DNA of 37,340 bases from a virus, in the IMG/VR virus record IMGVR_UViG_3300002460_000094, positions 1-37,340 of that record; one strand, written 5' to 3'. A model generated the notes under the pieces. That model worked only from the letters and a program-made list of their open reading frames with translations. It ran no database searches and was not told where the DNA came from. Shown here piece after piece: positions 1 to 37,340 of the stretch (within the stretch, counting starts at the first letter, position 1; each line of letters starts with the position of its first letter). Made by a program: the position numbers and the translations under genes.

Positions 1-57
1 CTCCGCGAACCCCACCCCGTCGATCAGGCCTCCGTCGTCGTCCTCGTCGTTCCTCAT
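1..57 (-). CDS. Partial acidic protein, runs off left edge
   Basis: Only the first 19 codons are in the window. The ATG overlaps the stop of the preceding leftward gene in an ATGA junction (57..54), which supports the start. The visible N-terminus is acidic and glycine-rich (MRNDEDDDGGLIDG). Function cannot be assigned. It appears to be the third gene of a leftward operon driven from the divergent region at 477-505. Confidence 0.55.
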   Translation of the reverse strand, partial: MRNDEDDDGGLIDGVGFAE

Positions 58-140
58 GGGATTCTCCCCTCGGTCCACAGGAGCAGCGCGATCAACGTCC
101 ACCAGAACCCGACGGCCACCGCCCAGATCATGTCCCTCAT
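54..140 (-). CDS. Single-pass membrane microprotein, 28 aa
   Basis: This ORF has a hydrophobic core (AVAVGFWWTLIALLLW) flanked by short polar ends, as expected of a one-helix membrane peptide. Its ATG overlaps the stop of the upstream zinc-ribbon gene in a TGATG junction, and its own stop overlaps the next ATG, so it looks translationally coupled within the leftward operon. A longer ORF in the same frame exists, but the upstream part is arginine/glycine-rich shadow of the neighbouring gene. No family is recognised. Confidence 0.6.
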   Translation of the reverse strand: MRDMIWAVAVGFWWTLIALLLWTEGRIP

Positions 141-457
141 CACCAGCACCGCGGGCACCGCACCTCGGCCACCCACGTCCCGTCCTCCTTCAGGATCGCG
201 TCCACGAACCACCCACCCTCCTCGCGCATCGCGTCCACGCCCTCTGCCCTCGGGTCCGCTCCGCACCCGCCGCACACCACGTCCGACTCGTTGATGATCT
301 CCGCCCGCTCCGGCTCCCGGCTCTGCTTGTCGTGCTCCATGGCTTCCTCCTCGGCCCGCGCGTCGCACAGGTTGTGCGAGCCCGCGGCGTTGAGCGCGCC
401 CGCGTCGCCGCCGCATCGGTGGCAGCGCATCAGATCAAGCCCCGTGTCCCTCTTCAT
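140..457 (-). CDS. Small zinc-ribbon-like protein
   Basis: The 105-residue product has an N-terminal CxxC pair (MRCHRCGG) followed by another Cys, and a second pair set near the C-terminus (CGGCGAD and RCPRCW). This suggests one or two treble-clef/zinc-ribbon units. Start choice: a GTG lies at 472, but the ATG at 457 has an AAGGAGG ribosome binding site at suitable spacing, so I prefer the ATG. It is the first gene of a leftward operon with two overlapping downstream microgenes. Small zinc-ribbon proteins are common in phage early regions, but no specific partner or reaction can be named. Confidence 0.65.
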   Translation of the reverse strand: MKRDTGLDLMRCHRCGGDAGALNAAGSHNLCDARAEEEAMEHDKQSREPERAEIINESDVVCGGCGADPRAEGVDAMREEGGWFVDAILKEDGTWVAEVRCPRCW

Positions 458-476
458 GGCCCCCTCCTTCACCCAT

Positions 477-505
477 CCTGTATCTTATCGCATACTCATT
501 GTCAA
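477..505 (-). promoter_or_regulatory. Candidate sigma70-type promoter for leftward operon
   Basis: On the minus strand a perfect TTGACA lies at 505..500, followed 17 nt later by TACAGG at 482..477, a weak -10 with three of six consensus bases. The predicted transcript start is about 10 nt upstream of the AAGGAGG site of the zinc-ribbon gene. A short inverted repeat GTAT(480-483)/ATAC(492-495) overlaps the spacer and -10. Confidence 0.5.
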
Positions 506-593
506 GCGAAAAGTGAGGACCCCCAGTCTCCCAAAGTGGCGCCTACCAGCTAAACTTTCTCAACTAGATCGCCATACCGCATCATCACCGCAA

Positions 594-615
594 CTGCACC
601 GCACCATCAGTGCAG
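594..615. other. Inverted repeat CTGCAC/GTGCAG
   Basis: A perfect 6-bp inverted repeat (594-599 and 610-615) has a 10-nt spacer and lies 35 bp before the DnaA box. It could be an operator half-site pair or a small hairpin. Low information on its own. Confidence 0.3.
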
Positions 616-649
616 CCAAGTTGTTGATGTCTCCCTGGCACCAATGGAG

Positions 650-658
650 TTATCCACA
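650..658 (+). promoter_or_regulatory. Perfect DnaA box TTATCCACA
   Basis: The 9-mer matches the strongest consensus DnaA binding site exactly. A degenerate copy, TTATCCAAC on the minus strand (693..685), lies 27 bp away, and another TTATCC core is at 714..709 on the minus strand. Together with the A+T-rich iterons at 773-808 this supports a DnaA-dependent origin or a DnaA-responsive regulatory site. Confidence 0.55.
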
Positions 659-772
659 GACAACAGACCAGCCGGTCTGAGGGAGTTGGATAACTCGTGT
701 GTAAGACAGGATAAAACACCATCAAATCAATCAGCCAACTACACCGCACCGGCGGCGTTCGGAAGAGGGAGA

Positions 773-808
773 GTAGATTTAGAGGTAGATTTAGAGGTAG
801 ATTTAGAG
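773..808 (+). repeat. Three tandem 12-bp repeats (iteron-like)
   Basis: GTAGATTTAGAG occurs three times in perfect tandem at 773-784, 785-796 and 797-808. The unit is A+T-rich in an otherwise G+C-rich genome and follows the DnaA box by about 115 bp, the arrangement expected of iterons or a duplex-unwinding element. An alternating GC tract (about 815-826) follows. Confidence 0.6.
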
Positions 809-845
809 AGAGACAGCGCGCGCGCGAGGACATCGCTTTTGAGCC

Positions 846-886
846 CCGCGCTTGGTGCGCGGTCTCTTGAGTGTGTAAGACTCAAG
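846..886. other. Two adjacent perfect hairpins
   Basis: CCGCGC(846-851)/GCGCGG(857-862) has a 5-nt loop, and CTTGAG(866-871)/CTCAAG(881-886) has a 9-nt loop. They are only three bases apart. They could be an origin single-strand structure, a small RNA, or operator sites. There is no U-tract, so neither is a typical intrinsic terminator. Confidence 0.35.
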
Positions 887-935
887 CTTCCTCCAGACAG
901 ACTCCGGGCCGAGGTCGGAACTGGAAGGCGCGGTC

Positions 936-1073
936 CCGGCTCGCCCGGCTTGACCAGCAAGCCCGAACCCCCATCGGTTGTGGCCCACGGGCCATCTCAA
1001 GGCGATACGCCGCGCAAACCCGCGAAAACACTGGTAACGGCCCATAATACCTGTTACGTGCCGGCTCGCCCGG
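936..1073. repeat. Direct 13-bp repeat pair
   Basis: CCGGCTCGCCCGG occurs at 936-948 and again at 1061-1073. Between the copies lie a 6-bp hairpin TGGCCC/GGGCCA (981-994) and an inverted pair GTAAC(1034-1038)/GTTAC(1053-1057). Possible protein-binding repeats of the control region. The motif is G+C-rich, so some chance recurrence is possible. Confidence 0.35.
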
Positions 1074-1103
1074 GAGCAATCTGGCTAAAAACTGTGCAGT
1101 CGA

Positions 1104-1140
1104 GCTCGCGCTGGGCTAGCGTATCCGGCGCTAGGCGAGC
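1104..1140. other. Bulged hairpin in control region
   Basis: CTAGCG(1116-1121) pairs with CGCTAG(1129-1134) across a 7-nt loop. It is extended by GCTCGC(1104-1109)/GCGAGC(1135-1140) with a 6-nt bulge on the left side only, giving 12 potential base pairs. No U-tract follows, so it is more likely an operator or structured RNA than a terminator. Confidence 0.35.
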
Positions 1141-1235
1141 GGAAAGGGGCATAGGCGCCACGATCGACCTCCGAGACGACCCCCACTACCAGCTCGAGGC
1201 AGATCGAGCCTCCTGCGACCAAAAGGCACACCCCC

Positions 1236-1261
1236 GGGGGGGAGGGGCGGGCCCGCGGGGG
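1236..1261 (+). other. Candidate G-quadruplex tract
   Basis: Four G-runs of 7, 4, 3 and 5 bases are separated by loops of 1, 1 and 5 bases, which fits the canonical G3+ N1-7 quadruplex pattern. It lies about 85 bp upstream of the JAMM gene. A hairpin AGATGG(1274-1279)/CCATCT(1286-1291) follows. It could slow polymerase or mark a regulatory site. Confidence 0.4.
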
Positions 1262-1299
1262 CCGTGAGTGGTGAGATGGGGGTCTCCATCTGCCCGCAC

Positions 1300-1339
1300 C
1301 AGGTTTTGCTTTTGCCGCACCGTGTCAACAAAAAACCTG
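1300..1339. promoter_or_regulatory. 8-bp inverted repeat before the JAMM gene
   Basis: CAGGTTTT(1300-1307) and AAAACCTG(1332-1339) form a perfect inverted repeat with a 24-nt spacer, ending 7 bases before the possible GTG start at 1347. The position suits an operator or a 5' leader hairpin. No convincing -35/-10 pair was found here. Confidence 0.4.
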
Positions 1340-1346
1340 TAAGCAA

Positions 1347-1775
1347 GTGAGGATGGGTTGGGGGTTAGGGATTGGGGAGCGTGAGGAGATTCGGGCGCAC
1401 GGGGCTGCGGAGTACCCGTTCGAGTCGTGCGGGATGGTGCTGGTGCGTGACGGGGACGGCGAGCGGGTGGTGCTGAAGTGCGAGAACGTGGCGCGCTGGG
1501 TTGAGAAGGAGTACGTCGTGCATCCGGACGATCTCAGGCGGGGCATGATTCTGGTTGGGGAGGGGTTTCGTTTGGCGGTGATCTACCACAGCCACGTGGA
1601 CGGGCCTGCGACATTTTCCATGGAGGACAGGCGGCGGGCGATACTAGCAGGGGTTCCGCGTCATCCCGAGGTGCTGTACCTGGTGACGTCGGTGTACGCG
1701 GGGGCGGCGATGGAGACGCGGGGGTATCGGTGGTTGGAAGGGTCGAGGTGCTTCGAGGAGGTCGTGGAAGCATGA
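1347..1775 (+). CDS. JAMM (Mov34/MPN+/JAB) metallopeptidase
   Basis: The 142-residue protein has the full zinc-peptidase signature HxH(7)SxxD: H81 and H83 with S91 and D94 (YHSHVDGPATFSMED), plus a candidate catalytic glutamate E26 in PFESCG. JAMM enzymes cleave isopeptide or peptide bonds. Bacterial members act in ubiquitin-like systems, and phage members usually occur in tail assembly proteins fused to NlpC/P60. This one is free-standing and far from tail genes. Start is GTG 1347 or ATG 1353; neither has an ideally spaced Shine-Dalgarno sequence. Codon use is markedly G-ending (GGG, GTG, CGG) while neighbours prefer C-ending codons, which suggests separate acquisition. A counter-defence role is possible but inferred. 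Confidence 0.8.
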   Translation: MRMGWGLGIGEREEIRAHGAAEYPFESCGMVLVRDGDGERVVLKCENVARWVEKEYVVHPDDLRRGMILVGEGFRLAVIYHSHVDGPATFSMEDRRRAILAGVPRHPEVLYLVTSVYAGAAMETRGYRWLEGSRCFEEVVEA

Positions 1776-1838
1776 TTGAGGGGAACGCGGCGCGTCAAAC
1801 AAACGGCGGTTCTCGCTTGTTCCGCGACGTGGATTCTA

Positions 1839-1872
1839 GTCACGCACCGCGTCATACGTGCGTGACGCGGTG
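1839..1872 (+). promoter_or_regulatory. Overlapping, mutually exclusive hairpins in leader
   Basis: Stem A pairs GTCACGCAC(1839-1847) with GTGCGTGAC(1858-1866), 9 bp. Stem B pairs CACCGCGTCA(1845-1854) with TGACGCGGTG(1863-1872), 10 bp. The arms overlap, so only one can form at a time. The element lies in the 139-nt gap between the JAMM gene and the gene at 1915, 42 nt before its start codon. It could be an RNA switch/attenuator or a compound operator. Confidence 0.45.
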
Positions 1873-1914
1873 TGCCTCGTGGAACGTGCGACACTTGGCG
1901 GCGAGGAGGTGGTG

Positions 1915-2391
1915 ATGACCAGGGACGCCACGACCTGCGGTCACCTCGGTCCCGCGTGCGTGCTCTGCGGGTTCTGCCACGCCTGCCACACCTGCCACAC
2001 CGCGCTCCAGCCGGGTGTCCGCCCAGCCCCGGGCTGGGTGGTGCTCTATCTGGCGGGGCTCTGGATCGCGTTTGGGGTCGTGCTCTTCGCTGCGGTGTGG
2101 GCGGTCTCCGCCTGGGGTGGCGAGGCGACGCTCGAGCAGCGGGTCCAGGCGCCGCCTGGGTCCTCGGTGGAGCTCTCGGGCCGGGTCCGGCTCAAGGAGC
2201 CCTTCCGTGGGCGACCGGAGGAGGCCGGGCCCTGCCTCACCGGTATCTATACCGGCCCGGTGGCCGCCGCGCCACCGCTGGTGGACGTCCCGGCGTGGGA
2301 TCCCTTGTGCCCGCGCCTGCGCCTGGCCTGGGCGCTGCTCCTCTTACTGGAGTCAGGCGCGCTCCGCCTGCCGCCGGGGGTCGCGCCGTGA
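1915..2391 (+). CDS. Cys-rich membrane protein, unknown
   Basis: The 158-residue product begins with a dense cysteine cluster (CVLCGFCHACHTC) of repeated CxxC spacing, suggesting metal binding. A strong transmembrane helix follows around residues 40-65 (WVVLYLAGLWIAFGVVLF), then a soluble region, then a short hydrophobic C-terminal stretch (AWALLLLLES). ATG 1915 is chosen because AGGAGG (1904-1909) sits five bases upstream; an in-frame extension to 1858 runs through the hairpin element. Its stop overlaps the GTG of the next membrane gene. No family recognised. Confidence 0.6.
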   Translation: MTRDATTCGHLGPACVLCGFCHACHTCHTALQPGVRPAPGWVVLYLAGLWIAFGVVLFAAVWAVSAWGGEATLEQRVQAPPGSSVELSGRVRLKEPFRGRPEEAGPCLTGIYTGPVAAAPPLVDVPAWDPLCPRLRLAWALLLLLESGALRLPPGVAP

Positions 2392-2534
2392 CACTGGCGC
2401 TCCTGAACTGGACGCTCCTGGGCGTCGTCATCGGGCTGGCGCTCGTCGGGGCCCTGACGGTCGTGTTCGTGTCGGTCGCGCTCCTCAAGATGCTCCGCGA
2501 GGACCGCGCCCGGCGCCGCGGGGCCGCGCGCTGA
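2388..2534 (+). CDS. Single-pass membrane protein, 48 aa
   Basis: Starts at GTG 2388 in a GTGA overlap with the previous stop, indicating translational coupling. One long hydrophobic helix (about residues 9-33) is followed by a basic tail (REDRARRRGAAR), which by the positive-inside rule predicts a cytoplasmic C-terminus. The size and shape resemble phage holin-like or accessory membrane peptides, but no lysin is nearby, so I do not call it a holin. Confidence 0.6.
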   Translation: MTLALLNWTLLGVVIGLALVGALTVVFVSVALLKMLREDRARRRGAAR

Positions 2535-2923
2535 GACCGGGTCCACGCGCGCGCGACGATGGCCCGAGGATCGAGGGCCCGAGCCCCGCGTGGCTGCACG
2601 AGCACGCCGCCGCCCTGATCGCCTCCCTGCGGAGGCACGAGCAGAACGTCCTCCTCGACTTCTACGCCGCCATCCTCATGAACCCGCCCGACGAGACCCA
2701 CTGGCTACAGGCAGCCGACCCACCAACCGCCCGGGGTCCTGAGCCCGTCGTGGGCGAGAGTGACGATCTGGTCCCGACGCTCGTGGACCTCGCGCGGCAG
2801 GACCGCCGCGCGGACTTCGACTTCCTGGCGCGCGCCAACGGCGTGACCCGTGAGACCCTCGATTCGCTGTGGAACAACCTGAAGCGCCGACTCCCACCCA
2901 CGGAGGCTCCCCCATGCGTGTGA
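2531..2923 (+). CDS. Unknown protein with a terminase-like insert
   Basis: An open frame with high GC3 continues from the previous gene to 2923. There is no ATG or GTG near its beginning; a CTG at 2531 overlaps the preceding TGA and is my tentative start (130 residues), while the first ATG (2678) has no ribosome binding site. The oddity is the segment MNPPDETHW (codons from 2678), identical to the terminase large subunit at residues encoded from 7721, with 27 of 28 identical bases. The C-terminal half looks like a small helical domain (TRETLDSLWNNLKRR). Function unknown. Confidence 0.45.
   Translation: MRPGPRARDDGPRIEGPSPAWLHEHAAALIASLRRHEQNVLLDFYAAILMNPPDETHWLQAADPPTARGPEPVVGESDDLVPTLVDLARQDRRADFDFLARANGVTRETLDSLWNNLKRRLPPTEAPPCV
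2677..2704 (+). repeat. 28-bp segment shared with terminase gene, copy 1
   Basis: This segment matches 7720-7747 at 27 of 28 positions; the only difference is C versus T in the Asp codon. Both copies are read in the same frame and encode MNPPDETHW. Confidence 0.7.
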
Positions 2924-3084
2924 TCCTCGCCGTCATCGGCGAGTGCCCGATCACGACCGGCGATCTGCGCGGCTTCCCGCGCGCGGGGATTCCCGGCATC
3001 GAGCGGCTGACGAGCCTGACTGGGTGGCGCCCACGGATCTCACTTGAGGAAGGACTGCGGAGAACCTGGGAGGCGTATCGATGA
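2914..3084 (+). CDS. Small protein resembling SDR epimerase C-terminus
   Basis: ATG 2914 has GGAGG at 2902-2906, and the stop overlaps the next ATG, so it is a convincing gene of 56 codons. Its last 25-30 residues (LTGWRPRISLEEGLRRTWEA) have the look of the C-terminal end of extended short-chain dehydrogenases such as NAD-dependent nucleotide-sugar epimerases, where a 'L.GW.P.isLeeGLr.T..w' ending is typical. The Rossmann part and catalytic YxxxK are absent, so it cannot be an active epimerase. It may be a captured gene tail or a chance resemblance. Confidence 0.6.
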   Translation: MRVILAVIGECPITTGDLRGFPRAGIPGIERLTSLTGWRPRISLEEGLRRTWEAYR

Positions 3085-3728
3085 CCCTCCGCGACTTCCT
3101 CTACTACGAGGAGCCCGGCGTCACGTTGTACTGCGGAGATTGCCGGGACGTGCTGCCGCTGCTGGAGCCGGTGGACGTGGTGGTGACCGATCCTCCGTAC
3201 AGCGGCGGGCGTCCCGAGGGCGAGTTCGCGGTGAGTGGCAACATCGCCGTCTCTCTGCATCTAGCGAGCGAGAAGGCCCCAACGGCGTGCGTCTTCGGAA
3301 CGTCAAGCGGACGCGGGCAGGAGTTCTTGAAGTCGAGCATCCGCGCGCTGCCGCATTCGCGCACGCTCGTCTGGCGTCGGCGCTACATCAACAGCCCGGC
3401 CGCTGGCCCGTGGCGCTGGGATGTAGTGCTGATTCAGGTGTTCGGGCGCGGGGCATTCGGTCGTCCGGGCGAGAGTTCCATGATCGAGACGGACGGCACG
3501 CAGGCCCTCGCGCGCGAGTTCGGTCACCGCGCTCCCGTACCAGTCGAGGTCATGCGCTGGCTTTATAAACCGTTCGCGCCGGGGACGCTGCTTGACCCGT
3601 TCGCGGGCTCCGGGAGTTCACTCGAGGCGGCCAAGGATCTCGGCGGCAAGTGGATCGGCATCGAGATCGAGCCGAAGTACTGCGAGATCGCGGTGAAGCG
3701 CCTGCGCCAAGAGGTGCTCCCGCTGTGA
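3081..3728 (+). CDS. DNA adenine/cytosine-N4 methyltransferase, beta class
   Basis: The 215-residue protein has motif IV DPPY at about residues 37-40 and motif I DPFAGSGSS at about 172-180; this order defines the beta class of amino-methyltransferases. An upstream segment (VTLYCGDCRDVLPLL) matches the usual N-terminal strand of this family. It would transfer a methyl group from S-adenosylmethionine to N6-adenine or N4-cytosine in a target that cannot be read from sequence. The ATG overlaps the previous stop (ATGA). No restriction endonuclease is adjacent, so it is an orphan enzyme, probably protecting phage DNA from host restriction. Confidence 0.85.
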   Translation: MTLRDFLYYEEPGVTLYCGDCRDVLPLLEPVDVVVTDPPYSGGRPEGEFAVSGNIAVSLHLASEKAPTACVFGTSSGRGQEFLKSSIRALPHSRTLVWRRRYINSPAAGPWRWDVVLIQVFGRGAFGRPGESSMIETDGTQALAREFGHRAPVPVEVMRWLYKPFAPGTLLDPFAGSGSSLEAAKDLGGKWIGIEIEPKYCEIAVKRLRQEVLPL

Positions 3729-3922
3729 TCCTCACCGTCCGCCGCATCATGAAGACGCTCGACGCCCTCGAGCACGCGGAGCCCTGCGCCACCCACAGCG
3801 CGGGGGCGCTGGGGGCGTGCTCGCGCTGCCAGCGCGTCATCTGCGTCCTGTGCGAGCGGTCGTGCCCGAACCACCGGAGGGTCCCAGCCACGCCCCCCCA
3901 GGAGGCTCCCCATGGACCATGA
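3725..3922 (+). CDS. Small B-box-like zinc-binding protein
   Basis: Starts at GTG 3725 overlapping the methyltransferase stop (GTGA). The 65-residue product contains C-x2-H, CSRCQRVICVLC and CPNH in succession, a spacing like the B-box type zinc finger found in many bacterial proteins. The gene overlaps the next start at 3912 by 11 bases. Likely a small zinc-stabilised binding protein; partner unknown. Confidence 0.6.
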   Translation: MILTVRRIMKTLDALEHAEPCATHSAGALGACSRCQRVICVLCERSCPNHRRVPATPPQEAPHGP

Positions 3923-4064
3923 CACCCTCGGGCGGTTGCTCGTGCGCGTCGGCGACCCCGTCGTCCACCAGATCCTGACGATGCTGCACGAGCGCGTGAT
4001 GACGCTCGAGGCGGCGCTGCTAGAGGAGCACGAGGTCGATGATGAGGACGACAACGATGCCTGA
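3912..4064 (+). CDS. Small acidic-tailed helical protein, 50 aa
   Basis: ATG 3912 follows AGGAGG (3900-3905) at suitable spacing. The 50-residue product is mostly helical in character and ends in a strongly acidic tail (EEHEVDDEDDNDA). Its last bases form the GATGCCTGA junction in which the next gene starts. No family recognised. Confidence 0.55.
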   Translation: MDHDTLGRLLVRVGDPVVHQILTMLHERVMTLEAALLEEHEVDDEDDNDA

Positions 4065-4290
4065 CGCGAACCCGCTCGAACTCGTGCCGCTGGACGACCT
4101 CGTCGGCGAGCTCTTCCGCAGGAGCGACGTGGCCGTCCTCGCCCTGCTCGTCGATCTCGGCGGCCAGCAGACCCAGGAGCGGCGGATGACCAAGGGGCAC
4201 ATGCGCGTCGCGCAGGGGCTCGCCTTCGGTCTCATGGTCGAGTGCGAAACGACGATCCGACAGAGCTCGCGCGAGGGTTGCGATGCCTGA
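4057..4290 (+). CDS. Hypothetical phage protein, 77 aa
   Basis: Start ATG 4057 lies inside the ATGCCTGA overlap with the previous stop and has GAGGA about 8 bases upstream; a longer in-frame start at 4039 is less well placed. The product has two helical segments (DDLVGELFRRSDVAVLALLV and HMRVAQGLAFGLMVE). It ends in ...CDA with the same GATGCCTGA junction. No function assigned. Confidence 0.6.
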   Translation: MPDANPLELVPLDDLVGELFRRSDVAVLALLVDLGGQQTQERRMTKGHMRVAQGLAFGLMVECETTIRQSSREGCDA

Positions 4291-4498
4291 GCCCGAGATC
4301 CGCTGCTGGAAGGACCCGACGTGGGAGATCGGCATGTCGGCCGGGCGGCGCACGATCCGCCTGATCCTCCACCACCCGGCGACCCATGCGCGCCTGGGCT
4401 CCGGCTTCTTCCCCGCCGACACGCCGGCGGACGAAGCCGCGTCGCAGGCGCGCCTCATCGCGTGGGCCAACGCGCTCGCGCCGGAGGGACGGCCGTGA
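4283..4498 (+). CDS. Hypothetical phage protein, 71 aa
   Basis: Begins at the ATG of a second ATGCCTGA stop/start overlap. The protein is a small mixed alpha/beta type (TIRLILHHPATHARLGSGFF) with a C-terminal helix. It is followed by a GTGA overlap with the next gene. Unknown function. Confidence 0.55.
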   Translation: MPEPEIRCWKDPTWEIGMSAGRRTIRLILHHPATHARLGSGFFPADTPADEAASQARLIAWANALAPEGRP

Positions 4499-4767
4499 AA
4501 TACCGGAAGAAGCCCGTGGTGATCGACGCGCTCCAGTACGACGGGACCAACCATGAGGCGGTCGGCGAGTTCGCCGGGCAGGCCGTGTCGCTGGAGGACG
4601 GCACCCTGTACGTGCGGACGCTGGAGAACCGGCGGTTGGAGGCCGACGTCGGCGACTGGATCATCCGGGGTGTGGCGGGAGAGTTCTATCCCTGCAAGCC
4701 CGGCATCTTCGCCGCCACGTATGAGCCCGTCGCGGAGGTCAGCAGACTCCAGGGTCTCCCGTGGTGA
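4495..4767 (+). CDS. Conserved phage protein of the KKPVVI/GDWII type
   Basis: GTG 4495 overlaps the previous stop (GTGA). The 90-residue product opens with KYRKKPVVIDALQYDG and contains TLENRRLEA, GDWIIRGVAGEFYPCKP and IFAATYEPV. This pattern is widespread in small proteins of unrelated phages and prophages. The molecular function is not established. It marks the region as phage accessory DNA. Confidence 0.8.
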   Translation: MKYRKKPVVIDALQYDGTNHEAVGEFAGQAVSLEDGTLYVRTLENRRLEADVGDWIIRGVAGEFYPCKPGIFAATYEPVAEVSRLQGLPW

Positions 4768-4780
4768 TCCGAGTGCAGAC

Positions 4781-5383
4781 GTGAGCCGTGTCACCTATCG
4801 GGGTCCCCGCCCCGAGCTCGTCCCGTCGCTGCCGCTGCCGGTCGGGGACTTCTACGTGGGCGCGACGACCGACGAGATCCGCGTGATCTCGTGGGCGACG
4901 GGGCGGCCGACCGCGGCGACAGTCTGGAACCACTACCCGCCCGTCCTCCGCCCCGGCGTCCCGGCGCAGATGCCCGCGCTCTTCGCAGTGGGTCTCGCCA
5001 TGATCCGTCGCCGGCCCTCTCCGTGGTTCGAGGTGCGGTTGAGCCGTGGCGAGTGGCGCGAGTGTTGCGCGCGCGTCCCGGGGCTATGGCGCTATAACCG
5101 CCGCATCCTGCTGACGCCCCGCCGCCGACGCCTCTTCCGGGCTCATGTCCAGCGCCAAGCCTCTCGCCGGGGCGACGACCCGTGGTCCGCGCGCCCGCTC
5201 ATCCTCTCCCGTCTTAGGTGGTCCTCCAAGCAGATCGCTGAAGTCTACCTCGGCGAGAGGAAGCCGATGTACGCGAACGGGGAGCTGGTGTACGCTCCTC
5301 CCGGGTGGAAGGAGATCGAGCGACCCGATCCGTCGCCGTTGACCAAGGCCGACCTGAACGACGCGAAGGGGATCCTGCCATGA
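4781..5383 (+). CDS. Hypothetical protein, 200 aa
   Basis: The open frame has consistently high GC3. GTG 4781 is the first credible start after the preceding stop, though the ribosome binding site is weak. The N-terminal half looks beta-rich (DFYVGATTDEIRVISWATG), the middle is very basic (LLTPRRRRLFRAHVQRQASRR), and the C-terminal part contains YLGERKPMYANGELVYAPP. No family recognised. Its stop overlaps the ATG of the Acb2/Tad1-like gene. Confidence 0.55.
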   Translation: MSRVTYRGPRPELVPSLPLPVGDFYVGATTDEIRVISWATGRPTAATVWNHYPPVLRPGVPAQMPALFAVGLAMIRRRPSPWFEVRLSRGEWRECCARVPGLWRYNRRILLTPRRRRLFRAHVQRQASRRGDDPWSARPLILSRLRWSSKQIAEVYLGERKPMYANGELVYAPPGWKEIERPDPSPLTKADLNDAKGILP

Positions 5384-5595
5384 ATCGCGATGACCTCATC
5401 ACCTGGTTCACCTACCACGCGCCCACGCCAGATCAGCTTCCGAAGTACGAGGCGATCCGGGCCGCCGCGCTCGTGTTCGCGGAGGTGGTCGTTCAGAACA
5501 CGCCACCATCGGCCGACCAGACGGTGGCGATCAGGAAGATCCGCGAGGCCGCGATGATCGCCAACGCCTCGATCGCGTGCGAGCGCGTCGAGTAG
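5380..5595 (+). CDS. Acb2/Tad1-like cyclic-nucleotide sponge (anti-CBASS/anti-Thoeris)
   Basis: The 71-residue protein fits the helical-hairpin domain of Acb2 and Tad1: FTYHAPTPDQ at residues 10-19, YEAIR at 23-27, TPPSADQ near 41-47 and MIANASIA at 59-66. Family members form oligomers that sequester cyclic oligonucleotides (CBASS) or ADP-ribose-derived signals (Thoeris), blocking abortive immunity. The usual C-terminal 'ANAaIAR' ending is altered to ANASIAC here. ATG 5380 overlaps the preceding stop (ATGA), and an AAGGGG sequence lies upstream. The match is from recalled motif patterns, not a search; the ligand cannot be predicted. Confidence 0.7.
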   Translation: MNRDDLITWFTYHAPTPDQLPKYEAIRAAALVFAEVVVQNTPPSADQTVAIRKIREAAMIANASIACERVE

Positions 5596-5768
5596 TGAAA
5601 GTCGGCGAACTGATCGGGCTGCTCTCGAAGTTCGATCCCGACCGGGAGATCCTGATCTGTGGCCCGGTCCATCCAGACTTCGACTATTACAATGGAGCCG
5701 ACGTGTTCAAGGCCGAGGGCACACTGAAACTCATCGGCCGGACAGAACTCGAGGAAAGACACGAATGA
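5595..5768 (+). CDS. Small phage protein, GELI-LLSKFDPD type
   Basis: GTG 5595 shares one base with the preceding TAG (TAGTG). The 57-residue product starts VKVGELIGLLSKFDPDREIL, a pattern common in short phage and prophage proteins of unknown function. The stop overlaps the next ATG (ATGA). Confidence 0.6.
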   Translation: MKVGELIGLLSKFDPDREILICGPVHPDFDYYNGADVFKAEGTLKLIGRTELEERHE

Positions 5769-5944
5769 TCTCCGACCGGAAACTCGCCAAGACCGAGAAC
5801 CTCCTGGATCTCCCCATCGTCGAGGTGGGAAGGAGAGAAGACGATGCCGCCCAAATCGAAGGCGATGCAACGATTCATGGGTGGGTGCGCCCACGACCCG
5901 CAGCACATGAAGGGGAAGTGCCCGGCGCCCGCGATCGCGCGTGA
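5765..5944 (+). CDS. Short overlapping ORF, possibly a decayed gene
   Basis: ATG 5765 lies in an ATGA overlap with the previous gene, which argues for translation. The first 20 or so codons have the high GC3 typical of real genes here. From about 5844 the better coding frame is that of the next gene, and this frame becomes low-quality. It may be the remaining N-terminus of a gene whose 3' part was replaced. Confidence in a functional protein is low. Confidence 0.35.
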   Translation: MISDRKLAKTENLLDLPIVEVGRREDDAAQIEGDATIHGWVRPRPAAHEGEVPGARDRA

Positions 5945-6014
5945 GTTCGCGCGGGCGCCCGGCGGCACGACGAAGGGGCTGCCGGAGCGCGTGAAGAAGA
6001 AGGGGAAGCGGTGA
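5844..6014 (+). CDS. Small basic phage protein, PKSKAMQRFM type
   Basis: ATG 5844 has GGAAGGAGA upstream. The 56-residue basic protein begins MPPKSKAMQRFMGGCAHDP and continues with GKCPAPAIAREFARA. It resembles small phage/bacterial proteins of the DUF3008/DUF6496 kind (MPxKSKxQxRFM...C.H). The fold and role of these proteins are unknown; basic composition suggests nucleic-acid contact. Confidence 0.65.
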   Translation: MPPKSKAMQRFMGGCAHDPQHMKGKCPAPAIAREFARAPGGTTKGLPERVKKKGKR

Positions 6015-6026
6015 TGGGCTGGCTCA

Positions 6027-6152
6027 GTGAGTGAGCTGGAGCAGGCGCTCTGGGTGCTGACCCTCCTGGGCGTCACCGTGGGGCTCCTCGTGCTCTTCAC
6101 GTGGCTCTGCGCCACCTACCCGCGGAGGCCCCGTCGTGGCCGACTTCCATAG
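6027..6152 (+). CDS. Single-pass membrane protein, 41 aa
   Basis: GTG 6027 opens a 41-residue product with one hydrophobic helix (LWVLTLLGVTVGLLVLFTWL) and a basic arginine/proline tail (RRPRRGRLP). It overlaps the next gene by 17 bases. The ribosome binding site is weak. It could be a holin-like or accessory membrane peptide; no evidence separates these. Confidence 0.5.
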   Translation: MSELEQALWVLTLLGVTVGLLVLFTWLCATYPRRPRRGRLP

Positions 6153-6675
6153 GAACCTCTACGGCTCGACGCCGGCGACCACCGAGCAGATCAACGAGAT
6201 CGTCCGGGGCGCCACGATCAGGGAGATCCGCCAGCCGAAGTTCATCGACCCGGACTCAGGGGGCGAGGGCGTCTGGCTCGAACTCGTTGGCTTCGACAGC
6301 CTCATCTTCATCGCTACGCCGACGGTGGCGACCCCGCTCTGGGAGGCGCACTACGACGCGACCGGCGTGCCCGCCGCCACCCTCGACCTCGCGCTCATCG
6401 GTATCCTCGGCGCCGCGATCCTGGAGTTTCCGCTGATCTGCGAGCAGGTGAAGAAGGCCCCGATGGTCGGCATCCGCCCGGCGACCTTCGAGGACACCAC
6501 GGGGGGCGAGGTCCGGCGCGTGGACCTCGGCGACGGCGAGGCCCTCGTCTTCCACGCCCACGCGCCCGGCCAGGGCCTCATCCTCGTCCCCGGCCGGCCC
6601 CGCGCCACCGCGACCGTCCAGCCGTTCCTCGTCCACCGCCGGAATAGCCGCCTCAAGGGGCTCCCGAACAACTAG
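6136..6675 (+). CDS. Hypothetical protein, 179 aa
   Basis: GTG 6136 has GGAGG (6124-6128) upstream. The protein appears beta-rich, with a central hydrophobic stretch (LDLALIGILGAAILEFPLI) and a C-terminal beta segment (GDGEALVFHAHAPGQGLILV). No family recognised. It is the last gene before the 40-nt gap preceding the packaging genes. Confidence 0.55.
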   Translation: MADFHRNLYGSTPATTEQINEIVRGATIREIRQPKFIDPDSGGEGVWLELVGFDSLIFIATPTVATPLWEAHYDATGVPAATLDLALIGILGAAILEFPLICEQVKKAPMVGIRPATFEDTTGGEVRRVDLGDGEALVFHAHAPGQGLILVPGRPRATATVQPFLVHRRNSRLKGLPNN

Positions 6676-6683
6676 CCCGACGG

Positions 6684-6705
6684 CTGCGACACCCGGGCCT
6701 AGCCA
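6684..6705 (+). repeat. Intergenic 22-nt motif, copy 1
   Basis: Begins CTGCGACACCC and ends CCTAGCCA; 20 of 22 bases match the copy at 11293-11314. It ends 10 bases before the first gene of the packaging cluster. Confidence 0.55.
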
Positions 6706-6715
6706 GTGACAGGCT

Positions 6716-6865
6716 ATGGCTCGGACGCCCGCGCCCTCAACGTGGTTTCTCTGCCCCAAAGGCGACTCCCTCGCCCTCGCGGGGCTCGGTGAGCCCGTCG
6801 TGGCTGTCCCGTGCCCCTACCATCCGGACCAGGTCATGCGGCCACTCGCCGAGGCGCCAGCGTGA
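6716..6865 (+). CDS. Small protein preceding terminase genes, 49 aa
   Basis: ATG 6716 opens a 49-residue frame containing two Cys in FLCPKGD and VPCPYHPDQ, a possible metal site. It ends in a GTGA overlap with the next gene. Its short leader contains the 22-nt repeat. Function unknown. Confidence 0.5.
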   Translation: MARTPAPSTWFLCPKGDSLALAGLGEPVVAVPCPYHPDQVMRPLAEAPA

Positions 6866-7206
6866 GAGGGGTTCCCGCCCAGGGTCGGCGGCTGACCAAG
6901 ATCCAGGTCAAGGAGGTCCAGCTCTTCTGGGATCGCTTCTTCACGTCCGAGACGTACCGCGAGAACGTGAAGGAGCGGATCCTGAATGGCAAGGCGCCCC
7001 ACATGGAGGTGCTCGGGCACCACATGACCTACGGCAAGCCCAAGGAGACGCTGGCCTTCGAGGCACCTGGCGACGGCATCTTCGTCCTCCAGATCGGAGG
7101 CACCATCGTCAAGGCGCAGGCCCTCGAGGACGGGACGGTCAAGACGCTGTCGCAGAAGCAGTTGCCAGCCAGAACTGAGGCGGACGGGCCGGCCACAGAT
7201 GCCTGA
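6862..7206 (+). CDS. Putative terminase small subunit
   Basis: The 114-residue protein (GTG 6862) directly precedes and overlaps the terminase large subunit by 8 bases, the usual place of TerS. It has a helical N-terminal part (KIQVKEVQLFWDRFF, YRENVKERILNGKAPHMEVL) compatible with a TerS oligomerisation/DNA-recognition region, then a small beta segment. There is no clear helix-turn-helix. Assignment rests on position and size more than motif. TerS would recognise the packaging site and regulate the TerL ATPase. Confidence 0.5.
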   Translation: MRGVPAQGRRLTKIQVKEVQLFWDRFFTSETYRENVKERILNGKAPHMEVLGHHMTYGKPKETLAFEAPGDGIFVLQIGGTIVKAQALEDGTVKTLSQKQLPARTEADGPATDA

Positions 7207-8662
7207 AGTGACGTTCCACGCGACGCCGACGCAGCAGAGGTACATCGACTCCCGCGCCTACATGGTGTTCCTCATGGGGCCGAGGGGCGAGGGCAAGACC
7301 GTCTCCTCCGTCTTCGCCTCGCTCGCCCACGCGCTGCGCCACTCCGCCGACCTCTGGCCCGTGCGCTGGGCCGTCATCCGTGACACGCTGGAGAACCTCA
7401 AGCTCACGACGATCGCGTCGATTCGCACCTGCATCCAGAAGTACAAGATCCCTTCCGAGGGTCACGAGCTGATCGAGCCGAAGATCATCCGCCTCGGGAT
7501 GCGCGCCTCCAACGGCGCCTTCATCCCGATCGTCGAGTTCAACTTCTTCGGTCTGGATCAGCCGGCCGACGCGAACCGGCTCCAGGGCTTCGAGGCCGGT
7601 GGTGCTTGGATCGAGGAGCCCGCGCCCGCCGCCGACCTCTCGTCCGGCGTGCCCGAGGACGCGCTCCTGTCCGTGACCTCGCTCCGGCAGGAGGGCATCG
7701 AGCCGCGCGTTCAGATCAGCATGAACCCGCCCGATGAGACCCACTGGACGATGAAGTACAAAGAGGATCCCGACGCGCTGGCCAGTCTCGCCGCACGCGG
7801 TATCACCGTCGAGTTCATCGAGATCCCGGCCGGCGAGAACCCGGGCATCACACAGGAGTACCGGGAGCGCAACCGCGCGATCCTCGAGCGCATGGGCCGC
7901 TTCGACCTCATCGCGAGGCTCGTCGAGGGCAAGGTCGGCTACATCCAGCTCGGCGTGGCTGTGACGCCGGAGTTCGGCGACGGCCACGTGTCTGCGGTCT
8001 CGCTGCCGATCTTCCGCAGCGTGCCGATCACGCGCGGCTGGGACGGCGGCCTGAACCCCACGACGGTCTGGATGCAGTTCCTCCCTCCCCCGAACGACTT
8101 CCTGCACGTCCTCTACTCGATCCGGGGCGAGCACATCGGGATGGAGCAGCACATCGAGCAGAACGTCCGGCCGTGGCAGAAGGCCATGGGCATCCTCGAC
8201 TACACCTTCGAGGACATCGGCGACCCCTCAATGTGCGACCCCGAGAAGAAGAACTCAAGCGTGTCCTCCGTCACCGCGATCGAGGAGATGCTGACCGGGC
8301 GTCCCGGGCGGCCTGCGTCGTTCACGTCAGGCCCCATCCCGATCGACGACCGCGTGTTGCCGCTGCGCGCCATCTTGCGCGGCCCGACCATCCGCAGCGT
8401 GCCGAAGTATCGCCTGGACCCGTCGGCGAAGGACATGCGGCGAGCCCTCTCGGGCGGCTGGCACAGAAAGAAGCACCCGTCCGGGATCGTGGGCGAGATC
8501 GTGAAGGATCTCAACAGCGAGCACGGGGATGCCGGGGCCTACCCGATCGGCGAGAAGTTCCCCCTCGAGAAGCTCGTGGAGCGCCCGAAGATCCGCCGCC
8601 CGGCACCGCCGCGCCAACTCGTGGGCGCCTCCGGCCAGCGGCAAGCGTGGATGGCGACGTAG
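7199..8662 (+). CDS. Terminase large subunit (ATPase-nuclease)
   Basis: The 487-residue protein has a Walker A motif GPRGEGKT at residues 27-34, a Walker B-like strand with acidic pair (GGAWIEEP, near 134-140) and a C-terminal RNase H-like nuclease with acidic residues in RGWDGGLNPT (about 281) and EDIGDPSM (about 338). TerL cuts concatemeric DNA and drives it through the portal into the prohead. Length is typical. It contains MNPPDETHW, also found in the small gene ending at 2923. The start is the ATG of an ATGCCTGA overlap with the upstream gene. Confidence 0.9.
   Translation: MPEVTFHATPTQQRYIDSRAYMVFLMGPRGEGKTVSSVFASLAHALRHSADLWPVRWAVIRDTLENLKLTTIASIRTCIQKYKIPSEGHELIEPKIIRLGMRASNGAFIPIVEFNFFGLDQPADANRLQGFEAGGAWIEEPAPAADLSSGVPEDALLSVTSLRQEGIEPRVQISMNPPDETHWTMKYKEDPDALASLAARGITVEFIEIPAGENPGITQEYRERNRAILERMGRFDLIARLVEGKVGYIQLGVAVTPEFGDGHVSAVSLPIFRSVPITRGWDGGLNPTTVWMQFLPPPNDFLHVLYSIRGEHIGMEQHIEQNVRPWQKAMGILDYTFEDIGDPSMCDPEKKNSSVSSVTAIEEMLTGRPGRPASFTSGPIPIDDRVLPLRAILRGPTIRSVPKYRLDPSAKDMRRALSGGWHRKKHPSGIVGEIVKDLNSEHGDAGAYPIGEKFPLEKLVERPKIRRPAPPRQLVGASGQRQAWMAT
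7720..7747 (+). repeat. 28-bp segment shared with gene at 2531-2923, copy 2
   Basis: The terminase copy of the shared segment; 27 of 28 bases equal 2677-2704 in the same frame. In TerL it lies between the ATPase motifs and the nuclease, in a region where NPP-type motifs are normal, so this is probably the source copy. Confidence 0.7.
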
Positions 8663-8683
8663 AACGTAGAAAGGAGCAGCGAG

Positions 8684-8950
8684 ATGCCTGAGATGCACCT
8701 GTACGAGAAGAATCAGCAGGTCAACATCGACGTGACCGTGGTGAATGCGAGCGACCGCGGCATGCCGGTCATCTCGATCGGCGGCCAGCACTTCGCCGTG
8801 GACCGGATGGCCCTGGACTCGGCCGATACCAACCGGGACCGCAAGCCCACCCAGGAGGAGAAGGACCGCGCGGAGGGCACGAAGCAGGTGGCGTCATCGC
8901 GCAAGAAGGCGTCCAAGAAGGTGTCGAAGGGGCGCGTCGAGGCCCCGTAG
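8684..8950 (+). CDS. Small Lys-rich-tailed protein, 88 aa
   Basis: ATG 8684 follows AAAGGAG at good spacing. The N-terminal half is beta-like (NIDVTVVNASDRGMPVISIG); the C-terminal third is highly basic (SSRKKASKKVSKGR). It sits between TerL and portal. A basic tail would suit DNA or virion-interior binding, but no family is recognised. Confidence 0.6.
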   Translation: MPEMHLYEKNQQVNIDVTVVNASDRGMPVISIGGQHFAVDRMALDSADTNRDRKPTQEEKDRAEGTKQVASSRKKASKKVSKGRVEAP

Positions 8951-8953
8951 TCC

Positions 8954-11059
8954 GTGCCAGTCCCAGTCAGGACGGTGGATCCCCGCGAGCGGAGCGGCGA
9001 GCGCGTGACCGCGAACCCGGCCTACGACGCCGAGACACTCGTCCAGCGGATGACACGGATGTTCCGCGAGGAGTGGGAGAAGCCGTTCTGGCGGGACCTG
9101 CGCGTCAACGTCTCGCTCGACTTCGGCTACTACACGGGCACGGGCCAGTACGATCCGGCTGTCAGGACGAAGATGCAGGAGGCGGGCAAACCGGCCCTCA
9201 CCTTCAACCGCATCAAGCCCACCTGCCTGGTCCTATTCGGCATGGAGCGGATGAACCGCTATGACCCCAAGGCCGCACCCCATGGAGTTGAGGACAAGCC
9301 CGTTGCGGAAGTGTTCACCCGGCTCATCCGCAAGGTCCACCGGGACACCAATGCCGAGTACGTGCTCTCCGACGGCTTCGAGGACGGGACCATCTGCGGC
9401 GTCGTCGGGTTCGAGCTGCCGATCGACTATTCGCGGGAGGTCACCGGCGAGATCGGCTTCAACACGGTGCGAGTGCCCGAGGAGTGGATGTGGGCCACGC
9501 CCTGGAAGAGGTACGACCTCCAGGATACGCGCGCGATGTGGCGCCACAAGTGGGTGGACGTGGACGAACTGATCGCGCTCTACCCGACGAAGAAGGACGA
9601 GATCCTTGAGGCGCTGGAGGCGATCTCATCGCCCAAGCCGGAGGATGCCTCGCAGCGGCCCGTTACCCTCTCCCAAGGGGACCCTTCTGACGCGTACGGC
9701 AGCGGCGACCTCGGCACTCGGCCCCAGGACGATCGAGATTTCTGGTTCGATGAGAAGGCGGGCCGCGTCCGGGTGCTGGAGTGCTACTACCCGGTCTACA
9801 CGCCGGTGTGGATCCTGTCCATCGACGGGGGCAAGCGCGTCATCCAATCCACGAGCGACGTCAGGATGCGGCGCATCCTGACGGAGTTGGCGCGGCGCGA
9901 CCCGACCCGGTCTCTAACGCTGATCGAGCGGAACGTCAGGACGATCGAGATGTGCGTCATCCTGCCCGCGACCGAGCAGGAACTCGAGTCGGGCGTGCCC
10001 TTCGAGACAGACCGGCATGATTATCCGATCGTGCCGTTCTTCGCGGAGCTCAAGCGCGACGAGGTCCAGGGGATCGTCCGGTCGCTCCGCGACGCCCAGG
10101 ATGGCGTCAACGCCCGCAAGAGTCAGATCGCGTGGCTCACGAAGGCGACGGGGGACGGGTGGTTCGCAGACCAGGACTCCTTGGTGGACCAATCGGCCTT
10201 CGAGCGGGACTCGAGGGATCCCAAGGGAGTCTACCTCGTCAAGAAGAACGCCGCCGATCCGCGGCGTATTCAGCCACCGAACGTGCCCCAGGATCTCTTT
10301 CAGACGCTCCAGTTCGATGAGGACTCCATCCGCATCACCTCGGGCGTGAACGCCTCGATGCGTGGGCTGCGCGAGAGCGACGAGAGCGGGGTCGCCATGG
10401 CTCGCGCCAAGCAGCAGGGCGAGATCATCACCATGCCGATCTTCGACAACTTCAAGCTCACAAAGCGCCTGATCTACGAGAAGATGGCCCGCCGCATCCA
10501 GGAGGTGTATACCGACGAGCGCGTCGTGCGCCTCCTGAACCCCGACACGGGCGAAGACGAGTTCGTGACCGTCAACCAGGTGGTGGAGGAGCCGGACCCT
10601 GCCATGAGCGTCGGCGTGCGGCGGCGCGTTCTGAACGACCTCGGCACGCTCAAGTACGACCTCGTGCTGGTCGAGACGCCCGCCAGCCCGACCCAGCGCG
10701 CGGCGACCCTCGCCACGATCCTGGACCTCCTCGAGAAGGTCCCAGCGGCCACGCCGATCCTGCTCGACGCCATCATCGAGCTGCTCGACGGCCTCCCGGA
10801 GAAGGTCGTGCAGCGGGCCAAGAAGTGGGTGGCCGAGCGCACCGAGGCGCCGGCCGGGCCGCCACCGCCCAAGGTCAGCATCTCGCTCCGCGGCGAGCTC
10901 GACCCCTCAACGACCAAGGATCTCGCCGACGGTTCGCTCGACGCCCAGCCCGACGCCGCCCAGCAGATGGGCGCGGAGCTGGGGAACCCGCAGAATCCGA
11001 GCGGACAGTTGCCCAAGGGCGGCGGTGTCGCCGCCACCCGCCCCGACCTCGCGCAGTAG
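8954..11059 (+). CDS. Portal protein, P22-like
   Basis: The 701-residue protein lies between terminase and scaffold genes, as portals do. The N-terminal region (YYTGTGQYDP, AGKPALTFNRIKP, FGMERMNRYDPK) resembles P22-family portals, which form the dodecameric ring at the capsid vertex through which DNA is packaged and ejected. The central part contains TSGVNASMRGLRESDESGVA, typical of the clip/stem region of this group. The C-terminus is proline/glycine-rich. The GTG start at 8954 has a weak ribosome binding site; an internal GTG at 9005 is an alternative. Confidence 0.85.
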   Translation: MPVPVRTVDPRERSGERVTANPAYDAETLVQRMTRMFREEWEKPFWRDLRVNVSLDFGYYTGTGQYDPAVRTKMQEAGKPALTFNRIKPTCLVLFGMERMNRYDPKAAPHGVEDKPVAEVFTRLIRKVHRDTNAEYVLSDGFEDGTICGVVGFELPIDYSREVTGEIGFNTVRVPEEWMWATPWKRYDLQDTRAMWRHKWVDVDELIALYPTKKDEILEALEAISSPKPEDASQRPVTLSQGDPSDAYGSGDLGTRPQDDRDFWFDEKAGRVRVLECYYPVYTPVWILSIDGGKRVIQSTSDVRMRRILTELARRDPTRSLTLIERNVRTIEMCVILPATEQELESGVPFETDRHDYPIVPFFAELKRDEVQGIVRSLRDAQDGVNARKSQIAWLTKATGDGWFADQDSLVDQSAFERDSRDPKGVYLVKKNAADPRRIQPPNVPQDLFQTLQFDEDSIRITSGVNASMRGLRESDESGVAMARAKQQGEIITMPIFDNFKLTKRLIYEKMARRIQEVYTDERVVRLLNPDTGEDEFVTVNQVVEEPDPAMSVGVRRRVLNDLGTLKYDLVLVETPASPTQRAATLATILDLLEKVPAATPILLDAIIELLDGLPEKVVQRAKKWVAERTEAPAGPPPPKVSISLRGELDPSTTKDLADGSLDAQPDAAQQMGAELGNPQNPSGQLPKGGGVAATRPDLAQ

Positions 11060-11292
11060 CCGCCGGCTGAACCTTCCGGGGTCCTAGACGCTCCGCCCTA
11101 TCCCCGAGCTTCCTTGACGGCTGGTCGGGCGCCCAGGAGCCGACCGAAGTCGAGATCCGCCACAGAACTGGTCCTCCCCACGTTGGCCTGGGAGCGCACA
11201 CCGGGGATCGACTCCACCCCATACCCGCGCCCGTGGCGACGACCTGCCTTCACGGTCGCCCTCGTGCCGACCACGCAGAGTCTAGCACGAGT

Positions 11293-11314
11293 CTGCGACA
11301 CCCCGCCCTAGCCA
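11293..11314 (+). repeat. Intergenic 22-nt motif, copy 2
   Basis: Matches 6684-6705 at 20 of 22 bases (starts CTGCGACACCC, ends CCTAGCCA) and lies about 100 bases before the scaffold start. Both copies sit in gaps that open a late-gene block, which suggests a shared promoter, operator or processing site. Confidence 0.55.
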
Positions 11315-11355
11315 ATAGGAGGGGGAGTCTGCCCCTGATCGGCGCCGCGCCCCGC

Positions 11356-11396
11356 CGTCACCCCGGGCGCTGTCCGGACGATCGCCCGCCGTGACG
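11356..11396 (+). promoter_or_regulatory. Long symmetric hairpin before scaffold gene
   Basis: Left arm CGTCACCCCGGGCG (11356-11369) and right arm CGCCCGCCGTGACG (11383-11396) pair at 12 of 14 positions, with a 2x2 CC/CC internal loop. The 13-nt loop contains the palindrome GTCCGGAC (11372-11379). It ends 18 nt before the scaffold ATG and just ahead of its ribosome binding site. No U-tract follows, so control of translation or transcript processing is likelier than termination. Confidence 0.55.
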
Positions 11397-11414
11397 TGGC
11401 GAAGGGAGAGGGAG

Positions 11415-12362
11415 ATGGCCAAGAGGAAGGGAGCGGCAGTCGAAGCGACCGTGGACGACGACGCCCCGCTGCTGGTCGATGGCGCGGGTGCCGAGTCCAC
11501 CCCCGATGCCGTGCTCGTCGAAGAGCCGAAGACCTCGGCCGGCGACGAGCGCCCAGGGACCGGAGGCCAGCAGGACCAGCCCTCCGGAGACGGCAAGCCG
11601 GCGAAGGACCTCGAGGCCGAGAACGCGAACCTCAAGCGGGCGCTCAAGGAGCAGCGGAGGTCGGATCGTATTCGCCGCGACAGACTGGTGACGGAGCTCG
11701 AGTCCGAGCGCAACGCCAGGAACGCCGCCGACCGGCGAGCCGCCGAAGCCGCCGAGCTCAAGAAGGCCGACGCCAAGCTCGCCAGTCTCGAAGAGGTGGA
11801 GGATCTCCGCCATGCGGTGCCGATCATCCGCGACCACATCGACGAGACGCTCATCCAGCCGAGCATCGCCAACATCAGGACCCAGCAGCTTCGCATGAGC
11901 CAGAAAATGGCTCGGCGCGACCACGACGATTACGACGCGGTGTTGAAGGAATCGGGCGTGGAGGATGCCATCGCCCTCGATGCCTCGGGCAAGCCCAAGG
12001 ATCCCGTGCTGTGGCGGAAGATCATCCTCAATTCCGACGACCCCGCAGAGGACGCCTACCAGCTCGGACTCGCCGAACTTGAGCGCCAAGGGAAGCGCCC
12101 GCCGGCGGCCGAGCCGGACCCGGACGACGATACCGACATCTTGGACGAACCCGCGGGCGACCGGGCCGCCGGCCGCCGCGATGTGGTGGAACGACTCGAA
12201 CAGATCGGGCGCCGCCCCATGGGCATCCGCACGCTCACGGGACAGCGCGGCAGCGAGAGCACGACCCGCCTCACGCGGAAGAGGATCGACGCGATGAGCG
12301 AGGAGGAGTACGCGAAGCTGCCCGCTTCCGTGCGCGAGCAATACCTGATGGGGACGCCCTAG
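11415..12362 (+). CDS. Putative capsid scaffolding protein
   Basis: The gene lies between portal and major capsid protein, the standard scaffold position. The 315-residue product is highly charged and cysteine-free, with an acidic N-terminal third, a predicted coiled coil near residues 65-135 (LEAENANLKRALKEQ, ADRRAAEAAELKKA) and an acidic central region (EPDPDDDTDILDE). Scaffolds of this shape direct prohead assembly and are removed before packaging. ATG 11415 is preferred over the upstream GTG because GGGAGAGGGAG precedes it. Identification is by position and composition. Confidence 0.65.
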   Translation: MAKRKGAAVEATVDDDAPLLVDGAGAESTPDAVLVEEPKTSAGDERPGTGGQQDQPSGDGKPAKDLEAENANLKRALKEQRRSDRIRRDRLVTELESERNARNAADRRAAEAAELKKADAKLASLEEVEDLRHAVPIIRDHIDETLIQPSIANIRTQQLRMSQKMARRDHDDYDAVLKESGVEDAIALDASGKPKDPVLWRKIILNSDDPAEDAYQLGLAELERQGKRPPAAEPDPDDDTDILDEPAGDRAAGRRDVVERLEQIGRRPMGIRTLTGQRGSESTTRLTRKRIDAMSEEEYAKLPASVREQYLMGTP

Positions 12363-12376
12363 CAGGGAGGAGACCC

Positions 12377-13486
12377 GTGAACGGACTCATTCGGACGCTG
12401 CTCGGCTGGCTCGGGTTCTGGCTGGTCCTCGTGGACCACTTGGGGCACGGCGCCACGCCGCTGACCGCATGGTCGCTGACCTGGCACGGCCTCCTGCCGA
12501 TCGCCGGCGGCGCCGACTCGGAGTGGGCGACCGGCTCCGCCGAGGCCGTCAAAAAGTGGTCTCGTGAGGCTTGGGTCGAGCTGCCCAAGCTCATCTACTG
12601 GAACAAGTTCATGGGCCGCGGACTCAACAACGTGATCCAGGTCAAGGAGGAGCTCGAGAGCACCTCCGGAGACCAGGTCACGTTCTCCTTCATCCGCAAG
12701 CTCCAGGGCGCTGGCGTCACGGGCGACAGCGACCTCGAGGACCAGGAGGAGGAGATCACCCCGTCCTCCGACGCCGTCGTGCTCGACCAGGTGCGGCAGG
12801 CGATCCGGCTCAAGGGGCTGCTCTCCGAGCGTCGCACCGCCTACAGCCAGCGCAGCGCCGCCAAGGAGCTCCTGACGACGTGGCTCGCCGAGAAGATCGA
12901 CGCGGACATCTTCGCAGCTCTGGACTCCTCGCCGTCCACGGCCGTCTACGCGGGCACGGCGACCTCCACGGCGACGCTCACCGCGACCGACTACCTGACC
13001 ACGGCGTTCCTCACCAAGATGAAGACGAAGGCGAAGAAGGCGGTGCCGAAGATCTGGCCCGTCAAGGTGGGGACCAAGGAGTATTACATCTACATCGCCG
13101 CTCCGGACCAGGAGCACGATCTGAAGGTCCACGATGCCTCGTGGTCGCAGGCGCAGCGCGAGGCGCAGATGCGGGGCGACGACAACCCGGTGTTCGAGGG
13201 CTCCACCGGCGTCTGGGACGGCGTCATCGTCCACATCCACGAGGACATCGCGCTCTCCACGGACTGGGGCTCGGGCTCCAACGTCAACGGCGCCTCGGGC
13301 ATCTTCGTCGGCCGCCAGGCTGGTGCGTGGGCGTGGGGGTCTCGGCCTCGGTGGGTCGAGAAGAGCTTCGACTACGACAACAAGACCGGGTTCGCCATCG
13401 GCGCGATCTACGGCGTCACCAAGGCGGTCTTCAACAGCGTGGACCACGCCATGATCTCGGGCCGCACCGCGCGGACGAGCAACTAG
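12377..13486 (+). CDS. Major capsid protein, N4 gp56/DUF4043 type
   Basis: The 369-residue protein carries features of the Phage_capsid_3/DUF4043 family: AVKKWSREAWVELPKLIYW, FMGRGLNNVIQVKEEL, GDQVTFSFIRKLQG, a segment resembling 'QRSAAKELLTTWLAEKIDAD' and a C-terminal GRQAGAWAWG. These are HK97-fold shell proteins known from N4-like and related podoviruses. GGGAGGAG precedes GTG 12377. Oddly, the first 30 residues contain a hydrophobic, signal-like stretch (LLGWLGFWLVLV) before GHGATPL, which I do not recall in this family. No better downstream start is visible. The protein has no cysteine that I can find. Confidence 0.85.
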   Translation: MNGLIRTLLGWLGFWLVLVDHLGHGATPLTAWSLTWHGLLPIAGGADSEWATGSAEAVKKWSREAWVELPKLIYWNKFMGRGLNNVIQVKEELESTSGDQVTFSFIRKLQGAGVTGDSDLEDQEEEITPSSDAVVLDQVRQAIRLKGLLSERRTAYSQRSAAKELLTTWLAEKIDADIFAALDSSPSTAVYAGTATSTATLTATDYLTTAFLTKMKTKAKKAVPKIWPVKVGTKEYYIYIAAPDQEHDLKVHDASWSQAQREAQMRGDDNPVFEGSTGVWDGVIVHIHEDIALSTDWGSGSNVNGASGIFVGRQAGAWAWGSRPRWVEKSFDYDNKTGFAIGAIYGVTKAVFNSVDHAMISGRTARTSN

Positions 13487-13498
13487 CCCCACGGGGGC
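13486..13498 (+). other. Small hairpin after capsid gene
   Basis: GCCCC(13486-13490)/GGGGC(13494-13498) forms a 5-bp, 3-nt-loop hairpin starting at the last base of the capsid stop codon. There is no U-tract, so it could only be a weak attenuator or mRNA-stabilising end. Confidence 0.3.
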
Positions 13499-13514
13499 CA
13501 GGGAGGGACAGACC

Positions 13515-14396
13515 GTGATGCTCAAGCGACTGCTGACCGCGATCCTCACGATCGCGCTCCTCGCCGTGTGGGTGCCGACCGGCCACGCCCAGAGCTCGTT
13601 CTACTTCTGGGCCCAGGTCGTGGACGAGCTCGGCCAGCCGATCACCAGCGGGGTCACCTGCCAGGTCTACACGGCCGGCGGCGACACCGCCTCCACGATC
13701 TACGGCACCGCCACCGTCAACGCCGTCAAGGCCAACCCGTTCTCGGCCAGCTCCACCGGCGTCTGCTCCTGGTACATGACCGCCTCGACGGCCGTGGACC
13801 TCATCGTCTGGCACAAGCGCGGCCGGGCACGCATGGACGCCTTCAGCGTCAACACCCACCGCGTCGTCCTGCCGCAGCAGGGTGTCACGAAGGTCGTGCG
13901 GCAGGCGTTCACGAAGAACACGTCGGAGACCAGCACCTTCTCCATCCCCAAGGGCGCCATCGTGCGCGACGTCTTCATCGAGCTCAACGGGGGGAGCTCC
14001 AACAGCGCCTGGATCCAGATCGGGACGCTCTCGACGGAAGCGGCCGGCGACGCCAACGGTTTCTGCGGCTCCGGCGTCACGAAGGTCGGCGACTCGGCCG
14101 GCGGACGATCGCTCAACGGCGAGGCGACGTGGCTAGGCTGCCACGCGGTCGTCGCCAGCGCCGCCGCGGCCGTGTCCAGCTACATGGACTTCAAGTACAG
14201 TGCCTTCCACGACGGCGCGCTCCTGGCGCGTGGCAACATCGGCCAGGACACCACGGTCGCGCAGGCCCACGCCGGCTCCTACCTGCGTCGGGCCTACGTC
14301 AACAACCTCGCCAACCGGACGATCAGCTACACCACGTCCAACGACAACGTGTACGGACACTTCTACCTCATCTACGAGGAAACCTCGAATGATTAG
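13515..14396 (+). CDS. Sec-exported virion-associated protein 1
   Basis: The N-terminus is a textbook Sec signal peptide: basic MLKR, hydrophobic LLTAILTIALLAVWV, then GHA|Q with predicted cleavage after residue 25. The mature part is beta-rich, Ser/Thr/Gly-rich and contains four cysteines, an even number that would suit disulfides formed in the periplasm. A mid-region (STFSIPKGAIVRDVFIELN) resembles beta-sandwich fibre or decoration domains. It directly follows the capsid gene with GGGAGG upstream of GTG 13515/ATG 13518, so it reads like a head-decoration or fibre gene. Its stop overlaps the stop of the antisense HNH gene. Confidence 0.65.
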   Translation: MMLKRLLTAILTIALLAVWVPTGHAQSSFYFWAQVVDELGQPITSGVTCQVYTAGGDTASTIYGTATVNAVKANPFSASSTGVCSWYMTASTAVDLIVWHKRGRARMDAFSVNTHRVVLPQQGVTKVVRQAFTKNTSETSTFSIPKGAIVRDVFIELNGGSSNSAWIQIGTLSTEAAGDANGFCGSGVTKVGDSAGGRSLNGEATWLGCHAVVASAAAAVSSYMDFKYSAFHDGALLARGNIGQDTTVAQAHAGSYLRRAYVNNLANRTISYTTSNDNVYGHFYLIYEETSND

Positions 14397-14938
14397 GACC
14401 CGGTTGTGATGGGGCGAGAGCTGACGATGTCTCCTCGGGCTCGAAGCCTCCCGTGATGTCGTGCGTGGCATGTCCGGCAGAGCCACGTCACCTCGAAGAC
14501 CTTGGAATAGTCTTCGTGGTGGGCGTGGCTCTCCGGAGCCCCGCACATGACACAGGATTGCCTCGTGAGCAAACCGAGACCGAGAGCTCCGCGCACCATC
14601 ATCGCCGCACCCATCATCAACTTGTGTCGCGGCGTTCGGCGGTAAGCCTTCGTTTGGCCTCTCATCGCCCGCTCTCGCCGGTACTTTCGCTCTTGCGCTC
14701 GAACGTGTTCTCGATGTTCGTCTTTCCACTTCTGCGCTCGCTCTCGTTGCCTGGGCTTCTTGCACCATGCCCGCATCCACGCCCGCCGTTTCTCGAGCGT
14801 CTCGGGATCCATGAAGCGCCGGCTGTTGTACTGCTTCGCGCAGGGGCGGCAGTATGAACTCAGACCGTCAGACTGAGACTGGTTTCGGTAGAACATGGCG
14901 GCCGGCTTGGTCTCTTGGCACTTTGGGCATCGTTTCAT
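14393..14938 (-). CDS. HNH homing-type endonuclease
   Basis: The 181-residue protein has an N-terminal zinc ribbon (C4xxC7 ... YCRPCA), a very basic middle part, and a C-terminal HNH nuclease with CVMCG, HAHHEDYSKVFEVTWLC and CHARHH. Free-standing HNH enzymes of this form are common mobile genes in phages. It is the only gene on the minus strand after position 457, between two rightward genes, and its TAA shares bases with the TAG of the exported protein. No ribosome binding site is obvious before ATG 14938. This placement suggests insertion of a selfish gene into a gap. Confidence 0.85.
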   Translation of the reverse strand: MKRCPKCQETKPAAMFYRNQSQSDGLSSYCRPCAKQYNSRRFMDPETLEKRRAWMRAWCKKPRQRERAQKWKDEHREHVRAQERKYRRERAMRGQTKAYRRTPRHKLMMGAAMMVRGALGLGLLTRQSCVMCGAPESHAHHEDYSKVFEVTWLCRTCHARHHGRLRARGDIVSSRPITTGS

Positions 14939-14973
14939 GGGCCGAGTGTATCATTAGTCGTTGCCGAGAGGCC

Positions 14974-16179
14974 GTGACTAATGTTCCGCTCGTCCCGCTC
15001 CTCTGGGTCGGGCTCATGCTCGGTCTCGCCGTCCCGATCCCTATGCCCAACATGCCCATGCCGATCCGCGGCGCCATCATCATGTACTTCATGGTGGCTG
15101 GAGCCGTCGTGCTCTTCAGGCTCATCGGGCGGACATCGTGGCCCCTCGCCCTGCTCCTCACCTACGCGCTCGGTCACGTCTTGCTGGCGGGCTACCCGAT
15201 CCGGCCCGTCTCCCTGCTGCTCCTGATGACGATGGGGGCGCTGCTCTACGTCGAGGCGGCGAAGCTCACGACCGCGTGGGCGTCTCGCGTCGGCTGGGCG
15301 CTGCTCGCCGGCGCCGCAGTCCAGGCCGTCATCGGCCTGTGCAACATCTTCAGCATCTTCCCGAGTCCGACCGTGGCGGTCCTGGCGCTGCCGCTCGAGC
15401 GGTGGGGTCTGGACCCGAAGGCCATCTACTCGGTCACGGCCCTGCCGTGGATGGTGCTCGCGTCAACCGAGTTTCTCGCGCGACCGATGGGCTGGCTGAC
15501 GCACCCCAACTACTGGGGCGCCTACATGGCGTTCGCCGTGCCAGTCGCCTACGTGCTCATCGGGCGTTGGGCCGGCGTGGCGGCCTACGGGCTGGTCGCC
15601 CTGTCCCTGTCGATCGGCCCGATGGTCTCCGGGAGCCTCGCGCTCCTGCTCGTGGCGTGGCGCGATCTGCCCAGGCCCTGGCGCCGCTGGCTGGTCGTCG
15701 TCCCCGCCGCCCTGACGCTCGCCGTGTCCGTCGCTCACGTCAAGCGGGCCAACGACTGGTCGAGCGTCGCCCGGCTCGAGAACATGACCTCCGGCCGGAG
15801 CAACATTTGGGCCGCCGCGGTGCCCATGATCCTCGAGCGGCCCGTGTTCGGATACGGCGTCGGGTCCTGGCGACAGTGGGCGGTCGAGGTCGCGCAGCAC
15901 CGGCCCAACTTCCTGCCCTACCAGGCCCACAACGAACTCGTGCAGGCTCAGTTCGAGCTCGGGGCGGTGGGCCTGGGTCTGGCGCTGCTCTGGCTCGCCA
16001 CACTGGCGCGCGGCGTCGGCCCGATCCTGCTCGGTGACCGCAAAGAGCTCATGTGGGCCGTCGTCGCCGCCGCGGCCGTCGTCAACAGCTTGGGTAGTCC
16101 GACGTTCCACATGCCGACCCAGGCCGGGGTGGCGCTCTTCGCCGCCGCCCGCCTTGAGGCGGCCAGAAGGAGAGCGTGA
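14974..16179 (+). CDS. O-antigen ligase/polymerase-like membrane protein
   Basis: The 401-residue protein has about ten hydrophobic helices and the Wzy/WaaL family signature: a periplasmic loop with SGRSNIW, GYGVGSWRQW (about residue 291) and AHNELVQAQFELG (about 317) ahead of a terminal helix pair, plus THPNYWGAY upstream. Such proteins polymerise O-antigen or attach it to lipid A core in the inner membrane. GTG 14974 with GAGAGG upstream is preferred; the open frame extends to 14854 but that part overlaps the HNH gene. In a phage this would remodel the host surface and could block superinfection. Its place inside the morphogenesis cluster is unusual. Confidence 0.8.
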   Translation: MTNVPLVPLLWVGLMLGLAVPIPMPNMPMPIRGAIIMYFMVAGAVVLFRLIGRTSWPLALLLTYALGHVLLAGYPIRPVSLLLLMTMGALLYVEAAKLTTAWASRVGWALLAGAAVQAVIGLCNIFSIFPSPTVAVLALPLERWGLDPKAIYSVTALPWMVLASTEFLARPMGWLTHPNYWGAYMAFAVPVAYVLIGRWAGVAAYGLVALSLSIGPMVSGSLALLLVAWRDLPRPWRRWLVVVPAALTLAVSVAHVKRANDWSSVARLENMTSGRSNIWAAAVPMILERPVFGYGVGSWRQWAVEVAQHRPNFLPYQAHNELVQAQFELGAVGLGLALLWLATLARGVGPILLGDRKELMWAVVAAAAVVNSLGSPTFHMPTQAGVALFAAARLEAARRRA

Positions 16180-16691
16180 TGGCGCACCCCGCGAGCCGAG
16201 AGGAAGAGCGGGCCCTGGCGAACGAGACCGTGCTGCGACCCGACGCGGTCGGCGGCGATACGCTGCCATTCCTGCGGATCAAGGTCGTGTACCTGGGCGG
16301 CAACACGAAGAAGACCGAGCGACTCAAGGGGCAGGTCATCGAGGTCCGAGATCCGGACCACCCGGACGACCCCGACCGCGGCCTCAAGGAGCAGTCCCCG
16401 ATCGGCTACACGATGTACGACTTCTCGACGGTGGACGACCGCGGCCGGAAGATCACGACTCGGCTCCACCACGAGGACGGGCGCCCGTTCCGCGTCGTGA
16501 GCCACCTGGAGCACCTGCGGTTCTTCTTCCGCAAGCGCGGCGCCGACAAGGAGCGCATGTACGAGCTGCGCGGCCAGAAGAAGGATCTCGTCAAGTTCCA
16601 GGACTGGCTCAAGACGCGCGCGCAGCGCAAGCAGGACCCCGACTCGGGCGCGGGTGCGCTCCAGAAGATGGGGTTCGAGGGCCGCGAGTAG
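16179..16691 (+). CDS. Hypothetical virion-cluster protein, 170 aa
   Basis: AAGGAG precedes GTG 16176 and ATG 16179; the ATG has the better spacing and shares a base with the previous stop. The protein is charged and cysteine-free, with a beta-rich middle (LRIKVVYLGGNTKKTERLKG, YTMYDFSTVDDRG) and a basic C-terminal helical region. No family recognised. Its place between capsid and connector genes suggests a structural or assembly role. Confidence 0.6.
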   Translation: MAHPASREEERALANETVLRPDAVGGDTLPFLRIKVVYLGGNTKKTERLKGQVIEVRDPDHPDDPDRGLKEQSPIGYTMYDFSTVDDRGRKITTRLHHEDGRPFRVVSHLEHLRFFFRKRGADKERMYELRGQKKDLVKFQDWLKTRAQRKQDPDSGAGALQKMGFEGRE

Positions 16692-16718
16692 GACCCACGG
16701 AGAGGGGGACAGCGAACC

Positions 16719-17213
16719 ATGGGCGGGAAGAACAGCAAGATCAGTCCGACGGGGGTGGATCAGGGCGCTCTGGTGTCCATCCTCCAGGCGCTCCGCAACC
16801 GACTGCTCGGGGCGCCGGGACTCACCTTCGGCAGCGGCTCGCCGGAGCTCCTGCGCGTCAACCCGGCGAACACGGACGACGACTTCGACTTCTGCATCAA
16901 CGGCGTCGCCTACCGCAAGGCGGGCGCCGACGACATCGCCGCCTCGATCAGCGGCACGGCGATCACCGCCACGCAGTCCACGCGATTCCGCGTGGAGATC
17001 GACGTGGACGGGGCCATCACGAGCAAGCAGGGCAACATCGACACCGTGCTCGGCAACTGCAAGTATCCCGAGCGGTCGGCGAACAAGGCGACCATCGGCA
17101 CCATCTCGGTCGAGAACTACGCCTTCACGCCGGGCACGACGACCCTCGACGCCGCCGCCGTCACCTTCACCGACGGCGACCCGGATCTCGGAACCGACCG
17201 CCTCGAGGCGTAG
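16719..17213 (+). CDS. Hypothetical virion-cluster protein, 164 aa
   Basis: ATG 16719 follows GGAGAGGGGGA. The product is beta-rich and Thr/Ala/Asp-rich, with segments such as DFDFCINGVAYRKAGADDIA and RFRVEIDVDGAI. Composition resembles small capsid decoration or tail-associated proteins. No signal peptide is present, unlike the neighbouring exported proteins. Function not assigned. Confidence 0.6.
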   Translation: MGGKNSKISPTGVDQGALVSILQALRNRLLGAPGLTFGSGSPELLRVNPANTDDDFDFCINGVAYRKAGADDIAASISGTAITATQSTRFRVEIDVDGAITSKQGNIDTVLGNCKYPERSANKATIGTISVENYAFTPGTTTLDAAAVTFTDGDPDLGTDRLEA

Positions 17214-17237
17214 GGCCACGAGGCACAGGAGGAAGCG

Positions 17238-17510
17238 ATGAAGCACGGCAACGACCAGCACGTCGGCAACACGCGCGCCGGGGCCGTCGGGGCGGGCGGC
17301 GAGGCGGGGGCCTTCGGCACCCCGGCCCGCAAGACGGACCAGAAGGGCACCCCGGGCGGCAAGCCCGATTCGGGCGCGCTCGCGGCCTTCGGGGGGATCA
17401 GGAAGTCCACGAAGATCGCCTTCGAGCGCGGCTCGGGCCGGCCCAACATCACGAAGCCGGGCTACCCGGGCCAAGGCTCGGTGGATACGAGCGCCAAGCC
17501 GAAGCCCTGA
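17238..17510 (+). CDS. Gly-rich low-complexity protein, 90 aa
   Basis: ATG 17238 has AGGAGG upstream. The product is almost entirely low complexity, rich in Gly, Lys, Pro and Ala (GAVGAGGEAGAFGTP, KPDSGALAAFGG), basic overall, and probably disordered. It may act as a virion-interior linker or DNA-contacting protein; there is no family match. Confidence 0.55.
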   Translation: MKHGNDQHVGNTRAGAVGAGGEAGAFGTPARKTDQKGTPGGKPDSGALAAFGGIRKSTKIAFERGSGRPNITKPGYPGQGSVDTSAKPKP

Positions 17511-17528
17511 CCAGGGAGGTGATCCCTC

Positions 17529-17585
17529 GTGAAGGGGCAGAAGAGGCCGAAGCCCAAGAAGCCGCCGAAGCAGCGCACGTACTGA
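17529..17585 (+). CDS. Lys/Pro-rich microprotein, 18 aa
   Basis: GTG 17529 is preceded by GGAGGTGAT (17515-17523), a 9-base match to the anti-Shine-Dalgarno end of 16S rRNA, with 9 nt between GGAGG and the start. The encoded peptide is VKGQKRPKPKKPPKQRTY, extremely basic and proline-rich. The strength of the binding site is hard to explain unless the ORF is translated. It lies between the Gly-rich gene and the connector gene. It could be a DNA-condensing or regulatory leader peptide. Confidence 0.5.
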   Translation: MKGQKRPKPKKPPKQRTY

Positions 17586-17605
17586 GTCCGGTGAGGAGGT
17601 CGTGA

Positions 17606-18841
17606 GTGGGGTCGTTCGACGACTGGCCCTCGATCCGCTTGGACGCGCTGGACCGCGCCGAGGAGGAGACGGGCGCCGGCCTCAGCGAGTTCTACGCGCT
17701 CGCCGCACGAGCGGGTGACCGCGCCTACCACGACCTGCTGAGCCGCCACCCCTTCCTGTTCTCGCGGGCCCGCAGGCCCCTGATCCTCCAAGCGAAGGGC
17801 GACATCACGGCGACGATCACGTGGACGACGGCGACCTACGCCGTCACGCTGAGCGCCTCCGTCGCCTACTCGCTCGTCGGCTGGAAGATCAAGCACCCGA
17901 CGCGGAATGAGGTCTACCGTATTGTCGCCCACATCCCCGGCGGCACGGCGCTGACCGTCGAGGCCCCGCTCCAGGGTTCGACCCTGACCAGCCAGTCCGT
18001 CACGATCGTCAAGGACGAGTACGACCTTGGCGAGATCCAGTCGGTGCCGACGGCTCCGACGACGGCGTTGGCGGGTGTCGGCGCGGGCAACGTGGACGAC
18101 GGCGCTCACCTCTACCGCATCACCTTCGTCTCGGCCAACGGCGAGACGGAGGCCGGCGTGGCGTCAGCCTCTCTGACGGTTGCCGACAAGACGGCCAACG
18201 GCAAAGTGTCCGTGAGCGCGATCCAAACCGGACCTCCTGGCACGCTCAAGCGGCGGCTCTACCGCACGAAGGCCGGGCTGACTGTCTACTACGCACTAGC
18301 GACGATCGACGACAACATCACCACGACCTACACCGACAACGTCGCGGACGCGAGCCTCGGCACCGACGAGGCGCCGACGATCAACCGGACCAGTGCCGTC
18401 CGCCACATCGTCGGGATGTGGTGCCCCGAGACGGGCGGCGAGGTCGATGGCCCGATCACGGAGGAGGAGATCCACAGGGACTACGGTGACCCGCCCTCGC
18501 CCTCGTGGCCTCCGGACAAGTACGCCCGGGTCGCCGAGGACAAGATCAGGTTCTCGCAGTACCCGAGCCAGGACGGCCTGATCGAGGTGGCCCACACCGC
18601 CATCCCGCGCGACCTTTCGGTCTGCCAGCCATGGGAGATCGTGGTCCCGCGCGACTGGCGCTGGGCGCTGTCGGACGGGACGCTCTACTTTCTCTACGTG
18701 ATGAAGCACGATGACCGTGCCGCCGGCGCGGGGGCCAGGTGGGAGAAGACCATCGGCGACCTCATCTCCGATGACAACCTGAAGAAGCTGGGCTTGGAGG
18801 GCTCGCGCGTGCGGCGGCGGCGGGAGCCGGTCGGCGGATGA
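17606..18841 (+). CDS. Putative head-tail connector/adaptor with Fn3-like domain
   Basis: GTG 17606 has AGGAGG six bases upstream. The N-terminal part (EFYALAARAGDRAYHDLL) and the C-terminal helical part (DWRWALSDGTLYFLYVMKHD) flank two beta domains: one near residues 60-135 and an Fn3/Ig-like one near 148-258 (GETEAGVASASLT, RLYRTKAGLTVYYALATI, YTDNVADASLG). The latter recurs in the next protein. The gene sits where podoviruses encode the adaptor ring (T7 gp11, P22 gp4) just before the nozzle gene. Assignment is by position and architecture, not by a certain motif. Confidence 0.55.
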   Translation: MGSFDDWPSIRLDALDRAEEETGAGLSEFYALAARAGDRAYHDLLSRHPFLFSRARRPLILQAKGDITATITWTTATYAVTLSASVAYSLVGWKIKHPTRNEVYRIVAHIPGGTALTVEAPLQGSTLTSQSVTIVKDEYDLGEIQSVPTAPTTALAGVGAGNVDDGAHLYRITFVSANGETEAGVASASLTVADKTANGKVSVSAIQTGPPGTLKRRLYRTKAGLTVYYALATIDDNITTTYTDNVADASLGTDEAPTINRTSAVRHIVGMWCPETGGEVDGPITEEEIHRDYGDPPSPSWPPDKYARVAEDKIRFSQYPSQDGLIEVAHTAIPRDLSVCQPWEIVVPRDWRWALSDGTLYFLYVMKHDDRAAGAGARWEKTIGDLISDDNLKKLGLEGSRVRRRREPVGG

Positions 18842-20817
18842 GCTACACGCAGCTTATCCAGCCGATCCTCGCCGCGCGCGGCGGAGAGTTCGTCACGAGC
18901 AACATCAACAGCGTCTCGCCGATCTTCCTGCGTCGCGCGCGGAACCTCCGCCTCGACAACGATCTCTGGGAGACCGAGCTCGGCACGCGGAAGTTGAACG
19001 CCTCGGCGCTGTCCGGTGCTCCTGTCGTGGGCACGATCGTCCAGTATTTCCCCTCCGAGGGCGTCGAGCGGATCATCGTGTGCGGCCGAGACGGCACGAT
19101 CTGGAAGAGCGAGGACGGCGGAGGGAGCTACACGCAGATCAAGTCCGGGCTCCTCGTGGACCGCCTCATGGTGCCGGTCGAGTGCGGAGCCGAGTCCACC
19201 GGCCGCGTCAAGCGCCTCGCCGTGCTGGGGGCCGGCGCTCCCCAAATCCTGACGGGCGACCCCACGGCCGCTGCGGCGCTCGCCGCACCCCTGAGCCCCA
19301 CCTATACCGTCCAGCAGGTGGCGGGCGCCATCACGATCGGCCTGCACCGCTACGCGGTGACCCTCGTGACCGCGCAGGGGGAGACCCAGTCGCCCGCCCC
19401 GACGCTGGTCCAGATCGAGAATGCCGGGCGGGCGCAGGTCGCCATCACCGAGATCCCGACAGGCCCTGTGGGCACAGTTTCGCGGCGGATCTACCGCTCG
19501 AAGGCAGAGGAGACGGCTCTTTACCTCTTGGCGACCCTCGCCAACAACACCGACACCGAGTACACGGATAACACGCCGGACGGCTCGCTTGGCAGCACTC
19601 GGGCTCCTGTGTACGATTCTACGGCCTCAATCCACCGCATCTCTCGACCGCACGACGACTGGGCAACGGGCGGGGACCAGCCCTCGGCTGGGTTTCTCCT
19701 TGAGGGCCGGCTGGCCGTGCTCGTGGGCCACTTCCTCTACGTCTCGTCCCGTGGGGACCACGAAGACTTCCTGACCAGCCCCCTCTCCTTCCCGGTCTTC
19801 ACCGGCAAGGGGGACCGCCTCGTGGGCGGGATCTACTGGCGACAGCAGGGCTGGCTATTCAAGCGCCCGCGCGGCATCTACCGCGTCGATAGCTCGAACG
19901 TGGACACAGGCCAGTGGCAGGTCCACGAGCACACGGAGGCGGTCGGCTTGGCTGGTCCACTCGCGGTGACGGTCGTGAAGGGCAGCGACGAGAACGAGTT
20001 CTTCGACGACGTAGTGTTCGTGGACCCCCAGGGCTCCTGGCACCGGCTGTCCAAGACCTCCGCCTATCAGGAAGGAGACGTGAACGCCGCCTCCATCTCG
20101 GAGACGACCTACGGCAAGTTCATCCGCGACACCGTGGACAAGCGCCGCCTGCCCTTTTGCCAGCTCATCTACAACTCCTCCCTGGAGGAACTCCAGGCCG
20201 GCGTGACGCAGCTCGGCTCCGCGACGAACGACCTACGGATCAAGGCGAACCTCAAGCGCCTCAAGGACTACGGTATCCGGTTCCACCACTCGACCTACCC
20301 CTCCTGCGAGGCCATGGCGCTCAAGCAGGACAACGACGGCGTGATCCGACCCGTCGCGGGCGGCAGCGACGGCTTCGTGCGCCAACTCGACCAGGAGATC
20401 TATTCGCACGACGACGCGGCGTATTCCTCGGAGTTCTGGACCTACGACGACGACTTCCGGGACCTGAACCCCAAGCTCGCGCTCCTGAAGAAGAACTACC
20501 ACTTCCTCGTCGTCGAGGGGGTCGCGGTGGGGAACTGGACCATGGCGATTGAGGTCTACATCGACGGCGTGCTCCAGCACACGGTCCTGGAGCCTTCGCT
20601 GCGCGGGCAGGACGCCGACGTCGCCGTGACGGACATCGGGACCACCGACCAGGTCCACATCGACCCCAACAAGCCCCTGCGCGTGACGCTGAGGCTGCGT
20701 GGCCGCGGCCACCGCATCGCCTTCCGGGGCTACCTGAACACGGCGGGGCGATACTTCCGCATCTCGCGCCTGCTGGTGCTCTTCAGCGCCGGCGGCTTCT
20801 CCGGGGAGGGCACATGA
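18838..20817 (+). CDS. Putative tail nozzle/tubular protein, beta-propeller type
   Basis: The 659-residue protein starts at ATG 18838 in an ATGA overlap with the adaptor-like gene. Repeated beta-propeller-like blades are visible (RIIVCGRDGTIWKSEDGG, GRLAVLVGHFLYVSSRGDH, RLVGGIYWRQQGWLF). Around residues 142-258 it carries the same Fn3-like domain as its neighbour (RYAVTLVTAQGETQSP, RRIYRSKAEETALYLLATL). Size and position match T7 gp12/P22 gp10-like nozzles, which close the tail tube and hold fibres. Confidence 0.6.
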   Translation: MSYTQLIQPILAARGGEFVTSNINSVSPIFLRRARNLRLDNDLWETELGTRKLNASALSGAPVVGTIVQYFPSEGVERIIVCGRDGTIWKSEDGGGSYTQIKSGLLVDRLMVPVECGAESTGRVKRLAVLGAGAPQILTGDPTAAAALAAPLSPTYTVQQVAGAITIGLHRYAVTLVTAQGETQSPAPTLVQIENAGRAQVAITEIPTGPVGTVSRRIYRSKAEETALYLLATLANNTDTEYTDNTPDGSLGSTRAPVYDSTASIHRISRPHDDWATGGDQPSAGFLLEGRLAVLVGHFLYVSSRGDHEDFLTSPLSFPVFTGKGDRLVGGIYWRQQGWLFKRPRGIYRVDSSNVDTGQWQVHEHTEAVGLAGPLAVTVVKGSDENEFFDDVVFVDPQGSWHRLSKTSAYQEGDVNAASISETTYGKFIRDTVDKRRLPFCQLIYNSSLEELQAGVTQLGSATNDLRIKANLKRLKDYGIRFHHSTYPSCEAMALKQDNDGVIRPVAGGSDGFVRQLDQEIYSHDDAAYSSEFWTYDDDFRDLNPKLALLKKNYHFLVVEGVAVGNWTMAIEVYIDGVLQHTVLEPSLRGQDADVAVTDIGTTDQVHIDPNKPLRVTLRLRGRGHRIAFRGYLNTAGRYFRISRLLVLFSAGGFSGEGT

Positions 20818-22040
20818 GGCGCTGGGCGTGGCTCGCGGTGCTGCTGCTCGTCGGCCTGCCGTCCCCTGCGGCAGCTCAGTGCGGCGTCTACAAGACGTGG
20901 GCGACTCACGAGGTTCTCACGACCGACCACATTAACGCTGCCTTCACGCGCACGGTGACGGCCAACGTGCCGACGTGCGCGGACGACTACTCCGCGACGA
21001 CGACCCAGATGCGGACGACGACCGATCCGTACCCGTCGAGCTCGGAGTCGCTTCCCACCACGCTGGCGGGCGAGCTCGAGCGCATCCGCTACCAGCTCCT
21101 CGCGCTCTCGGGGAAGACGTACTGGTATCAGGTCATGGACAACTCCGTGGCCAAGGACGTGCCCAAGCACTGGGGCGCGACCTACACCCTCTTCTCGGAG
21201 AGCTCGGATCCCGCGACGGCGTCGATCGGCTCTGACGTGCTCGCCCTGTACGCGAAGGACGATGGCGGGGGCGCCACCGTGCTGGCGTACAAGGACTCGA
21301 CCGGTAGCGTTTCGACCCTGACGGGCGCCTCGTCCTCCTACGGCAGCGCCGTGACGGTGAACCTCAAGATCATCCGCAACGGCGCCACGCCCACCACGAA
21401 ACTTGACGTGACCGCAGACCGGCTGAGCGTCGAGGGGGCCATCAAGGCGACCTATAGCGTCACGATCGACGCCACGACGACGGGCGCCAACGCGCTCGAC
21501 ACGGGAGCGCTCGCCAACAACACGCTCTACTACGTGTGGGCGATCCGCAACCCGAGCACCGGGACCTTCGCCGGGCTGGCCTCAACGTCGGAGAGCAGCC
21601 CCAGTATGCCCACGGGGTACACGAAGAAGCGCCTCCTCGGGGCCTTCCGCACGGACGGCTCGGCGCAGTTCCTGGACGGCATCCAGCGCGACAACATCTT
21701 CTTCTACACCACGCCATTCCTTGTGGCGACCAACACGACCGTCACGACGGCCACGGCTCTTTCCCTCTCTCCATCTGTGCCAGCCACTACCGCCAGGGCG
21801 GTTTACGTCACCCCGGTGAACGTCGGCGGCGGGGGCGCGCTCTTTCTGCACTGGCAGAATTTCGCCACGGTGTCATCGGCTGGCGTTCCAGTCACCACCC
21901 TGTCGAGCACCACGACCGCAGGCATCACGACGCGCGTGCCAACCTACGGGGCCGTGACATCGACGATCTACTACGCCTGGAGCGTCGCGTCGGGACTCTC
22001 GATCTACCTCGACGGCTGGGAAATCCAGTGGAAGGACTAA
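20814..22040 (+). CDS. Sec-exported tail-fibre-like protein 2
   Basis: A clear signal peptide (MRRWAWLAVLLLVGLPSP, AAA|Q, predicted cleavage after residue 21) precedes a tail-fibre N-terminal motif: YKTWATHEVLTTDHINAAFT, like the 'F.tGevLta.dlNaaF' start of many phage tail fibres. LERIRYQLLALSGKTYWYQ follows, and the rest is a long Ser/Thr/Ala-rich beta region. Only two cysteines, C23 and one in VPTCADD, both in the mature part. ATG 20814 overlaps the nozzle stop (ATGA). A fibre made in the cytoplasm should not need Sec export, so the combination is anomalous. Confidence 0.7.
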   Translation: MRRWAWLAVLLLVGLPSPAAAQCGVYKTWATHEVLTTDHINAAFTRTVTANVPTCADDYSATTTQMRTTTDPYPSSSESLPTTLAGELERIRYQLLALSGKTYWYQVMDNSVAKDVPKHWGATYTLFSESSDPATASIGSDVLALYAKDDGGGATVLAYKDSTGSVSTLTGASSSYGSAVTVNLKIIRNGATPTTKLDVTADRLSVEGAIKATYSVTIDATTTGANALDTGALANNTLYYVWAIRNPSTGTFAGLASTSESSPSMPTGYTKKRLLGAFRTDGSAQFLDGIQRDNIFFYTTPFLVATNTTVTTATALSLSPSVPATTARAVYVTPVNVGGGGALFLHWQNFATVSSAGVPVTTLSSTTTAGITTRVPTYGAVTSTIYYAWSVASGLSIYLDGWEIQWKD

Positions 22041-22044
22041 CGTA

Positions 22045-22971
22045 ATGATCGCAGAACTCGCGCCCCTCGCCCTGCCATATGTCGGGCTGCTGGTCGCCCC
22101 GCTCTTCGGGTACATGGCGGCCATCGCCGCCGTGGGCGTCGGGCTCCAGGCCTACGGCGTGGCGTCGATGCCCTCGGGCAAGCTCTCGACCGCCCAGCGG
22201 CGCGAGATGGAGATTCAGACGGGCCGCGCCGACGAGCAGTTCGCGCTCCAGAAGATGCTCCAGCCCTTCCTGCTCGAGCAGATGGGCCTCGAAGCGGACT
22301 ACAGCCCCTCTGGCTCGATCCGGGGACTCAAGAAGCGGGCGCCGACGACCGCCGAGGCCCGCGCGGAGAAGATCAAGGCGGCGGCCGAAGAGAAGGTGCT
22401 CGCTGGGCTTGAGGGCCGGCTAGATCTGGACCCGGCCGCCACGCGGGCGCTCAACGAGGACGAGGCGCGCCAGGAGGAGTACCTCGCCCGCTCGCTGGGC
22501 CCCGACTTCCGCCTCGCCTCCGGGGGCGCCACGGCGCTCTCGAAGGGCCGGGAGGGACGCCGCATCACGGAGAGCGCCATCCGCCGCGGCGAGATGACCG
22601 CCGCCGAGGCCATCGCCCAGGGCCGCATCGCCAACGAGGAGCGCAACCGCGCCGTGACCCTTGGCATCCTGCGCGGGATGCCACAGGACCTCGCCACGAT
22701 CAACGCCGCCTCGGCGAGCCTCTACCCGAGCGAGCTGTCGAACCTCGAGTACCAGCGGCAGGCGAGCCTCGCTGGAGGCTACGCCGGCCTGGGGGGCGGC
22801 ATCCTGAAAGGTGCTGCGCTCCTCTACGGGATGCAGCAGGGGCGTGCCACGAAGCCGGGCGCGCCCGGGGCCACCAGCGAGCCGCTCTACGACCGCTCGG
22901 CGTTCGAGGAGCATCGCGCGGGCGAGCGCGCGGCATTCACGCGGCCCGAAGACACCTACTGGGAGAGGTAG
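22045..22971 (+). CDS. Internal virion/ejection protein (T7 gp14-like position)
   Basis: The 308-residue protein begins with a hydrophobic segment (ALPYVGLLVAPLFGYMAAIA) and continues as a long helical, Ala/Glu/Arg-rich protein with RREMEIQTGRADEQFALQKM. This matches the shape of small internal virion proteins that insert into the envelope during DNA ejection. ATG 22045 has GGAAGGA upstream. It precedes two more internal protein candidates, as in T7-like gene order. The call is from position and architecture. Confidence 0.6.
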   Translation: MIAELAPLALPYVGLLVAPLFGYMAAIAAVGVGLQAYGVASMPSGKLSTAQRREMEIQTGRADEQFALQKMLQPFLLEQMGLEADYSPSGSIRGLKKRAPTTAEARAEKIKAAAEEKVLAGLEGRLDLDPAATRALNEDEARQEEYLARSLGPDFRLASGGATALSKGREGRRITESAIRRGEMTAAEAIAQGRIANEERNRAVTLGILRGMPQDLATINAASASLYPSELSNLEYQRQASLAGGYAGLGGGILKGAALLYGMQQGRATKPGAPGATSEPLYDRSAFEEHRAGERAAFTRPEDTYWER

Positions 22972-22974
22972 GCC

Positions 22975-24315
22975 ATGGCCAGAGGACGCGGGATCGAGGC
23001 GGGGATGATCGGGCCAGGGGCCGTCCTGGCCCAGGTCGGCGAGGACATCGCCGGCGCGGCCGACATCGGCGCCAGAGCGTTCGACCGCTCGCGGCGCACG
23101 GCATGGGCGGAGCAGGAGCAGGAGTTCAGCCAGGGCCTCCGCACGAGCCAGGAGGGGCGCGAAGCCCAGAAATTCGACATGGCGAAGGCCCTGCACCCCG
23201 CCCTGCTCCGCAAGACGATGACGGAGGCCGACGTCGCCGAGGAGAACTACCGCCAGAAGATCGAGGAAGCCGGGCGCAAGACGCAGGCCCGGAAACTGAC
23301 GGCCGATCTGCTCGACCGCGCCCAGCAGGGCACGGCCTCGTCCGAGGATCTGCTCCTGGGTCTGACCAATGTCTCGTGGCTGAGCGGCAATCATGAGGGG
23401 TTCGCCAAGGGGATGAAAGACCTCACCACGCTCCAGGAGAAAAGCGAGCGCGGCTCGGCGTTGAACGCTGCCGTGCGTGGGACGGCCCCCGCGTGGGCCA
23501 AGGCCATGCGCTCAGGGAGCGTGGAGGACTGGACCGAGTTCCTCATCAAGTTGGAGGACCACCCGAAGGCCGCCGGGACCACCTGGGTGGCCGGCGCCCT
23601 GAAGTACGCGATGGAGCAGGTGTACGCCAACCAGCTCCCGGGCCCCGCGCTCGAAGCCATGCAGCGGTGGATGGTCCTGCAAACCGACCTCAAGAGCTCC
23701 GACGCGGCGTGGGACCGCGTGATGCAGGAGTCGCCCGACGCCCTGCGCTACTTCACGAAGAACCCGGGGCAGATCCCCTCGACCGTGACGAAGGCGAGAG
23801 AGGTCGCGTTCGCGGGCCAGAAGAAAGCCGCCGAGGAGGGGGCCGTCCTGCCCGGCAAGCTCGCCGTCGAGCGCGTGAAGGGCGAGGAGGCCCGCGCCAC
23901 AGAGAAGGTCAAGGGGACAGAGCAGCGGACGACGCGGACGGCGGCCGACACGGCGGGCGCCAGGGCGATCCTCCAGGCGGCACAGCGAGAGCTCGACTCC
24001 TTGATCCGCGCGAAGTCAACGGGGCTCATGAGCGTCGAGGAGTCGAAGCGGCTGGCCAACGACATCCTCGCGGCCCGCGCTCGGGTCAAGAGCGCCGAGG
24101 ATCAGCTCCGCGGCCTCGAGAAGACCGGCACCACGTCGGGCCCGAAGGGCGTGCGAGCCGATGCACTGAACGAGATTGATCGCGTGGCGTCCCAGTTCCG
24201 GAACTTGGCCGACGCCGCCGCCAACCTCAACCGCTGGCGGTCGGCGGGCAAGATCTCGCCCGAGGAGTACGACGCGGCCCTGAGCAAGCAGCGGCAGCGG
24301 TTCGGGGGCCAGTAG
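22975..24315 (+). CDS. Internal virion/ejection protein (T7 gp15-like position)
   Basis: The 446-residue product is almost all helical, with long Ala/Glu/Lys/Arg stretches (AEENYRQKIEEAGRKTQARK, AVERVKGEEARATEKVKG) and no cysteine that I can see. GGAGAGG precedes ATG 22975. Large helical proteins between the nozzle and the gp16-like protein form the periplasmic tunnel in T7-like phages. Sequence identity to T7 gp15 is not evident, so this is a positional assignment. Confidence 0.55.
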   Translation: MARGRGIEAGMIGPGAVLAQVGEDIAGAADIGARAFDRSRRTAWAEQEQEFSQGLRTSQEGREAQKFDMAKALHPALLRKTMTEADVAEENYRQKIEEAGRKTQARKLTADLLDRAQQGTASSEDLLLGLTNVSWLSGNHEGFAKGMKDLTTLQEKSERGSALNAAVRGTAPAWAKAMRSGSVEDWTEFLIKLEDHPKAAGTTWVAGALKYAMEQVYANQLPGPALEAMQRWMVLQTDLKSSDAAWDRVMQESPDALRYFTKNPGQIPSTVTKAREVAFAGQKKAAEEGAVLPGKLAVERVKGEEARATEKVKGTEQRTTRTAADTAGARAILQAAQRELDSLIRAKSTGLMSVEESKRLANDILAARARVKSAEDQLRGLEKTGTTSGPKGVRADALNEIDRVASQFRNLADAAANLNRWRSAGKISPEEYDAALSKQRQRFGGQ

Positions 24316-24318
24316 CGC

Positions 24319-27300
24319 ATGGCGCTCCGCCTCGAGCTTGACTACCGGCCGGCCGAGGCGGAGGAGCAGCCCGCCGCCGACACATCGCTGTCGCTCGACT
24401 ACGAGCCGATCCCCGAGCCCGAGGACATCTCGACGCTTGCCCAGGTCCCGGGCGCCCTCAAGGACACCGCCGGGCAGGTCGGGGCTGTGCTCGCGTCGCC
24501 TGGCAAGGCTGTCGCCGATCTGATTCTGCACCCCACCGAGCCGGCCAAGGATCTCGGGCGCCGCGTAGTGGGGGCGGTCAGGGGAGCCGCAGAGGCCGTG
24601 CCGGCCGCCGTCGTCGAGATCGGGAAGGCGGCGGCACCGTTCGCGGCAGGGATTCAGACGGAACGGCAACCGCCAGACCGTGAATCCGTCACGGCCGAAG
24701 AGGTCGAGCGCCGAGCGGCAGAATCGCGTGCGCGCTTCGCCTCGACCCTGGGTCCGCCGCCACAGATCCCTGGTGCCCCCGACCCCCTGACGCAACCGGA
24801 GGCCTTCGCCGACTACGTGAAGGCAGGCCGCGGCCCTTCCGCTCAGGAGCGGGCTCGCGAGCACACTCGCCGGCGGCAGGCCGGTGAGGTTCCCTCCACG
24901 CCCGTAGAGCGTCTAGGCGATGTGCTCGTCGAGGCCCTGAAGAAACACCGCTACGTCGGCGACGTCGCCGGCGGCGCGTATTCGACGGCGCAGGGTGTCG
25001 CAGCCTCTCTGCCATGGCTCATGGGTACGGACACCGCAGTCGGCAAGATCGGCGAGGAGTTCGCCGCCAGGATCGGCGACGTCGTGGAGCGTCTCCAGCC
25101 GGAGGACCCGGGATTCTTGGACGCCCTTGCGGCCGGTTTCGGCTCCATGGCGACGTTCTTCATCCCGGGCGTAGCTTCGGCCAAGGCCCTGCAACTGGTC
25201 GCCAAGGCATCCCCGCGACTCGCGGCGTGGTCCGGAGCTGGCGTCATGGCTGTGATGGAGGCGGCGACCGAGGCTGGCTCATCGTTCGACCAGCTCGTCG
25301 GCGAGGGCGTTCCGGAGCCCGAAGCCGCGAGCCGGGCCAACCGAGTCTTCTGGCAGAACATGGTGCTCCTGTGGGTCACGAACCGCTTCGGCGTGCTGGC
25401 CGAGAAAGGTGGCGCCGTCGCTAAGACCCTTAAGGGTGCCGCGATGGAGGGGACGCAGGAGGCCGGCCAAGAACTGATCCAGATGGCGCAGGAGGGGGGC
25501 GTGACGACCCGCGGCGTCGTGGAGCGTGCCGCGACCCCGGAGGGTGCCAAGCGTGTCGCTACGGCCGGTGCCGTCGGTGTCATCGTGGGCGGCGTCGCTG
25601 GCGGCGGCAGGGCCCTAGTCGAGGGACGAGAGGAGGCGCCACCGCGATCCTTGCCGCCAAGCCCTCCGCCGCCTCCTGGGAGCGAGGAGCAGACCCGACC
25701 GGCACCGCCCACGAAGGTCGCCGAGGACGTGATCGCCAAAGCCAAGGAGGCGACGGCGCGCGCCGGAGCCGCCGTCTCTCGGATCGAAGACCTCGCCGCC
25801 AAGGCGGCTGAGCCCCCGCCGCTTGCGGTGTCGCCGCAGGAGGAGCCCGCGCCGACCCCGGAGGCCCCGGCGGTAGTTACCCCGCAAGTTCCCCCAGGTC
25901 CAATCGTCGAGATCCCGCGGCCCGGCGTCTCCGCCATCGAGCCGGGACAGGTCCAGGGGACTCTCGTGCCGCCGACACCGGACGAGACGGCGGCACTCGT
26001 CGAGCGGGCCAGGGAGTTGGTGGAGGAGATCGGCAGCGAGCCGCTGTCCTCGGACGCCGAGGCGCTGCCCGGCGTGCTCGAGCTCCGCGACCGCCTCCGT
26101 GGTCGCCTCGAGGAGCTTCCCCGAGACGCCCCGGAGCGCGCCGCAGTCGCCGCGGCGCTGGAATCGTTGCCGGTCGAGCAGGTGCGCGAGCCGCCGACCC
26201 CCAAGGGCATCCAGATCAGGGGCGGCAAGATCGTGCGTCCTGGGGCCCCCACGGGCCGTGTGGCCCCCGTTGTCTGGAGGGGCTGGCAGCAGGGCGTGGG
26301 CTCACAGCCGCCCGTGCCATTATGGAACCTCACGGAGGCCGTCGGGGACAAGCCTGCGGGCGACACGGTCTCGTCCGAGACGATCCGGAGGCTCGGCTTC
26401 GAGCCTCCAGTGCCACCGGAGCCTCCTCCAGCCACGCGCATCCGGATCGAGGGCGGCAAGGTCGTCAAGCCGACCGTCGAGACGGTGAGGACTCCCGCGC
26501 TGGAGGAGCCGCCTGAGATCACGGCGTCCGCAGGTCAGGTCGCGCCAGTCGTGGCGCCGCCAGGCCCAGAAGCCCCCGTCTTCGACAAGGACGCCGCCGC
26601 CGCCGCCCTGAAGCGCCTCCGGGAGAAGTTCAAGGCCGCGGGTATGGCTTTGGGCGGCGAGGGCGTGGACTTCTCCGTCATCCCCGACCTCGTGGCCTAC
26701 GGCGGGACGCTCTATGACGCCGGACTGCGCGACTACCCCGCGTGGTCGGAGCGGATGCTCGCCGACATCGACCAGAGCGTCGGCGATTACCTCGAGCAGG
26801 TGTTCGGCCTCATCAAGACCCACCACGCGAAGGTGACGGCGGCGCGAGCGCCACGAGGAGGTGAGACCCGTGCGGCTCCCGAAACGAGACCAGAACCCGG
26901 CCCGCCCGTCGGGCCTGAGCAGCCTGGGCCTCCAGATCAAGGACCACTGGAAACGCTTCCGCCCGGCGATGTATCGGGGGCTCCAGAAGGCGGGCGACCT
27001 GGACCGGAGCGTGCTCCAGGCGCAGAACCAGACCGCGGACGCGCTGGCGAGCCTGCTCCAGAAGGGGCTCCAGGAGAACCTGGCGTGGGAGGCGGTGAGG
27101 CAGGAGTGGGCCTTCCTGCCCTCGGAGAGAGAGGAGCCGAACCTGCCGAGGGGGCGGCAGCCGGGCGTCCCCCGCAGCCCGACCCTCGCTCCCGCACCGA
27201 GCCCCACCACCCCACCACCCCCGGCCGCGACTACCGCATCACCGACGCCGACCGGCTTGGAGAGGGCGGTCCCAAGGCGAAGTACCGGGCCAACGTCGCC

Positions 27301-30300
27301 GCCATCCGGCTTCTGAAGCAGCTCGAGGCCGAACAGCGCGAGGCCACCCCGGACGAGCAGGCCGTCCTCGTCAAGTACGTCGGCTGGGGCGGGCTGAAGA
27401 CCGTGTTCGACCCGACCCACGGGCGGTCGTGGGGGAAGAAGTCCGAGTGGGCGGACGAGCACAAGGAGTTGAGGGACCTCCTGGCGCCCGAGGAGTACGA
27501 GGCGGCCAACAAGACGGTCCTCAACGCCCACTACACGAGCGCCGAGGTGGTCAAAGCGGTCTGGGACGCCGTGACGCGCTTGGGCTTCACCGGGGGGCGC
27601 GTGCTGGAACCCTCTGCCGGCATCGGGCACTTCCTCGGGCTCATGCCGAACGAGGCCGCGGCAGCCTCGACGCGCACCGCCGTCGAACTGGACAGTCTGA
27701 CTGGGCGGATCCTCAAGAAACTCTATCCGCAGACCAACGTCAGAGTGGCCGGGTACGAGACGGTGCGGCTGCCCGACAACTTCTTCGACCTCGCCATCTC
27801 CAACGTGCCGTTCGGCGGGTACGGCGTCCACGACGGGACGGCCGCCGGGCGGCGCTACAAGAAGCTGGGCCTCACGCAGCTCATCCACGACTACTTCTTC
27901 GCCAAGTCCATCGACAAGGTGCGCCCCGGCGGCCTGGTGGCGTTCATCACGTCCACGGGGACGATGGACAAGCGGTCGCCCCACGTCCGGGAGTACCTGG
28001 CGCAGCACGCCGAGCTCGTGGCCGCGATCCGACTCCCCAACACGGCGTTCAAGGCGACGGCGGGGACCGAGGTCACGACGGACCTGGTGGTCCTCCAGAA
28101 GCGCGCCGCGCCGATCACGCTCGACCAGGCCCGGCTGCTGCCGTGGATGGAGTCCTCGCTCCGCGTGGTCGAGGGCTCGAACGTGCGGATGAACCGCTAC
28201 TTCGACGAGCACCCCGAGATGTTGCTGGGGACGCCGACCGTGGACGTGATGTACGCCCCCGGCGGCGAGCGGCAGGCCCGGGCCGGGCTCGCCACGGATG
28301 CCCGCGCGCTCCCGGACGCGCTCGCCCAGGTCATCGCCGGCCTGCCGGCGAATATCGTGACGCCCCTCGAACACCCGACGACGGATCCGAAGAACCCCAG
28401 GACCGATGACCTCGCGCCCCCCGAGGCCGGCCTCGCCAAACCCGACGGCTTCGTGCTCGGCAAGGACGGCAAGCTCTACATCTACAAGGTCGTCGCCAAG
28501 GGGAAAGAGCCCGTGATGACGCTCGCGGGCCTGGACCAGGGGCAGATCGAGCGGGTCAAGGGCATGATGGCGATTCGAGACGCCGCCCGCATGGTGCTGG
28601 TCCAGTCGAGGACGGGAACCGACGCGACGCTGGAGACGGCGCGGAAGATCCTCAACGGCACCTACGACACCTTCGTGAAGCGGTGGACCCGCCGCGGCAC
28701 CGTCCAGGGCAAGAAGAACGTCGTCATCCCGGGCTATCTGAACCAGCGCGAGAACGTCCGCGCCTTCCTCGGCGACCCCGACGGGTACTTCCTCATGGGG
28801 CTGGAGAAGTGGGATCAGGCGACCGGGGTGGCGTCCAAGACGGCCATCTTCAGCGAGCGCGTCATGCCGAGGGAGGGAGAGCGAGCTGTCTCTGCTGAGA
28901 CGGCTGAGCAGGCGCTCCTGATCTCCTTGAGCGAAACCAACCGAGTCGATTGGAGTCGGATGGCTGGGTTGACTGGCAAGACGCCAGAGGATCTTCAGGC
29001 CGGCCTCGGCGGCCGAGTGTACCGCAACCCGGAGGGGACGTGGGAGACGGACGATCAGTACCTCTCCGGCAACGTGCGCGAGAAGCTCGCAGCCGCCCGA
29101 GTCGCAGCCGAGTTTGATCCGGCGTATGCGCGGAATGTGACGGCGCTTGAGGCTGTGCAGCCCGAGGAGAAGCAGCCGCACCAGATCACCGCCACGCTCG
29201 GCGCCTCATGGATCGAGAAGGACACCGTGGCGCAGTTCGTCGGCTCGATCTTCGGCGTGAGTCAGACCCGCGTGGCCGTGGGCTACGCCGCTCCTATGAA
29301 CTACTGGAGCGTCAAGGTGGACGGCCGGACGACCTACGGCGGCTACCAGGCCACGAGCGAGTGGGGCACGGAGCGCGTCAACGGCGTCGAGCTCGTGCAG
29401 ATGGCGCTGAACCTCCAGGCGCCTGTGGTCTACGACAAGATGCCGGACGGCGGTCGCGTCCTGAATGTCGGCGCGACCGAGGCGGCCCGGAACAAGCAGG
29501 CTGCGGTCATGGATCGCTTCCAGGCGTGGATCTGGGAGGACACCGACCGCGCCGCAGCGATCGCCAAGGACTACAACGAGCGGTTCAATAGCATGCGCCT
29601 GCGGACCTTCGACGGCTCCCACCTCGAGATGCCCGGGATGTCGTCCGCCGTGACGCTCTACCCGCACCAGATGAACGCGATCTGGCGCGTCCTCCAGGGC
29701 GAGAATACGCTCCTGGCCCATGGCGTCGGCTACGGCAAGACCTACGAGATGATCGGTGCCATCATGGAGTCCAAGCGCCTCGGCCTCTCCAAGAAGGCCA
29801 TGATGGTCGTGCCGAACTCGATGGTCCAGCAAATCACCAACGACTTCTACAAGATGTACCCCGCCGCCAATCTCCTCGTTCCGGGTGAGGGCGACCTCGG
29901 CAAGGGCAAGCGCCAGACATTCATGACGCGCATCGCCACAGGCACCTGGGACGCCGTCATCGTGCCCCACAGCTCCTTCGGCCTGCTGCCGATGAGCACC
30001 GAGGCGCAGGCCTCCTTCATCCGCGAGATGATCGACGATCACAAGCGCGTCCTGATCGAGCTGGCGCTGTCGGAGGGCAAGAAGTCCCGGGTGGTGCGTC
30101 AAATCGAGGTGGCGCTCGCCCGGCTCGAAACCCAGCTCCTCGAGCTCCTGAGCGCGGAGACTAAGGACACGACGATCACCTTCGAGGAGCTGGGCGTGGA
30201 CATGCTCCTCGTGGACGAGGCGCACCGCTACAAGAACCTGCACACGGTCAGCCGGATGCGGAACGTCAAGGGGTTGCAGACCTCCAAGGCGAAGCGTGCT

Positions 30301-33300
30301 ATGGATCTGTACATCAAGACGCGCTGGATCACGCAGTTGAACGGCGGCCACGGCGTCGTTTTCTCGACCGGCACGCCGATCAGCAACACGATGGCCGAGA
30401 TGTTCACGCTCCTCCGCTATCTCGCCCCCCGGGTCATCAAGGAGCACGGCTGGAGCCACTTCGACGCCTGGGCGGGCACGTTCGGCAAGACGACGACCCA
30501 GGCCGAGATGACCGTAGCCGGCACCTACAAGGACTCGACGCGCTTCTCCGAGTTCGTGAACCTCCAGGGGATGCTGACGATGTTCCGGCAGTTCGCCGAC
30601 GTCCAGATGGACCCCAAGACGCTTGGGATTGATCTCGGGTTGCCCAGAGTACGCGGGGCGGTGCGTGAGGAAGACGAGGCGTTCGCGGCCATGACCCCCG
30701 GGCTGCCGCTACGGTATACCAGCGGGGCGCAGACGATCCTCTCGCCGATGTCGCAGGACCAGGTGGACTACATGGCTGCCCTGGCGGATCGGGCCGACGC
30801 GCTGGGCCACGTCGATCCGAAAGAGGACAACATGCTCAAGATCGGCACGGACGGGCGGAAGAACGCGCTCGACCCGAGGCTGGTCAACCCCAGGGCGGCC
30901 GAGAACCCGCAGAGTAAGGCGAACCTCGCCGTGGCCAAGGTCCACGAGATCTGGCAGCGCACGGCGGCCGACCGGAGTACGCAGCTTCTCTTCATCGACC
31001 TCTCGACGCCAAAGGCCAAGAAGGGCGCGGTCAAGGCTCCCTGGGAGATGACGCTGGAGAAGTTCGCCGCCACGCGGGGGATGAGCCCGGACGATGTTCG
31101 CGTCCGGCTCCTTCATGGGGTGGCCGTGCTCGAGGCCGTCCAGGCCGGCGAGCCCGTCACGCGCGCAGTCCTCTCCCCGCATTCCGACCTCCTCTTGGGC
31201 GACACGCAGCTCGCCCAGGAGTACAAAGAGGCCATTCGCGCCATCATGGAGGGCCGCCCGAACCCGATCCAGGCCGAGGTGGCGGACGAGGAGGAGTCGG
31301 AGGGCGACGAGGACACCTACGCCGAGACGCCCGAAGAAAAGGAGATGCGCCAAAGCGTCTACCATGAGATCCGGGCCAAGCTCATCCGGCTGGGGGTCCC
31401 GGACACAGAGATCGCCTTCGCCCACGACTTCAAGAAGAAGGCCGAGAAGCAGCAGCTCTACGACCGCGTGAACGCAGGCACCGTCCGCATCCTCCTGGGC
31501 TCCACGGACAAGATGGGGGAGGGCGTGAACGTCCAGAAGCGCCTGATCGCCCTCCACCACATCACGCCGCCGTGGAAGCCGGCCGAGATCGAGCAGCGAG
31601 ATGGGCGCATGGTGCGCCAGGGCAACGACAACCGCGAGGTCGAGATCTTCCAGTACGTGACGGAGGGGCAGGACGGCAAGATCAGTTTCGACTCCTTCAC
31701 GTGGCAGCTCCTCGAGAAGAAGGCCAGCTTCATCAAGCAGGCGCTCAGCGGCAAGATCTCCGAGGACACCGCCGAAGACGTGGGCGAGATCATCTGGGAC
31801 CCCGCCACGATCAAGGCCCTATCCACTGGCAACCCGCTCATCATCGAGCTCGAGGACGCCAAGGGGGAGTTCCGGCGACTCGGTGCCGTGCGCTCAGCGT
31901 GGGAGAACACGCGCCAGGCCAACAAGTACCGAATGGCGCTGCATGAGACGTCGATCAAGGCCCACGCCAGCCAAGTGGCCGAGCTCGAGGCCGACATCGC
32001 CGCGAGGGACGCGACTGCCGACCAGCCCTTCCGGGCCGTCGTCCAGGGGCAGGAGTACACGATCGGCGAGGGCCAGACGCGCAAAGAGCTCGTGGAGCAG
32101 GTGAATGCGCGCCTTGAGGCTGCGGTGAAGTCCGTGCCGGCATGGTCCGTCGTCAACGCGGCGCCCAAAGAGATTGGACAGTACCGCGGGCTGCGCCTCG
32201 AGGCGAGCTCGCACGATGGGTTCACGGTCGTCCTATCGCTCGCTGGTCGCGGGCGTCACACGATGGGCGTCCCATCCATCGCCAGCGCCGACGCGATCCT
32301 GCGCGGGCTGGACTCGACGCTCGTGACGGTGCGGTCCATCCTCACGGAGAAGCAGGCGCAGATCGCCGGCCTCCAGGCCGAGGTCGCCAAGCCATTCCCG
32401 CAGGCGGCGCGGCTCGCGGCGCTTCAGAAGCGCATCCCCGAGATCGAGGCCGCGCTGGGAATCAAGAAGGGCACGGCCGTCGGCCAGATCTTCACGGAGC
32501 AGGAGGCCCAGGGGGACCAAGGGGCCGAGGAGGGCGGGGCCAGCAACTTCGAGGTGGCCGTGAGTCGCATGGCCACGAGGCTCATTCGGACCGCCACGGC
32601 AGCGGCCCCCTCGACGACGGCGGCGCCCGCCGGGCCGCTGTCCCGCAAGGACGAGATGATTCGCGACCTCGGCGACGCGCTCCGGCGCATGGGGGTAGGC
32701 CAGCTCACGCTCGCCGGGGGGATCCGCAAGCTGAAGGGGTTCCTCGGCCAGTACAGCCACTTCACGGGCAACACCCGGATGAAGCAGATCACCGACGTCG
32801 AGACCTTCGCGCACGAGACGGGGCACCGCATCATGCGCGCGCTCGGGATCGGCTACCGGGAGCTCACGCCATTCAAGCGGGAGATGAAAGCACTGACGAG
32901 GCTCCTGGGGGTCAAGGGGCCGCCGATGACCGAGGGGTTCGCGGAGTTCACCCGGCTCTACCTGAACGATCCGGCCCAGGCGCAGGCCGTGGCCCCGACC
33001 TTCTTCCCGTGGTTCGAGGCGAGGCTCAGCACCCTGCCCGACCTCCGCGCGCCCCTGCTCGAGTTCCAAGCGCGCGCCGGTGCCCTCCGCGGGGCTCCGC
33101 TGCGCGAGCGGGCGCGCGCGGCCATCGCCCTCCGTCCGCGCGAGGGACTCGCGCTGCGAGAGCGGGGGCGCGAGGCGCTCTCGAACTTCGTCCAGGGGCT
33201 CTGGGACAGCTCCCTGCCGCTCAAGCAGATCCTCAAGGAGGCGGACCTCGCCGAAAACCTCCGCGCGGGCCGCGACCCCTACAAGCTGCGCCGCACCCTG

Positions 33301-35967
33301 ACGGCCAGAGAGTTCCACGCCTTCCGTAACTTCATCGGCTACCGTTCTCTCGTCTTGGAGCGCGACCGCATCCGTGGCGGCGTCGTCAGGTGGGAGGATC
33401 GCTCCGTCGTGCCGGGGTCCAAGGCGCTCACCGAGATCGTGGAGCCGATCTGGGACGTCAGGGACGACTACCAAACCTACGAGGTGCTGCGGCGCATCCA
33501 GTACCTTCGCGACAGCCCGAAGGAGCGCCACCGCTCGGCCGCGCTCCACCTGAAGACGCTCATGGAGGTCAGAGCCGACACCGAATTGGACTCGTCCGTC
33601 CGGGATTACGAGCGGGACTTCCCGACATTCTCGCGAGTGCTCGACGACCTTCAGACGTGGAACGACGGCCTGCTCCAATACCTGGAGGACTCGGGGGCCT
33701 ACGCGCCCGACGTCATCCAGGCGATCCGCGACGCGAACGAGGTCTACGTGCCGCTCCACCGCCTCATGGACGACACGGCGCTGAGTGATGCGGCGCGGGC
33801 GGCTGGGGGGGCGAGACCCCTCAAGGGGATCAAGGGGACCAGCGAGCGGATCGTGCTGGCACCGCTCCAAGAGCGGATGGCCCAGGCTCAAGCGATCGTG
33901 CGGGCGGCCGAGAGCAACGCGGTCAACCAGGCGCTCGCCGACATCATCCTACCCAGTGACGGCTCGCCGCCCCACGCCCAGCTCGGCCAGTGGATGGACA
34001 AGGTCCCGAAGCCGCTGGAGGCGTTCAGTTTCGACTTGGAGCGGATTCGGCGCGACCTCGAGGCGGCCGTCGCGGCCTCGATCCCGGACGCCGCGGGGCG
34101 CCACGCCGCGCTTGAGGTGCTGAAGACGCTGGACCTCTCGCGCGTCGCCACCGTGTTCTCCCCAACGATCCGCCATCTGCCCCGCGACCACGTCGTCATC
34201 TGGCGAGCCGGCACACCAGAGGTGTGGCAGGTCCACGACAGCCGTCTGCTCCGGATGTTGCAGCACCTCGACCGGACGGCCCTCGCGAACTTCGTCCGAG
34301 GTACGGAGGCTATCTGGCAGGTCCTCCGTGGCTCGGCGAGGCTCCTGCGGGCCGGGATCACGACGAACCCCAACTTCTGGTTCCCCAACATGGCGCGCGA
34401 CCAGCAGGAGGCCCTGCTCCAGAGCCGCGGCATCCTGCCGCCCTATCTCAAGGGGATCCTGGCGATCTGGAGTGATCCGCAGACAGTGGAGCGGTTCATG
34501 GCTGGCGGCGGGCTCATGTTCAACATCACGGCGATCGACCGCGAGACGGCTGAGCGGAACCTCGCCGACGTCATCGAGGGCCACTGGCGCAAGGGGGGGC
34601 GCCTCCGGGGCGCCCTGGCCTTCCTTGAGGAGCTGGGGGAGCTCTCGGAGATGCCGACGCGGATCGGCGTGGCTAAGACCGCCATGGAGGCGCCGCGCGC
34701 GCTGGACGTAGATCCCTTCTCGCAGACCGTCCAAGCCGCCTACGAGGCCCGGGAGTCGTCGATCGACTTCGGGCTGTCGGGCGACGCGCCAGGCTGGAAC
34801 CTCTGGGTCCAGGGCGTGCCCTTCCTGCGCGCGTCGCTGAACGCGATCTACCGTGAGGCGCGCTTCCTCAAGGCGGCGTTCGTCCCCCGCGCGCTCGGCG
34901 GAAACTTATGGGGCAAGGAGACGGCGCGGGTGGCGATCCTCGGCGGCCTCATGGTCGTGCTGGAGGCGCTCCTCTGGCTCAACAACAAGGACGACCCCAG
35001 GTGGAAGGAGCTCACGAACCTCGACCGCACGCTCAACTGGATTTGGATTACGAACCCGGTGACGCCCGAGGCGTGGAGGAACATGAGTACGGAGCAGCGG
35101 GCCGCGCTCGGCGGGCCCTGGAAGATGCCGCGCCTCTACCTCTACGGGTTCCTGTTCGGGGCGCTGCCGCAGCAGCTCTTCGAGTGGGGCGAGCAGGACG
35201 GCTCACTGTCCCCCAGCAGACTGCTGGAAAGTTTCGGTCTGGCGACGGGCCTCGGACCCTCTGGCTGGTTCAATCCCTTGCTCCGGACCAGCGGCGAGGT
35301 GGCCACCGGCTACGACCTCTACCGCGGCCGGCCCATCGAGCCTCGGAGCCTTGAGTACCTCCCCACCGAGCAGCGGGCCACCTCCACGACCTCGGACGTC
35401 GCCAAGAAGCTCGGCCAGACGGCGGTCGCCAAGGCGCTGGGGCTCAGCCCGATCAAGCTGGACTTCATCGCGCGCGGTCTCTTCGGCCACTGGACGGGCA
35501 CGGTGACGAGCGCCGCCGACGCCTTCACGGACCTCGTCGAGCGTCGCCCGGCGCAGCCCGAGTGGACGGCGTCGGACTACATGGTGCTGCGGCGCTTCAC
35601 CACGCGCTGGCCGTCGTCGGGCGCCCAGTCGATCCAGGAGTTCTACGACGCCTACCAGCAGAGCCGAGAAGCCGCGCGCGGCCTGTTGGACCATCTCCGC
35701 CAGGGGCGCTCAGCCCCGGAGATCGAGGAGTTCCGGGCGACGCACGCCCTCGAGCTTGACTGGTGGCCTCGGCTGGACGCGCAGGCTCGCGGGCTCTCCG
35801 AGCGGACGCGCCGCGCCGAGGCGATCCGCACAGATCGCGACATGACGCCAGCCGCCAAGCGGCGAGCCATCGACGCGCTCGTCATGGAGAAGATCGACCG
35901 CGCGCGCGCGCTCGTGGACGAGCTGCGCGCCGCACGCGCCAAGCCTGCGACAGCGGCACCTAGATGA
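24319..35967 (+). CDS. Giant polyvalent protein, DarB-like (methyltransferase-helicase-zincin)
   Basis: The 3882-residue protein has: a membrane-active N-terminus (Gly/Ala-rich hydrophobic segments, residues ~200-430); a Pro-rich linker; a small helical polyvalent domain (~755-840); a low-complexity linker (~850-960) overlapping another gene; an N6-methyltransferase-like domain with VLEPSAGIGHF (~1095) and SNVPFGG (~1160); a SNF2-like helicase with HGVGYGKT (~1797), DEAH (1966-1969), STGTPISN, MGEGVNVQKR (~2398) and QRDGRMVRQGN (~2424); coiled coil (~2600-2750); a zincin with HETGH (2832-2836) and EGFAEF (E2872); and a C-terminal helical region with a hydrophobic segment near 3537. It fits phage 'large polyvalent proteins' related to P1 DarB, carried in virions and ejected to block restriction. 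It occupies the T7 gp16 position. Confidence 0.85.
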   Translation: MALRLELDYRPAEAEEQPAADTSLSLDYEPIPEPEDISTLAQVPGALKDTAGQVGAVLASPGKAVADLILHPTEPAKDLGRRVVGAVRGAAEAVPAAVVEIGKAAAPFAAGIQTERQPPDRESVTAEEVERRAAESRARFASTLGPPPQIPGAPDPLTQPEAFADYVKAGRGPSAQERAREHTRRRQAGEVPSTPVERLGDVLVEALKKHRYVGDVAGGAYSTAQGVAASLPWLMGTDTAVGKIGEEFAARIGDVVERLQPEDPGFLDALAAGFGSMATFFIPGVASAKALQLVAKASPRLAAWSGAGVMAVMEAATEAGSSFDQLVGEGVPEPEAASRANRVFWQNMVLLWVTNRFGVLAEKGGAVAKTLKGAAMEGTQEAGQELIQMAQEGGVTTRGVVERAATPEGAKRVATAGAVGVIVGGVAGGGRALVEGREEAPPRSLPPSPPPPPGSEEQTRPAPPTKVAEDVIAKAKEATARAGAAVSRIEDLAAKAAEPPPLAVSPQEEPAPTPEAPAVVTPQVPPGPIVEIPRPGVSAIEPGQVQGTLVPPTPDETAALVERARELVEEIGSEPLSSDAEALPGVLELRDRLRGRLEELPRDAPERAAVAAALESLPVEQVREPPTPKGIQIRGGKIVRPGAPTGRVAPVVWRGWQQGVGSQPPVPLWNLTEAVGDKPAGDTVSSETIRRLGFEPPVPPEPPPATRIRIEGGKVVKPTVETVRTPALEEPPEITASAGQVAPVVAPPGPEAPVFDKDAAAAALKRLREKFKAAGMALGGEGVDFSVIPDLVAYGGTLYDAGLRDYPAWSERMLADIDQSVGDYLEQVFGLIKTHHAKVTAARAPRGGETRAAPETRPEPGPPVGPEQPGPPDQGPLETLPPGDVSGAPEGGRPGPERAPGAEPDRGRAGEPAPEGAPGEPGVGGGEAGVGLPALGERGAEPAEGAAAGRPPQPDPRSRTEPHHPTTPGRDYRITDADRLGEGGPKAKYRANVAAIRLLKQLEAEQREATPDEQAVLVKYVGWGGLKTVFDPTHGRSWGKKSEWADEHKELRDLLAPEEYEAANKTVLNAHYTSAEVVKAVWDAVTRLGFTGGRVLEPSAGIGHFLGLMPNEAAAASTRTAVELDSLTGRILKKLYPQTNVRVAGYETVRLPDNFFDLAISNVPFGGYGVHDGTAAGRRYKKLGLTQLIHDYFFAKSIDKVRPGGLVAFITSTGTMDKRSPHVREYLAQHAELVAAIRLPNTAFKATAGTEVTTDLVVLQKRAAPITLDQARLLPWMESSLRVVEGSNVRMNRYFDEHPEMLLGTPTVDVMYAPGGERQARAGLATDARALPDALAQVIAGLPANIVTPLEHPTTDPKNPRTDDLAPPEAGLAKPDGFVLGKDGKLYIYKVVAKGKEPVMTLAGLDQGQIERVKGMMAIRDAARMVLVQSRTGTDATLETARKILNGTYDTFVKRWTRRGTVQGKKNVVIPGYLNQRENVRAFLGDPDGYFLMGLEKWDQATGVASKTAIFSERVMPREGERAVSAETAEQALLISLSETNRVDWSRMAGLTGKTPEDLQAGLGGRVYRNPEGTWETDDQYLSGNVREKLAAARVAAEFDPAYARNVTALEAVQPEEKQPHQITATLGASWIEKDTVAQFVGSIFGVSQTRVAVGYAAPMNYWSVKVDGRTTYGGYQATSEWGTERVNGVELVQMALNLQAPVVYDKMPDGGRVLNVGATEAARNKQAAVMDRFQAWIWEDTDRAAAIAKDYNERFNSMRLRTFDGSHLEMPGMSSAVTLYPHQMNAIWRVLQGENTLLAHGVGYGKTYEMIGAIMESKRLGLSKKAMMVVPNSMVQQITNDFYKMYPAANLLVPGEGDLGKGKRQTFMTRIATGTWDAVIVPHSSFGLLPMSTEAQASFIREMIDDHKRVLIELALSEGKKSRVVRQIEVALARLETQLLELLSAETKDTTITFEELGVDMLLVDEAHRYKNLHTVSRMRNVKGLQTSKAKRAMDLYIKTRWITQLNGGHGVVFSTGTPISNTMAEMFTLLRYLAPRVIKEHGWSHFDAWAGTFGKTTTQAEMTVAGTYKDSTRFSEFVNLQGMLTMFRQFADVQMDPKTLGIDLGLPRVRGAVREEDEAFAAMTPGLPLRYTSGAQTILSPMSQDQVDYMAALADRADALGHVDPKEDNMLKIGTDGRKNALDPRLVNPRAAENPQSKANLAVAKVHEIWQRTAADRSTQLLFIDLSTPKAKKGAVKAPWEMTLEKFAATRGMSPDDVRVRLLHGVAVLEAVQAGEPVTRAVLSPHSDLLLGDTQLAQEYKEAIRAIMEGRPNPIQAEVADEEESEGDEDTYAETPEEKEMRQSVYHEIRAKLIRLGVPDTEIAFAHDFKKKAEKQQLYDRVNAGTVRILLGSTDKMGEGVNVQKRLIALHHITPPWKPAEIEQRDGRMVRQGNDNREVEIFQYVTEGQDGKISFDSFTWQLLEKKASFIKQALSGKISEDTAEDVGEIIWDPATIKALSTGNPLIIELEDAKGEFRRLGAVRSAWENTRQANKYRMALHETSIKAHASQVAELEADIAARDATADQPFRAVVQGQEYTIGEGQTRKELVEQVNARLEAAVKSVPAWSVVNAAPKEIGQYRGLRLEASSHDGFTVVLSLAGRGRHTMGVPSIASADAILRGLDSTLVTVRSILTEKQAQIAGLQAEVAKPFPQAARLAALQKRIPEIEAALGIKKGTAVGQIFTEQEAQGDQGAEEGGASNFEVAVSRMATRLIRTATAAAPSTTAAPAGPLSRKDEMIRDLGDALRRMGVGQLTLAGGIRKLKGFLGQYSHFTGNTRMKQITDVETFAHETGHRIMRALGIGYRELTPFKREMKALTRLLGVKGPPMTEGFAEFTRLYLNDPAQAQAVAPTFFPWFEARLSTLPDLRAPLLEFQARAGALRGAPLRERARAAIALRPREGLALRERGREALSNFVQGLWDSSLPLKQILKEADLAENLRAGRDPYKLRRTLTAREFHAFRNFIGYRSLVLERDRIRGGVVRWEDRSVVPGSKALTEIVEPIWDVRDDYQTYEVLRRIQYLRDSPKERHRSAALHLKTLMEVRADTELDSSVRDYERDFPTFSRVLDDLQTWNDGLLQYLEDSGAYAPDVIQAIRDANEVYVPLHRLMDDTALSDAARAAGGARPLKGIKGTSERIVLAPLQERMAQAQAIVRAAESNAVNQALADIILPSDGSPPHAQLGQWMDKVPKPLEAFSFDLERIRRDLEAAVAASIPDAAGRHAALEVLKTLDLSRVATVFSPTIRHLPRDHVVIWRAGTPEVWQVHDSRLLRMLQHLDRTALANFVRGTEAIWQVLRGSARLLRAGITTNPNFWFPNMARDQQEALLQSRGILPPYLKGILAIWSDPQTVERFMAGGGLMFNITAIDRETAERNLADVIEGHWRKGGRLRGALAFLEELGELSEMPTRIGVAKTAMEAPRALDVDPFSQTVQAAYEARESSIDFGLSGDAPGWNLWVQGVPFLRASLNAIYREARFLKAAFVPRALGGNLWGKETARVAILGGLMVVLEALLWLNNKDDPRWKELTNLDRTLNWIWITNPVTPEAWRNMSTEQRAALGGPWKMPRLYLYGFLFGALPQQLFEWGEQDGSLSPSRLLESFGLATGLGPSGWFNPLLRTSGEVATGYDLYRGRPIEPRSLEYLPTEQRATSTTSDVAKKLGQTAVAKALGLSPIKLDFIARGLFGHWTGTVTSAADAFTDLVERRPAQPEWTASDYMVLRRFTTRWPSSGAQSIQEFYDAYQQSREAARGLLDHLRQGRSAPEIEEFRATHALELDWWPRLDAQARGLSERTRRAEAIRTDRDMTPAAKRRAIDALVMEKIDRARALVDELRAARAKPATAAPR
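26870..27316 (+). CDS. Overprinted gene inside giant-protein linker
   Basis: A second frame within the giant gene has AGGAGGTGA (26856-26864) five bases before GTG 26870. Over the first ~95 codons only about five end in A or T, whereas about 53 of 96 codons of the giant frame do, reversing the usual pattern. The product looks like a real small helical protein: IKDHWKRFRPAMYRGLQKAG, VLQAQNQTADALASLLQKG, EAVRQEWAFLPSE. It recalls small phage/transposon-associated (TnpV-like) proteins. After about residue 92 it becomes Pro/Ser/Thr-rich while the giant frame regains coding character, so only the N-terminal two thirds may matter. Function unknown. Confidence 0.65.
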   Translation: MRLPKRDQNPARPSGLSSLGLQIKDHWKRFRPAMYRGLQKAGDLDRSVLQAQNQTADALASLLQKGLQENLAWEAVRQEWAFLPSEREEPNLPRGRQPGVPRSPTLAPAPSPTTPPPPAATTASPTPTGLERAVPRRSTGPTSPPSGF

Positions 35968-35981
35968 TAAGGAGACCGACG

Positions 35982-36383
35982 ATGAGGCGTTATGTCACTG
36001 TGGGTGTGGTGGGGCTCCTCCTGGTCGCCCCGTGGCTCGTGGGCGCGCTGGCGCCGACCCCAACAGCCGCCCAGGGTCCGTGTCCCGGCATCAACCGGCC
36101 CCTGACGCCCTACGCCCGCGAGCAGCTCGCGGTCAGCACGACGGCCGTGGGCTTCACCGTAGCGACCTACACGGCGGGCGGGGCGGCCCCCGTACTGGCC
36201 GTCGCCAAGGTCCAGACGGCCGCCATCATGTACCTCGACGACGGCGGCACGCCGACGCCCGCACTTGGGATGGACGCGCACGCGGGGACAACGCTGACGA
36301 TCTGCACGCAGTCGATCTCGCGCTTCTTGGCGATCCAGCAGGGCGCGACGGCGGCGACCGTCATGGCCGTGTTCTACAAGTGA
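35982..36383 (+). CDS. Sec-exported small protein 3
   Basis: AAGGAG lies upstream of ATG 35982; an in-frame ATG at 35964 precedes the binding site and is less likely. The 133-residue product has a signal peptide (MRRYVTVGVVGLLLVAPW ... TAA|Q, cleavage after residue 30). The mature part is about 100 residues, beta-rich, with two cysteines (GPCPG, TICTQS). It follows the giant gene and precedes another exported protein. Candidates are a fibre accessory, a head decoration or a periplasmic exclusion factor; sequence does not decide. Confidence 0.65.
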   Translation: MRRYVTVGVVGLLLVAPWLVGALAPTPTAAQGPCPGINRPLTPYAREQLAVSTTAVGFTVATYTAGGAAPVLAVAKVQTAAIMYLDDGGTPTPALGMDAHAGTTLTICTQSISRFLAIQQGATAATVMAVFYK

Positions 36384-36390
36384 GGAAGAC

Positions 36391-37340
36391 ATGATGGCGA
36401 AGCCGCTTGCTGCCCTGCTCGCGCTCCTGCTCCTCCTGGGGCCGGTCGCGCCACTGGGCCACGCCCAGACGATCCAGTACCCCTCGCCCACCACGCTCCC
36501 CTTCCTCACGATCACGCAGGGTCCCCTCCTCCTCCCCGACGGCACGGCGGCGGCGCCGAGTCTGGCGCGTGACGCTCAAATCGGGACGGGTCTCTCATTT
36601 GGCTCTGAGACCATCAACTTCAACTTGAACCAGGGGACACACTCCATCCGGTTCACGTCGTCAATGATGGCGGTGGCGAAGGACTACTCCCTGCGATGGA
36701 GTGGCACGTCAAACCAGGCCGATGCCGCGTCAACACTCTACCTGTCGCAAGCCGCCCCCGGCCACGCCAAAATCACGACGGACGGGACGACGCTGGGGAC
36801 GCTGAGCACGTCGATCATCGGGCTCGGTGTCTCGCCCGGCGCATCTGCTGGGACGTTGACGTGGAATGCGACCGGCAATACCGGGCCGTCGATCTATGGT
36901 GCTGGGCCTCAGCTGCTCTTTCGTGCTGGGACATCTGGGTATCAATGGAACAACCAGCTCAATACCATTGCGATGGCCACGCTCTCCAATACGGGCGATT
37001 TGCAACTCACCGAACCAGCGCTCACGGTGGGGAGTGGGACGGGTGTCACGGTCAACAACACGAGTTCCGTCCGCTCCGTCGTCTACAAGGTCACGGTCCT
37101 CTCCACCAACTGCATCGCCGCCGCGACGACCTGCGACCTCACGATCGCCACGCTGCCCGCCAAGACGTTCCTGAAAGCGGTGTTCGCCGACCTGACGACG
37201 ACCTACGCCTGCACCGCAGTCTGCACGACCGCGACGCTGTCGGGCACGCTGGGCACGAGCGCGGGCGGCACGCAGCTCCTGGCCTCGATGGACCTCGACG
37301 CCGCCACCGCGCAGTTCGGCGACGCGGACGCGGAGCTGGG
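36391..37340 (+). CDS. Sec-exported fibre-like protein 4, cut by window end
   Basis: GAGGAAG precedes ATG 36391/36394. A signal peptide (KPLAALLALLLLLGPVAP, GHA|Q, cleavage after residue 25) is followed by a Thr/Ser/Gly/Asn-rich beta region like tail-fibre shafts (SIRFTSSMMAVAKDYSLRWS, GTLTWNATGNTG). A more structured part contains four cysteines (TNCIAAATTCDL, YACTAVCTTATL) and LPAKTFLKAVFADL. The frame is open to the last base, so the C-terminus lies outside. Position after the ejection proteins matches the usual fibre gene (T7 gp17). The GHA|Q junction is the same as in the protein at 13515. Confidence 0.65.
   Translation, partial: MMAKPLAALLALLLLLGPVAPLGHAQTIQYPSPTTLPFLTITQGPLLLPDGTAAAPSLARDAQIGTGLSFGSETINFNLNQGTHSIRFTSSMMAVAKDYSLRWSGTSNQADAASTLYLSQAAPGHAKITTDGTTLGTLSTSIIGLGVSPGASAGTLTWNATGNTGPSIYGAGPQLLFRAGTSGYQWNNQLNTIAMATLSNTGDLQLTEPALTVGSGTGVTVNNTSSVRSVVYKVTVLSTNCIAAATTCDLTIATLPAKTFLKAVFADLTTTYACTAVCTTATLSGTLGTSAGGTQLLASMDLDAATAQFGDADAEL

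Follow-up and report, generated by a model that had tools for sequence, protein, structure and literature searches.

There is current interest in the large polyvalent proteins delivered into host cells by phages and by conjugative elements; the low-complexity linkers within them are usually ignored. Several described systems serve here for comparison. In phage P1, a small protein gene lies beside that of the DarB-type methylase-helicase, and its product, Ulx, "aids DarB localization" (PMC9024508). TnpV (PF14198) of Tn4451-type elements has been known only in free-standing form, as an ordinary gene, and the literature searched has no description of it nested inside another; for TnpV of Tn4451, a role in excision has been postulated from its likeness to λ Xis (PMC3158075). 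There are precedents for hidden genes. The ShiLan domain of actinophage methylases is an out-of-frame HNH homing endonuclease ORF concealed within an in-frame insert (PMC11855218). Similarly, the Rz/Rz1 spanin genes of λ comprise a small gene wholly within another, in a second frame, and the Bcep22-like phage JC1 carries a nested pair of this type (PMC9144972).

The window analysed here, the whole 37,340-nucleotide stretch of IMG/VR virus record IMGVR_UViG_3300002460_000094, contains a giant gene whose product matches the DarB-like antirestriction family of PHROG (phrog_10089, 1575 bits, full-sequence E reported as 0), which satisfies our test for a methylase-helicase core. Its Pfam matches are SNF2-rel_dom, ResIII, Helicase_C, and LPD38. 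We consider it likely, taking the statement as a whole, that a segment of this gene holds a real, ancient nested gene encoding, via internal initiation, a small helical partner of the TnpV superfamily; the partner role and the translation are inferred. Unlike Ulx, which is encoded by a separate downstream gene with no detectable sequence likeness to the nested family, this product is encoded inside the giant. It differs from Rz/Rz1 in that there is no sign of a lysis role and the host gene is a giant enzyme. In the literature found, subscription journals being largely outside coverage, there is no account of gene nesting or overlap in DarB-like or polyvalent phage proteins, and the arrangement appears to be undescribed so far.

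The nested gene in the window

The features of the segment are collected in Table 1. The preliminary description had the second frame begin at GTG 26870 after AGGAGGTGA, and this motif is indeed at 26856-26864. The embedded frame is without a stop from 26837 to the TGA at 27314-27316. From 26870 to 27154, GC by codon position 1/2/3 is 0.716/0.453/0.947 in the embedded frame and 0.947/0.716/0.453 in the giant frame, and the third-position contrast of about 95% to about 45% over 95 codons, as originally reported, is thus reproduced. Along the giant gene, 95-codon segments have a mean GC3 of 0.885 (sd 0.081) and a minimum of 0.442, at 26854; all segments below 0.6 start within 26779-26959, so this is the sole such dip in 11.6 kb.

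Table 1. Features of the giant gene and of the gene nested in it (positions in the window).
Feature	Position	Strand	Basis
Giant DarB-like polyvalent gene, 3882 aa: N-terminal part, low-complexity linker, N6-methyltransferase/SNF2-type helicase part, LPD38	24319..35967	+	PHROG and Pfam matches
Linker of the giant protein, of low complexity (Gly/Pro/Glu/Ala/Arg); for the most part the nested gene read in the other frame	26848..27228	+	More residue change than in the nested frame (15 pairs of relatives)
AGGAGGTGA, Shine-Dalgarno site for the nested gene	26856..26864	+	Read from the sequence
Nested gene, 148 aa, GTG start, TGA stop, +1 relative to the giant gene	26870..27316	+	GC3 0.947 vs 0.453; tblastn and HMM homologues
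Helical TnpV-like domain, the conserved part of the nested product (about residues 15-86)	26912..27127	+	Alignments; AlphaFold2
Pro/Ala/Ser/Thr-rich C-terminal tail of the nested ORF, unconserved	27155..27313	+	Composition tracks the giant frame
Conserved start of the methyltransferase-helicase part (DYRITDADRLGEGG...)	27229..28218	+	Aligns with the N-terminal end of the methylase-helicase that stands alone in Bacteroidota elements

Beyond about 27155, GC3 is 0.868 in the giant frame against 0.774 in the embedded frame. Since the composition reverts to the giant frame there, the last 50 or so amino acids of the nested ORF are an unconserved tail. The 148-residue product first described therefore stands as an ORF but overstates the part that is conserved. 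AlphaFold2 predicts helices at residues 15-30, 32-41, 44-64, and 69-81, with a pLDDT of 92-96 over residues 21-80.

The length of the ORF is by itself weak evidence, as the window holds 131 ORFs of at least 90 aa, and the chance of an open +1 frame, computed from the giant's residues and codon usage, is 0.73. It is the codon-position composition and the homology, not the length, that set the nested frame above chance.

Distribution of the family and selection on both frames

The nested frame of the window is 29-39% identical to frames in 13 phage records. About 60 further loci match the nested family, and in all about 70 database loci encode the nested domain of about 75 aa. A direct search of viral contigs and plasmids with the single nested sequence of the window gave no match, and PADLOC gave none for the nested family. 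The gene is listed as such in none of the annotated phage records among those examined. Wherever a locus contains the methylase domain as well, the family lies in +1 and the giant frame is open through the overlap. No relative has a stop in the embedded frame; in most loci, the third frame is interrupted by as many as 9 stops.

We also picked 80 giants via the methylase domain, without use of the embedded gene. The family is present in +1 in 69 of these, upstream in another frame in none (0/80), and 10 of the 11 remaining giants have a diverged +1 ORF in the same place. In a tally by frame, a +1 ORF is found in 77 of 80 and a +2 ORF in 6. This tally is only supportive: the nested codons dictate stops that usually close the remaining frame, and the +1 phase is thereby weakened as independent evidence. 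The divergence of the nested family tracks that of the methylase domain (Mantel rho 0.53, 0/1000 permutations). This correlation, together with the presence of the family in very diverse phages, establishes a long-lived overlap, one of the two origins that had been suggested. The observation in the preliminary description is confirmed, down to the low-complexity linker at the same place in DarB-like relatives, and homologues of the embedded product proved abundant; its scope is wider than its author knew. Each of the three outcomes named there as refuting the idea turned out the opposite way.

Selection was examined in 15 pairs of relatives, from which the window is excluded since no close relative of it was found. 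Within the overlap, the pairs differ at 269 embedded residues and 443 giant residues. By giant codon position 1/2/3, substitutions number 328/207/168 in the overlap and 349/266/1150 downstream; those in the overlap fall mostly at the third position of the embedded frame. The earlier suggestion of selection on the embedded frame is thus supported. The odds of an open giant frame were computed from the nested protein and local codon usage only. The chance is 5e-6 for L015, 5e-5 for L001, and 8e-5 for L064, and multiplying across 46 loci gives 1e-78, an overstatement of the evidence given that they are related to one another. The window's own open frames are uninformative at 69% GC. As judged from these sequence comparisons, the nested frame has been shown to be under purifying selection and the giant frame to be preserved, and a nested overlapping gene in the full sense, inside another ORF, in another frame, and with both frames selected, is at hand.

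Homology and the substitution pattern rule out a chance ORF. A sequencing or assembly frameshift is likewise ruled out, as about 70 loci of differing origin agree and a shifted upstream frame occurs in one record alone, that of Sinorhizobium phage PBC5. The nested gene is nearly certain to be real, although expression is untested, and we have little doubt that it is functional, again in the absence of expression data.

Kinship, translation, and competing readings

Nested ORFs of two loci match Pfam TnpV at 44.8 bits (L112) and 46.2 bits (L137), against a gathering cut-off of 27. In the nested family, 26 of 38 members match at E ≤0.1 (best 2.9e-7), and profile comparison connects the family with TnpV. 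The nested phage relatives thus belong to the TnpV superfamily, whereas the member in the window is too diverged for a match to the model in the Pfam search. Because it falls below the model and is linked via intermediates only, we call it TnpV-like and not TnpV. True TnpV is itself nested in +1 in giants of gut Firmicutes-type elements (seven loci); there, the TnpV profile places the nested gene 1.4-2.8 kb upstream. TnpV also occurs solo, away from such giants, as a copy after a recombinase gene in one of these seven loci (L172) and in L171 and L173. Foldseek gave no significant match in the PDB for the nested-protein structure, and in the viral library the sole significant match was Q8W6J4, which we take to be the PBC5 protein. 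The best solved-structure match of the nested model is DUF1896 (2apl; Z 7.4, 63 residues, rmsd 2.2), a Z that may arise by chance for helical folds. A match to phrog_938, "endolysin" (positions 2094-2164), carries the label of a long-protein family; the end of that profile resembles that of the PBC5 fusion protein, and the match has no implication for lysis.

How would the nested product be made? It is very probable, with translation inferred in the absence of expression data, that it arises by internal initiation. In 46 non-redundant loci the start codon is ATG in 43 and GTG in 3, and the anti-SD energy of nested starts averages -6.8 kcal/mol, as against -2.7 for control ATGs (p 6e-21), so that the gene comes with a ribosome-binding site and a start of its own. 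If ribosomes instead shifted frame while translating the giant, the result would be a shorter protein with the helical domain as its C-terminus. The PBC5 record, as deposited, has just this form, with the upstream part and the domain in one frame of a 2180-aa protein that ends with the domain. However, PBC5 stands alone in this: the frame in which its linker continues is the one that a single frameshift further upstream would produce, and the usual relation between methylase domain and nested domain is found in PBC5 too. The conservation of the Shine-Dalgarno sequence and the ATG/GTG, the existence of stand-alone copies of the domain, and the closure of the nested frame two codons upstream of the start in five loci, which leaves little room for it, make frameshifting very improbable. 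We give equally little credence to the idea that only the nested gene matters, the open giant ORF being a GC-rich accident and its halves separate genes. The chance of an open giant frame in the window is 0.43, and the linker residues are poorly conserved, as that idea would have it, but in six AT-richer loci (L001, L015, L059, L064, L078, L095) the giant frame has stayed open although the odds of this were 1e-4 to 1e-7 per locus.

What the product does is less settled. It could be a selfish mobile gene in a permissive linker, in the manner of ShiLan, where a phage DNA-methylase gene likewise conceals a second-frame gene within an in-frame segment; TnpV does occur in transposons, with the excision role postulated for it (PMC3158075). 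Yet the protein is another one, with an endonuclease family in none of 38 members (Pfam and NCBIfam matches). Nor is its distribution disjunct: it is near-universal, and its divergence follows that of the methylase domain, as vertical descent predicts. Both hallmarks of a ShiLan-type homing element are therefore unmet, and we regard this origin as improbable. An excisionase-like or regulatory DNA-binding protein, unrelated to the activity of the giant, is unlikely but deserves more weight: the nested relatives belong to TnpV, the published postulate for Tn4451 points that way (PMC3158075), and two solo copies (L051, L056) lie near XRE-type regulator genes. On the other hand, if the product did not serve the giant, its near-fixed nesting in this one type of gene, in phages and in gut elements alike, would be difficult to account for, and no DNA-binding fold is prominent among the structure matches, itself a weak list.

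The role that we rate highest, though with less than even confidence, is instead that of a partner of the methylase-helicase module. In Bacteroidota elements, a DUF1896 gene (PF08989) directly precedes the methylase-helicase gene in 29/29 loci, and the latter begins where the conserved region of the phage proteins begins. The likeness to DUF1896 lies in this position and, to judge by the middling match, possibly in fold. The differences are that DUF1896 overlaps the methylase start by only 14 nt, in a relative frame other than that of the nested gene, and has no sequence-profile similarity to the nested family (hhalign probability 0.1, equal to shuffled controls). Ulx was rejected as a homologue, being absent from the match list of the nested-family profile at E up to 10. 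In the absence of a sequence link to either protein, the argument consists of gene position, a middling fold match, and analogy, and the partner role remains a tentative inference; the solo TnpV copies far from any such giant, and the excision role postulated for TnpV, also count against it. The same arrangement, a methylase-helicase that starts at the conserved region behind a small gene of possibly similar fold, renders plausible, without proving it, the other origin that had been suggested, capture of a small gene during ORF fusion.

Implications for DarB-like polyvalent genes

In the mechanism we favor, a ribosome would bind the internal Shine-Dalgarno site and start at GTG 26870, giving a small helical protein of the TnpV superfamily, and for ribosomes in the giant frame the same bases would encode a linker under only loose constraint. 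The nested product may then act as a dedicated partner of the methylase-helicase, whether chaperone, virion-targeting factor, or brake on its activity, made in cis from the same mRNA as the giant, a pairing that invites comparison with Ulx and DarB in P1. The wider proposal, that such a partner nested in +1 is a general and ancient part of DarB-like/SNF2-methylase polyvalent genes of phages and Firmicutes-type mobile elements, and that the linker exists largely because the partner gene is read through, seems to us evenly balanced between true and false.

Bcep22-like phages have been said to lack the P1 accessory proteins (PMC9144972). The linker of the giant hides a conserved gene unlisted in the annotated records examined, and its product is a directly testable small component of DarB-type antirestriction. 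The overlap is unusually old and offers material for studying how a second reading frame comes to be superimposed on a gene that is already there. If the proposal is true, few overlapping gene pairs of tailed phages would be more widespread, the pair having escaped notice since nested ORFs are discarded by gene callers, and an enzyme and its small partner would be encoded on the same bases.

Composition and substitution in the overlap

The virus record of 37,340 bases holds terminase, portal and internal virion genes, and its giant DarB-like polyvalent gene encloses the nested ORF (see table). The preliminary description had put the third-position GC content (GC3) over 95 codons at about 95% in the embedded frame and about 45% in the giant frame, and the measured values, 0.947 and 0.453, bear this out; the giant gene averages 0.885 in 95-codon windows and falls below 0.6 nowhere else. 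Since the codon-position composition is that of the giant frame again beyond ~27155, only the first ~95 codons of the nested ORF are gene-like.

Features of the giant gene and its nested ORF
Feature	Coordinates	Strand or frame	Remarks
DarB-like polyvalent gene, 11.6 kb	24319-35967	forward	
Putative Shine-Dalgarno AGGAGGTGA	26856-26864		five bases before GTG 26870; core AGGAGG 8 nt before
Nested ORF	GTG 26870 to TGA 27314-27316	+1 frame inside 24319-35967	

Over 15 pairs of relatives, substitutions at giant codon positions 1/2/3 number 328/207/168 in the overlap versus 349/266/1150 downstream; for one pair, L001/L014, the counts are 16/5/1 versus 5/0/63. The first position of a giant codon is the third of an embedded one, so change in the overlap follows the pattern of a gene in the embedded frame. 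Residue differences there amount to 269 in the embedded product versus 443 in the giant. Despite this, the giant frame is preserved through the overlap. When the nested protein is kept constant and codons are sampled from local usage, several AT-richer loci have a chance of 5e-6 to 1e-4 of showing an open giant frame, and locus L078 a chance of 3.5e-7; the product over 46 loci, 1e-78, counts shared ancestry more than once. In the window by itself the probability is 0.43, so that its own evidence is composition and homology.

Distribution of the nested gene

The embedded product was matched by tblastn in 13 phage records, each time under an annotated giant gene, and a subsequent query with a relative's sequence returned 21. 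Phages with matches are Vibrio VvAW1, Sinorhizobium PBC5, Ochrobactrum POI1126, Erwinia Stean, Pavtok and PEp14, Klebsiella LASTA and SopranoGao, Pseudomonas Itty13, Agrobacterium Atu_ph08 and Microcystis Mwe-JY07; no separate annotated gene for the product was found in those phage-record regions inspected. In Itty13 (L045), the giant region is annotated as three hypothetical proteins on the opposite strand, and both giant and nested gene are unannotated. Scanning IMG/VR and GTDB brought the total to ~70 loci; in every one that has the methylase domain, the nested domain is +1 to it, the giant frame runs through the nested domain without a stop, and the third frame is usually closed. PBC5 (L002, NC_003324) has one apparent frameshift upstream of the nested gene, the first half being fused to the domain as deposited, and this fused protein probably underlies a match to the 'endolysin' PHROG 938.

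Eighty giants were fetched by their methylase domain, so these loci were not picked by the feature under test. The nested family (E < 0.01) is present in 57/80, and in 69/80 once the TnpV profile is added. All 69 copies are +1, and in none of the 80 does the family lie upstream of the methylase in any other frame. In ten of the remaining 11 a +1 ORF occupies the corresponding position, L101 being the sole giant of the set without a convincing one. Four of these ten (L138, L155, L161, L163) make up a second, diverged +1 group together with Pseudomonas phage 8P, which is not in the set. The motif of this group is '..TEIANRWxxGWPxxVxxLIxxGxYLExL..', and its extended form ends '...HExAELYGLSxxPP'. 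L075 is also listed with those four at this site. The second group, L075 included, is perhaps a very diverged relative. A +1 ORF likewise occupies this position in the Bcep22-like phages, Pseudomonas USP_25, Pseudoalteromonas Y7 and Bacteroides BKO1-TP3; profiles link the family to USP_25 (7e-7) and, weakly, to the Bcep22-like pair.

Relationship to TnpV and origin of the overlap

AlphaFold2 confidently predicts a helical domain (pLDDT 92-97 over residues 1-70 of L020, 92-96 over residues 21-80 in the window). Pfam TnpV weakly matches 26/38 members (best 2.9e-7), and two nested ORFs, in L112 and L137, score above its curated cut-off; profile comparison connects the family to these two ORFs at 97% and the two ORFs to free-standing Firmicutes TnpV at 97.5%. 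A Subdoligranulum plasmid (L172) has a TnpV gene (ATG 11956-12300) with its own Shine-Dalgarno, +1 inside a 1989-aa SNF2-methylase gene. TnpV is also nested +1 in six further gut-type giants, where 1.4-2.8 kb separate it from the methylase domain downstream. L079, too, shows the +1 relation locally and carries a frameshift further downstream. Outside giants, Corticibacter populi (L051:4977-5276) has a free-standing 99-aa relative with a linker relic in the other frame and no giant, apparently a captured or decayed copy retaining the nested gene. In Pseudidiomarina sediminum (L056:4959-5747) the domain is the N-terminus of a 262-aa protein with a C-terminal membrane-like segment, beside a PD-(D/E)XK-like gene, a McrB/McrC-like pair and, on the other strand, an XRE-type regulator.

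The preliminary description had offered two origins, a small gene trapped when two ORFs fused or a long-lived overlap. The latter is upheld by the joint divergence of nested gene and methylase domain (rho 0.53, 0/1000 permutations), which supports long vertical co-inheritance. For the former, the best solved-structure match is 2apl, a DUF1896 protein (Z 7.4), and a DUF1896 gene lies directly upstream of the methylase-helicase gene in 29/29 Bacteroidota loci. There the methylase-helicase N-terminus corresponds to the start of the phage conserved region behind the nested gene, and its ATG lies 14 nt before the DUF1896 gene end, an overlap found in 29/29 (L174, L175, L176, L177-L199) that is probably translational coupling of an unstudied pair. 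Position and structural match thus fit the trapped-gene origin, in which an upstream ORF would have become joined to the methylase-helicase across a small partner gene. The link is positional and structural only: profile comparison of DUF1896 with the nested family shows no homology, and the relative frame is +2 in Bacteroidota and +1 in phages.

Translation and possible role

Among 46 non-redundant loci, nested starts are ATG in 43 and GTG in 3; their pairing energy with the 16S tail averages -6.8 kcal/mol, versus -2.7 for a control set of 1350 ATGs (p 6e-21). Five loci have only two open nested-frame codons ahead of the start, so that frameshifting has little room as a route of entry. Without translation data, internal initiation is the simplest reading: a single message would give two products, the giant and a small helical protein initiated within it.

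Nested genes are a known kind in phages, as in Rz/Rz1. A 2025 publication described ShiLan, an endonuclease encoded out of frame within phage methylases (PMC11855218). The nested TnpV-like gene differs from both: it belongs to another protein family, its presence is nearly fixed, it is inherited vertically, and it is spread over phages and mobile elements alike. No prior description of the arrangement was found in the open literature searched, and a survey of polyvalent proteins mentions neither TnpV nor an overlap (PMC5512222).

As for function, the main rival proposal, untested, is a DNA-binding or excision role, such as has been postulated for TnpV (PMC3158075). In such phages the giant is a virion protein, and it is counted among the structural proteins of JC1 (PMC9144972). 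Three kinds of coupling between a small protein and this enzyme type occur: a nested TnpV-like gene, DUF1896 upstream, and Ulx next to DarB in P1, where DarB localization is aided by Ulx (PMC9024508). Given these three couplings, we favour the inference, likewise untested, that the nested product may be a dedicated partner that helps to fold, target or restrain the methylase-helicase.
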